64,000 nt of DNA from Clavibacter michiganensis. GTDB taxonomy: Bacteria > Actinomycetota > Actinomycetes > Actinomycetales > Microbacteriaceae. This document shows, one piece after another, positions 1 through 64,000 of the stretch. Location: assembly GCF_016907085.1 (NCBI RefSeq), contig NZ_JAFBBJ010000001.1:310001-374000 (forward strand), given 5' to 3'. Under the pieces are notes generated by a model that did no database searches, was not told the origin of the DNA, and saw only the letters and a program-made list of their open reading frames with translations. The number at the start of each line of letters is the position of its first letter. Positions within the stretch are counted from its first letter, which is position 1. The translations under genes and the position numbers were made by a program.

Positions 1-1023
1 GTCACCATCGACGTGGCGGGAGCGCAGGCCGGCGGCACGGGCTCCGGGGTCGTGCTCTCCAGTGACGGCTACGTCCTGACCAACACGCACGTCGTGACGC
101 TCGACGGCCAGACGGGAGACGCCACCATCCAGGTCAAGACGGCGGACGGCGCCCTGTACTCGGCGAAGCTCATCGGCACGGATCCGGTGGTCGACCTCGC
201 CGTCATCAAGCTCGACGACGCGAGCGGCCTCACGCCCATCGACTTCGCCGACTCATCCAAGCTCAACGTCGGAGACACGGCCATCGCCATCGGCGCTCCA
301 CTCGGTCTCTCCGGCACCGTCACGGATGGCATCGTCAGCGCGCTCGACCGGAGCATCCAGGTCGCGTCCTCGGCAGCCCCGACGACCCCGGGCGACGGCA
401 GCCAGAGCGACGAGACGCCGTTCAACTTCTGGCCGTTCGGCAACGAGGGCCAGGGCGGATCCGGCGGGCAGGGCGGAGGCCAGGGCGGATCCGGTGCCCA
501 GGGCCAGGCGGCAGCGACGATCAACCTCGCGGTCATCCAGACCGACGCGGCCATCAACCCCGGCAACTCGGGCGGCGCGCTCCTCGACGGCGACGGCAAG
601 CTCATCGGCGTCAACGTCGCCATCGCGAACGCGGGCGGCACCAGCTCCACGGCGGGCAGCATCGGCGTCGGCTTCGCCATCCCGTCGAACCTGGCGAAGC
701 GCGTGGGCCAGGAGATCATCCAGAACGGCAAGGCCTCGCACGGACTCCTCGGCGCGAGCGTCCGCGACGTCGCTAGCGGCGACTCCTCGACCCCGGTCGG
801 CGGCGCGTTCATCGCGGAGGTCCAGAGCGGCGGCGCCGCGGCCGCGGCGGGCCTGAAGCAGGGCGACATCGTCACCGCGTTCGGCAGCATCCCGATCAGC
901 AAGGCGAGCGACCTCACGGCGCAGGTGCGGGCCCTCGCGGGCGGCAGCGACGTCGAGCTCACCGTCATCCGCGGCGGGCAGAAGCAGCAGGTCGACGTCA
1001 AGCTCGGCACCCTGCAGCAGTAG
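1..1023 (+). CDS. HtrA/DegP-like S1C serine protease with PDZ domain (5' truncated)
   Basis: The frame is open from base 1, so the N-terminus lies outside the window; any signal or membrane anchor is not visible. The visible 340 residues hold a trypsin-like protease with the triad His30 (TNTHVV), Asp65 (VDLAVIKLD) and Ser190 (GNSGGALLD), followed by one PDZ domain from about residue 246 to the end (GLKQGDIVTAFG). In this family such proteins degrade or refold damaged envelope proteins outside the membrane. Odd feature: between Asp and Ser there is a glycine/glutamine-rich insertion (about residues 147-169) built from QGG-type repeats, probably a flexible loop. A strong hairpin terminator follows 14 nt after the stop. 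The next gene has its own promoter candidate, so this gene probably ends its transcript. Confidence 0.93.
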   Translation, partial: VTIDVAGAQAGGTGSGVVLSSDGYVLTNTHVVTLDGQTGDATIQVKTADGALYSAKLIGTDPVVDLAVIKLDDASGLTPIDFADSSKLNVGDTAIAIGAPLGLSGTVTDGIVSALDRSIQVASSAAPTTPGDGSQSDETPFNFWPFGNEGQGGSGGQGGGQGGSGAQGQAAATINLAVIQTDAAINPGNSGGALLDGDGKLIGVNVAIANAGGTSSTAGSIGVGFAIPSNLAKRVGQEIIQNGKASHGLLGASVRDVASGDSSTPVGGAFIAEVQSGGAAAAAGLKQGDIVTAFGSIPISKASDLTAQVRALAGGSDVELTVIRGGQKQQVDVKLGTLQQ

Positions 1024-1036
1024 TCCGGAGCGTCAC

Positions 1037-1070
1037 GAGGGGCGGATCGGCGGATGCCGGTCCGCCCTTC
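1037..1070 (+). terminator. Hairpin terminator after the HtrA-like gene
   Basis: A 15-bp stem (1037-1051 with 1056-1070, two G-T pairs) closes a GGAT loop and ends in CCCTTC. It lies just after the protease stop codon and before the promoter candidate of the next gene. Confidence 0.7.
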
Positions 1071-1108
1071 GTCGTCCGCGACCGGCGGGCGGCTGACGGG
1101 GAGGCTGG

Positions 1109-1114
1109 TAAACT
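1109..1114 (+). promoter_or_regulatory. Candidate -10 box (TAAACT) for the glycopolymer operon
   Basis: TAAACT stands out in this G+C-rich gap, 59 nt before the ATG at 1174. No convincing -35 is seen. Confidence 0.3.
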
Positions 1115-1173
1115 CCTGCGAGGCTCGGCCCCCGACAGGCCCCGGCCGCACCTCCCCCAAGAGATCGGCTCAG

Positions 1174-2247
1174 ATGGCGCACCACCCGCGACGCGACCCC
1201 GTCGCCGGCAGCCCCGGCGAACTGCCCGCCGTCTCGTACGTCATGCCGATCCTCAATGAGGCGGCCCACGTCCGCGCCGCCGTCGACAGCATGATGCAGC
1301 AGGACTACGCCGGCGACTTCGAGGTCGTCCTGGCGCTCGGCCCCAGCACCGACGGCACGACCGAGGTCGTCCGCGAGATGGCCCGAGCCGATCCGCGCAT
1401 CACGAGCGTCGACAACCCCACGGGATCCACGCCCGGCGGTCTCAACGCCGCCATTCGCGCCACGCGCCACCCCGTCGTGATCCGCGTCGACGCGCACTCG
1501 CTCCTGCCGCGCGACTACACGCGCATCGCCGTGGAGACCCTGCAGGCCACCGGCGCGGACAACGTCGGCGGGCTCATGTCGGCCGAGGGGCGCACGCCGT
1601 TCGAGAAGGCCGTCGCCCGCGCATACGGTGCCCGGGTCGGGCTCGGCGGAACCGCGCACCACGTCGGCGGCAAGGAGGGACCGGCGGAGACCGCGTACCT
1701 GGGCGCGTTCCGGCGCGAGCGGCTCGTCGAGGTCGGGCTCTTCGACGAGGGCGTGCGGCGCGGCCAGGACTGGGAGCTCAACAGGCGGCTGCGGCAGAGC
1801 GGCGGCCTCGTGTGGTTCACGCCGCGGATGAAGGTCACCTACCGTCCCCGCTCCACGTTCCGGTCGCTGATCCGCCAGTTCTTCGCCACCGGCCTCTGGC
1901 GCGGCGAGCTCGCGCGGCGCTACACGCGACAGAACTCCGTGCGGTACTTCGTGCCGCCGGTCGCCGTCGCCGGCGTGGCCGCGGGTCTCCTCCTCGGGAC
2001 CGCGGGCCTCGTGGGCGCCGCGTTCGGGATGCCGGGACTGCGCCGCCTCGTGGGCGCGTTCGTCGTGCCCGGCGTCTACGCCGGCTTCGTGCTCGTGAGC
2101 ACCGTGTCGGTGGCCTCCCGGGACGGCGCGGCGACGATGCTGCGGTTCGCAGCGGTCCTGCCGTCCATCCACTTCAGCTGGGGCACCGGGTTCGTCCTCG
2201 GCTTCCTCGAGCTCACCGACGACCTCGACGGGCACACGGGCCGATGA
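1174..2247 (+). CDS. Family 2 glycosyltransferase, ExoA-like, membrane-anchored
   Basis: This 357-residue protein starts with a GT-A nucleotide-sugar domain (SYVMPILNEAAHVRAAVDSM, then VDAHS as the metal-binding acidic motif, and GQDWELNRRL as the acceptor/catalytic-base region). It ends in hydrophobic segments (about residues 265-345) that should hold it at the cytoplasmic face of the membrane. The pattern resembles ExoA-type transferases of exopolysaccharide assembly. I chose the ATG at 1174 because homologous sequence begins soon after it and the upstream frame reads through the terminator. Its last bases overlap the next gene as ATGA, so the two are probably translated together. The sugar donor and acceptor cannot be read from sequence. 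Confidence 0.85.
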   Translation: MAHHPRRDPVAGSPGELPAVSYVMPILNEAAHVRAAVDSMMQQDYAGDFEVVLALGPSTDGTTEVVREMARADPRITSVDNPTGSTPGGLNAAIRATRHPVVIRVDAHSLLPRDYTRIAVETLQATGADNVGGLMSAEGRTPFEKAVARAYGARVGLGGTAHHVGGKEGPAETAYLGAFRRERLVEVGLFDEGVRRGQDWELNRRLRQSGGLVWFTPRMKVTYRPRSTFRSLIRQFFATGLWRGELARRYTRQNSVRYFVPPVAVAGVAAGLLLGTAGLVGAAFGMPGLRRLVGAFVVPGVYAGFVLVSTVSVASRDGAATMLRFAAVLPSIHFSWGTGFVLGFLELTDDLDGHTGR

Positions 2248-3065
2248 GCGCCGCCCCTGGCACCGGCGACCGCGGCCTGCCCTCGTCCATCGCGGAGCTG
2301 CGGCGGGTCACGCAGCCGCCCGAGGTCCGGCTGCGCGCGAACGCCGAGCACTGGACGGCTCACCTCTACCTCCGCGACCTCTCGCCGTACCTCACGTGGC
2401 TGCTGCTGCGGACGCGGATCAGCGCGAACGGCGTCACCGTCGTCATGATCCTCACGGGCTGGGCCGCCGCCGCTGCGCTGCTCATCCCCGGCATCGCGGG
2501 AGCGGCTCTCGCGCTGGTCCTCGGCCAGCTGCAGATGCTCGTGGACTGCTGCGACGGCGAGGTGGCGCGCTGGCGCCGCACCTCGTCGCCGGTCGGGCAC
2601 TTCCTCGACGCCGTGGGGCACTACTCCACCGAGACGCTGATCGCCCTCGCTCTCGGGATCCGTGCCGCCGCCTACCCGTTCGAGGCGCCGAGCGACCTGC
2701 CGTGGACGACCCTCGCGTTCGCCCTGGCGCTCGTCATCGTGCTCAACAAGTCGCTGAACGACATGGTGCGCGTGGCCCGCGCCTCGGCCGACCTGCCCAA
2801 GGCGCCCGTCGGCGCGGGCACGGTCGCGTCGCAGCACTCCCTGATCGCCACGGCCCGCCGCGTCGTGCGGTTCCTGCCCTTCCACCGCATGTTCCACTCG
2901 GTCGAGCTGACCATCGTGACCTTCGTCGTCGCGCTCGTGGGCCTCGTCGCGGGTCAGCCGGAGACCGACCGCGTCTTCCTCGTCGTGCTGGTGCCGCTCG
3001 CGGTGCTGGCGCTCGTCGGGCACTTCGTGATGATCGTCACCTCGCGTCGGCTGACCTCCGCGTGA
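2244..3065 (+). CDS. CDP-alcohol phosphatidyltransferase family membrane protein
   Basis: This 273-residue, multi-pass protein carries the family signature at residues 101-126 (DCCDGEVAR then G118 and D122). Enzymes of this family displace CMP from a CDP-alcohol with a second alcohol and act inside the membrane. The canonical signature has four aspartates (DxxDGxxAR...GxxxDxxxD). Here the first three are present (D101, D104, D122) but the fourth position, 126, is histidine. The start ATG overlaps the stop of the glycosyltransferase (ATGA), and the following glycosyltransferase overlaps in turn (GTGA), so the three form one operon. In this setting it may make a polyol-phosphate or lipid carrier for a surface polymer rather than an ordinary phospholipid; that is inference. 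Confidence 0.85.
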   Translation: MSAAPGTGDRGLPSSIAELRRVTQPPEVRLRANAEHWTAHLYLRDLSPYLTWLLLRTRISANGVTVVMILTGWAAAAALLIPGIAGAALALVLGQLQMLVDCCDGEVARWRRTSSPVGHFLDAVGHYSTETLIALALGIRAAAYPFEAPSDLPWTTLAFALALVIVLNKSLNDMVRVARASADLPKAPVGAGTVASQHSLIATARRVVRFLPFHRMFHSVELTIVTFVVALVGLVAGQPETDRVFLVVLVPLAVLALVGHFVMIVTSRRLTSA

Positions 3066-3937
3066 GGGGGAGCCTGCCGCGCGTGGGCGTGGTCATCCTG
3101 AGCCAGGGCCGTCGGCCGGAGGGGCTGGCGGCGTCGCTCGCGTCGGTGCTGCGTCAGGAGGGCGTCGCGCTCGACGTCGTCGTGGTCGGCAACGGCTGGG
3201 ACCCCTATGGCCTCCCCGACGGCGTGCGCGGCCTGCACCTGCCCGAGAACCTCGGCATCCCGGCGGGCCGCAACGCGGGCGTCCCGCTCGTCACCGGCGA
3301 GACGCTGTTCTTCCTCGACGACGACGAGACCGTGCCAGGCGCGACCTTCCTCGTGGACTGCCTCGCGCTGATGCGAGGTGCGGGCGACATCGCGCTCGTC
3401 CAGCCGCGGATCGTCGACCCGACCGGCGCGGCCGCGCCACGCCGCTGGATCCCGCGCATCCGCAAGGGCGACCCCGCCCGCTCGAGCTCGGTCATGTCCG
3501 TGCTGGAGGGCGCCGTCGTGGTCCGCCGCGACGCCTTCGAGGCCGCCGGCGGCTGGGCGGGGGAGTTCTTCTACGCCCACGAGGGGATCGAGCTGGCCTG
3601 GCGCGTCTGGGACCAGGGGCTGCGCGCCTGGTACGCGGGCGACCTCATCGCGCACCACCCCGCCGTCGCCCCCACCCGGCACGCCGAGTACCACCGACTC
3701 ACCGCGCGCAACCGGGTCTGGCTCGCGCGGCGGAACCTGCCGCTGCCGCTCGTCCCGGTGTACGTCGGGTCGTGGACCGCGGTGCAGCTGATCCGCAGCG
3801 CGCGGAACCGGGATGGCCTCGGCACCTGGCTGCGCGGCTGGCGCGAGGGCTGGACGACGTCGCCCGGGCCGCGTCGCCCGATGTCGTGGAGCACCGTCGT
3901 CCGCATGGCGCGCGCCGGCAGGCCGCCCGTCATCTGA
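3062..3937 (+). CDS. Family 2 glycosyltransferase
   Basis: This protein of about 291 residues has a single GT-A fold: VGVVILSQG at the start, NLGIPAGRNAG in the nucleotide-binding part, and LFFLDDDE as the metal-binding DDD motif. Near the C-terminus is a WRVWDQG segment. It is shorter than the first glycosyltransferase and lacks its cluster of C-terminal membrane segments. The GTG at 3062 overlaps the stop of the CDP-alcohol transferase by 4 nt, which supports that start; a second GTG at 3083 is an alternative. It probably adds a sugar to the same glycopolymer. Specificity is unknown. Confidence 0.82.
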   Translation: MRGSLPRVGVVILSQGRRPEGLAASLASVLRQEGVALDVVVVGNGWDPYGLPDGVRGLHLPENLGIPAGRNAGVPLVTGETLFFLDDDETVPGATFLVDCLALMRGAGDIALVQPRIVDPTGAAAPRRWIPRIRKGDPARSSSVMSVLEGAVVVRRDAFEAAGGWAGEFFYAHEGIELAWRVWDQGLRAWYAGDLIAHHPAVAPTRHAEYHRLTARNRVWLARRNLPLPLVPVYVGSWTAVQLIRSARNRDGLGTWLRGWREGWTTSPGPRRPMSWSTVVRMARAGRPPVI

Positions 3938-4022
3938 TCGTGATCCCGCGGCGCTCGGTCACGATCGCACACCGTTCCACGCCCCCGGCCGGGGCTCGTC
4001 CGGAGGCACCCGGAGCGCTGGC

Positions 4023-4028
4023 TACGGT
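4023..4028 (+). promoter_or_regulatory. Leaderless-type -10 box (TACGGT)
   Basis: TACGGT ends exactly 6 nt before the ATG at 4035, the spacing seen at many genes in this window. It gives the glycerophosphotransferase its own promoter inside the glycopolymer locus. Confidence 0.6.
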
Positions 4029-4034
4029 GGATGC

Positions 4035-5321
4035 ATGGGTCTCCTGAACGACGCTCGCCTCGCCGTGCGCGCTGTCCGCTCGCTGGTCCAGCAGCGCCGC
4101 GCGCGCGGGACCCTGCAGCGCAAGCTCGCGCTCCGCGCCCCCTCGCCGCGGGGCGAGTACCGCGTCGCCGTGTACTTCGCCGACTCGGCCGTGAACATGT
4201 ATCAGATCCGGCAGTGGTACCGGCCGCTCGTGGAGCTGGCGCGCACGCACCCGGTCGTCATCCTGAGCCGCCACCCGAGCGGGGCGAACGCGCTCCTCGA
4301 CGAGAGCCCGCTCCCGGTGGAGTACGTGCGTCGGGTCGCCGACCTCGAGCGGGTCATCGCGGAGCAGGACATCCGCATCGTCCTCTACGTCAACCAGAAC
4401 ACCCGGAACTTCCAGATGATGCGGTACGGGCGCCGCTGGCACGTCTTCGTCAACCACGGCGAGTCGGACAAGATGTACATGACCACCAACCAGTTCAAGG
4501 CATACGACTACAGCCTCATCGCCGGCGACGCGGCTCGCGCCCGCCTCGGCAAGGTGCTCTGGGACTACGACCTCGACCGTCGCGCGATCCCCATCGGCCG
4601 TCCGCAGGCCGATCACTACTCCGGCGAGCTGCCCTACGCGCCCGACGACCGCACCGTCGTCCTCTACGCGCCCACCTGGGAGGGCGACCGCGCCGCCGCC
4701 GCATACGGATCCATCGCGTCGCACGGGGTGCCGCTGGTCCGCGACCTCATCGCGACCGGGCGGCACCGCGTCGTCTACCGCCCGCACCCCCGGTCGGGCG
4801 TCGTCGATCCCGAGTACGCGCGCGCGAACCGCGAGATCGCCACCATGCTCGAGCGAGCCAACGCGCAGGATCCGTCGGCGCAGCACGTCGTCGACCGCTC
4901 GCGCGAGCTGGCCTGGCAGCTGTCCGCCGCGGACCTCGCCATCGTCGACATCTCCGCGATGGTCTACGACCGCCTCGCCGCGGGCCGGCCGCTCCTGGTG
5001 ACGCGGCCCGTGCGGCCTGAGGCGCAGATCGACACCGACGGCTACCTGTCCGACTGCGAGTGGCTGACCGTCGACGACGCGCGCGACATCGTCACCCGCC
5101 TGGACGCGCTGCAGCACGACGCCGCCGCGGATCGCCGGCTCGCGGCGTGGGTCCGTCACTACTTCGGCGACACGGCTCCCGGCGCGGCGACCGCGCGCTT
5201 CCACGCGGCCGTCGAGCACCTGATGGGGGAGTGGGACCGCCACGCGGCGCTGCACGCCCGGGACGACGCCGCCGATCCGGTGTCCGACGACCAGGTCGAC
5301 GACGAGGACGAGGAGGCCTGA
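4035..5321 (+). CDS. CDP-glycerol:poly(glycerophosphate) glycerophosphotransferase family protein
   Basis: This 428-residue protein matches the TagB/TagF-type glycerophosphotransferase family: a GT-B-like domain with NHGESDKMYM in the middle, YAPTWEGDR before the active-site region, and RPHPRSG plus DISAMVYDRLAAGRPLL in the nucleotide-binding half. Members transfer glycerol phosphate (or another polyol phosphate) from its CDP-activated form onto a growing wall or capsule polymer at the inner membrane face. The ATG at 4035 is chosen because a TACGGT box sits 6 nt before it; an ATG at 4031 is in another frame. The acidic tail (DDEDEEA) is unusual but simple. Together with the CDP-alcohol transferase and the TagGH-like exporter it suggests a teichoic-acid-like polymer. 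Confidence 0.85.
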   Translation: MGLLNDARLAVRAVRSLVQQRRARGTLQRKLALRAPSPRGEYRVAVYFADSAVNMYQIRQWYRPLVELARTHPVVILSRHPSGANALLDESPLPVEYVRRVADLERVIAEQDIRIVLYVNQNTRNFQMMRYGRRWHVFVNHGESDKMYMTTNQFKAYDYSLIAGDAARARLGKVLWDYDLDRRAIPIGRPQADHYSGELPYAPDDRTVVLYAPTWEGDRAAAAYGSIASHGVPLVRDLIATGRHRVVYRPHPRSGVVDPEYARANREIATMLERANAQDPSAQHVVDRSRELAWQLSAADLAIVDISAMVYDRLAAGRPLLVTRPVRPEAQIDTDGYLSDCEWLTVDDARDIVTRLDALQHDAAADRRLAAWVRHYFGDTAPGAATARFHAAVEHLMGEWDRHAALHARDDAADPVSDDQVDDEDEEA

Positions 5322-5361
5322 GCCGCGCACCGCGGGGATGCGACCGCCGTCCGGAGGGCGA

Positions 5362-6111
5362 TCAGCCCTTCGCGGCCTTCTTCTCGGCGACGCGGATCAC
5401 GCGCGGCTTCCGCTCCGGCACCGCCAGCTCGTCAGGGAAGCCGGCGGGCGCGGGCCCGAACGCCTGGCGGGAGCTCGCGACGATCTTGCCGCCCAGCATC
5501 CGGTTGCCGGCGCCGCCGATGACGGCGCCGATGCCGAACGGGACGGCCCGGCCGATGGCGCTCGCGCTCTGGTTCACCACGAAGCGCTTGATGAAGGCGC
5601 GCTTGATCCGGTCGGCGATGGGGCCGATGGCGAACGAGGGGAGGCCCGAGGTGATGGCGCGACCCCAGTTGGCGTTCCTGTCGACGGGCTGGCCGGAGAA
5701 CTGGCCCGTGAACTGCTGGATGACCTGGGCGCCCGGAGCGCCGAGCATCATCGTCATCACGAGGGCTCGGGCGCGAGCCGGATCCTCGACGGTGATGCCG
5801 TGCACCTCGGTGATGGACTGCGCGAACAGGGCGCTCGCCTCGAGGAAGCCGGCCGTCTCCACGCCCGTGAGCGCGAGGGAGACGCCGGTGCCGACGCCGG
5901 GGATGACCGCGCTGGCGCCCACGGCGGCCCCACCTGCGGTGACCGCCGCCAGGAAGCGCTTCTCGAGGATCGCGATGATGCGGTCGGGGGAGGCCTCCGG
6001 GTGTCGGGCCCGGATCGACCGGATGTGGGCGAGCACGACGGGGCGCTGCACGGACAGGAGACGATCGATGCCGGTGGCCACGGTCGGGTCGAGCTCGGAG
6101 GCGTCCTTCAT
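5362..6111 (-). CDS. Conserved hypothetical protein, weakly EcsC-like
   Basis: The 249-residue product is rich in glycine and alanine, with two hydrophobic stretches (about residues 58-85, AGGAAVGASAVIPGVGTG, and about 190-212, GRAVPFGIGAVIGGAGNR). The glycine pattern and the GxGN motif recall EcsC-family proteins, but I would not rely on that. The tail is basic (EKKAAKG). The start is well supported: a TAGGCT box lies 6 nt before the ATG on the minus strand. It lies tail to tail with the glycerophosphotransferase and separates it from the exporter genes. No function is assigned. Confidence 0.75.
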   Translation of the reverse strand: MKDASELDPTVATGIDRLLSVQRPVVLAHIRSIRARHPEASPDRIIAILEKRFLAAVTAGGAAVGASAVIPGVGTGVSLALTGVETAGFLEASALFAQSITEVHGITVEDPARARALVMTMMLGAPGAQVIQQFTGQFSGQPVDRNANWGRAITSGLPSFAIGPIADRIKRAFIKRFVVNQSASAIGRAVPFGIGAVIGGAGNRMLGGKIVASSRQAFGPAPAGFPDELAVPERKPRVIRVAEKKAAKG

Positions 6112-6117
6112 GCTCCG

Positions 6118-6123
6118 AGCCTA
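6118..6123 (-). promoter_or_regulatory. Leaderless-type -10 box (TAGGCT)
   Basis: On the minus strand TAGGCT ends 6 nt before the ATG at 6111, so the transcript probably starts at or next to the start codon. Confidence 0.6.
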
Positions 6124-6264
6124 CGCGCGGCGACCGGGCCGTTCGTCCCTTCGTCGTCCAGGGGATCACGGCGCGCCACGACCCCTATCCGCTGGAGACC
6201 GGGCACATGCGCATGGGGCGCTGCCGCTCTGGTCATTCCTCCATGTGGCGGATAAGCATGAGAC

Positions 6265-6588
6265 ATGGTCACCACGGTCTCCGATGCCGCCGCCGAGTTC
6301 GGCTCCCGCGTGCGCGAGCAGCGGCAGCGCATCGGCATCAGCCAGGAGACGCTCGCCGAGCTCTCCGGCATCCACTGGACCGCCCTCGGCAAGATCGAGC
6401 GCGGCCAGCGGAACCCGAGCCTGCGCAACATCATCAAGATCGCGAGCGGCCTCGATGTGGACGCGGGGCTCCTGGTGACGGGCCTCACGGCCGACATGCT
6501 CCCGCAGGACGACGGGGACTCGCCCGCCGATCTGATCCGACTGGAGCGCGAGCGGGACCGAAGCGGCACCACGCCCGTCAGAAGCTGA
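6265..6588 (+). CDS. XRE-family helix-turn-helix transcriptional regulator
   Basis: This 107-residue protein is almost entirely one HTH domain of the Xre/Cro type (about residues 10-68: VREQRQRIGISQETLAELSG, then IERGQRNPSL as the recognition part). There is no sensor domain; the remaining 35 residues are polar. Such small regulators usually act as repressors of neighbouring genes. It is transcribed towards, and overlaps by 11 nt, the small hypothetical gene on the minus strand. The sequence just before the start (GATAAGCAT) is A+T-rich for this genome but does not fit the TANNNT pattern well. Its target is unknown. Confidence 0.88.
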   Translation: MVTTVSDAAAEFGSRVREQRQRIGISQETLAELSGIHWTALGKIERGQRNPSLRNIIKIASGLDVDAGLLVTGLTADMLPQDDGDSPADLIRLERERDRSGTTPVRS

Positions 6589-6889
6589 CCCGCCACAGGT
6601 ACTCGCCTCCGTCCGGCCGGAACCAGCGCACCACGAGGATCGTGTCGAGCGCCAGGTCGTCCCCGCGGATGGTCGTGGACAGGCGCTCGCCGGGCCGCAC
6701 CGTGACGGGAGCGCGCGACAGCATGGTGCCCGATCCGAGCAGGTGCAGCGAGATGGCGTGCAGCACCTCGTCGCCGACGTTGACCAGCGCGAATCGCGGC
6801 CGCTCGAGCGTGCGGTCGAAGTGCCAGGGCACGCGGTACGCGGGCTCGGGGTCGGGATGGATGGGCAGGGGCGGGACCGGTCGCAGCAT
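6578..6889 (-). CDS. Hypothetical protein, 103 residues
   Basis: The product has no domain I recognise. It has alternating hydrophobic residues consistent with a small beta-rich fold (FALVNVGDEVLHAISLHLLG; then DTILVVRWFRPDGGEYLWRV) and no signal or membrane segment. The start is supported by a TACCGT box 6 nt before the ATG. Its 3' end overlaps the XRE regulator gene by 11 nt in convergent orientation, which allows antisense interference between the two. It precedes the exporter genes on the same strand with an 84-nt gap. Function unknown. Confidence 0.7.
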   Translation of the reverse strand: MLRPVPPLPIHPDPEPAYRVPWHFDRTLERPRFALVNVGDEVLHAISLHLLGSGTMLSRAPVTVRPGERLSTTIRGDDLALDTILVVRWFRPDGGEYLWRVSF

Positions 6890-6895
6890 GCGTGC

Positions 6896-6901
6896 ACGGT
6901 A
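6896..6901 (-). promoter_or_regulatory. Leaderless-type -10 box (TACCGT)
   Basis: TACCGT on the minus strand ends 6 nt before the ATG at 6889. Confidence 0.55.
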
Positions 6902-6973
6902 GGTGCGGCGTGCGACCTGCGGGGTCGTGGGCCTGTGGAAGCGCAGGGTTGGGGAGGAGGGGAGCGCGTCGGC

Positions 6974-7753
6974 CTAGGCGCCGGTCGGAGCCGGCGGGTT
7001 GTGGTCGGCGTTGTAGGCGTCCATGACCTGGTCGATGGGGCCGTCGAGGACGAGCGCGCCCTTGTCGAGGTACAGGCCGCGCGTGCAGAAGCGGCGCAGG
7101 TCGCGCTCGTTGTGCGACACGAAGAAGAGCGTGCGCCCCTCCGCGAGCATCTCCTCGATCCGGCGGTAGCACTTCTCCCGGAACGCCCGGTCGCCCACGG
7201 CGAGGACCTCGTCCACGAGGAGCACGGGCTCGTCGAGCCGCGAGATCACGGCGAACGCGATGCGCACCTTCATGCCGCTCGAGAGGTGCTTGTAGGGGGT
7301 GTCGACGAAGTCGGGGATCTCCGCGAACGCGATGATCTCGTCGAAGCGCGCGTCGATCTCGGCCTTGGACATGCCGTGGAGACCGGCCGTGAGGTAGATG
7401 TTGTCCCGCACCGTGAGGTCGTTGACGAACCCGCCCGTGATCTCGATGAGCGGGGCGACGCCCGCGTGGACGCCGATCGACCCCTCGTCGGCGATGAGGA
7501 CCTCGGCGACGAGCTTGAGGAGCGTCGACTTGCCCTGTCCGTTGCGGCCGACCACGCCGATCGCCTCGCCCTGGTGCACTTCGAAGGAGACGTGGCGCAG
7601 CGCCCAGAACTCGCCGGGACGCGCCCGCCGCGTCGATCCGCCGAAGAGGTCCTTGAAGCTCCGCCTGGCCTTGCGGTTGCGGCGGAAGCGGATGCCGGCG
7701 TCCTCGACCGCGAGGACCGTGGGTGCGTCCGGCTCCGAGTGCGGTGCGCCCAT
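6974..7753 (-). CDS. ABC transporter ATP-binding protein, TagH/Wzt-like polysaccharide exporter
   Basis: This 259-residue ATPase has Walker A GRNGQGKST, signature HLSSGMKVR (SSGM in place of SGGQ, typical of the polysaccharide/teichoic-acid exporter branch) and Walker B PVLLVDEVLAVGD. There is no long C-terminal sugar-binding domain of the Wzt type; it ends shortly after the core. It pairs with the permease encoded just upstream (minus strand), overlapping it by one base (TGATG), so they are co-translated. The pair should flip a lipid-linked glycopolymer across the membrane. With the CDP-polyol enzymes nearby, a TagGH-like role for a wall polymer is the best reading. Confidence 0.92.
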   Translation of the reverse strand: MGAPHSEPDAPTVLAVEDAGIRFRRNRKARRSFKDLFGGSTRRARPGEFWALRHVSFEVHQGEAIGVVGRNGQGKSTLLKLVAEVLIADEGSIGVHAGVAPLIEITGGFVNDLTVRDNIYLTAGLHGMSKAEIDARFDEIIAFAEIPDFVDTPYKHLSSGMKVRIAFAVISRLDEPVLLVDEVLAVGDRAFREKCYRRIEEMLAEGRTLFFVSHNERDLRRFCTRGLYLDKGALVLDGPIDQVMDAYNADHNPPAPTGA

Positions 7754-8577
7754 CAGATCTCCTTCAGCACGGCGGGCAGGGAGCGCCGGAAGACGAGCGC
7801 GCCGACGCCGACCAGCGCCGCCGAGATCGCCGCGCTCACCCCGACCGCGTACCAGTCGAGCTCGGATGGGAAGAACGCGGCGCGGTAGAGGCCGAAGACG
7901 CCCGTGAGGGGATTGAGCGCGGCCCAGGGGTGCAGGTCGGCGGGCAGGTCGCTCGACGAGTAGACGATGGGGGAGGCGTAGAAGAGGAAGCGCAGCACGA
8001 GCTTCACGGCGCGCTCGAGGTCGCGGAAGAAGACGACGAGCGGCGAGACGATCAACCCGATGCCGAGGAGCAGCGCCGCCTGGATGAGCACGGCGAGCGG
8101 GAACAGCAGCACGTGGACGTCGAGTCGGGCGCCCGCGACGATCGCGAAGACGGCGAGGACGGGCAGGCTCGCGATGAACTCGAACCCCTTCGCGAGCACG
8201 AGCCGCAGCACCCAGATGCTCCGGGGGATCCGCGTGGAGCGCACGAGCTTGGCCTGCGAGCTGAACGCCTTGGTGAAGTCGCTCGTGGCGCCCGTGAACC
8301 ACATCCACGGCAGGAGCGCGGCCAGGAGGAAGACGATGTACGGCTCCTCGCCGACGTCGCGCGAGAAGACGACCGTGAAGACGAACCAGTAGATGCCCGA
8401 CATGACCAGCGGGTCGAGGATCGACCAGAACCAGCCGAGCGCGCTCGTGGAGTAGCGGACCTTGAGGTCTCGGGTCGTGAGGAGCCAGAGGGAGCGGCGG
8501 TACCGGGCGCCGGGGCTGCGGGACGCGCGACCGGGGATGGCGGCATCGGGCACGGCGGGGATCCTCTGCGTCAGCAT
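7753..8577 (-). CDS. ABC-2 type permease, TagG-like polysaccharide exporter
   Basis: The 274-residue product has the ABC-2 polysaccharide permease pattern: an N-terminal cytoplasmic segment with DLKVRYSTSALGWFWSILDP (the conserved first motif of TagG/RfbA-like permeases), then six predicted membrane segments. A charged FFRDLERAVKL loop precedes the ASPIVYS motif. It forms the channel for the ATPase encoded next. The ATG at 8577 lies 12 nt after the stop of the nucleotidyltransferase gene, so all three may share one transcript. No substrate can be read from sequence alone. Confidence 0.9.
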   Translation of the reverse strand: MLTQRIPAVPDAAIPGRASRSPGARYRRSLWLLTTRDLKVRYSTSALGWFWSILDPLVMSGIYWFVFTVVFSRDVGEEPYIVFLLAALLPWMWFTGATSDFTKAFSSQAKLVRSTRIPRSIWVLRLVLAKGFEFIASLPVLAVFAIVAGARLDVHVLLFPLAVLIQAALLLGIGLIVSPLVVFFRDLERAVKLVLRFLFYASPIVYSSSDLPADLHPWAALNPLTGVFGLYRAAFFPSELDWYAVGVSAAISAALVGVGALVFRRSLPAVLKEI

Positions 8578-8589
8578 CCCCGAGGCGGT

Positions 8590-9282
8590 CTAGACGAAGA
8601 GGTTGGCCCTCTCGAGGTCCTCCGCGAAGTCGACCTCGACCGCGTACAGGTCGGAGATGTCTACCGGTTCGACGAGCAGGGAGTCCTGCTCGATCGCCAA
8701 CTCTATTCCACGCTCGAAGTAGTCCTGGTCGGCGACCCGGGCGAGCTGGCGGATGAGGACCGGCTTGTCGGCCTTGGAGACGTAGTTGATGCCGACCGCC
8801 TCGCCGAGGCCGCCCTTCACCGTCTTCGACAGCTCCCGGATGAATCCCTCGGGGCTGGTCGTGTACTTGACCTCCTCGTCGGAGACGCGGGAGGTGTTGA
8901 CGGTGACGAACGACTGGTCGCGCGCGATCATCGCGGCGGCGCGGCGCAGGATCATCGGGTCGAAGACCACGTCGCCGTTCATCCAGAGGACGCCGCCGGG
9001 GCCGGAGGCGCGGAGTGCGCGGAGCAGGCTCTTCGACGTGTTCGTCTGGTCGTACTGCTCGTTGTAGATGTAGTCGGCGTCCGGGAAGGCGTCGATGATG
9101 TGGTCGAGCTTGTAGCCGACGACGATGCTGACCTCGGCGTCGTCGCCGAGGCCGAAGCGGATGTTGTCGAACTGCTGGCCCATGATGGTGCGGCCGTCGC
9201 TCAGCTCGGTGAGGGGCTTGGGGAGGCTGCGTCCGAGACGGCTGCCCATGCCTGCCGCCAGGATGACTACCTGCGTGGTCAT
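8590..9282 (-). CDS. LicC-like nucleotidyltransferase
   Basis: This 230-residue enzyme starts with the nucleotidyltransferase loop VVILAAGMGSRLG...PKPL. It shares the layout of LicC-type cytidylyltransferases: IVVGYKLD, YNEQYDQTNTSKSLL, the metal motif WMNGDVVFD, and the closing LYAVEVDFAEDLERAN. Such enzymes activate a phosphorylated alcohol or sugar (choline-P, polyol-P, sugar-1-P) with CTP or another NTP. The ATG at 9282 is preceded by GGAG at a good distance. An upstream in-frame ATG exists at 9378 but would add a low-quality basic stretch. In this locus it probably supplies the CDP- or NDP-activated building block of the polymer; which one is not known. Confidence 0.85.
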   Translation of the reverse strand: MTTQVVILAAGMGSRLGRSLPKPLTELSDGRTIMGQQFDNIRFGLGDDAEVSIVVGYKLDHIIDAFPDADYIYNEQYDQTNTSKSLLRALRASGPGGVLWMNGDVVFDPMILRRAAAMIARDQSFVTVNTSRVSDEEVKYTTSPEGFIRELSKTVKGGLGEAVGINYVSKADKPVLIRQLARVADQDYFERGIELAIEQDSLLVEPVDISDLYAVEVDFAEDLERANLFV

Positions 9283-9386
9283 GTGTTCTCCGTTCGATGC
9301 GGGGTGCCGAGTGCGACCGGCAGCCCTCGGACGTCGAGGGTTAGCCGGGACTTCACCCGCGGGTTTCCTGTTCGACACGCCGTCAT
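9279..9386 (-). CDS. Candidate small ORF (35 codons) overlapping the nucleotidyltransferase start
   Basis: Within the 316-nt gap 9283-9598 an ATG at 9386 opens a 35-codon frame on the minus strand. Its TGA overlaps the nucleotidyltransferase ATG as ATGA, the arrangement of translationally coupled genes. TACGAT (9396-9401) and GGGGGAGG stand directly before its ATG. The peptide (MTACRTGNPRVKSRL at its start) resembles nothing I know. The overlap and promoter make it plausible as a leader peptide, but it may be chance. The rest of the gap (9402-9586) shows no other gene. Confidence 0.3.
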   Translation of the reverse strand: MTACRTGNPRVKSRLTLDVRGLPVALGTPHRTENT

Positions 9387-9395
9387 GCCTCCCCC

Positions 9396-9401
9396 ATCGT
9401 A
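9396..9401 (-). promoter_or_regulatory. Candidate -10 box (TACGAT) for the nucleotidyltransferase transcript
   Basis: TACGAT on the minus strand lies 9 nt before the small ORF ATG at 9386 and 113 nt before the nucleotidyltransferase ATG. No -35 is clear. Confidence 0.35.
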
Positions 9402-9586
9402 GGCCGCGGGTGGGGAAATGGGCGGGATGAGGGGAGGGGTCGTGTCCCTTTCGTGATCTGGACGGGCCCCGGAGCAGGTGCCGCCGGCCCCTCCGCCGGC
9501 TCGTCAGCCGGCCCCTCAGTCGGTGTCTACGGGGCCCGCGACCGGAGCGTCGAGGACGGCGGATCGGGCACCGAGGACGGCCTTGC

Positions 9587-9592
9587 TAACGT
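9587..9592 (+). promoter_or_regulatory. Leaderless-type -10 box (TAACGT)
   Basis: TAACGT ends exactly 6 nt before the GTG at 9599. It is the main reason to accept the long N-terminal region of the ABC ATPase as translated. Confidence 0.6.
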
Positions 9593-9598
9593 GGGGCC

Positions 9599-11626
9599 GT
9601 GACCGACGCCCCCGACGAGACGACCTCCCCCGACGCCACGTCCGACTCCGCCATGGAGCCCCGGGATCACGCCGACAGCGCTCCGTCCGCCGTGCCGCAG
9701 GAGCCGACCGCGGGCCCGGCCGCGAACGACAAGGATCACGTCCCCACCCCCGTCACGGACGCCGTGCCCCGGCCGCCGCGCCCCGGTCAGCGCGTGCCCC
9801 GGCGTGCCACCGCGCCGTCTCCGCGCACAGCCCCCGCCGTGGTCGTCGCGCCCACGCCGCCCCGGGTGAAGTCGACCCCCGTCGCGTCGCCCGCGTCGCG
9901 GACGTCCGGCGGAGCAGCCGATGGCGACGGAGAGGCCGCGTCCACGACGGCGCGTCCCCCGAGGGTCCGACGGCGCACGCGCGTGCAGCGCGCGGCCGGG
10001 GGTGCCGATGCGCCGGCGGCCACGGAGAGCCCCGCTCCCTCGGAGCCGGATGAGGACCGGGCGGATGAGACGCCGGTCGCGGACTCGCCCACGACGTCCG
10101 CTCCCGGATCGACCATGCCGGACGACATCGCCGCGACGGAGCCCGACCGGGACGGCCTGTCGGAGCTCGGCGCCCTGTTCACGGAGGCCGACCCGCAGCC
10201 CGCGGACGAGCCCGTGCACGCCGACGCGGATGGCCAGGACGACGCCCCGGTCGTCGGCGCAGAGGCGGCCGACGCGGAGGACGGGTCCCGTGCCTCCTCG
10301 GGCGAGGGCGAGGGCGAGATCGAGTTCGGGCGGGACGACAGCGTGGGCGCGGACGTGGTCGTGGTCGCGGACGCGGACGCGGACGCGGACGAGCGTGCGC
10401 CCGATGCCGATGCCGATGCCGATGCCGATGCCGATGCCGATGCCGATGCCGATGCCGTCGCGGACGCCGAACCCGTCGCGGAAGCCGAGGCGGATCCGGA
10501 CCCTGAACCCGAGCAGGACGCGACCCATGCCGTCGAACCCGCTCCGGCCGACACGGCCGAGGAGATGGCTCAGGATCCGATGCCGGCTGCCGGCGTCGAA
10601 GTCGAAGTCGAAGCCGACGCCGGCACCCGCACCCCGGTCTCCTCGGAGCCGGACGCCGAGATCGCGCCCGCGGTGCCGGAGGTCTCGCACGACCGGGACG
10701 AGGACGCACCCGCACCCCACGTGGATCCGGCTGCCGCCCGCGCCGTCACCGTCCGCACCGACAGCCTCACCGCGCCGCGCTCGTCGCGCCCCGGCCTCGC
10801 CGGTATGGCGGAGACCGCGCTCACGCCGTCCGTCCGCGGCGACCGCGCCGCCGCTCCGGAGCTGGGGGACGACGTCCTCGTCATCGACGGGCTCACCAAG
10901 CGCTTCGACGAGAAGGTCGCGGTCGACGACATCGCGCTCACGGTCCGCGCCGGGTCCTTCTACGGCATCGTCGGGCCCAACGGTGCGGGCAAGACCACGA
11001 CGATGTCCATGGTCACGGGGCTCCTCCGGCCCGACGCCGGCACCGTGACCGTCAACGGCGTCGACGTCTGGCGCGACCCGCTCGCCGCGAAGCGGAGCAT
11101 CGGCGTGCTGCCGGACCGCCTCCGTCTCTTCGACCGCCTCACCGGCGCGCAGCTCCTGCACTACTCGGGCGCCCTCCGGGGTCTCGACGACGCGGAGATC
11201 CGCAGCCGCTCGGCCGACCTGGTCGCCGCGTTCGGGCTCGAGGACGCCGTGGGCCGGCTCGTCACCGACTACTCGGCGGGCATGACCAAGAAGGTCGCGC
11301 TCGCCTGCGCCATGATCCACTCGCCGCGCATGCTCGTCCTCGACGAGCCCTTCGAGTCGGTCGACCCGGTGTCGGCCGCGAACGTCGTCGAGATCCTGCA
11401 GGACTACGTGGCGCACGGCGGCACGGTCGTGCTGTCGAGCCACGGCATGGACTTCATCCAGCGCATCTGCGACCACGTCGCGATCATCGTCAACGGCAAG
11501 GTGCTCGCCGCGGGCACCATGGACGAGGTCCGCGCAGGACGCTCGCTGGAGGAGCGCTTCGTCGCCCTCGCCGGCGGCAGACGCACGGCGGAGGGGTTCT
11601 CGTGGTTGCACTCGTTCTCCGACTGA
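9599..11626 (+). CDS. ABC transporter ATP-binding protein with long acidic disordered N-terminus
   Basis: The last 250 of 675 residues are an ABC-2 exporter ATPase: Walker A GPNGAGKTT near residue 459, a divergent signature YSAGMTKK, Walker B MLVLDEPFESVDP, and H-loop SSHGMD. The first 420 residues are low-complexity, rich in Asp, Ala, Pro and Glu, with runs of Asp-Ala encoded by perfect hexamer repeats; most ABC ATPases begin within 10 residues of the ATPase domain. A conventional start could be the ATG at 10805 (MAETALTPSV). However, the TAACGT box 6 nt before the GTG at 9599 and the uninterrupted G+C-rich coding frame favour the long form. It overlaps the permease gene by 25 nt. The substrate is unknown. 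Confidence 0.85.
   Translation: MTDAPDETTSPDATSDSAMEPRDHADSAPSAVPQEPTAGPAANDKDHVPTPVTDAVPRPPRPGQRVPRRATAPSPRTAPAVVVAPTPPRVKSTPVASPASRTSGGAADGDGEAASTTARPPRVRRRTRVQRAAGGADAPAATESPAPSEPDEDRADETPVADSPTTSAPGSTMPDDIAATEPDRDGLSELGALFTEADPQPADEPVHADADGQDDAPVVGAEAADAEDGSRASSGEGEGEIEFGRDDSVGADVVVVADADADADERAPDADADADADADADADADAVADAEPVAEAEADPDPEPEQDATHAVEPAPADTAEEMAQDPMPAAGVEVEVEADAGTRTPVSSEPDAEIAPAVPEVSHDRDEDAPAPHVDPAAARAVTVRTDSLTAPRSSRPGLAGMAETALTPSVRGDRAAAPELGDDVLVIDGLTKRFDEKVAVDDIALTVRAGSFYGIVGPNGAGKTTTMSMVTGLLRPDAGTVTVNGVDVWRDPLAAKRSIGVLPDRLRLFDRLTGAQLLHYSGALRGLDDAEIRSRSADLVAAFGLEDAVGRLVTDYSAGMTKKVALACAMIHSPRMLVLDEPFESVDPVSAANVVEILQDYVAHGGTVVLSSHGMDFIQRICDHVAIIVNGKVLAAGTMDEVRAGRSLEERFVALAGGRRTAEGFSWLHSFSD
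10367..10456 (+). repeat. Two hexanucleotide tandem repeats inside the ABC ATPase gene
   Basis: GCGGAC occurs 4 times in a row (10367-10390), and after 12 nt GATGCC occurs 9 times perfectly (10403-10456). Both encode alternating Asp and Ala. Units of 6 nt keep the frame, so slippage would change protein length, not switch the gene off. Confidence 0.95.
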
Positions 11627-13173
11627 GGCTCGCGCTCCTCGCCAACGCGTTCCGCCGCAGCCCCTGGCAGGTCCTGGGGCTCGTCGCGGCCGGCGTCTAC
11701 GGGATCCTCGTCATGGTGCTCGCCGTCGGCGCGCTGGCCGGCCTCCGCGACGCGGACGTCTCCGCCGCACGGGACGTGGTCGTCGCCGGTGGCGCCCTGG
11801 TCGTCCTCGGGTCGCTCGTCGTGCCGCTCGTGCTCGGGACCCAGGACGCCATGGACCCGCGCCGCTTCGCGCCCTACGGGATCGAGCCCCGGAGCCTGGC
11901 CCTCGCGCTGGCCGCCGCCGCCGTCGTCAGCGTCCCGGGAGCCGTGCTGGTCGTCGTGGCGCTGACGACCGTGGTCACGTGGGCCCGCGATCCGCTCACC
12001 GCCCTCGTCGCCGTCGTCGCGGCCTGCGCCGCGGTCGTCACGTGCGTGCTCGTCGCCCGCATCAGCACCGTCCTCTCCTCCGTCCTGCTCAGCACGCGCC
12101 GGGCCCGCGAGGCGACCGGGCTCGCGGCCGGGCTCGTGGCGGTGCTGCTCGTCCCCGCGGTCGTCGCCCTCGCGCAGGCCGATCTCCTCGACGACGGTCT
12201 GCGTCCCGCGCGCGGCGCGCTCGGCGTCCTCGCCTGGACCCCGCTCGGCGCGGCCTGGGCGGCTCCCGCCGCGGCCGTCTCGGGCGATGCCGGCGGAGCC
12301 GCCGGCATGCTCCTGGTGGCCGTCGCCTCGGCGGCGCTGCTCGCGCTCCTCTGGATCCGCCTCGTGCCGTGGGCCCTCACCGCGCCGGACCGCACCGGTG
12401 GCGGCCGCGCGCAGACCGGCCTCGGCTGGTTCGGCCGCTTCGGCGCCTCGCCCACGGGCGCGGTGGCCGCGCGGAGCGTCACCTACTGGATCCGCGACCC
12501 GCGCTACCGCGCCACGCTCGTGCTGATCCCGGTGCTGCCGCTCGTGCTCCTCATCCCCCTGGTGATCGTGGACGTCGACGCGCATGTGCTCGCCCTCGTG
12601 CCGCTGCCGGTGATGGCTCTCTTCCTCGGCTGGAGCGTGCACAACGACACCGCGCACGACCACACCGCCGTGTGGCTGCACGTCGTGTCGGGGATCCGCG
12701 GCGTCGCGGACCGCGTCGGCCGCCTCGTGCCCGTCCTCGCGATCGGCGTCCCGCTCGTGGCGATCGGCGCGCCGCTCAGCGCGCTCGGCTTCGGCGACGG
12801 GTCCGTCCTGCCCTCCGTCATCGGGGTCAGCGGCGGCGTCCTGCTCGTGGGCGTCGGCCTGTCGTCGCTCTTCTCCGCGCGGTTCCCGTATCCGGCGTCA
12901 CGTCCCGGGGACAGTCCGTTCCACGCGCCGCAGAGCGTGAGCGCCGGCGGATCCACCGTGCCCACGCTCACGTTCCTCGCCACCGTGGTGCTCGCGCTGC
13001 CGTCCGTCTGGCTCGGCTGGATGGGGCTCGTCCACGGCGGCGCGTACCCGATGTGGTCGCTCGTCGTGGGGCTGGGCATCGGCGTCGCGACGCTCGTCGT
13101 CGGCGTGGTCGGCGGAGGCCGCGTGTTCGAGCGGCGCGGTCCCGAGCTCCTGGCCTTCGCCCAGCGCCACTAG
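11602..13173 (+). CDS. Large multi-pass ABC exporter permease
   Basis: The 523-residue product is very hydrophobic with about 12 predicted membrane segments and a short basic N-terminus (VLRLRLALLANAFRRSP), as in large actinobacterial ABC-2 permeases. GGAGGGG stands 6-12 nt before the GTG at 11602, which supports this start even though it lies 25 nt inside the ATPase gene. The pair is therefore tightly coupled and should form one exporter. An insertion between membrane segments (ARFPYPASRPGDSPFHAPQ) is polar and probably cytoplasmic. The transported substrate is unknown. Confidence 0.85.
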   Translation: MVALVLRLRLALLANAFRRSPWQVLGLVAAGVYGILVMVLAVGALAGLRDADVSAARDVVVAGGALVVLGSLVVPLVLGTQDAMDPRRFAPYGIEPRSLALALAAAAVVSVPGAVLVVVALTTVVTWARDPLTALVAVVAACAAVVTCVLVARISTVLSSVLLSTRRAREATGLAAGLVAVLLVPAVVALAQADLLDDGLRPARGALGVLAWTPLGAAWAAPAAAVSGDAGGAAGMLLVAVASAALLALLWIRLVPWALTAPDRTGGGRAQTGLGWFGRFGASPTGAVAARSVTYWIRDPRYRATLVLIPVLPLVLLIPLVIVDVDAHVLALVPLPVMALFLGWSVHNDTAHDHTAVWLHVVSGIRGVADRVGRLVPVLAIGVPLVAIGAPLSALGFGDGSVLPSVIGVSGGVLLVGVGLSSLFSARFPYPASRPGDSPFHAPQSVSAGGSTVPTLTFLATVVLALPSVWLGWMGLVHGGAYPMWSLVVGLGIGVATLVVGVVGGGRVFERRGPELLAFAQRH

Positions 13174-13209
13174 GCGCTCCCCGCCGCCGGTCACCGCGCG
13201 CCGGAAAAG

Positions 13210-13215
13210 TAGACT
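13210..13215 (+). promoter_or_regulatory. Leaderless-type -10 box (TAGACT)
   Basis: TAGACT ends 6 nt before the ATG at 13222; the AAAAG just before it is unusually A-rich for the region. Confidence 0.6.
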
Positions 13216-13221
13216 GGCCGC

Positions 13222-13509
13222 ATGGTCATCCTCAGCATCGAACAGGCCCCCGGAAGCCCCGCCCAGGGCGGCGGGACCGACACCCTCGACCGCGAGCTCG
13301 AGGAGCTCCTCGAGCAGGAGACGATCGAGCCCGGCGATCACGAGCGGTTCTCGCACTACGTGAAGAAGGACAAGATCCTCGAGTCCGCGATCAGCGGCAA
13401 GCCCGTGAAGGCGCTCTGCGGCAAGAAGTGGCTGCCCGGTCGCGACCCGGAGAAGTTCCCCGTCTGCCCCGACTGCAAGCGCATCTACGAGAACATGAAG
13501 CCCGAGTAG
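13222..13509 (+). CDS. DUF3039 family protein
   Basis: This 95-residue protein fits the small actinobacterial family DUF3039. It has a conserved middle (EPGDHERFSHYVKKDKI) and a C-terminal part with three cysteines (ALCGKKWLP, then CPDCKRIYE), a pattern that could bind zinc. The family has no firmly known function. It is probably leaderless. It faces pncB on the other strand with 24 nt between the two stop codons. Confidence 0.88.
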   Translation: MVILSIEQAPGSPAQGGGTDTLDRELEELLEQETIEPGDHERFSHYVKKDKILESAISGKPVKALCGKKWLPGRDPEKFPVCPDCKRIYENMKPE

Positions 13510-13533
13510 GGGTCGTCCGGCGGACCCCGCGGG

Positions 13534-14850
13534 TCAGACGGGGGCGGCCTCCTCGGTGGGGATCGCCGGTTCGCCCGCGCGCAGCCGGAACGCCTGCGCC
13601 GGCAGGGCCCGCACGACCTCGGCGTGATGCGCGCGGGCCGCGGCGGTCCCCTCGCGGCCGAGCCAACGCGGATCCGGCTCGCCGCCCTCCGCCAGCGTGA
13701 CGACGAGGTCGCGGTCGCCGGGGAGCGGTGCCGGGTGCGGTCCGACCGTGACGAGCTCGCTGGTCGCGACCCCCTGCGCGTCGTGGCGGCGCAGGGCTCC
13801 CTTGAGGCCGCCGCGGCTCTGCTTGCCCGTGGACCGCTTCGCGACGGACACCCACTCGCCCTCGCCGCCGGCGTCGCGGTGGGCGACGAGCTTGAAGACC
13901 ATGCCGGCGGCGGGAGCGCCGGATCCGGTGACGAGCGAGGTCCCGACGCCGTAGGAGTCCACGGGCGAGGCCGCGAGACCCGCGATGCCGTGCTCGTCGA
14001 GGTCGTTGGTGACGGTGATCCGCGTGCCCGTGGCGCCGAGCGCGTCGAGCTGCGCGCGCACCTCGCCGACGAGCACCGGCAGGTCGCCCGAGTCGAGCCG
14101 GACGGCGCCGAGGCCGGGACCGGCGACGCGGACCGCGGTGTCCACCCCCTGGCGCACGTCGTAGGTGTCCACGAGCAGGGTGGTGCCGGCGCCGAGCGCG
14201 TCGACCTGCGCCCGGAACGCCTGCTCCTCGGTGTCGTGCAGCAGCGTGAAGGAGTGGGCGGCCGTCCCCATGGTCGGGACGCCCCAGGTGCGGCCCGCCT
14301 CGAGGTTCGAGGTGGCGCTGAAGCCCGCGATGAACGCGGCGCGCGCGGCGGCGACGGCCGAGCGCTCGCCCGTGCGGCGGGATCCCATCTCGGCCAGCGG
14401 GCGCCCGCCGGCGACCTGCACCATGCGCGCGGCCGCGCTCGCGACCGCGGAGTCGTAGTTGAGGACGCTGAGCACGAGCGTCTCGAGGATGACGCCGTCG
14501 GCGAAGGGCGCCTCGACCGTGAGGAGCGGGGATCCCGGGAAGTAGACCTCGCCCTCGCGGTAGCCCGTGATGCGGCCGCGGAACCGGTAGTCGGCGAGCC
14601 AGGCCAGGGCCTCCTCGCCGACGACGCGCTCGGAGCGCAGGTACTCGAGCTCGGCGTCGCCGAAGCGGAAGTCGCGGATCAGGTCGAGGAGGCGTCCGGT
14701 GCCCGCGACGACGCCGAAGCGGCGGCCGCTCGGGAGGCGCCGGGCGAAGCACTCGAAGACGCACTCGCGATCGTGGGTGCCCGCCTTCAGCGCTGCGTCG
14801 AGCATCGTGAGCTCGTACCGGTCGGTGAGGAGGGAGGTCGCCTGGGTCAC
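13534..14850 (-). CDS. pncB: Nicotinate phosphoribosyltransferase
   Basis: This 438-residue enzyme joins nicotinate to phosphoribosyl pyrophosphate with ATP to give nicotinate mononucleotide, the entry of the NAD salvage pathway. Recognisable parts are the N-terminal LLTDRYELTMLDAAL, the AAHSFTLLHDTEEQAF region with the histidine expected to be phosphorylated, LVDTYD and the phosphate-binding RLDSGDLP. Length is usual for the family. The GTG at 14850 has a TAGGCT box 6 nt upstream. It is divergent from the photolyase gene, with only 90 nt for both promoters. Confidence 0.95.
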   Translation of the reverse strand: MTQATSLLTDRYELTMLDAALKAGTHDRECVFECFARRLPSGRRFGVVAGTGRLLDLIRDFRFGDAELEYLRSERVVGEEALAWLADYRFRGRITGYREGEVYFPGSPLLTVEAPFADGVILETLVLSVLNYDSAVASAAARMVQVAGGRPLAEMGSRRTGERSAVAAARAAFIAGFSATSNLEAGRTWGVPTMGTAAHSFTLLHDTEEQAFRAQVDALGAGTTLLVDTYDVRQGVDTAVRVAGPGLGAVRLDSGDLPVLVGEVRAQLDALGATGTRITVTNDLDEHGIAGLAASPVDSYGVGTSLVTGSGAPAAGMVFKLVAHRDAGGEGEWVSVAKRSTGKQSRGGLKGALRRHDAQGVATSELVTVGPHPAPLPGDRDLVVTLAEGGEPDPRWLGREGTAAARAHHAEVVRALPAQAFRLRAGEPAIPTEEAAPV

Positions 14851-14856
14851 GCGCCC

Positions 14857-14862
14857 AGCCTA
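14857..14862 (-). promoter_or_regulatory. Leaderless-type -10 box (TAGGCT)
   Basis: TAGGCT on the minus strand ends 6 nt before the pncB GTG at 14850. Confidence 0.6.
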
Positions 14863-14928
14863 GGGCGGCGCCCATCGGGGTCGCCGTCCGCATCGCGCAC
14901 GGACCGCGACGATGACGGGGGTCCGGCC

Positions 14929-14934
14929 TAGGTT
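14929..14934 (+). promoter_or_regulatory. Leaderless-type -10 box (TAGGTT)
   Basis: TAGGTT ends 6 nt before the photolyase ATG at 14941. Confidence 0.6.
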
Positions 14935-14940
14935 CGTGCC

Positions 14941-16404
14941 ATGGAGCGCACGCGATGGATCCTCGCCGACCAGCTGGGCGACCACTTCGACGACGGCGGG
15001 CCGATGCTGCTCGTCGAGTCGCGCGGGCTGCTGGCCCGGCGGCCGTACCACCGGGCGAAGGCGCACCTCATCCTGTCGGGCATCCGGCACCGCGCGCGGG
15101 CGCTCGGCGACCGGGTCGAGTTCCACCAGGTGGACCACTACCGCGAGGTCGTCGAGGGGCGGGACGACCTGGAGGTCATCGACCCCACCTCCCGCGGGCT
15201 CCGGCGCCTCGTGGCGGAGATCGGTGCCCACGTGCTGCCGAGCCGCGGCTTCGTCACGAGCGAGCAGGAGTTCGCCGAGTGGATGGCGGGCCGCACGTCG
15301 AACCGGCTCGTCATGGAGGACTTCTACCGGTGGTCGCGGGCTCGCACGGGCATCCTCATGGACGGCGACGACCCGGTCGGCGGCCGCTGGAACTACGACC
15401 ACGACAACCGCGAGCGCCCGCCGAAGGGCGCGACGAGCCTCGGCCTCCCCGAGCCGTGGTGGCCCGAGGAGGACGACATCGACGCCGAGGTCCGCGCCGA
15501 CCTCGACGAGTGGGAGAGGAAGGGCCTCGTGCGCTTCGTCGGCGAGGACGGTCCGCGGCGCTTCGCCGTCACGCCGGAGGAGGGCCGCCTCGCGCTCGAC
15601 GACTTCGTGGCGAGCCGCCTCAACGACTTCGGCCCCTTCGAGGACGCGTCGCTCGCGGGGGACTGGACCATGGCGCACTCGCTGCTGAGCGCCACCATGA
15701 ACATGGGCGTGCTGGATCCCGCGGACGTCATCGAACGCATCGTCGCCGAGCACGCGGCCGGCCGGGCACCCATCCAGAGCGTCGAGGGCATCGTCCGGCA
15801 GATCATGGGCTGGCGCGACTACGTCTGGCATCTGTACTGGGCCTTCGAGGACGACTACACGTCGCAGAACCGGCTCGACGCGCATCGCGGCGTGCCCACG
15901 GCGCTGCAGGAGCTCGACGCCTCCGGCATCGAGGCCGCGTGCCTCTCCCACGTCGTCGACAAGGTCCGCACGCACGGCTGGGCGCACCACATCGAGCGGC
16001 TCATGATCCTCGGCAACCTGGCGCTCCAGCGCGGCTACGACCCGGCGGCCATGAACGACTGGTTCATCGACTCCTTCGTCGACGGCACGCCCTGGGTGAT
16101 GCCCGCGAACGTCGTCGGGATGGCGCTGCACGCGGACGGCGGTCGCATGGCGACGAAGCCGTACGCGGGCGGCGGCGCCTACATCGACCGCATGTCGGAC
16201 CACTGCGGCGGCTGCCCGTTCGATCCCAAGGTGCGCGTCGGCCCCACGGCCTGCCCGTACACGGCGGGCTACTGGTGGTTCCTCGACCGCAACCAGGAGC
16301 GGCTCCGCGGGAACGCCCGCATGGCCCAGCCGCTCGCCGGGCTGCGCCGCCTGAAGGACCTGCCGGAGCTCGTGGCGCAGGAGGACGCGCGGCGGTCGCT
16401 GTGA
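14941..16404 (+). CDS. Iron-sulfur photolyase/cryptochrome (FeS-BCP, PhrB-like)
   Basis: This 487-residue protein belongs to the bacterial photolyase branch that carries a [4Fe-4S] cluster and includes the Agrobacterium (6-4) photolyase PhrB. Four cysteines at 334, 422, 425 and 438 have spacings 88, 3 and 13, which as I remember are the same as in PhrB (350, 438, 441, 454). It begins with the deep-fold N-terminal domain (RWILADQLGDHF) and has the FAD-binding C-terminal region (WRDYVWHLYWAF; HAHHIERLMILGN-like HHIERLMILGNLAL). Such enzymes repair UV-made (6-4) photoproducts in light or act as photoreceptors. The start is supported by a TAGGTT box 6 nt before it. It stands alone between pncB and murI. 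Confidence 0.93.
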   Translation: MERTRWILADQLGDHFDDGGPMLLVESRGLLARRPYHRAKAHLILSGIRHRARALGDRVEFHQVDHYREVVEGRDDLEVIDPTSRGLRRLVAEIGAHVLPSRGFVTSEQEFAEWMAGRTSNRLVMEDFYRWSRARTGILMDGDDPVGGRWNYDHDNRERPPKGATSLGLPEPWWPEEDDIDAEVRADLDEWERKGLVRFVGEDGPRRFAVTPEEGRLALDDFVASRLNDFGPFEDASLAGDWTMAHSLLSATMNMGVLDPADVIERIVAEHAAGRAPIQSVEGIVRQIMGWRDYVWHLYWAFEDDYTSQNRLDAHRGVPTALQELDASGIEAACLSHVVDKVRTHGWAHHIERLMILGNLALQRGYDPAAMNDWFIDSFVDGTPWVMPANVVGMALHADGGRMATKPYAGGGAYIDRMSDHCGGCPFDPKVRVGPTACPYTAGYWWFLDRNQERLRGNARMAQPLAGLRRLKDLPELVAQEDARRSL

Positions 16405-16450
16405 CGCGCGCGAGCCGGCCGTCGGCTGCGGGTGCGCCCGGAGCCGCCGG

Positions 16451-16456
16451 TAGGCT
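16451..16456 (+). promoter_or_regulatory. Leaderless-type -10 box (TAGGCT)
   Basis: TAGGCT ends 6 nt before the murI ATG at 16463 and probably drives murI-rph-rdgB. Confidence 0.6.
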
Positions 16457-16462
16457 GACCGG

Positions 16463-17347
16463 ATGAGCGACGCGCCGATCGGGATCTTCGACTCCGGCGT
16501 CGGCGGCCTCACCGTGGCCCGCGCGGTCGCCACGCTCCTCCCGCGCGAGTCGATCATCTACATCGGCGACACGGCGCACACGCCCTACGGCGACAAGCCC
16601 ATCGCGGACGTCCGCCGCTACGCGCTGGCGGTCCTCGACGACCTCGTCGAGCGCGGCGTGAAGATGCTCGTCATCGCCTGCAACACGGCGTCCGCGGCCA
16701 TGCTCCGCGACGCCCGCGAGCGCTACGACATCCCCGTGGTCGAGGTGATCCAGCCAGCCGTCCGCACGGCAGTGAGCGTCACCCGCAACCACCGCGTCGG
16801 CGTCATCGCGACGCACGCCACCGTGACGAGCCGCGCCTACGACGACGCCTTCGCCGCTGCGCCGCACCTGGTGCTGACGAGCGCCGAGGCGCCCCGCTTC
16901 GTGGAGTTCGTGGAGCGCGGCGAGACCTCGGGCCCCGAGCTCATGGCGGCCGCCGAGGGGTACCTCGCGCCGCTGCGCGCGGCGGGCATCGACACGCTCG
17001 TCCTCGGCTGCACGCACTACCCGTTCCTCGAGGGCGCGATCTCGCTGCTCATGGGACCCGACGTCACCCTCGTCTCGAGCGACACCGAGACGGCCAAGGA
17101 CGTCTACCGGGAGCTCGTGTCCGCCGGCCTCGAGCGGCGCTCCGACGCGCCGCCCGTGATCCGGTACGAGGCCACCGGCGGCAGCGCATCGGACTTCGAG
17201 ACGCTCGCGCGCCGCATGCTCGGCTCGGGCGTCACGCACGTCGAGCTCGTCGAGACGGGCGCGATCTCCCTTCCCCACCGGCTGCGGGACGGCGCGTCCG
17301 ACGCGTCGCCCGCGGACGGCGCCCCATCCACCCCCGACCCGAGCTGA
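16463..17347 (+). CDS. murI: Glutamate racemase
   Basis: This cytoplasmic 294-residue enzyme interconverts L- and D-glutamate and supplies D-glutamate for peptidoglycan. Both catalytic cysteines are present (IACNTASA and LGCTHYPFL), as is the N-terminal [13 protein letters not shown] substrate motif. The last 25 residues are a polar tail beyond the usual fold. The gene is followed after 8 nt by rph and then rdgB, the common actinobacterial order, so the three probably share the leaderless promoter before murI. Confidence 0.97.
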
Positions 17348-17355
17348 GGCCGCAC

Positions 17356-18093
17356 ATGACCGACGACACCCCCCGCCACGACGGCCGCGCCGCCGACCAG
17401 CTGCGCGAGATCACGATCGAGCGGAACTGGAGCGAGCAGGCCGAGGGATCCGCCCTCATCTCCTTCGGGCGCACCCGCGTCCTCTGCACCGCGTCCTTCA
17501 CGAACCGCGTGCCGCGCTGGAAGGCCGGCAGCGGACAGGGCTGGGTCACGGCCGAGTACGCGATGCTGCCGCGCGCCACGAACGAGCGCATGGACCGTGA
17601 GGCCGTCAAGGGCAAGGTCGGCGGGCGCACGCACGAGATCTCCCGCCTCATCGGCCGCAGCCTCCGCGCGGTCGTCGACATGAAGGCGCTCGGCGAGAAC
17701 ACGATCGTCATCGACTGCGACGTGCTGCAGGCCGACGGCGGCACGCGCACCGCGGCCATCACGGGGGCCTACGTCGCCCTCGCCGACGCGCTCGAGTGGG
17801 GCCGCGAGCGCAAGTTCATCGCGCAGCGCGCCACGCCGCTCAAGGACAGCGTCGCCGCGGTCTCGGTCGGCATCGTCGACGGGAAGCCGCTGCTCGACCT
17901 GGCCTACGTCGAGGACGTGCGGGCGGAGACCGACATGAACGTCGTGATGACGGGCAGCGGGTCCTTCGTCGAGGTCCAGGGGACCGCCGAGGGCGCGCCC
18001 TTCGACCGCGCCGAGCTCGACGCCCTCCTCGACCTCGCGCTCGGCGGCGGCACCACGCTCACCGCGCTGCAGGCGCAGGCGCTCGGTCGCTGA
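17356..18093 (+). CDS. rph: Ribonuclease PH
   Basis: This 245-residue phosphorolytic 3'-5' exoribonuclease trims the 3' ends of tRNA precursors and forms a hexameric ring. Family motifs are clear: [46 protein letters not shown] and the phosphate-binding [14 protein letters not shown]. Length is usual. It sits 8 nt after murI and 10 nt before rdgB. Its product is relevant to the adjacent tRNA and tmRNA genes only in a general way. Confidence 0.97.
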
Positions 18094-18103
18094 GGCACCG
18101 GCC

Positions 18104-18712
18104 GTGATCCCGCTCGTCCTCGCCACGCACAACGCCCACAAGGTCGAGGAGCTGCGTCGGATCCTCGGCGCGCGCCTCGACGGCATCGACCTGGTCGCCT
18201 ACGACGGCCCCGAGCCCGTGGAAGACGGCACGACCTTCGAGGAGAACGCGCTCGTCAAGGCCCGGGCCGCTGCGCTGCACACGGGCCGGGCCGCGCTGGC
18301 GGACGACTCCGGCATCGGCGTGGACATCCTGGGCGGTTCTCCGGGGATCTTCTCCGCGCGCTGGGCGGGGCCCGCCCGCGACAGCCGGGAGAACCTCGAG
18401 CTCCTGCTCTGGCAGCTGGGCGACGTGCCGGACGCCCACCGCGGCGCCCGCTTCACGTGCGCCGCGGCGCTCGTGGTCCCCACCGCGGATGGCCTCGTGG
18501 AGCGCACGGCGGTGGGCGTGTGGGAGGGATCCGTGCTGCGCGAGGTGGCGGGGGAGGGCGGCTTCGGCTACGACCCGATCTTCCGCCCGGCCACCGGCGG
18601 CGCGAGCGCGGCGGCCCTCAGCGCCGACGAGAAGAACCGGGTCAGCCACCGCGCGCTCGCCTTCGACGCGATCATGCCGGTGGTGCGACGGGAGCTCCTC
18701 GGCGAGGGCTGA
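18104..18712 (+). CDS. rdgB: RdgB/HAM1 non-canonical purine NTP pyrophosphatase
   Basis: This 202-residue enzyme hydrolyses dITP, XTP and related deaminated purine nucleotides to monophosphates and so keeps them out of DNA and RNA. Motifs: LATHNAHKVEELRRIL at the N-terminus, TFEENALVKARAAA, ADDSGIGVD with the metal-binding aspartates, and GFGYDPIF. The GTG at 18104 is the first start after the rph stop and gives a family-typical N-terminus. It is probably the last gene of the murI operon. Confidence 0.95.
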   Translation: MIPLVLATHNAHKVEELRRILGARLDGIDLVAYDGPEPVEDGTTFEENALVKARAAALHTGRAALADDSGIGVDILGGSPGIFSARWAGPARDSRENLELLLWQLGDVPDAHRGARFTCAAALVVPTADGLVERTAVGVWEGSVLREVAGEGGFGYDPIFRPATGGASAAALSADEKNRVSHRALAFDAIMPVVRRELLGEG

Positions 18713-18790
18713 CGCCTCCTCCCCGCCCTCCTGAGAGCGACACTCGTTCCCGACTGCGCTCCCGGCTGGATCCGCATGACGGCGGGCCCG

Positions 18791-18796
18791 TACGGT
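18791..18796 (+). promoter_or_regulatory. Leaderless-type -10 box (TACGGT)
   Basis: TACGGT ends 6 nt before the ATG at 18803 and lies inside the longer reading frame that begins at 18776, so the shorter start is preferred. Confidence 0.6.
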
Positions 18797-18802
18797 GGAA
18801 GC

Positions 18803-19720
18803 ATGGGCTCCGGATCGCACGACCACGGCGCGGCCACGACCGACCGTCGTCGCCTCGTCGCCGCCATCGCGATCACCGCGACGGTCCTCGTGGTCGAGGT
18901 GGTCGGCGCGCTCGTCTCCGGGTCGCTGGCGCTGCTCGCCGACGCGGGCCACATGACGAGCGACCTGCTCGGCCTCGGCATCGCCCTCGTCGCCACCATC
19001 GTCGCCGCGCGCCCGGCGACCGACCGGCACACCTTCGGCTTCCAGCGCGGCGAGGTCCTCGGCGCCCTCGTCAACGGGCTGATCCTCGCCGGCGTCGCCG
19101 TCTACGTCGCGGTGCAGGGCGTGCAGCGGCTGCTCGCGCCGGAGGGCCCCGAGGTCGACCCGGGAGTCATGCTCCTCGCTGCCGGCATCGGGCTCGTCGC
19201 CAACATCGGGGCGCTGCTGGTCCTCCGCGGGGGAGCGGGTCGCTCGATCAACATGCGCGGCGCCTACCTCGAGGTGCTCGGCGACGCCTTCGGGTCCGTC
19301 GCCACCATCATCGCGGGCGTGGTGATCGCGGTCACGGGCTTCGGGCGCGCTGACGCCATCGCGTCGCTCGTCATCGCCGCGCTCATCGTGCCGCGCGCGG
19401 TCGTGCTGCTGCGCGACGTCGTGCGCGTGCTGAACGAGTCCACGCCCGTGGGCACCGAGCCCGAGCGGATCCGCGCCCACCTGCTCGAGACCCCCGGTGT
19501 CACGGCGGTGCACGATGTGCATGTGTGGGCCATCACGTCGGGGTCGCCGGTCTTCACCGCCCACGTCGTCGTCGAGCAGGAGGTCTTCCGCGAGGGCCGC
19601 ACCGGCGAGCTGCTCGACCGGCTGTCCGGCTGCCTCGACGACCACTTCGACGTCGAGCACAGCACCTTCCAGCTGGAGCCCGAGGAGCACGCCGGGCACG
19701 AGCACCGGCATCACGTCTGA
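18803..19720 (+). CDS. Cation diffusion facilitator (CDF) metal efflux protein
   Basis: This 305-residue transporter has six predicted membrane segments and the two metal-site motifs of the zinc-type branch, DAGHMTSD in the second and GDAFGS in the fifth segment. A histidine-bearing N-terminus (GSHDHG) and tail (EEHAGHEHRHHV) frame it. It should export Zn2+, possibly Co2+ or Cd2+, in exchange for protons. The C-terminal cytoplasmic domain (VHDVHVWAITSG) is the usual metal-sensing ferredoxin-like fold. I chose the ATG at 18803 over 18776 because of the box 6 nt upstream. Confidence 0.92.
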   Translation: MGSGSHDHGAATTDRRRLVAAIAITATVLVVEVVGALVSGSLALLADAGHMTSDLLGLGIALVATIVAARPATDRHTFGFQRGEVLGALVNGLILAGVAVYVAVQGVQRLLAPEGPEVDPGVMLLAAGIGLVANIGALLVLRGGAGRSINMRGAYLEVLGDAFGSVATIIAGVVIAVTGFGRADAIASLVIAALIVPRAVVLLRDVVRVLNESTPVGTEPERIRAHLLETPGVTAVHDVHVWAITSGSPVFTAHVVVEQEVFREGRTGELLDRLSGCLDDHFDVEHSTFQLEPEEHAGHEHRHHV

Positions 19721-19801
19721 GCCTGCGATCGGCCGCACGTGCCTTCGGCGCGAGTCAGCGGCGCCGATCGCGGCGGATCAGCGGGGGCGTCCGCGTGCGC
19801 C

Positions 19802-20530
19802 TCAGCGCCGCGGGTCGTTCGAGGGGTCCTGGTCGAACTCCTCGCGGGTGAGCGCCAGGTCCGCGCCGTCGTGGGACACGCCCGCCGCCTCCTCGTCGCG
19901 CGCGTGCTTGCGCGCGCGGAGGAAGTGGATCGCCGCGGGCACGACCGTGACGAACACGGCCCCCAGGAGGACGTAGTCGATGTAGTGCGTGACGAAGTCG
20001 CGGATGGGAGGGAAGCCGTTGAGCAGGTGGCCCAGGAAGGTGAGGCCCGCACCCCAGATGAGGGCGCCGATCGCGTTGTAGAGGGAGTACTTGCGGTAGT
20101 CCATGTGGCCGACGCCGGCCGCGATGGGCGCGAAGGTGCGGACGATGGGCACGAAGCGCGCCGCGATGACGGCGAGCCCGCCGAAGCGCGCGAAGAACGC
20201 GTTGGTGCGCACGACGTTCTGGCGGCTGAAGATGCCGGAGTCCTTGCGCTCGAAGACGCGCGGTCCCGCCTTGTGGCCGATGAGGTAGCCGACCTCGCCG
20301 CCCGCGAAGGCGGAGAACGCGATCGCGAGGCAGACCCACCAGATGTCGATGCCGGTGATCCCGGGGAGGGTCAGTCCCGCGATGACGAGGAGCGTGTCGC
20401 CGGGGAACAGGAACCCGAAGAGCAGGCCGGTCTCGGCGAAGATGATGAGGCAGATCCCGATGAGGGCGAATCCCCCGAACGACTCGATGAGCGTCGTCGA
20501 GTCGAGGAAGTCGAAGAGCAGGGGATGCAC
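19802..20530 (-). CDS. DedA family (SNARE-associated) membrane protein
   Basis: This 242-residue multi-pass protein has the DedA signature: FAETGLLFGFLFPGDTLL, GGEVGYLIGHKAG, FFARFGGLAVIAARFVPIVRTFAP with the two essential arginines, and AAGVGHMDYRKY. DedA proteins help lipid carrier recycling and membrane integrity; several are undecaprenyl-phosphate flippases. The GTG at 20530 is preceded by GGAG with 8 nt spacing. The reading frame stays open upstream by chance. It lies tail to tail with the CDF gene. Confidence 0.93.
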   Translation of the reverse strand: MHPLLFDFLDSTTLIESFGGFALIGICLIIFAETGLLFGFLFPGDTLLVIAGLTLPGITGIDIWWVCLAIAFSAFAGGEVGYLIGHKAGPRVFERKDSGIFSRQNVVRTNAFFARFGGLAVIAARFVPIVRTFAPIAAGVGHMDYRKYSLYNAIGALIWGAGLTFLGHLLNGFPPIRDFVTHYIDYVLLGAVFVTVVPAAIHFLRARKHARDEEAAGVSHDGADLALTREEFDQDPSNDPRR

Positions 20531-20588
20531 GTGGTGGCTCCAGTCGTGGTGGGTCGCGACGTGAGCGGAGCGACCTGCGGCAGAGCAC

Positions 20589-20594
20589 AGGATA
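20589..20594 (-). promoter_or_regulatory. Candidate -10 box (TATCCT) for the DedA gene
   Basis: TATCCT on the minus strand lies 58 nt before the GTG at 20530. No -35 is recognised. Confidence 0.3.
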
Positions 20595-20655
20595 TCGGGC
20601 GAGGCCGCGCGCGCGCCGAGTCCCGACCACCCCCGGTCGAGGGCCGTGGCGGGGG

Positions 20656-21579
20656 TCAGGCGACGAGGTCGGCGTGGCCGAAGAGCCCCGGGACGCCGCC
20701 CGAGTGCCAGAGGACGACCCGGTCGTCCGGCCCGATGGATCCGCCGCGCACCGCGGCTGCCAACCCCGCCGCCGCGCGGGCCGTGTAGGTGGGGTCGAGG
20801 AGGATCCCCGTCGTCCGCGCCACGAGCACGAGCGCCTCCCGCGCCTCGTCCGTGAGGTGCGCGTAGCCGGAGCCGACGCGCCCCTCGTCGATGCGCAGGG
20901 CGTCCGCGCGGATCCCCGTGTCGCGCTCGGCGAGGAACCCGGCGACCACGGCGCGCGGCTCGGCCACCGCCCCGCAGTGCACGCCGAGGACGCGCTCGGG
21001 CCCGAGCGCCTCGACGAGCCCGGCCATCGTGCCGCCGGAGCCGAGGGCGACGACCACGTGGTCGACGGCGCCGACCTGTCCCGCGAGCTCGTGTCCCGCG
21101 TCGACGAAGCCCTGCACGGAGTGCGCGTCGGATCCGCCGAACGCCACGCGGTGCACGCGCGTGCCCGCGCCCTCCAGCTCCGCGACGACGGACGTGGCGC
21201 GCGACTCCGCCCGCTCGTCGCCCGACCACACGATGCGCGCGCCGTACAGCATGTCGAGCAGCACGTTGCCGCGTGCCGCGACCTCGTGTCCTTCGAGCAC
21301 CAGCACGACGTCGAGGCCGAGGGACGCACCGGCCGCCGCCGTCATGCGCGCGTGGTTGCTCTGCGCAGCGCCCGTGGTGACCACCGTGGTGGCCCCGCGC
21401 GCGACGGCGCGGCCGAGCGAGTGCTCGAGCTTCCTGGCCTTGTTCCCTCCGCCGCCACAGCCGATGAGGTCGTCGCGCTTCATCAGGAGCCGCTCGGGGT
21501 GCAGGCCGAGCGCCTCCGCGAGGCGGGGCACCGGGTGCACGGGGGTCGGCTCGGTCCAGAGGCGGATGCGGTCGTCCAC
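20656..21579 (-). CDS. PLP-dependent D-cysteine desulfhydrase / ACC deaminase family enzyme
   Basis: This 307-residue fold-type II enzyme has the PLP lysine at about position 47 in [11 protein letters not shown], the [17 protein letters not shown] motif and the closing [10 protein letters not shown]. The family includes D-cysteine desulfhydrase (D-cysteine to pyruvate, sulfide and ammonia) and 1-aminocyclopropane-1-carboxylate (ACC) deaminase, which breaks the plant ethylene precursor. Sequence alone does not separate them here; the length is short for classical ACC deaminase (about 338 residues), which favours a desulfhydrase-like activity. It lies between tRNA-Leu and the DedA gene on the same strand. 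No partner genes suggest a pathway. Confidence 0.85.
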
Positions 21580-21640
21580 GGGTGCTCCTCGCTGCGGGTC
21601 GGAGCGTGGCGGCGAGGAGGCCCGTCGCGGGCTCCGTCGC

Positions 21641-21725
21641 TGGTGCGGGAGAAGGGACTTGAACCCTCACGCTCGAAAGCACAGGAACCTAAATCCTGCG
21701 TGTCTACCGATTCCACCACTCCCGC
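21641..21725 (-). tRNA. tRNA-Leu (anticodon UAG)
   Basis: On the minus strand the 7-bp acceptor stem GCGGGAG/CTCCCGC, discriminator A and an encoded CCA (21643-21641) enclose a class II tRNA with a long variable arm. The anticodon stem CAGGA/TCCTG holds the loop TTTAGGT, giving anticodon UAG for CUA and related leucine codons. Total 85 nt with CCA. It lies directly beside xylB and about 1.5 kb from the foreign NACHT gene. Confidence 0.95.
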
Positions 21726-21753
21726 GGGTGCCCGCCCAGCTTAGGACGCCCCC

Positions 21754-21759
21754 TAATAT
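21754..21759 (+). promoter_or_regulatory. -10 box (TAATAT) before xylB
   Basis: TAATAT ends 7 nt before the GTG at 21767 and fits leaderless transcription. An ATG at 21758 in the same frame overlaps the box and is less likely to be used. Confidence 0.55.
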
Positions 21760-21766
21760 GTTGATC

Positions 21767-23191
21767 GTGACAACGAAGACACTCGTAGCAGGCATCGACT
21801 CCTCCACGCAGAGCTGCAAGGTGGTCGTCCGCGACCTCGACACGGGCGCCCTCGTGCGCTCCGGCCGCGCGTCCCACCCCGACGGCTCGGAGGTGGATCC
21901 CGCGCACTGGTGGGATGCGCTCCTCTCCGCCATCGCCGACGCGGGCGGCCTCGACGACGTGGCCGCCATCTCGGTCGGCGGCCAGCAGCACGGCATGGTC
22001 TGCCTCGACGAGTCCGGCGCGGTCGTCCGCGACGCGCTCCTCTGGAACGACACCCGATCCGCGCAGGCCGCCGCCGACCTCCGCGACGAGCTCGGCGCCG
22101 ACGCCTGGGCGAGCGCCACGGGCGTGGTCCCGGTCGCGTCCTTCACCGCCACCAAGCTCCGCTGGCTCCGCGACGCCGAGCCCGAGAACGCCGACCGCGT
22201 CGCCGCCGTCGCCCTCCCGCACGACTGGCTGACCTGGCGCCTGCTCGGCCACGGCGTCGGATCGCCGGACCTCGCCGCCCTCGCCACCGACCGCTCCGAC
22301 GCGAGCGGCACCGCGTACTGGTCGAGCGTCACGGGGGAGTACCGCCTCGACCTGCTGGAGCGCGCGCTCGGCCGCGTGGTCGGCCTGCCGCGGGTCCTCG
22401 GGCCCGGCGAGTCCGCCGGCGTCACGGGCGCCGGGATCCCCGGCGTCCCGGCCGGCATCCCCGTCGGCCCTGGCGCGGGTGACAACGCCGCGGCCGCGCT
22501 CGGGCTCGGCGCGGTGCCCGGCGACGTCGTCGTCTCCATCGGCACGTCGGGCACGGTGTTCGCCGTCACGGCGGATCCCATCACCGACGCCAGCGGCACG
22601 GTCGCCGGCTTCGCGGACGCCACGGGCAACTTCCTCCCGCTCATCGCGACCCTCAACGCCGCCCGCGTGCTCGACGGCGGCGCGCGCCTCCTCGGCGTCG
22701 ACCACGCGCGCCTGTCTGACCTCGCGCTCGAGGCCCCCGCGGGATCCGACGGCCTCGTGCTCCTGCCCTACTTCGAGGGCGAGCGCACCCCGAACCTGCC
22801 CGACGCCACCGCGTCCCTCCACGGCATGACCCTCCGCAACAGCACGCCGGCGACCATGGCCCGCGCGCACGTCGAGGGCATGCTGTGCGGCCTGGCCGAC
22901 GGCCTCGACGCGATCACGCGCCAGGGTGTCGAGGTCGAGCGCGTGCTCCTCATCGGCGGCGGGGCGAAGAGCCGCGCCGTGCGGGAGATCGCGCCCACGA
23001 TCTTCGGCGTCCCCATCCACGTGCCGGACGCGGGCGAGTTCGTCGCCGACGGCGCCGCGAAGCAGGCCGCGTGGATCCTCACGGGCTCGGTGCCTGCGTG
23101 GCCCCTCGCGGGCGACGAGGTGTTCGACGCGCCGGGCGTGCCGGCGGTGCGTGAGGCGTACGCGGCGGCGAAGGCGGAGATGAGTTACTAA
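21767..23191 (+). CDS. xylB: Xylulokinase (FGGY family)
   Basis: This 474-residue kinase phosphorylates D-xylulose to xylulose 5-phosphate for the pentose phosphate pathway. It shows [15 protein letters not shown] (phosphate 1 loop), [11 protein letters not shown] (the xylulokinase substrate motif), [18 protein letters not shown] and the adenosine motif IGGGAKS. Length is usual. No xylose isomerase or regulator is nearby in this window. The gene ends with TAA at 23191, right where base composition drops; its C-terminus ([13 protein letters not shown]) looks complete, so insertion of the next gene seems not to have damaged it. Confidence 0.95.
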
Positions 23192-26100
23192 GCCGAAAGC
23201 CTTATACATTCAGCACCATGTGTCATGCTGTACCCCATATTATTTAGGATTGATAATGGACGCGTTACTGTATGGCCTTGCTGCTTCAGCAGCGAAGGCG
23301 GTCTTTAGCCTTTGGGCCACGGGCTCCGTTAGTCCAGACATCGCAGTTGGCGCGGGCGAGGTTGTCAAAGCATCATTGCTTAAAGAAAAAGACCGACGCG
23401 CGGCGGATCGACAAATTAGTAGCATGGCGGAGCGGATTTTTGAGCAGCTAGAACCTGTCATCTCTATCGAGTATAAAAACCTTGGAGAAGCCGAGGCGTC
23501 TGTAGTAATGGAGGCGGTGCAAAAAGCCGTAAGCATATCGACCGATACTGCTCGAACTGTTATTGAGCATGACTTCGACTCACTACGCCTGGAAGCTGCC
23601 ATAAAACCAAAAGATGCTGAACTATCTGCGCTTGGTCTTTCAGAGGAGGCCGAGCACTTACTTGAACTTCTCCTCGCTGAGTGCTGTGACTACATCACTG
23701 AGATAGCTGCCCGGCTACCACAGTTCGAGACCGAGGCCGCGCGCGAGATACTTCGCCGCGAAACGTCCTTGATGGAAATGGCTCAGGCGACCTTTATAGC
23801 GCTACCGCGTTCTCGTGTACCTCGTTCTTTCGGGGCTGGGGACGATCACGAGCGCTTTGAGACTCGCTACGTCCGCGCAGTAGCCACGTATGCGGAAAAG
23901 CTTGAGTTATTCGGAGTGACGTCAGTGACGGCGCGACGACCCTATGATCTTTCTGTTGCATACATTTCATTAAGTATTGCAGTGCAGGGCGACGAGAAGA
24001 CAAGCGGCAGTGGCGACGCGCCAGATGAGCAAGAGGGTGCTGTCAGCCGAGCCGACGCGTACTTCAGCGAGCATTCACGTGTGCTTCTTACCGGAGACGC
24101 TGGTTCCGGAAAAACGACTCTGCTCAGATGGCTTGCAGGTCTTTCAGCAAGAGACTCGCCGATAGCGGACAAAGCGGGTAGCTGGCGTCAGCGAGTTCCA
24201 TTTATTATTCCGCTTCGACAATTTGCTGATGATGCGCTACCGACTCCTGGGCTTTTCGTAAACCTGATTAAGCCTAACCTCGCAGAAGCGACGCCGCCTG
24301 GATGGGCGCATCAGATTCTCGAGGAAGGTCGAGGTGCGCTACTAGTCGATGGGCTCGACGAGGTGCCTGTGGCACGTCGAAAGGAAGTCCTGGACTGGAT
24401 AGTAGAGCTTGACTCGGATTTTCCAGGGAACTCAATCCTTGTTACCTCCCGTGGTGCTGCGTTAACTAAAGAATGGAAGCAGTCCGAACTTCTTGAGCGC
24501 GCAACTCTTCAACCCATGACGCCGTCTGATATCCAATCATTCGTTAATCACTGGCATGATGCCATGAGGCGGAGTGCGCTTGCGGATGAACGTCAACAGG
24601 TTTCAGACGCTCATGTAGGCATGCTTAATGTGATTAAAACGCGACCTAATATCCAGGCGCTTAGTAAGACGCCGCTTTTGTGTGCCTTGATGTGCGCTTT
24701 GCATCTTGAAAATGCATCCAGTCTGCCATCGGATAAAATGAGCCTGTATAGGACTGCTATCGAGATGCTGGTGATGAAGCGCGATAACGATCGTCGCCTC
24801 GCGCGGTCGGATACGCAATTGAACTTGTCCGACCGCCTTGTATTACTTCAAAGGTTGGCTATTTGGATGCATGAAAACGGTCTTGCAGATGCGTCTCATG
24901 GCGAGTACCAGGCGGCGATCGAGCGGTCGCTTGTAGCCCTGAATAGGCCCTCGGCAGAGGCGGCTGAAACGGCAGCGTTCCTGCTTGAGCGCTGCGGCAT
25001 CTTACGTGAGCCGACCCCCGGTCGTGTTGATTTCATTCATCGGTCGTTCCTCGAATACCTAGCTGCTGCGGCAGAAGTTGAAGACGATTCAATTTCGAAG
25101 TTGCTCCTTCATGCGACAGAGGAGCCGTGGCGAGAAGTTATAGTCATGGCTGCGGGTCACGCGAACAATGCGCAACGCCGGCACCTCATTGAAGGGTTAT
25201 TGGCACGCGGGGCAGCGGAGCCGGGTAACATGCATCAGCTCTACCTTATTGCCGTAGCCACTCTGCAAACCGTTCGCGCCTTGGACCCTGATCTACGAGA
25301 TTCTCTGCAAGTCGCTCTCAACGCAGTTCTACCCCCGGCCAACATGACTGAAGCATCGGCTGTCGCCTCCGCCGGTTCTTCAGCTGCCCCGTTACTTCGA
25401 CGTCGGGCTGATCTCAAGGTGCTTGAGGCTGTAGCGAGCGTCCGCGCGCTGTCATTGATTGGTGGGCCTGAGGCATTCGAGGCGTTGAGGACCTACAGGC
25501 GGGAAGCCCGAATCACTGTGATTCGGCAACTCCTACGAGCGTGGACAGCATTCGATACCAAGGAATACGCATCCGAAATTTTAGCTGGCTCACGTTTCAT
25601 TCGAGGTTCGTTCACTGTTACGGAGCCTGAGCACATCCCGTACTTAGCCAAGTTTGAGCGCCTCGAGAATATTAACATTGACATTTCCGAGCGCATGTCA
25701 AATTGGAATGATTTAAGTGCTCTAGAAGGGGACGAGCGCGTTGAGACGCTTTCCTTGAGTAACTTGCGCTGGGCGGTGAACCTCGTCGGGGTGCCTGTAC
25801 TGCCCGCATTAAGCTCCCTTACTCTCAGTAATTTTGATAATCTTGTGTCTGTCAGCGGAATCGAGAACTTTCCGGCATTAAGGCGATTCGAAATTCACGG
25901 CGCACGCTCGCTCGATGATCTAGGCGCGCTAGCAAGTCTCCGGGGCCTAGAGAGGCTAGTACTAAGCGTTGCCGGTTCTGCCAACCTAGAGTTCCTCGCG
26001 CGTATGGCAGTGCCGATCTCGCAGGTCTGGGTATATTCAGCTCGCTCGGCGATCGTGACTGTAGGGGGAATGAAGGTCAAGTCGCTTAATATCGTTCGAT

Positions 26101-26658
26101 GGGCTTGGAGGGCCGAGGAGCAGGCGATGGATCTTGACGGGCTCGCGTCTTCCCCGGACATAACGTCTTTGCGTCTAGATTGTTTCAATCTGCCAGACGT
26201 AGTCGAACTACCGCCACATTTAGAGTCGCTTCATCTTCAGCGCGGGGCGGCGACGTTTACGGGCGGTGATGCTTTGACAAGGCTAAGTGTGTATGAGTAT
26301 CCGTCCGCCGAGATATACGCGCTTGTGGAGCGGGCACCGCGACTGGCTAGAATTTCGATTTCATCGAGTGTGACGCATTCAAGCGTGATGGATATACTCT
26401 CGCAGATGCCAGTGCGAGCTAATCTCGAAATAGAGTTTCACGACTATCATGAAGTGGATGCATTCGATGAGGAGCCGGTCGAAAATGTGCTTTATGCGGC
26501 CGCTGTCACGCATAAATCGGTGATATACACGGGTTTGGGATAATTGCAGCGGCCTTGGACTGTCCGCGCGTTGGCCCTGCCGACGTGCGCACCTGATTGA
26601 GTGTCAGGCAGAAGGGTCGGCGTCGGGACCCCGTAAACCTGGACCTATTCTTCGGCAC
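23192..26658. other. Low-G+C foreign segment holding one NACHT-LRR gene
   Basis: Composition falls from above 70 % G+C to roughly half, with A- and T-ending codons (GTT, TTA, AAA, ATT) that neighbours avoid. The segment sits cleanly between convergent xylB and an MFS gene. No integrase, transposase, terminal inverted repeat or convincing flanking direct repeat is visible. It therefore looks like a single-gene defence cargo rather than a mobile element. Exact ends are uncertain; 26544-26658 holds no gene. Confidence 0.8.
23256..26543 (+). CDS. NACHT-domain STAND ATPase with C-terminal leucine-rich repeats (bacterial NLR-like, putative antiphage)
   Basis: This 1095-residue protein has three parts. 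Residues about 1-215 match the NACHT N-terminal helical domain type known from streptomycete NACHT proteins (LLLAECCDYITEIAARLPQF; LRRETSLMEM; KLELFGV). The NACHT ATPase follows with Walker A GDAGSGKTT at 280-288 and Walker B ALLVDGLDEVP at 361-371, including the characteristic GLDE. After a helical region comes a leucine-rich-repeat array from about 800 to 1060 (LRRFEIHGARSLDDL; LASLRGLERLVLSV). Related bacterial NACHT proteins protect against phage: the repeats probably sense and the N-terminus signals or kills. I chose the ATG at 23256 for the AGGA 6 nt upstream; the frame opens at 23220. Codon use is foreign. No partner gene is adjacent. Confidence 0.88.
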   Translation: MDALLYGLAASAAKAVFSLWATGSVSPDIAVGAGEVVKASLLKEKDRRAADRQISSMAERIFEQLEPVISIEYKNLGEAEASVVMEAVQKAVSISTDTARTVIEHDFDSLRLEAAIKPKDAELSALGLSEEAEHLLELLLAECCDYITEIAARLPQFETEAAREILRRETSLMEMAQATFIALPRSRVPRSFGAGDDHERFETRYVRAVATYAEKLELFGVTSVTARRPYDLSVAYISLSIAVQGDEKTSGSGDAPDEQEGAVSRADAYFSEHSRVLLTGDAGSGKTTLLRWLAGLSARDSPIADKAGSWRQRVPFIIPLRQFADDALPTPGLFVNLIKPNLAEATPPGWAHQILEEGRGALLVDGLDEVPVARRKEVLDWIVELDSDFPGNSILVTSRGAALTKEWKQSELLERATLQPMTPSDIQSFVNHWHDAMRRSALADERQQVSDAHVGMLNVIKTRPNIQALSKTPLLCALMCALHLENASSLPSDKMSLYRTAIEMLVMKRDNDRRLARSDTQLNLSDRLVLLQRLAIWMHENGLADASHGEYQAAIERSLVALNRPSAEAAETAAFLLERCGILREPTPGRVDFIHRSFLEYLAAAAEVEDDSISKLLLHATEEPWREVIVMAAGHANNAQRRHLIEGLLARGAAEPGNMHQLYLIAVATLQTVRALDPDLRDSLQVALNAVLPPANMTEASAVASAGSSAAPLLRRRADLKVLEAVASVRALSLIGGPEAFEALRTYRREARITVIRQLLRAWTAFDTKEYASEILAGSRFIRGSFTVTEPEHIPYLAKFERLENINIDISERMSNWNDLSALEGDERVETLSLSNLRWAVNLVGVPVLPALSSLTLSNFDNLVSVSGIENFPALRRFEIHGARSLDDLGALASLRGLERLVLSVAGSANLEFLARMAVPISQVWVYSARSAIVTVGGMKVKSLNIVRWAWRAEEQAMDLDGLASSPDITSLRLDCFNLPDVVELPPHLESLHLQRGAATFTGGDALTRLSVYEYPSAEIYALVERAPRLARISISSSVTHSSVMDILSQMPVRANLEIEFHDYHEVDAFDEEPVENVLYAAAVTHKSVIYTGLG

Positions 26659-27954
26659 TTACCCGTGTTGTCGCGGCACGTACCGCGGCACGTACCGCAC
26701 GAGGATCCCCGCGCCGATGAGCCCGAGCACGCCCATCACGCCGCTGGCGACGGCGAGCGACGCGGCGGAGGTGAGCGCCGCGATGAGGAGCGGGGACGCG
26801 GCGCTGCCGGCGTCGCCCGTGAAGCGCCAGGCGCCGAGGAAGGGGGCCGGGTCCTCGCGGGGGGCGAGGTCGGCGCCGAGGGTCATGAGGATCCCCGAGC
26901 CGACGCCGTTCGCGACCGACATGAACATGGCCACGCCGATGAACCACTGCACGCTCGTCGGCAGGTCGGGCGTGAGCGCGAGCACGAGGTAGCCGAGGCC
27001 GAGCCCGACCATCGACGGCACGGCGCTCCAGAGCCGGCCGAAGCGGTCCATGATCTGGCCGCTCGCGTAGAAGAGGGCGAAGTCCACGCCGCCCGCTATG
27101 CCGATGATGAGCGCCGTGTTCGCGTCCGAGATGCCGATGCTCACGGCCCACAGGGGGAGGAGCACGCCGCGGCCCGCGCGCATCGCGCCGATGAGGGCCG
27201 CGCCGGATCCGAGCTTCACGAGCACGCCCTTGAACCGCCACAGGGTCCGGCCGAGGCCCGCCGACTCGCGCGCCGGGGGAGCGGTGCCCGCAGCCGCCGC
27301 GACGGACTCGTCGTCCTGCGGCTCGCCCGCGGTGGCGGCCGCGGCGCTCTGCAGGTCCGCGCGGTTGCGGCGCACGACGTCCATGGGATCCGGCAGCACT
27401 AGCAGCGTCACGGCAGCCGCGAGGCACGCCACGATGTGGATCGCGAACGCTGACTGCGACGCGCCGGTCAGGTGGATCACGCCTGCGGCTAGGAACGGCC
27501 CCACGAAGTACCCGGCGCGGAACGTGCCGCCGAGCGTCGACAGCGCGCGGGCCCGGTACGCCTGCGGCACGAAGCTCGTCATGAACGCGTGCCGCGCGAG
27601 CGCGAAGACGGCCGTCGAGACGCCGATGAGGAAGACGCCGATGCCGAGCACGAGCGGGTTCGGCGCGAGGAGGCACAGCACCAGGCCGCCGATGGAGACG
27701 AAGGCCGCGCCGATCATGGCGGTCCGCTCGCCGATGCGGCTCACCACGGATCCGCTCGGGATGTCACCCACGAGCTCGCCGAGCATGATCATGCCGCCGA
27801 TGAAGGCGGCGATCGCGAGCGAGGCGCCGAGGCTGCCCGCGACGATCGGGATGATGGGGATGATCGCCCCCTCGCCGATGGAGAAGAGGAGCGCGGGGAG
27901 CAGCGCCGGGAGCGCCACCGCGCGGAGGGAGAAGGGGGCATCCGGGGTCGACAT
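26659..27954 (-). CDS. MFS transporter, 12 membrane segments
   Basis: This 431-residue protein has the two six-helix halves of the major facilitator superfamily, with a central cytoplasmic loop (about residues 195-235, rich in Ala and Glu). Motif A-like residues after helix 2 are weak ([13 protein letters not shown]). It resembles drug- or metabolite-efflux MFS proteins; the substrate is unknown. The ATG at 27954 is supported by a TAGGCT box 8 nt upstream. Its 3' end is next to the foreign NACHT segment. A 12-bp direct repeat near its end (26672-26695) duplicates Arg-Tyr-Val-Pro. Confidence 0.85.
26672..26695 (-). repeat. 12-bp tandem duplication at the MFS gene 3' end
   Basis: CGCGGCACGTAC occurs twice in tandem and encodes a repeated Tyr-Val-Pro-Arg near the C-terminus of the MFS protein, close to the edge of the foreign segment. 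Confidence 0.8.
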
Positions 27955-27962
27955 CGCCCCCG

Positions 27963-27968
27963 AGCCTA
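27963..27968 (-). promoter_or_regulatory. -10 box (TAGGCT) for the MFS gene
   Basis: TAGGCT on the minus strand lies 8 nt before the ATG at 27954. Confidence 0.5.
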
Positions 27969-28013
27969 CGCGCGGGCGGACCCCGCCCCGGACGTCGCCC
28001 GCGGGCCGGACGG

Positions 28014-28019
28014 TAGGCT
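28014..28019 (+). promoter_or_regulatory. -10 box (TAGGCT) for prfB
   Basis: TAGGCT lies 10 nt before the prfB ATG at 28030, which would leave a leader of only a few bases. Confidence 0.5.
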
Positions 28020-28029
28020 GGGCGGCACC

Positions 28030-29133
28030 ATGATCGACCAGGACTTCTCTTCGCGGATCACAGAATTGCGCGACACCTACTCCAACATCCGCTCGGTGAT
28101 CGGCGTCGAGCGCCTGCAGCAGGAGGTCGAGGAGCTGAGCGCCCAGGCGGGCGAGCCGGACCTCTGGGATGACACCGAGAAGGCGCAGAAGGTCACGAGC
28201 GACCTGAGCCACCGCCAGGCCGACCTCAAGCGCATCGACGAGCTGCAGCGCCGCCTCGACGACCTCGACGTGCTCGTGGAGATGGCCAAGGACGACGAGG
28301 AGTCCGCCGAGGAGGCGGTCGTCGAGCTGGCCGGCATCACGAAGATCATGGACGAGCTCGAGGTGCAGACGCTCCTCAACGGCGAGTTCGACCCGCGCCC
28401 CGCGGTCGTCACGATCCGCGCGGGTGCCGGCGGCGTCGACGCGGCCGACTTCGCCGAGATGCTCATGCGCATGTACCTGCGCTGGGCCGAGCAGCACGAC
28501 TACTCCGCCACCGTGCTCGACACCTCCTACGCGGAGGAGGCGGGCATCAAGTCGGCGACCTTCGAGATCGACGCGCCCTACGCCTTCGGCACGCTCTCCG
28601 TCGAGGCCGGCACGCACCGCCTCGTGCGCATGAGCCCCTTCAACTCCGCCGGCAAGCGCCAGACGTCGTTCGCCGCCGTCGAGGTCGTGCCGCTCATCGA
28701 GCAGACCGAGTCGATCGAGATCCCCGAGAACGACATGCGGGTGGACGTCTTCCGCTCGTCCGGCCCCGGCGGCCAGTCGGTCAACACGACCGACTCGGCG
28801 GTGCGGATCACCCACCTGCCGACCGGCATCGTCGTCACCTGCCAGAACGAGAAGAGCCAGATCCAGAACCGCGCCGCCGCCCTGCGGGTGCTGCAGTCGC
28901 GCCTGCTCCTCGTGCAGCGCGAGCAGGAGGCGGCCACGAAGAAGGAGCTCGCCGGCAACATCACGGCGAGCTGGGGCGACCAGATGCGCAGCTACGTGCT
29001 CGCGCCGTACCAGATGGTCAAGGACCTCCGCACGGAGCACGAGGTCAACAACCCGTCCAACGTGTTCGACGGCGACCTCGACGGCTTCATCTCCGCGGGG
29101 ATCCGCTGGCGCAAGTCGCCCGACCGCGCCTGA
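28030..29133 (+). CDS. prfB: Peptide chain release factor 2
   Basis: This 367-residue factor reads UGA and UAA stop codons and triggers peptide release. It has the SPF recognition motif ([14 protein letters not shown]) and the catalytic GGQ loop ([16 protein letters not shown]). In many bacteria prfB contains an in-frame UGA with a +1 frameshift near codon 25; here the frame is continuous, so that autoregulation is absent. It heads the conserved order prfB-ftsE-ftsX-smpB-ssrA. Confidence 0.97.
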
Positions 29134-29193
29134 GAGAGTCCGGGGGACCGATCGCCGCGGTGAGTCGATGCGGCGAAAGGCACCTCCCGTGCC

Positions 29194-29199
29194 TAGGGT
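29194..29199 (+). promoter_or_regulatory. -10 box (TAGGGT) for ftsEX
   Basis: TAGGGT lies 9 nt before the ftsE ATG at 29209. A short hairpin (CGCCGC...GCGGCG around 29154-29176) precedes it and may end the prfB transcript. Confidence 0.5.
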
Positions 29200-29208
29200 C
29201 GTACCGAC

Positions 29209-30861
29209 ATGATCAGGTTCGACCACGTATCCAAGGTGTATCCCGGCAACCCCCGACCGGCGCTGAGCTCCGTCGACCTCGAGATCCTCCGCGGGGAGTT
29301 CGTCTTCCTCGTCGGCGCATCCGGGTCCGGCAAGTCCAGCTTCCTGCGTCTCGTGCTCAAGGAGGACCGGCCGACCAACGGCACGATCCACGTCCTGGGC
29401 CAGCAGCTGAACCAGCTGTCGAGCCGCAAGGTCCCCTACTACCGGCGCAGCCTGGGGGTGGTGTTCCAGGACTTCCGGCTGCTCCCGAACAAGTCGGTCT
29501 TCGACAACGTCGCGTTCACGCTCCAGGTGATCGGCAAGTCGCGCGGCTTCATCCAGGAGGCCGTCCCGGACGTGCTCGCCATGGTGGGCCTCCAGGGCAA
29601 GGAGCAGCGCCTGCCGCACGAGCTCTCCGGCGGCGAGCAGCAGCGCGTGGCCATCGCCCGCGCCGTGGTCAACAAGCCCGCCGTACTCCTCGCCGACGAG
29701 CCCACGGGCAACCTCGACCCGCTGACGAGCGCGGGCATCATGCAGGTGCTCGAGCGCATCAACGCCAACGGCACCACCGTGATCATGGCCACCCACGACT
29801 CCGGCATCGTCGACCAGATGCAGAAGCGCGTCATCGAGCTGATCGGCGGCGAGGTCGTCCGCGACGAGGTCGGCGGCCAGTACCAGACCTCCGCCATCGA
29901 CCTGCCGCGCACGGCCGAGAACCCGGTCGGCGTGAACCCCGAGCACCCGCCCGTGGCGGCACCGACCCCCGTCTTCGTGCCGGCCGCGCCGCTCCCCGCG
30001 CCCGTGCGCCCCACCGCTCCTGAGGAGCCCGCCACTGGCGCCGAGCGTCGCGAGCAGGCCAGGCGCGACAAGCAGCGTCGCGCCGATGAGAAGGCGCGCG
30101 CCAAGGAGGAGGCGACCCGCGAGGCCGCCGCCGCCAAGGCCGCGAAGAAGGCGCCGCGGAAGCCCGCGAAGGACGCTGCGGCTGCGGCCGCCGTGCCGGC
30201 CCCGGCTCCTGCTGCCCCCGCGACGTCCGCCGCGGCGAGCGCTCCCTCAGCGGATGCCGCGCCCATCGTGCCTGCCACCGCGCCCGTCCGCGATGCCGGG
30301 CCCGCCCGTGACGCCGCGCCTGCCCGTGACGGCGCGTCCGACCGCGGATCCGGCCCGGACGCCCCGGCCTACGCCCCGTCGGCGTTCGCCGAGGCGGCGC
30401 GCGTGGATCCCGTCCCCGAGCGCGAGGTCGAGCGCCAGCGGCCGGCCGCTGGCGCGGAGGAGCTCCGTGAGCCCGCCTCCACGCGCCCCGAGCCGACCGC
30501 TCCCGAGCCCGTCCGTCCCGAGCGGCCCGTCGAGCCGACGCCGTCGCGCGCCGTGCCCGTCAGCCGCGACCAGGCGCCACCCGTCGACGACGGCCCGCCC
30601 GCCGCGTCCACGCCGCCGAGCCGGCGCAACGGCGGGGGAGCGGCCCCCGCGGCCCCGAGCACCGGATCCATCCGGCGGCTCCCCGAGGGCACGGGCGTGA
30701 TCCGCCTGCCCGACCTGTCCGACGGCGAGGGCTCCGCGCCCGCCGACGGACGCGACGACGCCGAGCTCGCCGAGCTCGGCCTGGCCGAGAAGCTGGGCCT
30801 CCGCGCCCGCGGTGAGTCGCCGGACGACACCGGCGCACAGGATGTGGGGCCCACGCGATGA
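29209..30861 (+). CDS. ftsE: Cell division ATP-binding protein FtsE with long disordered C-terminal extension
   Basis: The first 225 or so of 550 residues are a full FtsE: Walker [11 protein letters not shown]-loop [11 protein letters not shown], signature [15 protein letters not shown], Walker [14 protein letters not shown] and H-loop ATHD. With FtsX it forms an ABC-type machine that activates peptidoglycan hydrolases at the septum. The remaining 320 or so residues are low-complexity Ala/Pro/Arg/Glu sequence with a basic EAR-type helix (about 282-320) followed by proline-rich stretches. FtsE usually ends near residue 230. The extension is real coding sequence because its stop overlaps the ftsX start as ATGA. 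Its job is unknown. Confidence 0.95.
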
Positions 30862-31775
30862 GACTCGGACTCGTCCTCTCCGAGGTCGGCCACGGCCTCC
30901 GTCGGAACGTCAGCATGGTCGTCTCGGTCGTGCTCGTCACCTTCATCTCGCTCACGTTCGTGGGCGCCGCCGTGCTGCTGCAGATGCAGATCGGCCAGAT
31001 GAAGAACTACTGGTACGACCGCGCGCAGGTCGCGATCGACTTCTGCACCGACACGTCGGTGCCGAGCGAGACCTGCGTCAACGGCAAGGCCACCCAGGAG
31101 CAGATCGACGCGGTCAAGCAGCAGCTCGACAGCGACACGCTCGCCCCGTTCATCGACAAGTACTACTTCGAGGACCAGGACACCGCGTACAAGAACTTCC
31201 AGGAGCAGTTCAAGGGCGATCCCGTCACCGAGCTCGTGCAGCCGGAGTTCCTCAACGAGGCGTTCTGGGTGAACCTCAAGGACCCGTCGAAGTCGGACAT
31301 CCTCAGCGACAGCCTCTCGGGGCTCGCGGGCGTCGAGAACGTGACGGACCAACGGCAGTACCTCGACCAGATCTTCTCCATCTTGAACGCCGCCAGCCTC
31401 ACGGCCGTCGGCATCGCCGGGCTCATGCTCGTGGCCGCCGCCCTGCTGATCGCCACCACGATCCGCCTGTCCGCGTTCTCGCGGAGAAGGGAGCTGGGCA
31501 TCATGAGGCTGGTCGGGGCGTCGAACCGCTTCATCCAGACCCCGTTCATCCTCGAGGGCGTGTTCGCGGCGCTCATCGGGTCGGTGCTCGCCAGCGCGGC
31601 GACGGTGGCGCTCGTCAAGTTCTTCGTCCAGGGGTTCCTGAGCACGAGGCTCACGTCGATATCCCTGGTGAACATGGACGACGCTCTGCTCGTCGTGCCG
31701 ATCCTGCTGGGGGTGGGCGTCGTGCTCGCGGCGGTCTCCGCCAACTTCGCGATCAGCCGCTATCTGCGCATCTGA
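30858..31775 (+). CDS. ftsX: Cell division protein FtsX
   Basis: This 305-residue membrane protein has the FtsX layout: a short cytoplasmic start, one membrane segment, an extracellular domain of about 130 residues (two cysteines in [13 protein letters not shown]), then three membrane segments. [18 protein letters not shown] is the conserved cytoplasmic motif that couples to FtsE. The extracellular domain is expected to bind a NlpC/P60 hydrolase such as RipC in actinobacteria. Translation is coupled to ftsE by the ATGA overlap. Confidence 0.96.
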
Positions 31776-31783
31776 TCCTCCGG

Positions 31784-31789
31784 TAGGCT
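31784..31789 (+). promoter_or_regulatory. -10 box (TAGGCT) upstream of smpB
   Basis: TAGGCT lies 52 nt before the smpB GTG at 31842. Unlike the leaderless cases, a GAGGAG ribosome site (31830-31835) follows it. Confidence 0.45.
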
Positions 31790-31841
31790 GATGGGCTGCC
31801 CGGATCCGGGCGGATCCACCTGAACCATCGAGGAGTCCACC

Positions 31842-32318
31842 GTGCCCAGGGAACGTGGCGAGAAGGTGGTGGCGACCAACCGCAAGGCGCGCCACGACTA
31901 CACCATCGAGTCGACCTACGAGGCCGGCCTCGTGCTCACGGGCACCGAGGTCAAGTCCCTCCGCCAGGGGCGGGCGTCGCTCGTCGACGGCTACGCGTTC
32001 GTCGACGCCGGCGAGGCGTGGCTCGACGCGGTGCACATCCCCGAGTACAACCAGGGCACCTGGAACAACCACCCGGTGCGCCGCAAGCGCAAGCTCCTCC
32101 TGCACAAGGAGCAGATCCTCAAGATCCACTCCAAGGTCAAGGAGGGCGGCTACACGGTCGTCCCGCTGCAGCTCTACTTCGTGGACGGCCGGGCGAAGGT
32201 CGAGCTCGCCATCGCGAAGGGCAAGAAGGAGTACGACAAGCGCCAGACGCTGCGCGAGCGCCAGGACAAGCGCGAGGCAGACCGGGCGATGTCGTCGCAC
32301 CGCCGCCTGGGCGAGTGA
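31842..32318 (+). CDS. smpB: SsrA-binding protein SmpB
   Basis: This 158-residue RNA-binding protein delivers tmRNA to stalled ribosomes. It has the family sequence [36 protein letters not shown] and the lysine-rich C-terminal helix ([17 protein letters not shown]). GAGGAG at 31830-31835 with 6 nt spacing supports the GTG start. Its RNA partner, ssrA, is encoded 143 nt downstream. Confidence 0.97.
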
Positions 32319-32394
32319 CCCCGCTCCTCCCGGTGGTGCGCCCGTCTCCGGTCGGGTAACATGGAGGGCTGGTCGCGCATGACGCGGCCGGCGT

Positions 32395-32400
32395 TTGACA
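32395..32400 (+). promoter_or_regulatory. -35-like TTGACA upstream of ssrA
   Basis: A perfect TTGACA stands 61 nt before the mature tmRNA 5' end. No good -10 is found 16-18 nt after it, so this is only half a promoter. Confidence 0.35.
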
Positions 32401-32461
32401 ACTCGACAGCGTGGAACATGCGACCCGGCTCGGGCGCCTCTCGGGGCGCTGGGCCGTTCAT

Positions 32462-32837
32462 GGGGATGATCGGTTTCGACATTGCCTGAATGACTGCGAG
32501 AAGCGGGTCGAGGATGCAGGGCTATCTCGTAAACGCTCTCTGCAAAATACAACTGCCAATAACAAGCAGTCGTCCTTCGCTCTCGCTGCCTAAGCGAGCG
32601 CACTAACAGGACCGTCGACCCGGTGATGCTCTCTACCCGGTAAGTCGGCGTCAGATTAGGGAGCTCGCTGCGCGGTCGTGCCTCAGGGCCGCGTGGGACT
32701 CGAACTGAGGCTGGGCCCGTCGGATCAGATGCCAGGAGCAAGTTCCGGGGCCGAGCAGGACGCCTTTCCTGGATACACCCGTAGAAGGCGCAGGATTACA
32801 GCAGTGGACCGGGGTTCGATTCCCCGCATCTCCACCA
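32462..32837 (+). ncRNA. ssrA: Transfer-messenger RNA (tmRNA)
   Basis: The RNA starts with GGGGATGATCGGTTTCGAC and ends with the tRNA-like TTCGATTCCCCGCATCTCCACCA, which pairs with the 5' end; CCA is encoded. The tag frame is 32555-32593, resuming at GCC and encoding ANNKQSSFALAA before TAA, with the usual LAA degradation signal. Together with SmpB it frees ribosomes stalled on broken messages and marks the product for proteolysis. Pseudoknot-forming G+C-rich segments fill the middle. A strong terminator follows at 32892. Confidence 0.97.
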
Positions 32838-32891
32838 TCGCGTCGCATGCTCCACGCCCGTCGAGGGATCGGATCCGTCCGGTGACACGCG

Positions 32892-32920
32892 AGGCCCCGT
32901 CCGCCCGGACGGGGCCTTTC
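32892..32920 (+). terminator. Hairpin terminator after tmRNA
   Basis: An 11-bp perfect stem (AGGCCCCGTCC / GGACGGGGCCT) with a GCCC loop is followed by TTC. It lies between convergent ssrA and the ABC permease gene, and so may serve both strands. Confidence 0.8.
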
Positions 32921-32937
32921 GTGTGCGTGGAGGCGGA

Positions 32938-34749
32938 TCAGCCCACGGGTGCGCGGGGCGCAGCCGGCGCGGGCGCTCCCGGGTCGCTCGTGGCGAGCGC
33001 CGGCGCGGTGGTCTCCACCGCGGGCGAGCCCGTCCGCCCCCGTCGGCGCTTCCGTCCCCCCGAGCGCCCGTACACGAGGTACATCGTGAGCCCCATGATG
33101 ATCATGAGCAGCACCGTGTAGACGAACGTGATGCTCATCGAGTCGAGGTTCGCCTCGCCCTCGGTGCTGGCCTTGATCGCGATTCCGAGCGGCTCGTACA
33201 GCGGTTGGTAGAGGAACACCGCCGCGTCGTAGTCGTCGAGCAGGCTGTTGAAGTTGAGCGCCGTGATGGCCGCGACCGTGGGGATCACGAGCGGCACCAG
33301 CACCCGGCGGAACGTCGCGAGCGACCTCGCGCCGAGGATCCGCGCCGCGTCCTCCAACGACTGCGGCACGCTCGCGAACGCCGCCTTCAGCAGGCGCAGC
33401 GTGAACGGCACCTTGACGATGACGTAGGCCACGAGCAGCAGCCACGTCGTGCCTGTGAGCACCTGCCCGCCGATGAGCGGCTGCGGCCGGTCGAACGTCT
33501 GCAGCAGCGCGAGCGCGATGAGGATGGTGGGCAGGATCCACGGTATGTGCAGCAGGTACTCCAGCGTCGCGGTCACCCAGTTGCGGTTCCGCTGGATCAT
33601 GCGCGCGACGAACAGGAGCCCTGCCACGACGATCACCGCGGCCAGCGCGCTGTAGACGAGGCTCACGATGAAGGGGCGCAGCACGTCGGGGGAGCCGAGC
33701 ACGGTCGCGTAGTTCCGCAGCGTGAACGAGTCCCACGTGATGGAGCCCGTCTGCACGCTCTTCGAGTCGAGGAACGAGAACAGCACGATGAGGATCACCG
33801 GCAGCGCGTAGACCACGAACAGCGCGTACGCGACCACGTGCACCACGCCGTTCACGACCGGGTTCCGGATGCGCTGCTTCTGCAGCGGCGTCGCGACCTT
33901 GGCCACCGAGAAGTACACGCCCGACTTCTCGACGCGGTTCATGATCGCCAGCAGCAGGATGGTGGCGACGCCCAGGACGATCGCCAGCAGGGCGGCGAGG
34001 TCGCGGGAGCTCGTGCTCTTGGAGAACGTGACGATCATCGGCGCCACCGTCTGGAAGCCGGTGCCGCCGAGCACCAGGGGGGCGGTGAGCGCCCCGAGGC
34101 CGGTGAGGAACGTGAGGACGGTGACCGCGAAGATCATGGGCCGCAGCGCCGGCAGCACGATGCGGAAGAGGATGCGCCCGGTGCCCGCGCCCATGCTGCG
34201 CGCCGCCTCGATGGTCTGGTGGTCGATCGCCGCGAGGGACGAGCGGAGGAAGAGCATGTGGTTCGTGGTGGTGGCGAAGGTCATCACGATGACGACCGCG
34301 AAGTAGCCGGAGAACCAGTCGGGGTCGAGGTCGGGGAAGGCGCGCTGCGCGAGCGCGGTGACGAACCCGTAGCGGCCGTAGATGAAGTCGTATCCGGCTG
34401 CCAGCACGATGCCGCCGTAGATGAGCGTCGTGGCGTAGCCGAGCCAGAGCACGCGGGATCCGCGGACCACGAAGTACTCGGTCACCAGCACGATGAAGAT
34501 GCCCACCACGTTGACCGTGATCGCGAGGGTCACCGCGAGCAGAAGGCTGTTGCCGACGCTGCGCATCGCCCGGTCGGAGCTCACGAGCTTCTCCAGCGCC
34601 CGGCCGCTGAACGCGCCGTCGGGGAAGAAGGTCGTGACGAGCAGGTTCGCGTTCGGGAACACCAGGAACGTGACGACGAACCACAGCGCGGCGAGGAGGA
34701 CCACGACGCCGAGCGGGGAGCGCAGCAGCGCGCGGACGGGGGTGCGCAC
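32938..34749 (-). CDS. Fused ABC permease of an Fe3+/phosphonate-type importer (FbpB-like)
   Basis: This 603-residue protein contains two binding-protein-dependent permease domains in one chain, with about 12 membrane segments. Each half has an EAA-type loop that contacts the ATPase (EAARSMGAGTGRILFRIVLP and EDAARILGARSLATFRRVLVP). That double arrangement is typical of FbpB/SfuB ferric-iron and 2-aminoethylphosphonate permeases. The tail is a basic RKRRRGR stretch plus Ala/Pro residues. The GTG at 34749 lies 2 nt after the ATPase stop, so it is the third gene of the operon. Confidence 0.9.
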   Translation of the reverse strand: MRTPVRALLRSPLGVVVLLAALWFVVTFLVFPNANLLVTTFFPDGAFSGRALEKLVSSDRAMRSVGNSLLLAVTLAITVNVVGIFIVLVTEYFVVRGSRVLWLGYATTLIYGGIVLAAGYDFIYGRYGFVTALAQRAFPDLDPDWFSGYFAVVIVMTFATTTNHMLFLRSSLAAIDHQTIEAARSMGAGTGRILFRIVLPALRPMIFAVTVLTFLTGLGALTAPLVLGGTGFQTVAPMIVTFSKSTSSRDLAALLAIVLGVATILLLAIMNRVEKSGVYFSVAKVATPLQKQRIRNPVVNGVVHVVAYALFVVYALPVILIVLFSFLDSKSVQTGSITWDSFTLRNYATVLGSPDVLRPFIVSLVYSALAAVIVVAGLLFVARMIQRNRNWVTATLEYLLHIPWILPTILIALALLQTFDRPQPLIGGQVLTGTTWLLLVAYVIVKVPFTLRLLKAAFASVPQSLEDAARILGARSLATFRRVLVPLVIPTVAAITALNFNSLLDDYDAAVFLYQPLYEPLGIAIKASTEGEANLDSMSITFVYTVLLMIIMGLTMYLVYGRSGGRKRRRGRTGSPAVETTAPALATSDPGAPAPAAPRAPVG

Positions 34750-34751
34750 GG

Positions 34752-35780
34752 CTAAGACCGGTACTGCAGGATCGCGGACGGGTCGATGCCCACGACGACC
34801 TCGGTCCCGGGTGCCAGTGGCGGGGCACCCGTCTCGGTGACGAGGGCCTCGACGGCATCGTCTCCGAGGTCGACGCGATAGGTGCTGTACGAGCCGTGGT
34901 AGCTGCGCTCGGCGACGACCCCGTCGATGCGCACGCGACGCGGATCCGCGGCTGCCGCGTCGCGGGCGGCCACCGACACACGCTCGAGCCGCACGTACGC
35001 GCGGCCCGAGGCGTCGAGGTCCGTCGCGCCGGCGTCGCGGAGACGCTCGACCGTCGCGGGGCCGAGCGGGTTGATCGCGCCGACGAACGTGGCGACGAAC
35101 TCCGTGGCCGACCGGTCGTAGACGTCCTCCGGGGTGCCGACCTGCTCGATGCGCCCCGCGTCGAAGACCGCGATGCGATCGCTCATGGTGAGCGCCTCCT
35201 CCTGGTCGTGCGTCACGTACACGGTCGTGATCCCGAGCCGGGACTGCAGGCCCTTCAGCTGCTCGCGCAGCTGCACGCGGAGCTTGGCGTCGAGGTTGGA
35301 GAGGGGCTCGTCGAGCAGCAGGATCCGCGGCTCGAGCACGAGCGCCCGCGCGATCGCGACGCGCTGCTGCTGCCCGCCGGAGAGCTCCGCCACGTTCTTG
35401 TCGAGCTGCGCGGCGCTCAGCTCGACCTGGTCGGCCATGGCGCGGACGAGGCGGTCGGTCTCCGCCTTGCCGGCCTTCCGCACCGTGAGGCCGAAGGCGA
35501 TGTTCTGCCGCACCGACATGCTCGGGAAGAGCGCGTAGTTCTGGAAGACCATGCCGACCCGGCGCTTCTCGCTGGGGAGCCGCGTGGCGACCTGCCCGTC
35601 GATCACGATGTCGCCGCGGCTGGGATCCACGAAGCCGGCGAGGGTCCGCAGCGCGGTCGTCTTGCCGCAGCCCGACGGCCCGAGGAGGGTGAAGAACTCG
35701 CCCTCGTGGATCTCGAGGTCGAGCCCGGGGATCGCCACCTGGTCGCCGAAGCGCACCTCGACGTCGTCGAAGCGGATCAT
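34752..35780 (-). CDS. ABC importer ATP-binding protein (FbpC/PotA-like)
   Basis: This 342-residue ATPase has Walker A GPSGCGKTT, signature [15 protein letters not shown], Walker B ILLLDEPLSNLDAKLR and H-loop THDQEEA, followed by a C-terminal TOBE/OB regulatory domain (about 240-342, APGTEVVVGIDPSAI). Sequence after VGMVFQNYALFP is that of the iron, spermidine and phosphonate group. It overlaps the binding-protein gene by one base (TGATG). Together the three genes form a complete importer: binding protein, ATPase, permease. Confidence 0.93.
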   Translation of the reverse strand: MIRFDDVEVRFGDQVAIPGLDLEIHEGEFFTLLGPSGCGKTTALRTLAGFVDPSRGDIVIDGQVATRLPSEKRRVGMVFQNYALFPSMSVRQNIAFGLTVRKAGKAETDRLVRAMADQVELSAAQLDKNVAELSGGQQQRVAIARALVLEPRILLLDEPLSNLDAKLRVQLREQLKGLQSRLGITTVYVTHDQEEALTMSDRIAVFDAGRIEQVGTPEDVYDRSATEFVATFVGAINPLGPATVERLRDAGATDLDASGRAYVRLERVSVAARDAAAADPRRVRIDGVVAERSYHGSYSTYRVDLGDDAVEALVTETGAPPLAPGTEVVVGIDPSAILQYRS

Positions 35781-36862
35781 CAGGGCAGGTACTCCAGCTC
35801 GGTCTTCTCGACCCAGTCGGCGATGTGCTCGCGCACGAAGCCGTAGTCGACGTCCTGCTTGTCGAGCGACTCGATGAGCTCCTTCACCGCCGGGAGCGCC
35901 TTCTCGCGCGCGGTCGTATTGACGGGGTAGCTCGAGAACTCCTCCGCGAACGCGCCCTGCACGTCGGCGCTGCCGAACCAGTCGATGAACGCGCGGGCGC
36001 GCTCCTCCTTCTTCGTGCCGGCGATCTCGGCGATCTGCTCGGTCACGAACGGGACGCCGGCCTTCGCGGGGACGATCTCGGTGGTGGTGCCGTACTGCGC
36101 GTCGCGCGCCGCGATGCCGCTCGAGGCGAGGGTGCCGAACGCGACCTCGCCGCGGGAGAGGCGGGCGTAGAGGTCGGTGCCCTCGACCGCGGGGGATCCG
36201 TTCGCGAAGTAGTCCTTCACGACCTGCCAGCCGGCGTCGCTGATGCCGAGGTCGCCGTCCGGGTCCTCGTAGGGCGCGAGGAGGCCCGCGAGGATGAGCT
36301 GCGGGGTCGCCTCGCCCAGGCGCGTGTTGACCTCGTACTTCCCCTCGTACTCTGAGGAGTACAGGTCCGTCACGTCGCGCGGCACGTCGCCGCCCGAGGT
36401 CTGCTTCGCGTCGTGCACGGTGACGATCGCCTGCTCCACGAGCGGCCAGTACGCGCCGTCGGCGGGATCGCCGGCGGCCTGGTCGACCTCGCCCGACCAC
36501 GCGGGCATGTAGGCGGTGATGGCGTCCTCCGCCTTGAGGTTCTCGAAGTACATGTTGTTGAGGCCGAACACCACGTCCCCGACGGGGTTGTTCTTCTCCG
36601 CGACGATGCGGTTCGCGAGGTCGGCGCCGCCGAGGCCCACGATCTGGATGTCGAATCCGGCCTTCGCGGCCTCCGCCGTGACCCAGTCGCCGCGGCCGTC
36701 GCCGTTGGAGTTCGTGTAGACGATGAGCGTGTCGCCCGAGGCGGGGGAGACGGCGGGGTCCGCGGTGCCGGTGTCGGCGGACGATCCGCACCCGGAGAGC
36801 GCGAGCCCGGCCGCGACCACGGCGGAGAGGGAGATGGTGAGACGGCGGGCGCGGTTCTTCAT
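35780..36862 (-). CDS. Solute-binding lipoprotein of an Fe3+/phosphonate-type importer
   Basis: The 360-residue protein has a lipoprotein signal: basic start MKNRARR, hydrophobic stretch and lipobox LSGC with the cysteine near residue 24, so it should be anchored outside the membrane. The rest matches the family of ferric-iron and phosphonate binding proteins (DTLIVYTNSNGD; NNMYFENLKA; YSSEYEGKY, which supplies possible metal-binding tyrosines). The start ATG has GAGAGG upstream. First gene of the operon with the ATPase and fused permease. Iron is a good guess but not proven. Confidence 0.9.
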   Translation of the reverse strand: MKNRARRLTISLSAVVAAGLALSGCGSSADTGTADPAVSPASGDTLIVYTNSNGDGRGDWVTAEAAKAGFDIQIVGLGGADLANRIVAEKNNPVGDVVFGLNNMYFENLKAEDAITAYMPAWSGEVDQAAGDPADGAYWPLVEQAIVTVHDAKQTSGGDVPRDVTDLYSSEYEGKYEVNTRLGEATPQLILAGLLAPYEDPDGDLGISDAGWQVVKDYFANGSPAVEGTDLYARLSRGEVAFGTLASSGIAARDAQYGTTTEIVPAKAGVPFVTEQIAEIAGTKKEERARAFIDWFGSADVQGAFAEEFSSYPVNTTAREKALPAVKELIESLDKQDVDYGFVREHIADWVEKTELEYLP

Positions 36863-36930
36863 GGTGTCCTCTCGGAGGGAGCACGACGGTGTGCTCGCGG
36901 GCGGTCGCGCCGGACCGGCACGAAGTCCCC

Positions 36931-36936
36931 AGGCTA
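36931..36936 (-). promoter_or_regulatory. Candidate -10 box (TAGCCT) for the importer operon
   Basis: TAGCCT on the minus strand lies 68 nt before the ATG at 36862. I see no clear Fur/DtxR-type operator in the leader. The rest of the 239-nt divergent gap (36863-37101) has only the small inverted repeat at 37070. Confidence 0.35.
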
Positions 36937-37069
36937 GGAGCGGGATCCTCGGCGGCCCCCTCCGGCGGACGCTGTTGGCTCGCTGTTCAGCGGAGGGACA
37001 CGCCGGCCGATTCCCCAGGTGAGGAGGAAGCTGGTCGAGGGCACGATGCCCGCGCTCGCGGGAGCGGGA

Positions 37070-37086
37070 ATACATAGCCCGTGTAT
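37070..37086. repeat. Small inverted repeat ATACA-N7-TGTAT before the DHA2 exporter
   Basis: This A+T-rich repeat stands out 16 nt before the ATG at 37102 and could be a repressor site; no regulator gene is adjacent. Confidence 0.4.
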
Positions 37087-37101
37087 GGGATTCGATACCT
37101 C

Positions 37102-38598
37102 ATGACCGGACGCACCACCACGGGCACGACCCCGACCACGACCGACGACCAGGAGCGCACCCGCTGGCAGGCCTTCTGGGTCTGCGTCGGCGTCGCGGCG
37201 CTCACGATCCTCGACCTCTCGAAGGTCAACGTCGGCCTGCCGTCGATCGAGGAGTCGCTCGGCGCCGGATCCACCGACCTGCAGCTCATCGTCGCCGGAT
37301 ACGCCCTCGCGTTCGGCCTGGCCCTCGTGCCCGCCGGCCGTCTCGGTGACATCCGCAGCCGCCGGCTCATGTTCGTGGTCGGCCTCAGCTCCTTCACGAT
37401 CGCGAGCCTCCTGTGCGCCATCGCGCCCGACGTGAAGACGCTCGTGATCGCGCGGATCCTGCAGGGCGTGGCCGCCGGCATCCAGATGCCGCAGGTGCTC
37501 GGCCTCATCCAGCAGCTCTTCCAGGGCGAGGAGCGGGCGCGTGCCTTCGGCCTGTTCGGTGCCGTCGTCGGCATCTCCACCGCGTTCGGGCCGACCCTCG
37601 GTGGCCTGCTGATCCAGCTCGGCGGCCCCGAGGACGGCTGGCGCCTGCTGTTCTGGATGAACATCCCGCTCGGCATCGTCGCCATCGCGTTCGCGCTCAA
37701 GCTGCTGCCGCGGAAGCAGGCGCGGCCGCAGACGAAGACGGGCCTCGATCCCGTCGGCGTCGTGCTCCTCGCGATCGCCACGTTCTCGCTCATGCTGCCG
37801 TTCGTCCTCACGACGGGCGGGCCCGACGACGACCCGCTCCGGTGGATCTGGCTCGCCGCGGCCGTGGTCGCCGCGGCGCTCTTCGTCGCGTGGGAGCGCC
37901 GCTACGAGCGGTCGGGGAAGTCGCCCGTGGTGCACTTCGCGCTCTTCCGGCTCTCCTCGTACCGCAACGGGATCCTCATCGCCACCGCGTACTTCGCGGC
38001 CATCCCCGCGGTGTTCCTGCTCACGACGCTCTACCTCCAGCAGGGTCTGGGCCTCGAGCCCGTGTTCGCGGGCATGGTCAGCATCCCGTTCGCGCTGTCG
38101 TCGGCCGTCACCGCGTGGATCGGCGGACGCCTCGTCTCGCGTCTCGGCCGGCAGCTGGTCGTGATCGGCCTCGCGATCGTCGCGGTCGGCATCACGCTGC
38201 TGCTCCTCGCGGCCGTGCTCACGCCGCAGGAGGCGACGCCGTGGGCGATGGCCGCCGCGATGCTCGTCGCCGGAGTCGGCGCGGGCTTCGTGATCTCGCC
38301 GAACCAGACGCTCACGCTCGCCGAGATCCCCGTGACGGAGGGCGGCGTCGCCGGATCCATGGCGCAGGTCGGCCAGCGCGTCGGCACGGCCGTGGGCGTC
38401 GCGGCAGCATCCGCCACCTTCTTCAGCACGCTCTACGCGGAGGCCGCGGGCGGGGCGGACGCGAGCCTCGCCGTGTACCACGACGGGTTCCGCAACGGCT
38501 TCCTCGTGACGATCGCGCTGGTCGCGGTCGCCCTCGCGCTCGGGCTGGTCGACCTCGGCCAGCGCCGTCGTCGCCGGCAGGAGGCCGCGACCGCCTGA
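37102..38598 (+). CDS. MFS drug exporter, DHA2 family (14 membrane segments)
   Basis: This 498-residue protein has 14 predicted membrane segments and DHA2 features: LDLSKVNVGLPSIEESLG in the first segment, AGRLGDIRSRRLMFVVG (motif A) and GAVVGISTAFGPTLGGLL (motif C of proton antiporters). Such pumps export drugs, dyes or natural products using protons. I prefer the ATG at 37102 (MTGRTTTG) to the GTG at 37081, because the sequence between overlaps an inverted repeat. It is divergent from the iron-type importer. Substrate unknown. Confidence 0.9.
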   Translation: MTGRTTTGTTPTTTDDQERTRWQAFWVCVGVAALTILDLSKVNVGLPSIEESLGAGSTDLQLIVAGYALAFGLALVPAGRLGDIRSRRLMFVVGLSSFTIASLLCAIAPDVKTLVIARILQGVAAGIQMPQVLGLIQQLFQGEERARAFGLFGAVVGISTAFGPTLGGLLIQLGGPEDGWRLLFWMNIPLGIVAIAFALKLLPRKQARPQTKTGLDPVGVVLLAIATFSLMLPFVLTTGGPDDDPLRWIWLAAAVVAAALFVAWERRYERSGKSPVVHFALFRLSSYRNGILIATAYFAAIPAVFLLTTLYLQQGLGLEPVFAGMVSIPFALSSAVTAWIGGRLVSRLGRQLVVIGLAIVAVGITLLLLAAVLTPQEATPWAMAAAMLVAGVGAGFVISPNQTLTLAEIPVTEGGVAGSMAQVGQRVGTAVGVAAASATFFSTLYAEAAGGADASLAVYHDGFRNGFLVTIALVAVALALGLVDLGQRRRRRQEAATA

Positions 38599-38619
38599 TC
38601 GGATGGCGCGACGCCGGGC

Positions 38620-39432
38620 TCAGCGCGCGACGACCGCCAGGACGGCGTCGTGCAGGCGTCCGTTCGTGGCGAGCGCGGAGCCGTGCCACGGTCCCGCATC
38701 GCCGTCGATCGACGTGAAGCGGCCGCCCGCCTCCTCGATCACGGGGATCAGCGCGGCCATGTCGTAGGGCTTCAGGTCGTGCTCGCCCGCGATGTCGAGG
38801 AGCCCCTCCGCGAGCAGCATGTAGGCCCACATGTCGCCGAAGTCGCGGGAGCGCTTCACGCGGCCGGAGAGGTCGAGGAGCTCATCGAGCCGGTCGGCGT
38901 CGCGCCACCGCTGCACGCCGGCGACGCTCATCGAGGCGTCCTCGAGCCGGTCGACGTCGGAGACCCGGATCCGCCGCTCCTGCGATGTCGTGGCCTGCCC
39001 GAGCGTGTCGTCGACGTACGCGCCGAGGCCGGTCGCGCCCCACCAGCGGCGACCGAGCGCGGGAGCGCTCACGACGCCGACCACGGGGACGCCGTCGACC
39101 GCGAGCGCGATGAGCGTGCCCCAGACGGGCACGCCGCGCGCGAAGTTGGATGTGCCGTCGATGGGGTCCACGATCCACTGCCGGGACGACGAGCCGGACG
39201 TGCCGTACTCCTCGCCCAGCACGCTGTCGTGCGGGCGGCTGTCGGCGATGCCGGCGCGGATCGCGCGCTCGACCGACGTGTCGGCGTCGGTGACCCAGCT
39301 GGAGTCGGCCTTCGTCTCGATGGCGAGGTCGGCCGAGCGGAAGCGGTCGAGCGAGATCGCGTCGGCCATGTCGGCCAGCTCCCTCGCGAGCCGCAGGTCG
39401 GACGACAGGGAGTGCAGGGGTTCGGAGGCCAC
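38620..39432 (-). CDS. hisN: Inositol-phosphatase-family enzyme, probable histidinol-phosphatase
   Basis: The 270-residue protein has the metal-binding motifs of the inositol monophosphatase family: GEEYG, WIVDPIDGTSNFARG and YDMAALIPVIEEAGG. In actinobacteria the member next to aroA and rsgA is the histidinol-phosphatase of histidine synthesis, which is why I favour HisN; an inositol or other sugar phosphatase is the alternative. The GTG at 39432 is chosen because TAGGCT lies 7 nt before it, overlapping the stop codon of rsgA. Confidence 0.85.
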   Translation of the reverse strand: MASEPLHSLSSDLRLARELADMADAISLDRFRSADLAIETKADSSWVTDADTSVERAIRAGIADSRPHDSVLGEEYGTSGSSSRQWIVDPIDGTSNFARGVPVWGTLIALAVDGVPVVGVVSAPALGRRWWGATGLGAYVDDTLGQATTSQERRIRVSDVDRLEDASMSVAGVQRWRDADRLDELLDLSGRVKRSRDFGDMWAYMLLAEGLLDIAGEHDLKPYDMAALIPVIEEAGGRFTSIDGDAGPWHGSALATNGRLHDAVLAVVAR

Positions 39433-39439
39433 GGGGTCG

Positions 39440-39445
39440 AGCCTA
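39440..39445 (-). promoter_or_regulatory. -10 box (TAGGCT) built into the rsgA stop codon
   Basis: On the minus strand the TAG stop of rsgA (39445-39443) is also the first half of TAGGCT, 7 nt before the hisN GTG. It could start a leaderless hisN transcript inside the operon. Confidence 0.5.
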
Positions 39446-40519
39446 GCGATCGGCCTGGTCGCCCTTCGACGCGTCGGAGCGGTTGGCGACGAGGTGCTGC
39501 AGCGAGTGCAGGCGCTCGCGTCCTGCGTCGCCCAGCTCGCCCGCCTCGACCCGGTCGACGATCTCCCAGTCGTGCGCCTCGGTGAGCGGGATGCCCCCCG
39601 GCGGCTCGCCCTCGGGCAGGTGCGCGTAGCTGGCGAACGAGCGGAGGATGTTGGCCGGATCCACGTGCCCGAGCCCGAACGAGCGGACCCCCGGGGTGTC
39701 GATGATCCAGCCGTGGCCGCCGTCGCCCGTCTCGACGCGCATCGAGACGGTGGAGCTGGACGTGTGGCGGCCGCGCCCGGTGACCTGGTTGACGACGCCC
39801 GTGGCCCGCTTGGCGTCGGGGACGAGCGCGTTGACGAGCGTGGACTTGCCGACGCCCGAGTGCCCGACCGCGACGGTCGTGCGGTCGGCCAGCAGCGCAC
39901 GCAGCTCATCGAGCGGCACGTCGTCCGAGCGGCTGAGCACGACCGGCACGTCGAGCACGCGGAAGTGGGCGGCGAAGGGCGCGGGGTCGGCGACGTCCGA
40001 CTTGGTGATGCAGAGGATCGGCTGGATCCCGGCGTCGAACGCGGCCACCAGGTAGCGGTCGACGAGGCGCGCGCGCGGCTCGGGCTCGGCGGCCGCGACG
40101 ACGATGAGCATCTGGTCGGCGTTCGCCACGATCACGCGCTCGACGGCGTCGGAGTCGTCGGCGCTGCGGCGCAGGAGCGTCCGTCGCGGGGCGATGCGGA
40201 CGATGCGGGAGAGGCTGCCCTCGTCGCCGGAGGTGTCGCCGACGATGTCGACCCGGTCGTTCGTGACCACCGCCTTCTTGCCGAGCTCCCGGGCGCGCGT
40301 CGCGATGAGCGTGTGCTCGTCGGGCGTGTCCTCGCCGACGAGCACGCCGAAGCGGCCGCGGTCGACCGTGAGCACCCGGCCCTCGACGGAGTCGGCGTGC
40401 CCGGGCCGCTGCTTGCTGCGCGGTTTGTTGCCCTTGGGGTTCGGTCGGACGCGCACCGAGGACTCGTCGTAGGCGTCCCAGACGCCGTCGTCCTGCTCGG
40501 GATCCGCGAGCCAGCTCAC
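39443..40519 (-). CDS. rsgA: Ribosome small-subunit GTPase RsgA, zinc-finger cysteines missing
   Basis: This 358-residue circularly permuted GTPase matures the 30S subunit. It has an OB-fold domain, then G4 ITKSD before G1 [14 protein letters not shown] and G3 DTPGVRSFG, the diagnostic order. Known members end in a zinc-binding Cys-Cys-His-Cys segment. Here the matching region ([15 protein letters not shown]) has no cysteine; the only cysteine in the protein is in PILCITKSD. The GTG at 40519 overlaps the aroA stop (GTGA), so aroA, rsgA and hisN form an operon. Confidence 0.93.
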
Positions 40520-41979
40520 AGGAGGCCGCCGAGCCCGCCCGCGGCGCCAGGTCCGGTGATCCCGCCCAGCGCGAGGGGGTCGACGGCGGCGCGCGGCGCG
40601 CGGCCGAGGAGCGGGCCGAGCCACAGCTCGGGGAACTCGGGCAGCGTCTTCGCGGTCGTGCCGATGTCGTCGATCTCGAGGCCCGGCACGGCCAGGCCGA
40701 CGATCGCGCCCGCGGTCGCCATGCGGTGGTCCTCGTAGGCGCGCCACGGGCCGCCGTGCAGCGGGGCGGGCTCGATCGCGAGACCGTCAGCCAACTCCGT
40801 GACGGATCCACCGAGCCCGGTGATCTCCGCCGCCAGCGCGGCCAGCCGGTCGGTCTCGTGCCCGCGCAGGTGCCCGATGCCCGTGATGCGGCTGGGTCCG
40901 TCGGCGAGGGCCGCGAGCGCGACCAGCGCGGGCGCCAGCTCGCCGCCGGTGCTGAGGTCGAGGTCGACGCCGGGGATGCGGCCGCCGGCCGCGAGCCCCG
41001 GGCCGCCGTCGACGACGAGCGCGTCGCCCTCGCGCGTGACGGTCGCGCCGAACCGCGGCAGCAGGTGCGCGAGGTCCGCGCCGACCTGCGTGGTCTCCGC
41101 GGGCCAGCCCGGGATCTGGACGCGACCGCCCGCGACGATCGCCGCGCAGAGGAACGGCGCGGCGTTGGAGAGGTCGGGCTCGATGCGCACCTCGCGGCCG
41201 GCGATGGGGGAGGAGGGCACGATCCAGAGGCCGGGCTCCGGGCTCTCGACGACGACCCCGCGCTCCGCGAGCGTGCGGATCGTCATCTCGATGTGCGGCA
41301 TGCTCGGCAGCGTGGCGCCCGTGTGCCGGAGCCGCAGCCCCTGCGCGAACCGGGGCGCGGCGAGCAGGAGGCCGGAGACGAACTGGCTGGAGGCGGACGC
41401 GTCGATGGCGATCTCGCCGCCCGGCACCTCGCCGGTGCCGTAGAGGCTGAAGGGCAGCGCGCGGCGCCCGTCGTCGTTGACGTCGACCCCGAGCGCGCGG
41501 AGCGCCTCGATGGTTCCCGACATGGGGCGGCGGCGGGCGCTCGGGTCGCCGTCGAAGGAGACGGGCCCGAGGGCCAGTGCGGCGACGGGCGGCAGGAAGC
41601 GCATCACGGTGCCGGCGAGGCCGCACTCGATGGTGATCCCGCCCGCGAGCTCCGCCGGCGTGATCCGCAGGTCGGGCCCGAACGCCCCGTCGCCGTCGAC
41701 CTCCTCGATCACGGTGCCGAGGGCCCGCAGCGCCTCGACCATGAGGCGGGTGTCGCGCGACCGGAGCGGCGCGCGCAGGGTGGAAGGAGAGTCGGCGAGG
41801 GCGGACAGGACCAGCTCGCGGTTCGTCAGGCTCTTGGATCCCGGCAGCGGCACGGTCGCGTCGAGCGGCCCGTCCGCCACGGGCGCCGCCCACGGCCCGT
41901 CGTCCGTCGGCACGGGCGCATGGGTCCGGTCGTCGTCGTACGGGCTGAAGGTCGGACCGGAATACCTGAAGATCTCCAT
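40516..41979 (-). CDS. aroA: 3-phosphoshikimate 1-carboxyvinyltransferase (EPSP synthase)
   Basis: This 487-residue enzyme joins phosphoenolpyruvate to shikimate 3-phosphate in aromatic amino-acid synthesis. Motifs: [40 protein letters not shown] and [11 protein letters not shown]. It has about 45 residues before the PGSKS motif, more than the usual 15 or so. The ATG at 41979 has TACTCT 9 nt upstream. It is divergent from sigR with a 130-nt gap. Glyphosate sensitivity class is not inferred. Confidence 0.95.
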
Positions 41980-41988
41980 GGGTTCACC

Positions 41989-41994
41989 AGAGTA
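41989..41994 (-). promoter_or_regulatory. -10 box (TACTCT) for aroA
   Basis: TACTCT on the minus strand lies 9 nt before the aroA ATG at 41979. Confidence 0.45.
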
Positions 41995-42035
41995 CCGGGC
42001 AGACGTCCGGCAGGCCCGGATCCCGGGCCGGGAAG

Positions 42036-42049
42036 GATCACCCGTGATC
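42036..42049. repeat. Palindrome GATCACCCGTGATC between aroA and sigR
   Basis: A perfect 6-bp inverted repeat with a 2-nt spacer lies about 47 nt upstream of the sigR -10 candidate. It may be an operator; no known consensus is matched. Confidence 0.5.
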
Positions 42050-42095
42050 ACGAGGACAGCACCGGCGGCCCCGTCCGCCGAGCTCGTGCGCGCCG

Positions 42096-42101
42096 TAGAA
42101 T
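42096..42101 (+). promoter_or_regulatory. -10 box (TAGAAT) for sigR-rsrA
   Basis: TAGAAT lies 8 nt before the ATG at 42110. A SigR-type GGAAT/GTT pair is not found with correct spacing. Confidence 0.45.
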
Positions 42102-42109
42102 CTGCCCTG

Positions 42110-42868
42110 ATGGCCACTTCAGGGAACACCAGTCACGACGCGCCGGCCGACACCTCCGGGGGCGACGCGCCCACCGCATCCGCCGCGCCCGCGGAGCTCG
42201 TGGAGGCCGTCGTGCACTCCACCGAGGAGGCCGCCGACCACGAGGAGGCGGAGCGGGCTGAGGTCGAGGAGCCGCGCAAGGCCCAGCCCGGTGACAACCG
42301 CGAGCTCTTCGAGGAGCAGGCGCTCCCGTTCATCGACCAGCTGTACGCCGCGGGCCTGCGCATGACGCGCAATCCCGCCGACGCGCAGGACCTGGTGCAG
42401 GAGACGTTCGTGAAGGCGTACACGGCGTTCCACCAGTTCAAGCAGGGCACGAACCTCAAGGCCTGGCTGTACCGGATCCTCACGAACACCTTCATCAACA
42501 ACTACCGCAAGAAGCAGCGGGACCCCTACAACGGCACCATCGACGAGCTCGAGGACTGGCAGCTGGGCGGTGCGACGAGCGCCACGGCCACCACCACGCG
42601 CTCCGCCGAGGCCGAGGCCATCGACCACCTCCCGGACAGCACCGTCAAGGACGCGCTGCAGTCCATCCCGGAGGACTTCCGGATGGCCGTCTACTTCGCG
42701 GACGTCGAGGGCTTCTCCTACCAGGAGATCGCCGACATCATGAAGACCCCCGTGGGCACCGTCATGAGCCGCCTGCACCGCGGCCGCCGGATGCTGCGGA
42801 GCCTGCTTTCCGACTACGCGCGCGAGCGGGGCATCTCCACCGCGCACCTCACTGGAGCGACCAAATGA
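42110..42868 (+). CDS. sigR: ECF sigma factor of the SigR/SigH type
   Basis: The 252-residue protein has an acidic extension of about 60 residues, then sigma region 2 ([35 protein letters not shown]) and region 4 ([30 protein letters not shown]). In actinobacteria this group directs the response to thiol-oxidising stress and is held by an anti-sigma factor encoded next. The rsrA ATG overlaps its stop (ATGA). The ATG at 42110 is chosen for the TAGAAT box; upstream frame is open by chance. Naming as SigR or SigH depends on genus. Confidence 0.93.
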
Positions 42869-43107
42869 GCGACTGCGGCTGCGACAAGGCCAAGAAGGAT
42901 CTCGAGGAGTACCTGCACCACGAGCTCGACAAGGCGGACGCCGCCGACATCCGCGAGCACATGGCGAACTGCCCGGACTGCGCGCGCGAGCACCGCGTCG
43001 GCGTCGTCCTGCGGGACACCGTGCGCCGTGCCTGCACGGAGGCGGCACCGGAGGACCTGCGCACGCAGGTGATGGAGAAGCTGCGGGCCATCCAGGCCAC
43101 GCACTGA
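42865..43107 (+). CDS. rsrA: Mycothiol-system zinc-binding anti-sigma factor (RsrA-like)
   Basis: This 80-residue protein carries the zinc-associated anti-sigma motif HMANCPDC (H-x3-C-x2-C) plus an N-terminal CGC and a further cysteine at RRACTE. Under oxidation a disulfide forms, zinc leaves and the sigma factor is released. Length is typical. Its start overlaps the sigR stop by 4 nt, so the pair is made in fixed ratio. The following GNAT gene has its own promoter. Confidence 0.94.
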
Positions 43108-43130
43108 CCGGGGCCGTCCCTCTCGCCCGG

Positions 43131-43136
43131 TAATCT
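43131..43136 (+). promoter_or_regulatory. Leaderless-type -10 box (TAATCT)
   Basis: TAATCT ends 6 nt before the GTG at 43143. Confidence 0.6.
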
Positions 43137-43142
43137 CGGGAC

Positions 43143-43583
43143 GTGACCAACGCGATCCAGTCCCTCGGGACGCCCTCTCCCTCCGACCTCACCGTCATCG
43201 TCGAGCTGCTCCGGCTGCTCGACTACGAGGTGGACGAGGAGCGCGTCGCCACGCGGCTCTCGCGCATGACCGCGGCCGCCGGCCACGAGACGTGGGTCGT
43301 GCGCGACGACGCCGGAGAGATCGCCGGGCTCGCGGGCGGGCACCTCATGTGGGGCCTCGCCGACGACGAGCCCATCGCGCAGCTGATCATCCTGGTCGTG
43401 CGCGAGGGGCGCCAGGCGGGCGGCATCGGATCCGACCTCATCCGCCACTACGAGGCGTGGGCCCGCGAGCACGGCGCGACGCGGTTCCTCGCGACCTCCG
43501 CGGCGGCGCGCGACAACGTCACGCGCTTCTACGCCCGCCGCGGCTACCACGCGTCCGGCATCCGCTACTCCAAGCTCGGCTGA
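43143..43583 (+). CDS. GNAT-family N-acetyltransferase
   Basis: This 146-residue protein is a single GNAT domain: LIILVVREGRQAGGIGSDLI holds the acetyl-CoA binding motif (R/Q-x-x-G-x-G/A) and FYARRGYHASG is the closing beta-strand motif. The acceptor is unknown; small soluble GNAT proteins act on amines of proteins, antibiotics or metabolites. The start is supported by the TAATCT box. It converges on kgd, and a long perfect hairpin separates the two. Confidence 0.9.
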   Translation: MTNAIQSLGTPSPSDLTVIVELLRLLDYEVDEERVATRLSRMTAAAGHETWVVRDDAGEIAGLAGGHLMWGLADDEPIAQLIILVVREGRQAGGIGSDLIRHYEAWAREHGATRFLATSAAARDNVTRFYARRGYHASGIRYSKLG

Positions 43584-43612
43584 CCGCCGCCGGCGCTCGC
43601 GCCCCGCGGCAC

Positions 43613-43660
43613 GCATGACGAGAGGCCCGATCCCCTGGGGGATCGGGCCTCTCGTCATGC
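43613..43660. terminator. Long bidirectional hairpin between GNAT and kgd genes
   Basis: A perfect inverted repeat of about 23 bp (GCATGACGAGAGGCCCGATC on the left, its complement on the right) closes with a very short loop. It lies between two convergent genes and should end transcription from both sides. Confidence 0.85.
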
Positions 43661-43680
43661 CGGGCGGGAGCCCGAACGGA

Positions 43681-46600
43681 TCACTCCGCGGTGGCCCGCG
43701 CGATCAGGTCCGTCTGCTCCGTCGCGTGGCGCTTGCTCGACCCGGCGGCCGGCGACGCGGCGGCCGGGCGCGAGACGACGCGTACCGCGCGGTCGGGGAT
43801 GACCCGGCCGAGCTCCACGTGCACGAACGGCCACGCGCCCTGGTTCTCGGGCTCGTCCTGCACCCAGACGACCTCCGCGTCCGGGTAGGACTCGACGACG
43901 CGGCGCACCTGCTCCTCGGGGAACGGGTAGAACTGCTCGAGCCGCACGAGGGCGATCGAGGTGTCCTGGCGCTTCTCGAGCTCGCCGAGCAGGTCGTAGT
44001 GCACCTTGCCGGAGTGGAGCAGCACGCGCCGGACGGCGCCGCGGTCCTCGATGCGGACGTCGTCGATCACCGGCTCGAAGCGGCCCGAGGTGAAGGCCTC
44101 GACGTCGCTCGTCGCGCCGCGGAGCCGCAGCATGGCCTTTGGCGTGAACACCACGAGCGGGCGACGGGGCCGGGAGTAGGCCTGGCGGCGCAGCAGGTGG
44201 AAGTACGACGCGGGCGTCGACGGACGCGCGACCGTCATGTTCTGCTCGGCGCACAGCTGGAGGAACCGCTCGATGCGCGCGGACGAGTGGTCGGGACCCT
44301 GGCCCTCGTAGCCGTGCGGCAGCAGCAGCACGACGCTCGAGCGCTGGCCCCACTTCTGCTCGGCCGAGGAGATGAACTCGTCGATGATGGTCTGCGCGCC
44401 GTTGGCGAAGTCGCCGAACTGGGCCTCCCAGAGGACCAGCGCGTCGGGCCGCTCGACCGAGTAGCCGTACTCGAAGCCCATGGCCGCGTACTCGCTGAGC
44501 AGCGTGTCGTAGATCCAGAACCGGGCCTGCCGGTCGCTCAGGTTCGCGAGGGGCAGCCACTCCTGGCCGTTGTCGCGGTCGTGCAGCACCGCGTGGCGCT
44601 GGACGAACGTGCCGCGGCGCGAGTCCTGGCCGGCGAGGCGGACGGGCGTGTTCTCCAGCAGCAGGGAGCCGATTGCGAGGAGCTCGCCGAACGCCCAGTC
44701 GATGGATCCGCTCCGGCTCATCTCGAGCCGCTTGCGCATCAGCGCCTGCAGCTTCGGGTGCACCGAGAAGCCCTGCGGCGGGTTGTCGTGCGCGTCGCCG
44801 ACCGCGTGGATCACGGACTCGGAGACGCCCGTGGTCTCGGGCTCGCCGTGGCCGTCGTCCTGCTGGGAGTCGGGGCGCTCGAGGTCCGCCACGGCGCCCG
44901 CGTCGTCCGTCTGGATGGGGATGGACGAGGTCTGCGCCGCGTGCGTCTCCGCGAAGGCGCGCTCCAGGCGGTCCTGGAAGTCCTTCTGCGCCGCGTCGTA
45001 CTCGTCCTGCGTGATGTCGCCGCGCCCGACGAGCGCCTCCGTGTAGAGCTTGCGCACCGAGCGCTTGGCCTCGATCAGGTTGTACATGAGCGGCTGCGTC
45101 ATCGACGGGTCGTCGCCCTCGTTGTGACCGCGACGGCGGTAGCAGACGAGGTCGATGACGACGTCCTTCTTGAACTCCTGGCGGAACTCGAAGGCGAGGT
45201 GCGCGACGCGGGCCACGGCCTCGGGGTCGTCCCCGTTCACGTGGAAGATCGGCGCCTGGATGCTCTTGGCCACGTCGGTCGAGTACACCGACGAGCGGGA
45301 CTCCGACGGCGGCGTGGTGAAGCCGACCTGGTTGTTGATGACGATGTGGACCGTGCCGCCCGTGCGGTACGCGCGCAGCTGCGAGAGCTGGAGGGTCTCG
45401 AAGACCACGCCCTGGCCGGCCATCGAGGCGTCGCCGTGGACGAGGATCGGCAGGACGGAGAACGAGCCGATGGGCTTGCGGTCCTGCTTGGCGCGGACGA
45501 TGCCCTCGAGCACGCCGTTGACGGCCTCGAGGTGCGACGGGTTCGCCGCGAGGTACACCGGCATCTCCTCGCCGTGGACGCCCCGGAAGGTGCCCTCGGT
45601 GCCGAGGTGGTACTTCACGTCGCCGGATCCCTGCACGGTGCGCGGGTCCTGGGTGCCCTCGAACTCGCGGAAGATCTGGCCGTAGCTCTTGCCCGCGATG
45701 TTGGTGAGGACGTTGAGGCGGCCGCGGTGGGCCATGCCGATCGCGACCTCGTCGAGGCCGTGGTCCGCCGCGCCCTGGAGCAGCGTGTCGAGCAGGGAGA
45801 TCGTCGACTCGCCGCCCTCGAGGCTGAAGCGCTTCTGCCCGACGTACTTGGTCTGCAGGAACGTCTCGAACGCCTCGGACTCGTTGAGCTTGGAGAGGAT
45901 GCGCATCTGCTCGTCATGCGTGGGCTTCGCGTAGGGCTGCTCGACCTTGCCCTGGATCCAGCGGCGCTCGTCGGGCTGCTGGATGTGCATGTACTCGATG
46001 CCGATCGTGCGGCAGTAGGAGTCGCGCAGGATCCCGAGGACGTCGCGGAGGAGCGCCTGGCGGCGGCCGCCGAAGCCGTCGGTGACGAACTCGCGGTCGA
46101 GGTCCCAGAAGGTGAGCCCGTGGTTGGTGATCTCGAGGTCCGGGTGCGTGCGCTGCTGGTACTCGAGCGGGTCGATGTCCGCCATGAGGTGCCCGCGCAC
46201 GCGGTACGCGTTGATGAGCTCCTGCACGCGGCTGGTCTTGGAGACCCGCTCGGAGAGGTCGACGTTGATGTCGGTGGCCCACTGGATCGGGTCGTACGGG
46301 ATGCGGAGCGCCGCGAAGATGTCCTCGTAGAAGCCGTGCTGGCCGATGAGGCGCTCGTGCACGATCTTGAGGAACTCGCCCGAGCCCGCGCCCTGGATCA
46401 CGCGGTGGTCGTACGTGCTCGTGAGCGTGATGGTCTTGCCGATGCCGAGCTCGACGAGCGTCTTGGGGGAGGAGCCCTGGAACTCGGCCGGGTACTCGAG
46501 GGCGCCGGCGCCGATGATGGCGCCCTGGCCCTTCATCAGGCGCGGGACGGAGTGGACCGTGCCGATGCCGCCCGGGTTGGTGAGCGAGATGGTGGTGCCG

Positions 46601-47499
46601 GCGAAGTCGCCCGCGGCGAGCTTGTTGCTCCGCGCCTTCTTCACCAGGTCCTCGTACGCGGAGAGGAACTCGCCGAAGGTCATGGCCTCGGCGCCCTTGA
46701 TGCTCGGGACGAGGAGCGCGCGCGTGCCGTCGGGCTTCGGCATGTCGATGGCGATGCCGAGGTTGATGTGCGCGGGGGAGACGACGCTGGGTTTGCCGTC
46801 GACCTCGTCGTAGTGCACGTTCTGGCTCGGGAACTCCTTGAGCGCCTGGATGAGGGCCCAGCCGATGAGGTGCGTGAAGGAGACCTTGCCGCCGCGCGCG
46901 CGCTTGAGGTGGTTGTTGATGACGATGCGGTTGTCGATCATCAGCTTCGCGGGGATGGTGCGGACGCTCGTCGCGGTCGGGATGGTGAGCGACGCGTCCA
47001 TGTTGGTCGCGAGCGACTTCGCCATGCCGCGGAGGGGGGAGACCTCGTCCTCGCCGGGCGGCGTGGGCTCGGCGCCTTTCTTGGCCGGCGCCTTCGCGGG
47101 CGCCTGGGCGGGGATCGGCTGCTGCTTCGGGGCGATGCTCGTCGTGCGCGCCTCGGGCTGGGATCCGGTCGTGGGCTGCTGCGCCTGCGCGTCGGGCTGG
47201 CCGGCGGAGGCGGGGGCCGGCGTCGATGCCGGGGCTCCCGTGTTGGTCGTCGCGGGGGCGCTGGTGCTCCCCGCGTCCGGGATCTGCGCCTCGGCGGTCT
47301 GGTCGCCGGTGGCCGGCGCCGCCTCGCGGCCCTCGATCACGGTCGTGTGGTAGTTCTCCAGGATCGGCCACCAGCTGCGGTCGACGGAGTCCTTGTCGAC
47401 CACGAACCTCTCGTACATCTCGTCGACGAGCCACTCGTTGGCTCCGAAGTCGCCCGTGGAACCGTCATCGGTCCCCGTACCAGTCACCTGGCTCGACAC
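43681..47499 (-). CDS. kgd: Multifunctional 2-oxoglutarate decarboxylase/dehydrogenase (Kgd/OdhA)
   Basis: This 1272-residue protein is the actinobacterial fusion of an E2-type acyltransferase domain (about 100-350, with TYDHRVIQGAGSGEF) and a full thiamine-diphosphate E1 (GDASMAGQGVVFETLQ; VINNQVGFTT). It decarboxylates 2-oxoglutarate in the citric acid cycle and works with the other dehydrogenase subunits. The N-terminus (GANEWLVDEMYERF) is the family start and is followed by an Ala/Pro-rich linker without a lipoyl domain. I chose the GTG at 47499; the GTG at 47574 lies upstream of the expected transcript start. An FHA-type regulator is not encoded here. Confidence 0.95.
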   Translation of the reverse strand: MSSQVTGTGTDDGSTGDFGANEWLVDEMYERFVVDKDSVDRSWWPILENYHTTVIEGREAAPATGDQTAEAQIPDAGSTSAPATTNTGAPASTPAPASAGQPDAQAQQPTTGSQPEARTTSIAPKQQPIPAQAPAKAPAKKGAEPTPPGEDEVSPLRGMAKSLATNMDASLTIPTATSVRTIPAKLMIDNRIVINNHLKRARGGKVSFTHLIGWALIQALKEFPSQNVHYDEVDGKPSVVSPAHINLGIAIDMPKPDGTRALLVPSIKGAEAMTFGEFLSAYEDLVKKARSNKLAAGDFAGTTISLTNPGGIGTVHSVPRLMKGQGAIIGAGALEYPAEFQGSSPKTLVELGIGKTITLTSTYDHRVIQGAGSGEFLKIVHERLIGQHGFYEDIFAALRIPYDPIQWATDINVDLSERVSKTSRVQELINAYRVRGHLMADIDPLEYQQRTHPDLEITNHGLTFWDLDREFVTDGFGGRRQALLRDVLGILRDSYCRTIGIEYMHIQQPDERRWIQGKVEQPYAKPTHDEQMRILSKLNESEAFETFLQTKYVGQKRFSLEGGESTISLLDTLLQGAADHGLDEVAIGMAHRGRLNVLTNIAGKSYGQIFREFEGTQDPRTVQGSGDVKYHLGTEGTFRGVHGEEMPVYLAANPSHLEAVNGVLEGIVRAKQDRKPIGSFSVLPILVHGDASMAGQGVVFETLQLSQLRAYRTGGTVHIVINNQVGFTTPPSESRSSVYSTDVAKSIQAPIFHVNGDDPEAVARVAHLAFEFRQEFKKDVVIDLVCYRRRGHNEGDDPSMTQPLMYNLIEAKRSVRKLYTEALVGRGDITQDEYDAAQKDFQDRLERAFAETHAAQTSSIPIQTDDAGAVADLERPDSQQDDGHGEPETTGVSESVIHAVGDAHDNPPQGFSVHPKLQALMRKRLEMSRSGSIDWAFGELLAIGSLLLENTPVRLAGQDSRRGTFVQRHAVLHDRDNGQEWLPLANLSDRQARFWIYDTLLSEYAAMGFEYGYSVERPDALVLWEAQFGDFANGAQTIIDEFISSAEQKWGQRSSVVLLLPHGYEGQGPDHSSARIERFLQLCAEQNMTVARPSTPASYFHLLRRQAYSRPRRPLVVFTPKAMLRLRGATSDVEAFTSGRFEPVIDDVRIEDRGAVRRVLLHSGKVHYDLLGELEKRQDTSIALVRLEQFYPFPEEQVRRVVESYPDAEVVWVQDEPENQGAWPFVHVELGRVIPDRAVRVVSRPAAASPAAGSSKRHATEQTDLIARATAE

Positions 47500-47576
47500 A
47501 GTTGATCGCCCGCTCTCTTGCTGTTGGTCGTCTGCCTCGCGCGGCCCGTTCGCGTGCCGCGCGTCCACGATCACCC

Positions 47577-47582
47577 AGCCTA
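47577..47582 (-). promoter_or_regulatory. -10 box (TAGGCT) for kgd
   Basis: TAGGCT on the minus strand places the transcript start near 47570, about 70 nt before the GTG at 47499. Confidence 0.4.
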
Positions 47583-47666
47583 AACCTTCCCCCGGTCGGG
47601 CCGCCGGGAGCGGCGCGTCGGGATCGGCGCCCGTCGACGCCCTGGTGCGCGGCCGGACCGCGGGGC

Positions 47667-47672
47667 TACCGT
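47667..47672 (+). promoter_or_regulatory. Leaderless-type -10 box (TACCGT)
   Basis: TACCGT ends 6 nt before the guaB1 ATG at 47679. Confidence 0.6.
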
Positions 47673-47678
47673 CGGGGC

Positions 47679-49118
47679 ATGAGGTTCACCGGAGAGGCTC
47701 CCGCCCATGACCTGACCTACTCGGACGTGTTCCTGAGCCCGGGCCGATCCGACGTCGCGAGCCGGATGGACGTCGACCTCGCGCCCGGCGACGGCACGCC
47801 GTGCACCATCCCCGTGGTCGCGAGCAACATGGGCTCGGTCACCGGCCCGCGGCTCGCCGCCGTCCTCGCCCGGCGCGGGGGCATCGGGATCCTGCCGCAG
47901 GACCTCCGCCCGCAGGAGCTGGACGCCGCCATCCACCGCGTCAAGGACCAGCCGGTCGCCTACGACTCGCCGCTCGAGCTGCCGCCGGACGCGACCGCCG
48001 GCCAGGCGCGCGAGCTCCTGCCGCCCATCGCGGGCCACGGCATCGTGCTGCGCGACGCGGACGGCGAGATGGTCGGCTGCCTCGAGGGCACGCAGCTCGC
48101 CGGCGTCCCGGACGGCACCCGGCTCGGCGACCTTCCGCACGGCGCGCTCGCCTCCCTCGACGCCGACGACGTGCCCACGGGCCGCGCGGCCTTCGAGCTG
48201 ATGCACGCCGCCGGGATCGACTTCGCGCCCGTGCTCGCCCACGGACGCCTCGTCGGCACGCTCAGCCGGCGCAGCGCGCTGCGGTCCACCGTCTACGCGG
48301 CCGCGCTCGACGGGCACGGGCGCCTCGCGGTGGGAGCCGCGGTCGGCGTCAACGGCGACCCCGTCGGCCGCGCCCGCGCGCTGCTGGCCGCGGGTGTCGA
48401 CGTGCTCGTGCTCGACACGGCGCACGGGCACCAGGAGGCGATGCTCCGCGCGATCCGCGACGTGCGCGCACTGGACCCGCGCGTGCCGCTCGTCGCCGGC
48501 AACGTCGTCACCGCCGAGGGCGCGCGCGACCTCGTCGAGGCGGGGGCCGACATCGTCAAGGTCGGCGTCGGGCCCGGCGCCATGTGCACCACGCGCATGA
48601 TGACCGCGGTCGGTCGGCCCCAGTTCTCCGCCGTGCTCGACACGGCTCAGGCCGCCCGCGCGGCCGGGGCGCTCGTGTGGGCCGACGGGGGAGTGCGGTA
48701 CCCGCGGGACGTCGCGCTCGCCCTCGCCGCGGGCGCCGCGAGCGTGATGATCGGATCGTGGTTCGCGGGCACCGTCGAGTCGCCCGGCCGCCTGCTGGTC
48801 GACGACGACGGCGGGCTCGCCAAGGAGAGCTGGGGCATGGCGTCCACGCGCGCGGTGCAGGAGCGGTTCGGGCGGCGCGAGGCGTTCGAGCTCGCGCGGC
48901 GGACGCTCTTCGCGGAGGGGATCTCGACCAGCCGGATCCGCATCGACCCGCTCCGGCCGGGCCTCGAGGACCTGCTCGACACGATCACGTCCGGGGTGCG
49001 CAGCGCGTTCACGTACGCCGGGGCGCGCACGCGGGCCGAGTTCGCCGAGCGGGCCGCCGTCGGGATCCAGTCCGCGGCGGGCTACGAGGAGGGCAAGCCC
49101 CTGCCGGTCGGCTGGTGA
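47679..49118 (+). CDS. guaB1: GuaB1-family IMP dehydrogenase/GMP reductase-like protein
   Basis: This 479-residue protein has the IMPDH/GMPR barrel with catalytic cysteine in [14 protein letters not shown], substrate-phosphate motifs VLDTAHGH and WADGGVRYP, and an inserted CBS region (about 95-210). The length and divergent flap fit the actinobacterial GuaB1 group; a mycobacterial member has been shown to act as a GMP reductase, so GMP to IMP with NADPH is the likely reaction rather than IMP oxidation. It is leaderless by its TACCGT box. It is divergent from kgd. Confidence 0.9.
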
Positions 49119-49125
49119 GCCCCGG

Positions 49126-49131
49126 TATGCT
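49126..49131 (+). promoter_or_regulatory. -10 box (TATGCT) before the proline-rich ORF and CNNM genes
   Basis: TATGCT lies 9 nt before the ATG at 49141 and about 100 nt before the CNNM GTG at 49232, which implies a leader on the transporter message. Confidence 0.5.
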
Positions 49132-49140
49132 CGACGGACG

Positions 49141-49239
49141 ATGGACGACCCCCCTCCTGCTCATAGACCCCCGCCGCGCGCGCCCCTCCGACTGAAGCCG
49201 GCCGCGCGCCCGGCGCCCGGGAGCCGCCCCCGTGCATGA
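49141..49239 (+). CDS. Proline-rich small ORF (32 codons) overlapping the first CNNM gene
   Basis: An ATG just after TATGCT opens 32 codons with 11 prolines, including two Pro-Pro-Pro runs (MDDPPPAHRPPPRAP at the start). Its TGA (49237-49239) overlaps the CNNM GTG (49232), giving an 8-nt overlap. Known enterobacterial Mg2+ transporter messages have proline-rich leader peptides that sense translation speed; that parallel is my inference. Random reading in G+C-rich DNA also yields Pro/Arg/Ala, so the call is tentative. Confidence 0.4.
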   Translation: MDDPPPAHRPPPRAPLRLKPAARPAPGSRPRA

Positions 49240-50662
49240 ATGGCTCCTCCTCGCCGCGGGTCTCGTCCTGACCCTCGGCACCGGCCTCTTCGTGGCCAGC
49301 GAGTTCGCGCTCGTCAACCTCGACCGCTCCGATCTCGAGAAGCGCCAGGAGCGCGGCGAGAAGCGGCTCGGCCCGCCCATCCGGGCGCTCCGCATCACCT
49401 CGACCCACCTCTCCAGCGCCCAGCTCGGCATCACGCTGACGACGCTCCTCACCGGGTACACGATGGAGCCGGCGCTCAGCCTGCTCCTCGCCGGTCCGCT
49501 CACGTCGGCCGGCCTCGCCGAGGGCCTCGTCTCCCCGGTCTCGACCGTCGTGGCGCTCGTCGTCGCGACCCTGCTGTCGATGATCATCGGCGAGCTCGTG
49601 CCGAAGAACTTCGCGCTGGCCCTGCCGCGCGAGACGGCCAAGCTCGTCATCCCGTTCCAGACCCTGTTCACCACGGTGTTCAAGCCCGCCGTGCTGCTGC
49701 TCAACAACAGCGCGAACGGGATCCTCCGGCTCGTCGGCATCGAGCCCAAGGAGGAGCTGTCGGGCGCGCGCTCCGCCGAGGAGCTGTCCTCGCTCGTCCG
49801 GCGCTCCGCGCTCGCGGGCCTCCTCGAGGACGACACGGCGATGCTCCTCAGCCGCACGCTGCGCTTCGCCGACCTCACGGCGTCCGACGTCATGACGCCG
49901 CGCCTCCGCGTCAAGTCGGTCGAGCGCACCGACAGCGCGCAGACCGTCATCGAGCTGGCGATGACCACCGGCTACTCGCGCTTCCCCGTGACGGACGACG
50001 GCGTCGACGACGTCATCGGCCTCGTGCACGTGAAGCAGGCCGTGGCCGTGCCGCGCGAGAAGCGCGCGCTCGTGCCCGTGACCGCCCTGCAGTCCGAGGC
50101 GATCCGCGTGCCCGAGACCATGAAGCTCGACGACCTCCTCGGCGAGCTGCGCGGCCGCGGGTTCCAGATGGCGGTCGTCGTGGACGAGTACGGCGGCACC
50201 GCCGGGGTCGCGACGCTCGAGGACCTGGTCGAGGAGCTGGTCGGCGAGCTCGCCGACGAGCACGACCGCACGCGCGCCGGCGTCGTCCGCTCGCGCGACT
50301 CGCTCACCTTCCCCGGCATGCTCCGGCCCGACGAGCTCCTCGAGCGCACGGGGCTCCGGATCCCGGACGAGGGCCCGTACGAGACCGCGGCGGGCTTCGT
50401 CATGAGCGAGCTCGGCCGCCTGCCCGTGGTCGGCGACGAGCTGGAGCTCGAGACCGGCACGCTGCGGGTCGAGCGGCTCGACGGTCGGCGCATCGACCGG
50501 ATCCGCTTCACGCCCGTCCCCGAGCCCGTCGCCACCGCGGTGGGCACCACGCGCGCCGAGCGCCAGGCGGACCGCCAGGCCGGACGGCAGGCCGACCGCG
50601 AGGCCGGACGACAGGCGGACGCGGAACGCGCCGCCATGAGGAAGGAGCCGTCCCGTGGGTGA
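49232..50662 (+). CDS. CNNM/CorC-type membrane protein with CBS pair (hemolysin family)
   Basis: This 476-residue protein has the family's three parts: a DUF21 membrane domain of about 190 residues ([38 protein letters not shown]), a CBS pair (about 205-330, [27 protein letters not shown]) and a CorC/HlyC domain (about 345-435). Relatives bind and move Mg2+ or Co2+ with ATP/Mg sensing by the CBS pair. The last 45 residues repeat Arg/Gln/Ala-Asp units ([15 protein letters not shown]). GGGAG lies 8 nt before the GTG. The second family member overlaps it by 8 nt. Confidence 0.92.
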
Positions 50663-51698
50663 GTACGCCGGGGGGATCATCGCGCTCATCGTGCTGCTCG
50701 CCGTCAACGCCTTCTTCGTCGGCGCCGAGTTCGCGGTCATCTCCGCGAAGCGCTCGCAGATCGAGCCGCGCGCGGAGGAGGGCAGCCGCGCCGCCCGCAT
50801 CACGCTCTTCGCGATGGAGCACGCGACGCTCATGCTCGCCACGACGCAGCTCGGCATCACCGTGTGCTCGCTGCTGATCCTCAACGTGTCCGAGCCCGCG
50901 ATCCACCACCTGCTGGAGATCCCGCTGGGCGCCACCGGGCTGCCGGAGGAGGCGATCTCGACGATCGCGTTCGTCATCGCGCTGCTCATCGTCTCGTTCC
51001 TGCACGTGGTGCTCGGGGAGATGGTGCCGAAGAACATCTCGTTCTCGGTGCCGGACCGGGCGGCCCTGCTGCTCGCGCCGCCGCTCGTGGGGATCGCCCG
51101 CGTGGTGAAGCCGCTCATCGTGGCCCTCAACGCGATCTCCAACGCCGTGCTCCGCCTGGCCAAGGTCGAGCCGAAGGACGAGGCCGCCAGCGCGTTCACG
51201 CTCGACGAGGTGCAGGGGATCGTCGACCAGTCGACGCGCGAGGGTCTCCTGGAGGACCGGACGGGCGCGCTCACCGCGGCGTTCGAGTTCACGGGCAAGA
51301 AGGTGCAGGACATCGCGATCCCGTTGGACGCGCTGGTCAGCCTGCCCGAGACCGCGAGCCCTTCCGAGGTCGAGCGCGCCGTCGCCCGGCACGGCTTCTC
51401 GCGATACGTGATCGTGGACGAGGCGGGGGAGCCGACCGGCTACCTGCACCTGAAGGACGTCATCGACCTCGACGAGGCCGACGAGTTCGTGCGGCCCGTG
51501 CCGGCCAAGCGGATCCGCCAGCTGGTGTCGGTCTTCGAGGGCACCGAGCTCGAGGACGCCCTCGCGATGATGCGCCGCTCCGGCGCCCACCTCGCGCGCG
51601 CCTTCACCGAGGCGGGCGAGACGACGGGCGTGCTGTTCCTCGAGGACATCATCGAGGAGCTCGTCGGCGAGGTGCAGGACGCGACCCGTCGGGTCTGA
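50655..51698 (+). CDS. Second CNNM/CorC-type membrane protein
   Basis: The 347-residue product has the DUF21 domain ([40 protein letters not shown]) and a CBS pair (about 205-340, [31 protein letters not shown]) but stops there, lacking the C-terminal CorC domain of its neighbour. The two may form a heterodimer, as paired genes of this family are common in actinobacteria. GAAGGAG stands before the GTG, and translation is coupled by an 8-nt overlap. A strong terminator follows. Confidence 0.92.
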
Positions 51699-51710
51699 CC
51701 CGCCCGCGCA

Positions 51711-51753
51711 CGACGACGGCCCGGCACACCAGGGGGATGCCGGGCCGTCGTCG
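51711..51753. terminator. Hairpin terminator between CNNM and OYE genes
   Basis: A perfect 16-bp stem (CGACGACGGCCCGGCA / TGCCGGGCCGTCGTCG) with an 11-nt loop lies between convergent genes and can serve both. Confidence 0.85.
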
Positions 51754-51767
51754 TCGGGCGGGGAGGG

Positions 51768-52847
51768 TCAGGCGGCCCAGCGCGCGCGGTCGTACTGCTT
51801 GGGCCAGTAGTCGATCTCGACGCCCAGCTCGTGCGCGGCCCGCAGCGCGAAGTGCGGGTCGCGGAGCATCTCGCGGCCGAGCATCACGGCGTCCGCGCGG
51901 CCCTCGGCGACGACCGCCTCCGCCTGCGCGGGCTCGGTGATGAGGCCCACGGCGTTGAGCGCGACCTTCGCGTGCTCCTTCACGTACTCGGCGAAGGGCA
52001 CCTGGTAGCCGGGCGCGACGGGGATCGTGACGCCCGTGGTGTTCCCGCCCGTGGAGATGTCGAAGAAGTCGGCGCCGTGCTCGGCGGCCCAGCCGGCGAC
52101 GGTCGCGGTCTGCTGCTCGTCCCATCCGGCGTCGCCCGCCCAGTCGGTGGCGGAGAAGCGCACCAGCAGCGGCACGTCGGGCACCTCGGCGCGCACGGCG
52201 TCGATCACCTGGAGGAGCAGGCGCGCCCGGTTCTCCAGGCTGCCGCCGAACTCGTCGTCGCGGTGGTTGCTGAGGGGCGAGAGGAACTGGTGCAGGAGGT
52301 AGCCGTGCGCGGCGTGGAGCTCGAGTACGTCGAAGCCCGCGTCGACCGCCCGGCGGGCGGCCGCGGCGAAGTCGTCGACGACCTTGCGGATCCCGTCGGC
52401 GTCGAGCGCCACGGGCGTGCCGTAGCCAGGGAAGGGCTCGGCCGACGGGGCGACCGTCTCCCAGCCGCCCTCCTCGGCGGGCATGGTGCCGCGGCCCGAG
52501 AACGAGTAGGTGGACGCCTTGCGGCCGGCGTGCGCGAGCTGGATCGCGGCGACCGAGCCCATCTCGTGGATGAAGTCGACGATCGGCTTCCACGCGTCGC
52601 GCTGCGCGTCGTCCCAGATGCCGGTGTCCTCGGGCGTGATGCGCGCCTCGGGGCTGACGCCCGTGGCCTCGGCCATCACGAGCCCGGCGCCGCCGCGCGC
52701 GAACGAGCCCAGGTGCGCGAGGTGCCACGCGCCCGGGATGCCGTCGCGCGCGTCGATGCTGTACTGGCACATCGGTGCGACCCAGATGCGGTTGCGTGCG
52801 GTGACGCCGCGGACGGTGATCGGCTCGAAGAGCGGGGACGTGGTCAT
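51768..52847 (-). CDS. Old yellow enzyme family NADH:flavin oxidoreductase (YqjM-like)
   Basis: This 359-residue FMN enzyme reduces activated C=C bonds of unsaturated carbonyl compounds with NAD(P)H. It has the YqjM-group signs: APMCQYS with the active cysteine, IQLAHAGRK, LHAAHGYLLHQFLSPLSNHR with the paired histidine/asparagine region, and RFSATDW. The ATG at 52847 has AAGGA upstream. The physiological substrate is not known. It stands alone between the CNNM pair and nnrD. Confidence 0.93.
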   Translation of the reverse strand: MTTSPLFEPITVRGVTARNRIWVAPMCQYSIDARDGIPGAWHLAHLGSFARGGAGLVMAEATGVSPEARITPEDTGIWDDAQRDAWKPIVDFIHEMGSVAAIQLAHAGRKASTYSFSGRGTMPAEEGGWETVAPSAEPFPGYGTPVALDADGIRKVVDDFAAAARRAVDAGFDVLELHAAHGYLLHQFLSPLSNHRDDEFGGSLENRARLLLQVIDAVRAEVPDVPLLVRFSATDWAGDAGWDEQQTATVAGWAAEHGADFFDISTGGNTTGVTIPVAPGYQVPFAEYVKEHAKVALNAVGLITEPAQAEAVVAEGRADAVMLGREMLRDPHFALRAAHELGVEIDYWPKQYDRARWAA

Positions 52848-52973
52848 GGGGATCCTTCCAGGCGGGCGGCGGCGCGGATCCCTCGAGGGAGGCGCGGCGC
52901 GCGGGGACGGGCGGAGGGCGACGGCGGCCTCATGGTCCCAAGGCCCGGCGCGGCCGCGGCATTCCCGCGCGCC

Positions 52974-52979
52974 TATCGT
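52974..52979 (+). promoter_or_regulatory. Leaderless-type -10 box (TATCGT)
   Basis: TATCGT ends 6 nt before the nnrD ATG at 52986. Confidence 0.6.
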
Positions 52980-52985
52980 GAGGGC

Positions 52986-53864
52986 ATGAGCGACGCGCAC
53001 GACGACCACGCACCCGACGGCTGGATCCGGCAGGACGCCGAACGGACCCGCCGGGCGATCCGCCTCCCGCAGGACGACGACGACAAGTACACGCGCGGCG
53101 TGCTCGGCGTCCGCACGGGCTCCGACCGCTACCCGGGTGCCGCGGTCCTCGGCGTCGAGGCGGCCGCGCGCACGGGCGTCGGCATGATCCGCTACCTCGG
53201 GACCGCGGGCGCGTCCGCCTCCGTGCTCGCCCGCCGCCCCGAGGTCGTCACGGCGGACGGCCGCGTGCAGGCATGGCTCGTCGGATCCGGCATGGACCGG
53301 GCGCACCGCGACGACGCCGCGACCGACGCGATCGTCGCCGCTCTCGAGCAGGGCCTGCCCGCGGTCGTCGACGCCGGCGCGCTCGACCTGGTCGGCCACG
53401 CGACGGGTCCGGTGGTCGTCACGCCCCACTTCCGCGAGCTGTCGCGGCTGCTCGACGGCGCCGGCATCGAGGCCTCGGCGGAGGACATCGTGGCGGACGC
53501 CCCGGGCTGGGCCGAGCGGGCGGCGCGGGAGCTCGGCGTGTGCGTCCTGCTCAAGGGCGCGACCACGTACGTGGTCGGCGGCGGGACGCGCGTCGCGGTG
53601 CGCGCCGGGACGCCGTGGCTCTCGACGGCGGGCTCGGGCGACGTCCTGGGCGGCGTGCTCGGGGCGCTGGTCGCGGGGGCGTCCGCGCGGATCGCCGACG
53701 CGGCGGATCCGCTCGCGGGCCTCGCCGACGTCGCCGCGGCCGCCGCCTGGCTGCACGGCCGCGCGGGCGGCATCGCGTCCGGCGGCGGACCGATCACGGC
53801 CCTCGACGTCGCCGAGGCGATGCCGAGGGCCGTGCGGGAGACGCTGGCGGGATCCGGCGCCTAG
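52986..53864 (+). CDS. nnrD: ADP/ATP-dependent NAD(P)H-hydrate dehydratase
   Basis: This 292-residue ribokinase-fold enzyme repairs hydrated NAD(P)H. Signs: GVLGVRTGSDRYPGAAVL at the N-terminal loop, VVVTPHFRELSRLL, LLKGATTYV and the catalytic STAGSGDVLGG (GxGD). The partner epimerase domain (NnrE) is not fused and not in the window, so only the dehydratase half is present. TATCGT lies 6 nt before the start. Its stop overlaps the tail of the convergent YceI gene by 4 nt. Confidence 0.92.
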   Translation: MSDAHDDHAPDGWIRQDAERTRRAIRLPQDDDDKYTRGVLGVRTGSDRYPGAAVLGVEAAARTGVGMIRYLGTAGASASVLARRPEVVTADGRVQAWLVGSGMDRAHRDDAATDAIVAALEQGLPAVVDAGALDLVGHATGPVVVTPHFRELSRLLDGAGIEASAEDIVADAPGWAERAARELGVCVLLKGATTYVVGGGTRVAVRAGTPWLSTAGSGDVLGGVLGALVAGASARIADAADPLAGLADVAAAAAWLHGRAGGIASGGGPITALDVAEAMPRAVRETLAGSGA

Positions 53865-54541
53865 GCCTTGGCGACGTCGAGCGAGAACTCGACGGAGCCG
53901 TGGTCCTCGACCGTCACGAAGCCGAGGCTCGGCGCCTGCACGCCGAAGTCCTGGAACGTGATGGGGATCGAGCCCACGATCTGCCCGCCGTCGGACGTGA
54001 AGCTCGCCTGCATCTGCGCGGTCACGCTCTTCGTCACGCCGTGGAGCGTGAGGTCGCCGGTCACGTCGTACGTCGCCGGGACGCCGGACTCGACGCCGTC
54101 GGCCGCGATCGGCTGCGTGAGCGTGAAGGTGGCGGTCGGGAAGTCGCCCGTCTTCATGGCCTCGTTCTGGAAGTAGGCGTCGCGCGGCGGCTGGTCCGTG
54201 TGGATCTTGGTCACGTCGACCGTCATCGTGCCCTTCGTGACCTGCGATCCCGCGACCGTGATGTCGCCCGTGACGGCGTCCGTCCGGCCGTTGACGGTGA
54301 CGGGCGTGCCGTTGAGCACCTCGTCGACGCGGTAGCCGGCGTAGGAGGACCCGCCGACGGTCCAGTCGCCGGACAGATCGCCGACCGCGCCGCCCGCCGC
54401 GGGGGTCGACGCGAGGGTGGGGGCGGCGTCGGGCGTGCCCGCCAGCTGCTTGTAGATGGGTCCGCCGAACGCCGCGAAGGCGCCGACGAGGATGACCACG
54501 CCGCCCGCGACCCCGATGGTGATCTTCGTCTTCTTGTCCAT
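53861..54541 (-). CDS. YceI-family protein with N-terminal membrane anchor
   Basis: Residues about 8-28 form one hydrophobic segment (TIGVAGGVVILVGAFAAFGG) after MDKKTK, so the protein is exported or anchored. Residues about 58-226 are the YceI lipocalin-like domain: SGDWTVGGSSYAGYRV, FPTATFTLTQPI, GDLTLHGVTKSV and VGSIPITFQDFGV. YceI proteins bind isoprenoid-like lipids and are often induced by stress. The upstream region holds two overlapping palindromes that could be an operator of a MarR-type regulator; none is encoded next to it. Confidence 0.92.
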   Translation of the reverse strand: MDKKTKITIGVAGGVVILVGAFAAFGGPIYKQLAGTPDAAPTLASTPAAGGAVGDLSGDWTVGGSSYAGYRVDEVLNGTPVTVNGRTDAVTGDITVAGSQVTKGTMTVDVTKIHTDQPPRDAYFQNEAMKTGDFPTATFTLTQPIAADGVESGVPATYDVTGDLTLHGVTKSVTAQMQASFTSDGGQIVGSIPITFQDFGVQAPSLGFVTVEDHGSVEFSLDVAKA

Positions 54542-54592
54542 GGCGCTGCTCCTCCGGTGCGATGCGGGTGGACGCTCCGGCCCACCCGGCCT

Positions 54593-54611
54593 TTGAACTT
54601 TCAAGTACTTG
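54593..54611. promoter_or_regulatory. Overlapping palindromes TTGAACTTTCAA and CAAGTACTTG upstream of the YceI gene
   Basis: Two perfect palindromes share three bases, in an A+T-rich island 52 nt before the YceI ATG. MarR-family operators are often of this shape. The binding protein is unknown. Confidence 0.5.
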
Positions 54612-54673
54612 GCGAGTCTCGCGGGGCGGGGACGGACGCGTCGGCCTCCGTCCACAGGCAGCCGCGGCGTCGG

Positions 54674-54679
54674 TACCCT
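54674..54679 (+). promoter_or_regulatory. -10 box (TACCCT) before the thiamine-binding protein gene
   Basis: TACCCT lies 68 nt before the ATG at 54748. The leader carries no recognisable TPP riboswitch and is too short for one. Confidence 0.4.
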
Positions 54680-54747
54680 GGGCGCACAGCCGGACGCCGG
54701 CCGGGCGCCGCCCGGAGCACCGCCGCCGTCGAACCCCGGGGGTCCCC

Positions 54748-55065
54748 ATGCTCGTCGCCTTCTCCGTCGCACCCAGCGGGGGCGACGCGCCCGACGCCTC
54801 CGTGCACGACGCCGTGGCCGCCGCGGTGGCCGTGGTCCGCGCCTCCGGCCTGCCGAACCGCACCGACGCCATGTTCACCACGATCGAGGGCGACTGGGAC
54901 GAGGTCTTCGACGTCGTGCGCCGGGCGACCGAGGCCGTCGCGCCCTTCGGCACGCGCGTGTCGCTCGTGCTGAAGGCGGACATCCGACCCGGCTACGAGG
55001 GCGAGCTGACGGGCAAGCTCGACCGCCTCGAGCAGGCGATCGAGGCACGCGGCACCGACTCCTGA
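54748..55065 (+). CDS. Thiamine-binding protein family (MTH1187/YkoF-like)
   Basis: This 105-residue protein is one ferredoxin-like domain of the family once called DUF77: AFSVAPSGG, an internal MFTTIEGDWDEVFDVV and a closing VLKADIRPGYEGELTGKL. Relatives bind thiamine or its pyrimidine half and form dimers or tetramers; the role is thought to be in thiamine salvage or homeostasis. No thiamine transport or synthesis gene is adjacent. The ATG at 54748 is preceded by CGGGGGTCC, a modest ribosome site. Confidence 0.85.
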   Translation: MLVAFSVAPSGGDAPDASVHDAVAAAVAVVRASGLPNRTDAMFTTIEGDWDEVFDVVRRATEAVAPFGTRVSLVLKADIRPGYEGELTGKLDRLEQAIEARGTDS

Positions 55066-55103
55066 CGCCCGGCACGATGCCGGAGCCGGATCCCGACCGC
55101 CGG

Positions 55104-55109
55104 TAGGCT
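55104..55109 (+). promoter_or_regulatory. Leaderless-type -10 box (TAGGCT)
   Basis: TAGGCT ends 6 nt before the GTG at 55116. Confidence 0.6.
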
Positions 55110-55115
55110 CGTCGG

Positions 55116-56396
55116 GTGAATCCCCCCTCCTCCGGGCGGGCGACCCTGTCGCCGGCCCGCATCCGCATCGCCCTGCTCGCCCTCGCGATGGGCGGGTTCG
55201 CCATCGGCACCACCGAGTTCGTCGCCATGGGGCTGCTGCCGCAGCTGGCCTCCGACCTGCTGCCCGAGGTGGCCGCGCGCTCCGCGGAGGCCGCCAATGC
55301 GCAGGCCGGCACGCTGATCAGCGCCTACGCCCTCGGCGTCGTGGTGGGCGCGCCCACCATCGCCGCCGCGTCGGCCCGAGCGCCGCGGCGGAAGCTCCTG
55401 CTGTGGCTGCTGCTCGCCTTCACGCTCGGCACGGTCCTCAGCGCGATCCTCCCGAGCTTCGGCCTCGTCGTCGTGGCCCGCTTCGTCGCGGGCCTGCCGC
55501 ACGGCGCCTACTTCGGGATCGCGTCGCTCGTCGCGGCGCAGCTCATGGGGGAGGGCAAGAGGGCCCGGGGCGTCGCCTTCGTGCTCGCCGGGCTCACCAT
55601 CGCCAACGTCATCGGCGTGCCCATCGTCACGTGGATCGGGCAGAACGCGGGCTGGCGCGTCGCCTACCTCGTGGTCGCCGCGATCTTCGCCGCCACCTTC
55701 GTGGCCGTCTTCCTGGCCGTGCCGGCGCAGGACGGGAACCCCGAGGCCACGCTGCGGCGCGAGCTACGCGCGTTCACGCGCCTGCAGGTCTGGCTCGCGC
55801 TCCTCATCGGCGCGATCGGCTTCGGGGGCTTCTTCGCCGTCTACACGTTCGTCTCGCCCATGGTCACGGAGGTGACGGGGCTGCCCGAGTGGTCGGTGCC
55901 GCTCGCGCTCGTGGTCGTCGGACTCGGCATGACGGTCGGCAACCTCGCGGGTGGATGGTGGGCGGACCGGGACGTGAAGGCGGCCCTGCTCTCGCTCTTC
56001 GGGCTCCTGATCGCGTCGCTCGTGGGGTTGGTGCTCACCGCGTCGAACCCCGTGGGGCTCTTCGCGTTCCTGTTCCTCATCGGCGGGTCGGCGGCGGCGC
56101 TGTCGCCCGGGATCCAGATCCGGCTGATGGATGTCGCGCACGACTCGCAGTCCATCGCCGCGGCGCTCAACCACTCGGCGCTCAACACCGGCAACGCGGT
56201 CGGCGCGGCGCTCGGCGGCGTGACGGTCGCGGCGGGGCTCGGCTACACGTCGCCGGCGCTCGTGGGCGTGGGGCTCAGCGTGGCCGGCCTCCTCATCGCG
56301 CTGGCGAGCTTCGGCCTCGACCGGCACCGACGCGCATCCCGCCGGGCGGCGGACGGCGGACGGCCCACCACGCAGCCGATCGCGCTCGGCGGCTGA
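55116..56396 (+). CDS. MFS transporter, AraJ/DHA1-type (12 membrane segments)
   Basis: This 426-residue protein starts with the AraJ-like AMGGFAIGTTEFVAMGLLPQ, followed by LISAYALGVVVGAPTIAAAS and 12 membrane segments. The VARFVAGLPHGAYFGIASLVA segment in helix 4-5 is typical of this branch, which includes sugar, chloramphenicol and nucleoside exporters. The substrate cannot be told. It is leaderless by its TAGGCT box and converges on the response regulator gene. Confidence 0.9.
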   Translation: MNPPSSGRATLSPARIRIALLALAMGGFAIGTTEFVAMGLLPQLASDLLPEVAARSAEAANAQAGTLISAYALGVVVGAPTIAAASARAPRRKLLLWLLLAFTLGTVLSAILPSFGLVVVARFVAGLPHGAYFGIASLVAAQLMGEGKRARGVAFVLAGLTIANVIGVPIVTWIGQNAGWRVAYLVVAAIFAATFVAVFLAVPAQDGNPEATLRRELRAFTRLQVWLALLIGAIGFGGFFAVYTFVSPMVTEVTGLPEWSVPLALVVVGLGMTVGNLAGGWWADRDVKAALLSLFGLLIASLVGLVLTASNPVGLFAFLFLIGGSAAALSPGIQIRLMDVAHDSQSIAAALNHSALNTGNAVGAALGGVTVAAGLGYTSPALVGVGLSVAGLLIALASFGLDRHRRASRRAADGGRPTTQPIALGG

Positions 56397-56425
56397 GCCG
56401 CGGGCACGGCCCGCGGCCCGTCCGG

Positions 56426-57082
56426 CTACTCGCCCTGGAGCAGGATGCCGTCCTGGATCGCCCGCTTCCGCAGCGCCACCTTGGTGCCCACGTCGAACCC
56501 CGCGACGCGGTACTTCTCGCGGATCCGCTTGAGGTACGACTTGGCCGTCTCCTCGGAGATGCCGAGGCTGTAGGCGACCGACTTGACGGGCTCGCCGCCG
56601 CCGTAGAGCGCCATGACCCGGCGCTCCTGCGCGCTGAGCTTCGGCACGCCGCCGACGTCGGTGCTGTTGATCGCCAGGTCGAGCTCGGCGGAGATGTACG
56701 ACTGGCCGTCGGCGGCGAGGCGGATCGCGTCGACGATCATGCTCGCGTCCTCGCTCTTCACGAGGTAGCCGAGCGCGCCCGAGGCCAGCGCCTCGCGCAC
56801 GACGTTGGGCTCCGAGTAGGTGCTCATCAGCACGGTCTTGACGCCGGTGGTCTTCAGCGTGGCGATCTTCAGCGAGATAGGCAGGTTGTCCTTGAGGTCG
56901 AGGTCGAGGAGCACGACGTCGACGGGGAACCGCGGATGCGTCAGCAGATCCGGCCACGTGGACACGGCGGCGACCATCTCGATGTCGGACGCGGCGTTGC
57001 GGATCCACTCGGTCAGGGCCCCGAGCAGCATCCTGTGGTCGTCCACGATGGCGAGGGTGATCGGTCGGTTCTCAGCTGACAC
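56426..57082 (-). CDS. LuxR/NarL-type response regulator (first of two paralogues)
   Basis: This 218-residue regulator has a receiver domain with the acidic pair VDDH (residues 14-15), phospho-acceptor VLLDLDL, switch residue LMSTYSE and lysine YLVKSED. A LuxR HTH follows (LSAQERRVMALYGGG; ETAKSYLKRIREKYRV). The C-terminal GTKVALRKRAIQDG is shared with the regulator at 59665-60345, which shows that the two are paralogues. It lies 27 nt downstream of the membrane protein gene and is probably co-transcribed with the kinase. Confidence 0.92.
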   Translation of the reverse strand: MSAENRPITLAIVDDHRMLLGALTEWIRNAASDIEMVAAVSTWPDLLTHPRFPVDVVLLDLDLKDNLPISLKIATLKTTGVKTVLMSTYSEPNVVREALASGALGYLVKSEDASMIVDAIRLAADGQSYISAELDLAINSTDVGGVPKLSAQERRVMALYGGGEPVKSVAYSLGISEETAKSYLKRIREKYRVAGFDVGTKVALRKRAIQDGILLQGE

Positions 57083-57109
57083 GTGCTCTCCGGTCCTTGT
57101 GCGGGGCCC

Positions 57110-58345
57110 TCACCGGTCGGCGGGGTTGTCCACTACGCAGTCGATGGTGATGAGGAGGCTCGGCCCGCGCGTGCTCTCGGTGTGCGTGCCGACCTTGTCG
57201 ATAGCATCCCACGTCGAGGGATCCAGTCGCGTCCGCGGGAGCCCGGTCGTCGTGACGACGATGGGCACGACGGCGCGGCGGAGCGGCACCGGCTGCGCGC
57301 CGGGCGCCCGTCCCCGGAGCGGTCCGAGCGCGAGCTGCACCGAGACCTCGGGCACGCCGTTGCGCCGCTCGGTGGAGGTGAGCAGGAGCCAGACCGCCGA
57401 CAGCAGCCCGTCGCGCTGGCGGCGGTCGAGGAGGCCCGCGAGGGCGCTCGGGTCGCTGAGCGTGACGTCGGGGCCGAGGAACTCCGACTCCGTGATGGCA
57501 TGGTGCAGCCACGTCTCGCGCCGTCCCTCGATGAGGTGCAGCCGCAGCTCGGTCGCGAGCGACGCGGCCGTCGAGGCGGCGAGGGGCGACAGCGGGAGCG
57601 GCTCCCGCGCGTTCGCGACGTCGTCGAGGAGCTGCTCGGCCGCGAGGTCCAGGCGCGCCAGCTCCTCGGACGCCATCATGCCGACGGCGTAGCGCGGCGC
57701 GGAGACGGTGCTCTGCACGAGCACGCGGTCCAGCTCCATCTCGGTCAGGCGGCGGAAGCCGCGGACGACCGCCACGCCGAACGCCGCGGGCACGACCGCG
57801 CGGGCGATGGCGGAGATCTCGGGGGCGAGGTCGGCGGGCCGCACGGGATCCGAGAACAGGAACACGGCGAGGAGCACCACGCCCAGGGCGACGTCCACCG
57901 CCAGCACCTCGCGGGCCGGCCGGTACGTGACCGACGTGAGGAGCGCGGCGCCGGCGGCGATGCCCGCCGTGGCGTGCTGCATCACGTCGCCGAGGGGCCA
58001 CACCGCCACGAGGTCGAGCGCGACGACGATGCCCAGTCCGCCGACGAAGACCGCCATGAGCGGGCCGGGCATCCGGTCGCGGAGGGCGCGGATCGCGACG
58101 ACGACGGCGGCGAGGAGGGCGACCAGCAGGATCCACGCGGTCGCCGTGAGCCCGGGCGACGGCATGATCCGGTAGTCGAGCGCGAAGCGGACGAGGCCGT
58201 ATCCCATGGCGATGGCGCAGACGACGGCGGATCCGGCGCCCATGTACCCGAGGCCGATGGACATGGGCTGCGCCGGCGTGCCCGCGGGGAGGCGGATCCG
58301 GCGGCTCGTGCGGGGCGGCGCGGCGGCCTCCACGCGGCCGGTCAC
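57110..58345 (-). CDS. Membrane protein linked to the two-component system
   Basis: This 411-residue protein has about six membrane segments in its first 200 residues (GLGYMGAGSAVVCAIAMGYG onward) and a soluble C-terminal half without the H-box, N-box or G-box of a kinase. It has the general size and shape of a degenerate sensor or partner of the kinase encoded just upstream, with which it overlaps by 4 nt (GTGA). Similar trios occur in related actinobacteria, as I recall. I do not recognise the soluble domain. The GTG at 58345 is fixed by the overlap. Confidence 0.75.
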   Translation of the reverse strand: MTGRVEAAAPPRTSRRIRLPAGTPAQPMSIGLGYMGAGSAVVCAIAMGYGLVRFALDYRIMPSPGLTATAWILLVALLAAVVVAIRALRDRMPGPLMAVFVGGLGIVVALDLVAVWPLGDVMQHATAGIAAGAALLTSVTYRPAREVLAVDVALGVVLLAVFLFSDPVRPADLAPEISAIARAVVPAAFGVAVVRGFRRLTEMELDRVLVQSTVSAPRYAVGMMASEELARLDLAAEQLLDDVANAREPLPLSPLAASTAASLATELRLHLIEGRRETWLHHAITESEFLGPDVTLSDPSALAGLLDRRQRDGLLSAVWLLLTSTERRNGVPEVSVQLALGPLRGRAPGAQPVPLRRAVVPIVVTTTGLPRTRLDPSTWDAIDKVGTHTESTRGPSLLITIDCVVDNPADR

Positions 58346-59496
58346 TTCGGCACCTCGAGGACGACCGTCGTCCCGGATCCGGGGGAGGAGAACAGCCGGG
58401 CGTTGCCGCCCACGTCCGTGAGGCGCGCGACGACCGACTCCTTGAAGCCGAGCTTCGCCTGGTCCACGTGCGCGAGGTCGAAGCCGACGCCGGCGTCGGT
58501 GACCATGGCGCGGACGGTGGTGTCGTCGTCGGTGATGGTGACGTGCGCCTCGGTGACGCCCGCGTGCCGCCGCACGTTCTCCAGGCACTCCGCGAGCGAG
58601 AGGAGGAAGGCGTCGAGGATGTCGCTCGGCAGCAGGACCTGGCCGGTGCCGTGCCAGCTGACCTCGAGGCCCATCCGCCCGAAGCGCTGCTTGACCGACT
58701 CCAGCGTGTTGCCGAGCACGGACTGCTCCACGGGCTCGAGGGTGTAGCCGCCCGACGCCTGCGGGGTGGGGTTCGCGCCCAGGCGGAGCTGGCGCAGGAG
58801 GCGCGCGTCGTCGGCCGCCTGCTGGCGCATGGCCTGCGGGGTCACGCCGACCCCGGAGTGCGCGAGGAGGGTGAGGGTGGCGAGCACGGTGTCGTGCAGG
58901 AGCCGCGCGCCCTGGCGTCGCTGGGCCTCCAGCTCGCTCGCCATGCGCTCGGCGCGGTGGGCGCGCCCGATGTCGGTGATGCGGCGACCGACCCGGTGCA
59001 CGGCCACGCTCAGCCAGTAGCCGAGGATGCCGGCGAGCATCCAGCCGAACACGTGCACGAGCACGACGTAGGGGAAGCCCGCGGTGTCCCAGGAGGCCCC
59101 GACCGCGACGACGCTGGTGAGCACGAAGGCGGCCGCCACGACGCGGAGCCGGCCCGGGCGGATGGTCTCGAGGAGGGCGAGCGACCCGACGGCGCCCACG
59201 GAGACGTGGGTGAGCGCGGTGAGCGACGACGCCGAGCGCCCGCCGAGCTGGGCGACGACCATGGCCGCGATGCCGGCGACGATCACCACGACCATCCACC
59301 TCACGCGCGCGTCGGTCCCGATCCGCCACTGGGCGACGGCGAGGACGGCGAGGAGCGCGACGCTGCCGGCCGCCGCGGGCACCGGGATCTCGCCCGGCAG
59401 CAGGATGCACGCGGCCGCGACCGCGGTGAAGCTGAGGCCGTAGACGCGTGCGGTCCGCTGCAGCAGGCGCTCGCGCTCGCGCTTCATGCGATCCAT
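58342..59496 (-). CDS. NarL-group sensor histidine kinase
   Basis: This 384-residue protein has six predicted membrane segments (about 15-175), a HisKA_3-type dimerisation helix with phospho-accepting histidine in RLLHDTVLATLTLL, and a HATPase domain with N-box ECLENVRRHA and G-box DAGVGFD. There is no large extracellular sensor, so it probably senses the membrane or a signal within it. It should phosphorylate one or both of the flanking response regulators. A TAGGAT candidate lies at 59552-59557, 55 nt before the ATG. Confidence 0.92.
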   Translation of the reverse strand: MDRMKRERERLLQRTARVYGLSFTAVAAACILLPGEIPVPAAAGSVALLAVLAVAQWRIGTDARVRWMVVVIVAGIAAMVVAQLGGRSASSLTALTHVSVGAVGSLALLETIRPGRLRVVAAAFVLTSVVAVGASWDTAGFPYVVLVHVFGWMLAGILGYWLSVAVHRVGRRITDIGRAHRAERMASELEAQRRQGARLLHDTVLATLTLLAHSGVGVTPQAMRQQAADDARLLRQLRLGANPTPQASGGYTLEPVEQSVLGNTLESVKQRFGRMGLEVSWHGTGQVLLPSDILDAFLLSLAECLENVRRHAGVTEAHVTITDDDTTVRAMVTDAGVGFDLAHVDQAKLGFKESVVARLTDVGGNARLFSSPGSGTTVVLEVPK

Positions 59497-59551
59497 CGGG
59501 TCCCCGCTCGGAGTGCGCCGACGCCGGTGGCGTGCGCTCGGTGTGCCTCCG

Positions 59552-59557
59552 ATCCTA
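59552..59557 (-). promoter_or_regulatory. Candidate -10 box (TAGGAT) for the kinase transcript
   Basis: TAGGAT on the minus strand lies 55 nt before the kinase ATG at 59496, between it and the second response regulator gene. Confidence 0.4.
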
Positions 59558-59664
59558 GGCGCGTCCGTGACGCGCCTGGCACGCGGGCGTCACCGGGCGG
59601 GGCGATTGTCCACATGTCGTAGGATCGCCCGCTCGCCGCGGGCCGGATCCGACCGGACGGTGTC

Positions 59665-60345
59665 CTACTCCGGCGCGATCCAGCCGTGGCGGATCGCGTG
59701 ACGCCGCAGCAGGAGCTTGGTCCCGAGGTCCGTGCCCGCGTGCAGGTACTTGCGGCGTCCCCGCTTGATGTACGACTTGACGGTCTCCTCCGTCGTGCTC
59801 ATCGCCTCCGCCACGTCGCGGATCGACCGCCCGCCCGCGTAGAGCACGAGCGCGCGCTGCTCCTGCTGTCCGAGCCGCGGGTCCTCCTCGGCGTGGAAGT
59901 CCTGCATCGCCTGCTGCACGAGCGCGCTCTGCCGGGGCGTCCCGTCGGCGGCCGCGTGGATGCTGGCGATCAGCTCCTCCGACGACTCGGCCTTGGGCAC
60001 CACGGCGGACGCGCCCGCGCGCATGGCGCCGTGGATCGTCGACGGGTCGGCGTGCGTGCTCAGCAGCACGGACGTGAGGCCGGCGCCCGTGAGCGTGCGG
60101 ATCTTCTGAGCGACCGGGACCTCGTCGCGGAGCGCGAGGTCGAGGACGACGACGTCGAACGCCTCCGGGAAGCGGTCGTCGCGCACGAGCCCGTTCCAGG
60201 TGGGGGAGGTCGCGACCACCTCGACGCCCGTGCGGGGACGGGAGAGCCGGGCGCTCAGGCCGTCGAGCAGGAGGACGTGGTCGTCGACCAGCGCCACGCG
60301 GACCCGTTGGCCCTGGCCCGTCGCGTGCAGCGGACGTCGGCTCAT
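59665..60345 (-). CDS. LuxR/NarL-type response regulator (second paralogue)
   Basis: This 226-residue regulator has VDDH at its acidic pocket, phospho-acceptor VVVLDLAL, switch LLSTHAD and lysine VVPKAES, then a LuxR HTH (LGQQEQRALVLYAGG; ETVKSYIKRGRRKYL). It ends GTKLLLRRHAIRHGW, closely like the regulator at 56426-57082. It lies 168 nt upstream of the kinase gene with a promoter candidate between, so it may be expressed separately. The pair suggests duplication around one kinase. Confidence 0.92.
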   Translation of the reverse strand: MSRRPLHATGQGQRVRVALVDDHVLLLDGLSARLSRPRTGVEVVATSPTWNGLVRDDRFPEAFDVVVLDLALRDEVPVAQKIRTLTGAGLTSVLLSTHADPSTIHGAMRAGASAVVPKAESSEELIASIHAAADGTPRQSALVQQAMQDFHAEEDPRLGQQEQRALVLYAGGRSIRDVAEAMSTTEETVKSYIKRGRRKYLHAGTDLGTKLLLRRHAIRHGWIAPE

Positions 60346-60464
60346 CGGTGCTCCCCTCGTACGCCGGTGCCCGGAGGCGGCAGCGTGCTCCCAGGGGAAG
60401 CATAGGAACGCATGATGTCCCGGGCGATGCCGCACGCGGAACTCACCCCCGGACTGGGGCGCTC

Positions 60465-61676
60465 CTAGACGGGGGTGTCGAGCAGGCGGGCGAGCTCGCG
60501 GCCCACGGCCTCGTTCTCGATGAGGAACCCGTCGTGACCGTAGTCGGAGGAGATCACGACGACCTCGCCGCCGTCGATCGACCCGGGCACGGCCTGCGCG
60601 ATGCGCTGCTGGTCCGGCACGGGGAACAGCCGGTCGCTGTCGATCCCGACCACGAGGGTCGCGGCCCGCACCCGCGCGAGCGCCGCCTCCACGCCGCCGC
60701 GGTCGCGGCCCACGTCGTGCGAGCTCATCGCGTCGATGAGGCGGATGTAGCTGGTCGCGTCGAAGCGCCGGGTGAACTTGTTGCCGTGGAAGTCGAGGTA
60801 CGACTCCACGGCGTAGCGGCCCTCGTCGCCCATCGGGCTGATGCCGCTCTGCCAGGAGCGGGAGAAGCGCTGGTTCAGCTCGTCCGGGCTCCGGTAGTTG
60901 AGCAGCGCCATGCGGCGCGCGAGCGCGAGGCCGCGGTGCGGGCCGTCGCCGTCGGCCGCGTCGAGGTAGTCGCCGTCGCGGTAGGCGGGATCCATCCGGA
61001 TCGCCTCGGCCTGCACCGAGTTGAGAGCGATCTGGTCGGCGCTCGCGATGGCGGGAGCCGCGAGGACGGCGAGCCGGCGCATCCGGTCGGGGAACCCCGC
61101 GCCCCACTCGAGCGCCTGCATCCCGCCCATGGACCCGCCGACGACCGCCGCCCACACGTCGATGTCGAGCGCGTCCGCGAGGGCGGCCTGCACCCGGACC
61201 TGGTCGCGGATGGTGATGTAGGGGAACCGGGCGCCCCACTCGGCGCCGTCGCGCGCGAGGGAGGCGGGACCGGTCGTGCCCTGGCAGCCGCCCAGCATGT
61301 TGGGGGCCACGACGAACCAGCGGTCGGTGTCGATCGCGAGGCCCGGCCCCACGATGCCCGACCACCACCCGCCCGTCGGCTGCCCGGGACCCGCTGGCCC
61401 GCGGAGGTGGCTGTCGCCCGTGAGCGCGTGCAGCACCAGCACGGCGTTGCGTCCGTCCGGGGCGCGCTCGCCGAAGGTCTCGTACGCGACCCGCACGGAG
61501 GGGATCCGGCCGCCCGCCTCCAGATCGATGCCGCCCACCTGCGCGAACAGGCGGTCGGCGACGGGGTCGCCCTCGCGCCACGCGCCCGACGCGGGCGGGC
61601 GGCCGATCAGGGAGCGGATCTGCGCGTCCGTCACGAGGCTCGACGGGACGGTGTCCTCGGGTGTCTGCCAGTCCAT
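60465..61676 (-). CDS. metX: Homoserine O-acetyltransferase
   Basis: This 403-residue alpha/beta hydrolase moves the acetyl (or succinyl) group from its CoA onto homoserine, the first committed step to methionine. The catalytic serine is in VVGGSMGGMQALEW, the aspartate in GIDSDRLFPV, and the histidine in SDYGHDGFLIE. MetX-type enzymes may use acetyl- or succinyl-CoA; sequence suggests acetyl. It follows metY by 41 nt on the same strand, and the two form the direct sulfhydrylation route. The ATG at 61676 gives the usual short N-terminus. Confidence 0.95.
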   Translation of the reverse strand: MDWQTPEDTVPSSLVTDAQIRSLIGRPPASGAWREGDPVADRLFAQVGGIDLEAGGRIPSVRVAYETFGERAPDGRNAVLVLHALTGDSHLRGPAGPGQPTGGWWSGIVGPGLAIDTDRWFVVAPNMLGGCQGTTGPASLARDGAEWGARFPYITIRDQVRVQAALADALDIDVWAAVVGGSMGGMQALEWGAGFPDRMRRLAVLAAPAIASADQIALNSVQAEAIRMDPAYRDGDYLDAADGDGPHRGLALARRMALLNYRSPDELNQRFSRSWQSGISPMGDEGRYAVESYLDFHGNKFTRRFDATSYIRLIDAMSSHDVGRDRGGVEAALARVRAATLVVGIDSDRLFPVPDQQRIAQAVPGSIDGGEVVVISSDYGHDGFLIENEAVGRELARLLDTPV

Positions 61677-61717
61677 CGCGATCAGTGAAGCACCCGAGCC
61701 GGACGCGCGCCCGAGTG

Positions 61718-63088
61718 TTACGCCCGGCTCGGGCGGGCGCCCGAGAGCGAGGCGACCGCGGCGCCGTCCTTGACGGCCCGCGCGGAGCGGAGCCCGGCTG
61801 CGAGGTCCTCGATGATGTCGTCGATGCTCTCGAGCCCGACCGAGAGGCGGACGAGTCCCGGCGTGACGCCCGCCGTCAGCTGCTGCTCCGGCGTCAGCTG
61901 CGCGTGGGTGGTCGACGCCGGGTGGATGACGAGGCTCCGCACGTCCCCGATGTTCGCCAGGTGGCTGAACAGCTGCAGCGAGTCGACGAGCGCGCGCCCG
62001 GCGTCCACCCCGCCCTTCAGCTCGAAGGAGAGGACGGCGCCCACGCCGCGCGGCGCGTACCGGTTCGCGGCGGCGTAGGAGGGGCTCGTCGGCAGGCCCG
62101 CGTAGTAGACGTCCGCGATGTCCTCGTGCGCGTCGAGCCACTCCGCGACCGCCTGCGCGTTCTGCACGTGCCGCTCGATCCGGAGGCTCAGCGTCTCGAT
62201 GCCCTGGATGAGCTGCCAGGCGCTCGCCGGGGCGATGGACGCGCCGAGGTCGCGCAGCAGCTGCACGCGCGCCTTGGTGATGTACGCGACGCCGTCGCCG
62301 ACCGCCTCGGTGTACGTGACGCCGTGGTACGAGGGGTCGGGCGTCGTGAGGCCGGGGAAACGCTCGCCGTGCTCGGACCACGGGAAGCGGCCCCCGTCCA
62401 CGACGAGGCCGCCGATGACCGTGCCGTGGCCGCCGAGGAACTTCGTCGCCGAGTGCACCACGACGTCCGCGCCGTGCTCGAACGGGCGGATGAGGTACGG
62501 CGTCGCGATCGTGTTGTCGACGATGAGCGGGACGCCCGCCTGGTGCGCCTGGTCGGCGACGGCGCGGATGTCGAGGATGTTGATGCGCGGGTTCCCGATC
62601 GTCTCCGCGAAGAACAGCTTGGTGTTCGGGCGCACGGCCCGGGCCCATGCAGCCGGGTCGTCCTGGTCCTCCACGAAGGTCGTCTCGATCCCGAGCTTCG
62701 CGAGCGTGTACTTGAAGAGGTTGTAGGTGCCGCCGTAGATCGACGAGCTCGAGACGATGTGGTCGCCCGCCTGCGCGATGTTGAGGACCGCGAACGTCGA
62801 GGCCGACTGCCCGGATGCGACGAGCAGCGCGGCCGATCCGCCCTCCAGGGCGGCGACGCGCTCCTCGACGACGGCCTGCGTCGGGTTCATGATCCGCGTG
62901 TAGATGTTGCCCGGCTGCGCCAGCGCGAAGAGGTCCTGCGCGTGCTGGGAGTCGTCGAACACGTAGGACGTCGTCTGGTAGATGGGCGTGGCACGCGCGT
63001 GGGTGACGGGATCGGGGGCCGCTCCCGCGTGGATCTGCTGCGTCTCGAAGCGCCAGCCCGCTGCCCTGTCCTCGTCGTGGTCGCTCAT
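61718..63088 (-). CDS. metY: O-acetylhomoserine aminocarboxypropyltransferase (sulfhydrylase)
   Basis: This 456-residue PLP enzyme of the Cys/Met group replaces the acetyl of O-acetylhomoserine with sulfide to make homocysteine. Signs: [55 protein letters not shown] and the PLP lysine in [12 protein letters not shown]. Length is typical. GGGAAGG stands before the ATG. Promoter elements TTGACC and TACAGT 18 nt apart lie upstream, the clearest -35/-10 pair in the window. The leader is too short for a SAM riboswitch. Confidence 0.96.
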
Positions 63089-63137
63089 CGTCGTGCCTTC
63101 CCTCGTGCGTCGGTGCCGCCCGTGCGGGCGCTCCCCG

Positions 63138-63167
63138 ACTGTAGGAATCGGCGAGGCGACCGGTCAA
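63138..63167 (-). promoter_or_regulatory. metY-metX promoter (TTGACC-N18-TACAGT)
   Basis: On the minus strand TTGACC (63167-63162) and TACAGT (63143-63138) are 18 nt apart; the leader would be about 43 nt. This is one of few genes here with both promoter boxes. Confidence 0.65.
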
Positions 63168-63211
63168 CGCGGGCCCGTCTCGCGGCGTAACCCGCGGCCA
63201 TCCGCGTTCCC

Positions 63212-63217
63212 TACGCT
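63212..63217 (+). promoter_or_regulatory. Leaderless-type -10 box (TACGCT)
   Basis: TACGCT ends 6 nt before the ATG at 63224. Confidence 0.6.
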
Positions 63218-63223
63218 GGGGTC

Positions 63224-64000
63224 ATGTCCACAGCCAAGAGGGTCGTCGTCACGGGTGCGAGCTCGGGGATCGGCGCCGCCACCGTCCGCCTGTTCCGGAG
63301 CCGGGGGTGGGACGTCGTCGGCGTCGCCCGCCGCGAGGACCGCCTGCGCGCGCTCGCCGAGGAGACCGGGGCCACGTATGCGGTCGCCGACCTCACCGTG
63401 CAGGCCGACGTCGACGCGCTCCGCGACCACCTCCGCGAGACGGGCGACGTGCACGCGCTCGTGAACAACGCCGGGGGAGCCGTCGGCACCGACTCCGTCG
63501 AGGGCGGTTCGGCGGAGGACTGGGCCTGGATGTACGAGATCAACGTGCTCGCCGTGCAGCGCGTGACGAGCGCTCTCCTGCCGCTCCTCCGCGCCGGCGT
63601 GCCCGCGGGCGGCAGCGCCGACGTCGTGACCGTGAGCTCGATCGCCGCGCACGTGCCCTACGAGGGCGGCGGCGGCTACAACGCCGCCAAGGCCGCGGTG
63701 CACGCGATGCTCGGCGTGCTCCGCCTGGAGCTCGCGGGGGAGCCCATCCGCGTGATCGAGATCGCGCCGGGCCAGGTGCGCACGGAGGAGTTCTCGCTCG
63801 TGCGCTTCGGCGGCGACCGCGCGAAGGCCGACGCGGTGTACGACGGCGTGCCCGGACCGCTGACGGCGGAGGACGTGGCCGAGGCCATCGTGCACGCCGT
63901 GGAGCTGCCGCCGCACGTGAACGTGGACCTGCTCACCCTGAAGCCCGTGGCCCAGGCGGCCCCGCACAAGCTCATGCGGAAGCCGCTCGCGGTCCGCGAG
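63224..64000 (+). CDS. Short-chain dehydrogenase/reductase (3' end beyond window)
   Basis: The visible 259 residues make an almost complete Rossmann-fold SDR: cofactor loop VTGASSGIGAATV, LVNNAGG, catalytic serine in TVSSIAAH, and YNAAK with the tyrosine and lysine. It resembles the YdfG group that oxidises serine-like or 3-hydroxy acids with NADP+. ARREDRL after the second strand has arginines that favour NADP(H). The frame is still open at the window edge, so the last residues are missing. Leaderless by its TACGCT box and divergent from metY. Confidence 0.92.
   Translation, partial: MSTAKRVVVTGASSGIGAATVRLFRSRGWDVVGVARREDRLRALAEETGATYAVADLTVQADVDALRDHLRETGDVHALVNNAGGAVGTDSVEGGSAEDWAWMYEINVLAVQRVTSALLPLLRAGVPAGGSADVVTVSSIAAHVPYEGGGGYNAAKAAVHAMLGVLRLELAGEPIRVIEIAPGQVRTEEFSLVRFGGDRAKADAVYDGVPGPLTAEDVAEAIVHAVELPPHVNVDLLTLKPVAQAAPHKLMRKPLAVRE

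What the first reader, a model, noticed from the sequence alone, without database searches (positions are those of the whole stretch)
23192..26658. Lone NACHT-LRR gene of foreign composition between xylB and an MFS gene
The sequence shows one 1095-residue protein with Walker A GDAGSGKTT, a GLDE-type Walker B, an N-terminal helical domain of the NACHT-associated kind and C-terminal leucine-rich repeats, at about half G+C in a window otherwise above 70 %. Bacterial NACHT proteins are established antiphage proteins related to animal NLR receptors. A leucine-rich-repeat sensor on a bacterial NACHT protein in a plant-associated actinobacterium is of special interest. No effector gene, integrase or repeat is beside it, so the N-terminus may itself be the effector.
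Basis: partly seen in the sequence, partly recalled or inferred. Interest (0 to 1): 0.9.

Follow-up and report, generated by a model that had tools for sequence, protein, structure and literature searches.

The report
Bacterial immune receptor replacing pilus genes
This bacterium carries one foreign gene for an immune-receptor-like protein laid out like animal NLRs, probably an anti-virus defence, and it stands exactly where the related species examined keep a set of pilus genes.

Summary
Window 23256-26540 (+) is an intact 1095-residue NNH1-NACHT-LRR protein (Pfam NNH1 2.9e-26, NACHT 3.3e-19). Gene G+C is 54% against 72% in its flanks. The LRRs miss Pfam's cut-offs in this protein but are clear in the family profile and the predicted model. 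The model's best solved matches are animal NLRs: NLRC4, NLRP3 and NOD2. NACHT-LRR proteins in bacteria are already in print (PMC12169576, introduction), so this is a new member of a known kind.

The "lone insertion" reading needs correcting. Of 18 genomes of the genus only the window's own has the gene. In 16 of the 17 others the xylB-MFS interval is not empty but holds a 4.7 kb Tad/Flp pilus locus; in the 17th that locus is broken by two mobile elements. The NACHT gene stands in place of this second tad locus; the window strain keeps one. In Micrococcus luteus two tad loci are both needed for DNA uptake (PMC4322843, passages).

Most likely an antiphage NLR that oligomerises on sensing infection and kills or arrests the cell. 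NNH1 has no solved-fold match. Function is inferred, not shown.

The parts
23256..26543 (+). NNH1-NACHT-LRR gene, 1095 aa plus stop
23274..23777 (+). NNH1 N-terminal helical domain (residues 7-174); helix 1 (residues 2-24) is the most hydrophobic of the helices measured, on family average and here
24078..24560 (+). NACHT NTPase domain (residues 275-435)
   Evidence: also matched in sequence to NLRC4 and NOD2 by the family profile
24093..24119 (+). Walker A, GDAGSGKTT (residues 280-288)
   Evidence: conserved
24336..24362 (+). Walker B region, ALLVDGLDE (residues 361-369)
   Evidence: conserved
25029..25067 (+). Candidate winged-helix histidine motif DFIHRSFLEYLAA (residues 592-604); the family profile aligns this place to a like motif of NLRC4, in order after the NACHT match but as a segment of 1.7 bits that is not significant alone
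   Evidence: conserved in the family
25656..26450 (+). Leucine-rich repeats, about residues 801-1065
23180..26671 (.). Segment of this strain that stands in place of the 4.7 kb tad-2 locus of congeners; edges lie in the last codons of xylB and of the MFS gene (approximate)
21758..23191 (+). Left flank: FGGY sugar kinase (xylB), 92-95% identical in DNA and in place in the 17 congeners
26659..27957 (-). Right flank: MFS transporter, 91-95% identical in DNA and in place in the 17 congeners; its last few codons differ from theirs

Best explanation
The gene encodes a single-protein bacterial NLR. The LRR tail senses a sign of infection, or holds the protein shut until one appears. The NACHT core then exchanges ADP for ATP and assembles a ring, as animal NLRs do. 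The clustered N-terminal NNH1 helical bundles kill or arrest the infected cell without an enzyme, most likely by disturbing the membrane or by recruiting a host factor. The gene came by horizontal transfer from an unknown, lower-G+C source and took the place of one of the strain's two tad/Flp pilus loci. Shown: domain make-up, foreign composition, presence in place of tad-2, wide family of patchy distribution. Inferred: horizontal transfer as the cause, ATP switch, ring assembly, antiphage role, non-enzymatic effector.
For: NNH1 and NACHT profile matches. Conserved Walker A/B. The family NACHT profile hits NLRC4 at 2.9e-9 and NOD2 (5irl/5irm) at 1.5e-7. AlphaFold2 model (pLDDT 82, pTM 0.71) best matched by NLRC4, NLRP3 and NOD2, top E 1.4e-17; TM-scores for the whole query are low (0.18-0.36 in the 50 rows listed). 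LRRs. Patchy distribution: own genome only of 18 in the genus; NNH1 in 2 of 299 family genomes. The nine-row tree set that holds it spans several phyla, and its eight other members are lower in G+C than their flanks (mean -0.104; -0.026 for 13 rph-linked and -0.019 for 55 others). Context of two relatives fits defence cargo: L171 lies beside a gpA replication gene of a viral contig, and P2-like phages carry a defence hotspot between gpA and gpQ (PMC9122126, passages); the family relative in G1007 lies in a lower-G+C stretch with an AriA/PtuA-like ATPase and a D12 DNA methyltransferase. Bacterial NACHT proteins defend against phages (PMC12169576, passages and introduction).
Against: No member of this NNH1-NACHT-LRR family was seen with a tested function in my searches, and a survey of actinobacterial defence has neither 'NACHT' nor 'NLR' as a word start in its main text (PMC10482375). 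PADLOC has only short P-loop matches. The gene is not in a defence island: the neighbours read by eye are housekeeping genes. In 14 of 80 genome loci a relative sits beside rdgB-rph in Pseudonocardiaceae, which looks resident rather than mobile and could mean another role there. NNH1 has no significant fold match in PDB or BFVD (0 of 74 and 0 of 89 matches at E<=0.001), so the effector mode is a guess. The profile search that finds NLRC4 also lists midasin at 3.3e-8 (no stretch passing on its own), so its E-values should not be overread.
Confidence: 0.74

Rival explanations
1. What was selected was the loss of the tad-2 pilus locus (a phage receptor or DNA-uptake machine), and the NACHT gene is merely the foreign DNA that happened to fill the gap.
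For: In the only other congener with a disturbed locus, G001, it is broken by an integrase/tape-measure element in tadA and a serine-recombinase element near the 3' end of tadC. Tad pili serve phage adsorption in Caulobacter (PMC11067988, abstract). Both tad loci are needed for transformation in M. luteus (PMC4322843, passages). Mobile elements disrupt competence genes in many species (PMC4774983, passages).
Against: The reading frame is intact with the conserved motifs, so it is probably kept for its own sake. Only 2 of 18 genomes show a disturbed tad-2, too few for a test. It is not known that Flp pili serve uptake or phage entry in this genus.
Confidence: 0.2
2. A STAND regulator of transcription or metabolism (MalT-like) rather than an immune receptor, perhaps tied to the neighbouring sugar kinase.
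For: STAND ATPases include regulators such as MalT (mentioned in PMC13236601 passages). Two plasmid relatives have what looks by eye like a helix-turn-helix N-terminus (L070, L074).
Against: This protein has NNH1, not a DNA-binding domain. It is absent from 17 congeners that all keep xylB. No metabolic neighbour shared widely by relatives was seen.
Confidence: 0.06
3. A defence or conflict protein that acts on something other than phages, for example plasmids, gene-transfer particles or rival bacteria.
For: An NLR-like system in Caulobacter controls lysis for gene transfer agents (PMC13236601, abstract start and passages). Most of the 80 relatives kept are from actinobacteria, Streptomyces and Amycolatopsis among them.
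Against: One relative is carried beside gpA on a viral contig, next to where P2-like phages carry anti-phage systems; tested bacterial NACHT proteins protect against phage.
Confidence: 0.15
4. A recently arrived gene with no function in this host, on its way to being lost.
For: Composition not yet ameliorated (GC3 0.526); found in one genome of 18.
Against: Full-length open frame at about 30% identity to relatives with the conserved motifs present.
Confidence: 0.08

Closest known systems
Bacterial NLRs / bNACHT proteins (Kibby et al. 2023, not held; as described in PMC12169576, passages and introduction read)
   Same: Tripartite single protein: N-terminal effector, NACHT switch, C-terminal sensor; LRR-bearing forms are stated to exist in bacteria.
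   Different: The tested proteins described in the passages read carry an N-terminal nuclease, or a short C-terminal domain without a discernible effector, not NNH1 with LRRs. Clade membership was not tested.
Pfam NNH1 (PF22733) plus NACHT (PF05729) proteins of Streptomyces, Amycolatopsis and relatives
   Same: Same domain order; NNH1 in 45 of 46 and NACHT in 45 of 46 aligned members (the miss fits L123, a wrong reading frame).
   Different: Best identity 38% in the best segment and 35% over 990 columns; this protein is on a long branch in a multi-phylum, low-G+C subset.
Animal NLRs (NLRC4, NLRP3, NOD2)
   Same: NACHT, helical and LRR order and fold; NACHT core matched by profile, a winged-helix histidine motif only weakly.
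   Different: No CARD or pyrin domain by Pfam; N-terminal bundle has no significant fold match; in sequence the family's LRRs are nearest to bacterial Roco and internalin LRRs.
M. luteus tad-1/tad-2 Flp pilus loci (PMC4322843, passages)
   Same: Congeners have two places with a TadA-type ATPase; the one between xylB and MFS has the order tadA-tadB-tadC-tadE-tadG, read in L053.
   Different: In the window strain that locus is gone and the NACHT gene stands there. Uptake was shown in M. luteus, not in this genus; the other locus's gene order was not read.

Membership tests
Bacterial NLR (NACHT plus LRR) | NACHT domain with Walker A and B | tested here: met
   Pfam NACHT 3.3e-19 above cut-off; motifs conserved
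Bacterial NLR (NACHT plus LRR) | Leucine-rich repeats at the C-terminus | tested here: met
   Not by Pfam in this protein alone; met by family profile, predicted structure and repeat count
Bacterial NLR (NACHT plus LRR) | N-terminal effector domain | tested here: inconclusive
   NNH1 domain present but no catalytic-looking conserved set and no fold match
Bacterial NLR (NACHT plus LRR) | Protection against phage | not testable with these tools
   needs an experiment
bNACHT clades of Kibby et al. | Placement in a numbered clade of the NACHT tree | not tested
   paper not held
PADLOC-listed defence systems | Match to a model along its length | tested here: not met
   only short P-loop matches
CARD-NLR systems | Partner peptidase genes beside the NLR | tested here: not met
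   the two flanking genes are an FGGY kinase and an MFS transporter; genes further off were read only by eye
Core gene of the genus | Present in all congeners | tested here: not met
   only the own genome of 18
Animal inflammasome NLR | CARD, pyrin or BIR domain at the N-terminus | tested here: not met
   Pfam shows NNH1 instead

The most novel reading that the evidence does not exclude
The second tad/Flp locus of this genus is a conflict locus: a DNA-uptake and phage-entry pilus that incoming DNA repeatedly knocks out or replaces, here by an NLR. The NLR arrives with its own insurance, since its arrival removes the machine by which it could be cured by transformation, and the cell trades uptake for immunity. 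The receptor itself acts as a bacterial resistosome, its NNH1 first helices assembling into a membrane pore.
Probability: 0.12. Interest if true: 0.78.

Novelty: new member of a known kind. Interest (0 to 1): 0.5.

Why it matters
LRR-bearing bacterial NLRs share their layout with animal inflammasome receptors, yet my searches turned up no tested member of the NNH1 type. This one is compact, alone and intact. Its predicted model is matched best by NLRC4, NLRP3 and NOD2, so it is a fair subject for asking what LRRs sense in bacteria and how a non-enzymatic N-terminus kills. Its place, on top of one of two pilus loci that in another actinobacterium serve DNA uptake, makes a link between immunity, phage receptors and competence directly testable.

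Tried and rejected
Empty-site idea: rejected, since none of the 17 congeners has an empty xylB-MFS junction; 16 have a tad locus of 4.72-4.81 kb and the 17th a broken one. G004 is a 620-contig assembly, but its tad-2 interval is held on one contig.

Synteny with rdgB-rph: 14 of 80 genome loci have a relative beside rdgB-rph, and the window gene lies about 4.5 kb from its own rdgB. The tree puts those relatives in other branches and gene orientation differs, so I treat the closeness as coincidence.

Conserved partner or effector gene: ORFs around 81 relatives were clustered; of the 14 largest clusters shown, none reached more than 14 loci, and those I could name (RNase PH, RdgB, glutamate racemase, by eye or) belong to the rdgB-rph group. 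Spurious ORFs of high-G+C DNA limit this test.

Tad loci near relatives: tblastn of four tad proteins against the loci of 81 relatives, G1007 and the strain's own tad-1; the only match was the strain's own tad-1. So standing in place of tad is not a general habit of the family, as far as the fetched flanks (at most 10 kb, often less) show.

Enzymatic N-terminus: no catalytic-looking invariant set in 62 sequences; no fold match. Helix 1 is the most hydrophobic helix measured but only mildly amphipathic (mean z 1.1 against shuffles, below helices 44-72, 130-153 and 155-182), so the pore idea is weakly supported.

Promoter and terminator scans found no more than shuffles give. Phage records: no match.

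Errors of mine found on checking: the reading frame picked for 5 of 81 relatives (L123, L148, L161, L163, L169) was wrong. L123 was one of 63 rows in the structure and PDB-profile alignment A2 and one of 46 in A3; none was in A4 or A5. The G+C comparison and the tree were redone without the five, with the same outcome. In one search TadB was first given in a wrong frame; it was repeated correctly. The xylB codon numbers were out of frame and are not used.
Full report
What is there. Window 23256-26540 (+) is one open frame of 1095 codons. Pfam gives NNH1 at residues 7-174 (2.9e-26) and NACHT at 275-435 (3.3e-19), both above the curated cut-offs. PADLOC gives short P-loop matches only; NCBIfam gives weak matches around the P-loop, far below its cut-offs. 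The gene is 53.8% G+C in flanks of 72.1%, with GC3 0.526 against 0.984 in rph and 0.994 in a prfB-like gene (names by eye). So it is foreign in composition.

The C-terminal repeats. In this protein alone no LRR model passes (best 0.07), and a direct sequence search of the PDB gives internalin B at only 0.024. The family settles it. A profile of 63 sequences matches LRR proteins of known structure (Roco protein 5il7 at 1.4e-85 over profile positions 804-1065, internalins), and 14 of 46 members carry Pfam LRR_4. In the AlphaFold2 model (pLDDT 82, pTM 0.71) strands start at 831, 854, 877, 900, 921, 946, 971 and 991. LxxLxL matches in 791-1065 number 17 against a shuffle mean of 9.5 (p 0.009). One of the 63 and 46 rows, L123, was a wrong reading frame.

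Likeness to animal NLRs. Foldseek of the whole model ranks NLRC4, NLRP3 and NOD2 first (E 1.4e-17, 1.1e-16, 2.3e-16); the plant receptor NRC3 comes at 5.3e-9. TM-scores for the whole query are low (0.18-0.36 in the rows listed), so this is likeness of layout and of parts, not a superposable whole. A profile of the NACHT and helical part of 32 members hits NLRC4 (2.9e-9) and NOD2 (1.5e-7) by sequence; midasin is also listed at 3.3e-8, with no stretch passing on its own. After the NACHT match the same profile aligns this protein's DFIHRSFLEYLAA place to a like F-H-K-S-F-Q-E-Y motif of NLRC4, but that segment scores 1.7 bits and is not significant alone. That such a histidine touches bound ADP in NLRC4 is recalled.

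The N-terminal domain. Predicted alone with 62 sequences it is all-helical (pLDDT 81, pTM 0.67) with no significant match in the PDB (0 of 74 matches at E<=0.001) or among viral models (0 of 89). Conserved at 90% or more in the stretch are F157, E164, L166, F201, Y205, L232, A235, Y236 and L239: one charged residue, no catalytic set. Helix 1 has the highest mean hydrophobicity of the helices measured, but is only mildly amphipathic. I infer a non-enzymatic effector; pore and recruitment cannot be told apart.

Family and spread. At E<=0.001, 19 of 396 genomes of the order and 14 of 396 of the phylum match, though only 7 and 8 of these, the own genome included, reach below 1e-10. Plasmids: 111 of 72,556 records at E<=1e-5, none covering 80% of the query; phage records: none. 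Viral contigs: one locus, L171. In FastTree trees of 94 rows, and of 89 after wrong frames were taken out, the protein lies on a long branch in a nine-row set with Thermomicrobia, Chloroflexota, KSB1, an alphaproteobacterial MAG, Micromonospora, Kineosporia and L171 (local support 98 and 99%). A long branch makes its exact place unsure. The eight other rows of that set are all lower in G+C than their surroundings (mean -0.104, against -0.026 for 13 rph-linked and -0.019 for 55 other loci; Mann-Whitney p 1.0e-5). The set was chosen after seeing the tree, so that p-value is only descriptive. No near donor was found.

What it stands in place of. All 18 genomes of the genus have the xylB and MFS flanks, the 17 others at 91-95% identity, but only the window strain has the NACHT gene. 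From the coordinates, 16 of the 17 others have 4.72-4.81 kb between the flank matches, and G001 has 32 kb. In L053 that stretch is a Tad/Flp locus: TadA-type ATPase (PF00437), two T2SSF proteins (TadB, TadC), TadE (PF07811) and a TadE/G-like protein (PF13400). Of the other 16 loci, 15 align to it in one or two pieces (four of them break near its 3' end; G004's contig starts inside xylB) and G001 in three. By profile, each of the 17 congeners has at least two TadA-type ATPases over the cut-off (G011 three) and the window strain one. TadE gives at least two in 16 of 17, with G004 showing one, and one in the window strain. The window strain keeps the locus near 3.22 Mb and lacks tad-2. The edges lie in the last codons of xylB and of the MFS gene, whose last residues differ from those of congeners. 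None of the repeat pairs that one search lists around the gene has both arms at the edges; the longest inverted pair (22 nt, 82%) lies in xylB and MFS and may be chance.

The same locus elsewhere. In G001 tadA is split by a 15.1 kb element with a tyrosine integrase and a phage tail tape measure protein, and tadC, near its 3' end, by a 12.2 kb element with a serine recombinase and a C5 methylase. So 2 of 18 genomes have a tad-2 disturbed by foreign DNA. In M. luteus two tad loci of like gene order are both needed for Flp pili and for natural transformation (PMC4322843, passages). Tad pili serve phage adsorption in Caulobacter (PMC11067988, abstract). Mobile elements that break competence genes are a known pattern (PMC4774983, passages). 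A ComEC-type protein is present in 18 of 18 including the window strain, but the same profile also rings in 10 of 14 control genomes, so this says little. Two disturbed genomes are too few to claim selection, and the pilus's role in this genus is not known.

Context of relatives. L171's gene lies directly beside a gpA replication gene (PF05840 4.1e-90; phrog_91) on a viral contig; I call it P2-like from gpA alone. P2-like phages carry a defence hotspot between gpA and gpQ (PMC9122126, passages); gpQ was not identified in L171. The other NNH1 bearer of the family sample, G1007, has its relative (30% identity) in a stretch of 55-63% G+C beside an AriA/PtuA-like ATPase and a D12 methyltransferase. 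Against a purely mobile life, 14 of 80 genome loci have the relative beside rdgB-rph.

Judgement. A real, intact bacterial NLR, horizontally acquired by every sign, of a kind already in print (PMC12169576, introduction; searches turned up no tested NNH1-NACHT-LRR member). What is new is its standing in place of the second tad locus and an N-terminal fold without a match. Antiphage function is likely but untested.

Noticed in passing
L061 1256-16333 and L061 19046 to L062 11367 (genome G001): Two separate mobile elements, one integrase/tape-measure type and one serine-recombinase type, interrupt tadA and the 3' part of tadC of the same tad-2 locus that the window strain lacks.
   Followed up: partly
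L126, L119, L131, L146, L148, L149, L138, L145, L159, L093, L132, L151, L125, L164: In 14 of 80 genome loci (all Pseudonocardiaceae) a relative lies beside convergent rdgB-rph, 9 bp to 2.0 kb away in 13 (the distance for L148 is unreliable), as if resident for a long time.
   Followed up: partly
L171 4989-7817: An NNH1-NACHT protein with GC3 0.39 directly beside the gpA gene of a viral contig.
   Followed up: partly
L174 7566-16216 (genome G1007): The only other NNH1 gene among 299 genomes of the family lies in a lower-G+C stretch with an AriA/PtuA-like ATPase, a following ORF that looks AriB-like by eye (no profile match), and a D12 DNA methyltransferase.
   Followed up: partly
L070, L074, L079: Some relatives seem by eye to carry a helix-turn-helix (L070, L074) or trypsin-like (L079) N-terminus in place of NNH1, suggesting swapping of output domains; no profile was run on them.
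   Followed up: no
window 26659-26680: The last few codons of the MFS gene differ from congeners, because the foreign segment ends inside the gene.
   Followed up: partly
window 21641-21725: A tRNA-Leu gene lies 1.5 kb upstream of the NACHT gene, on the other side of xylB; it does not border the foreign segment.
   Followed up: no
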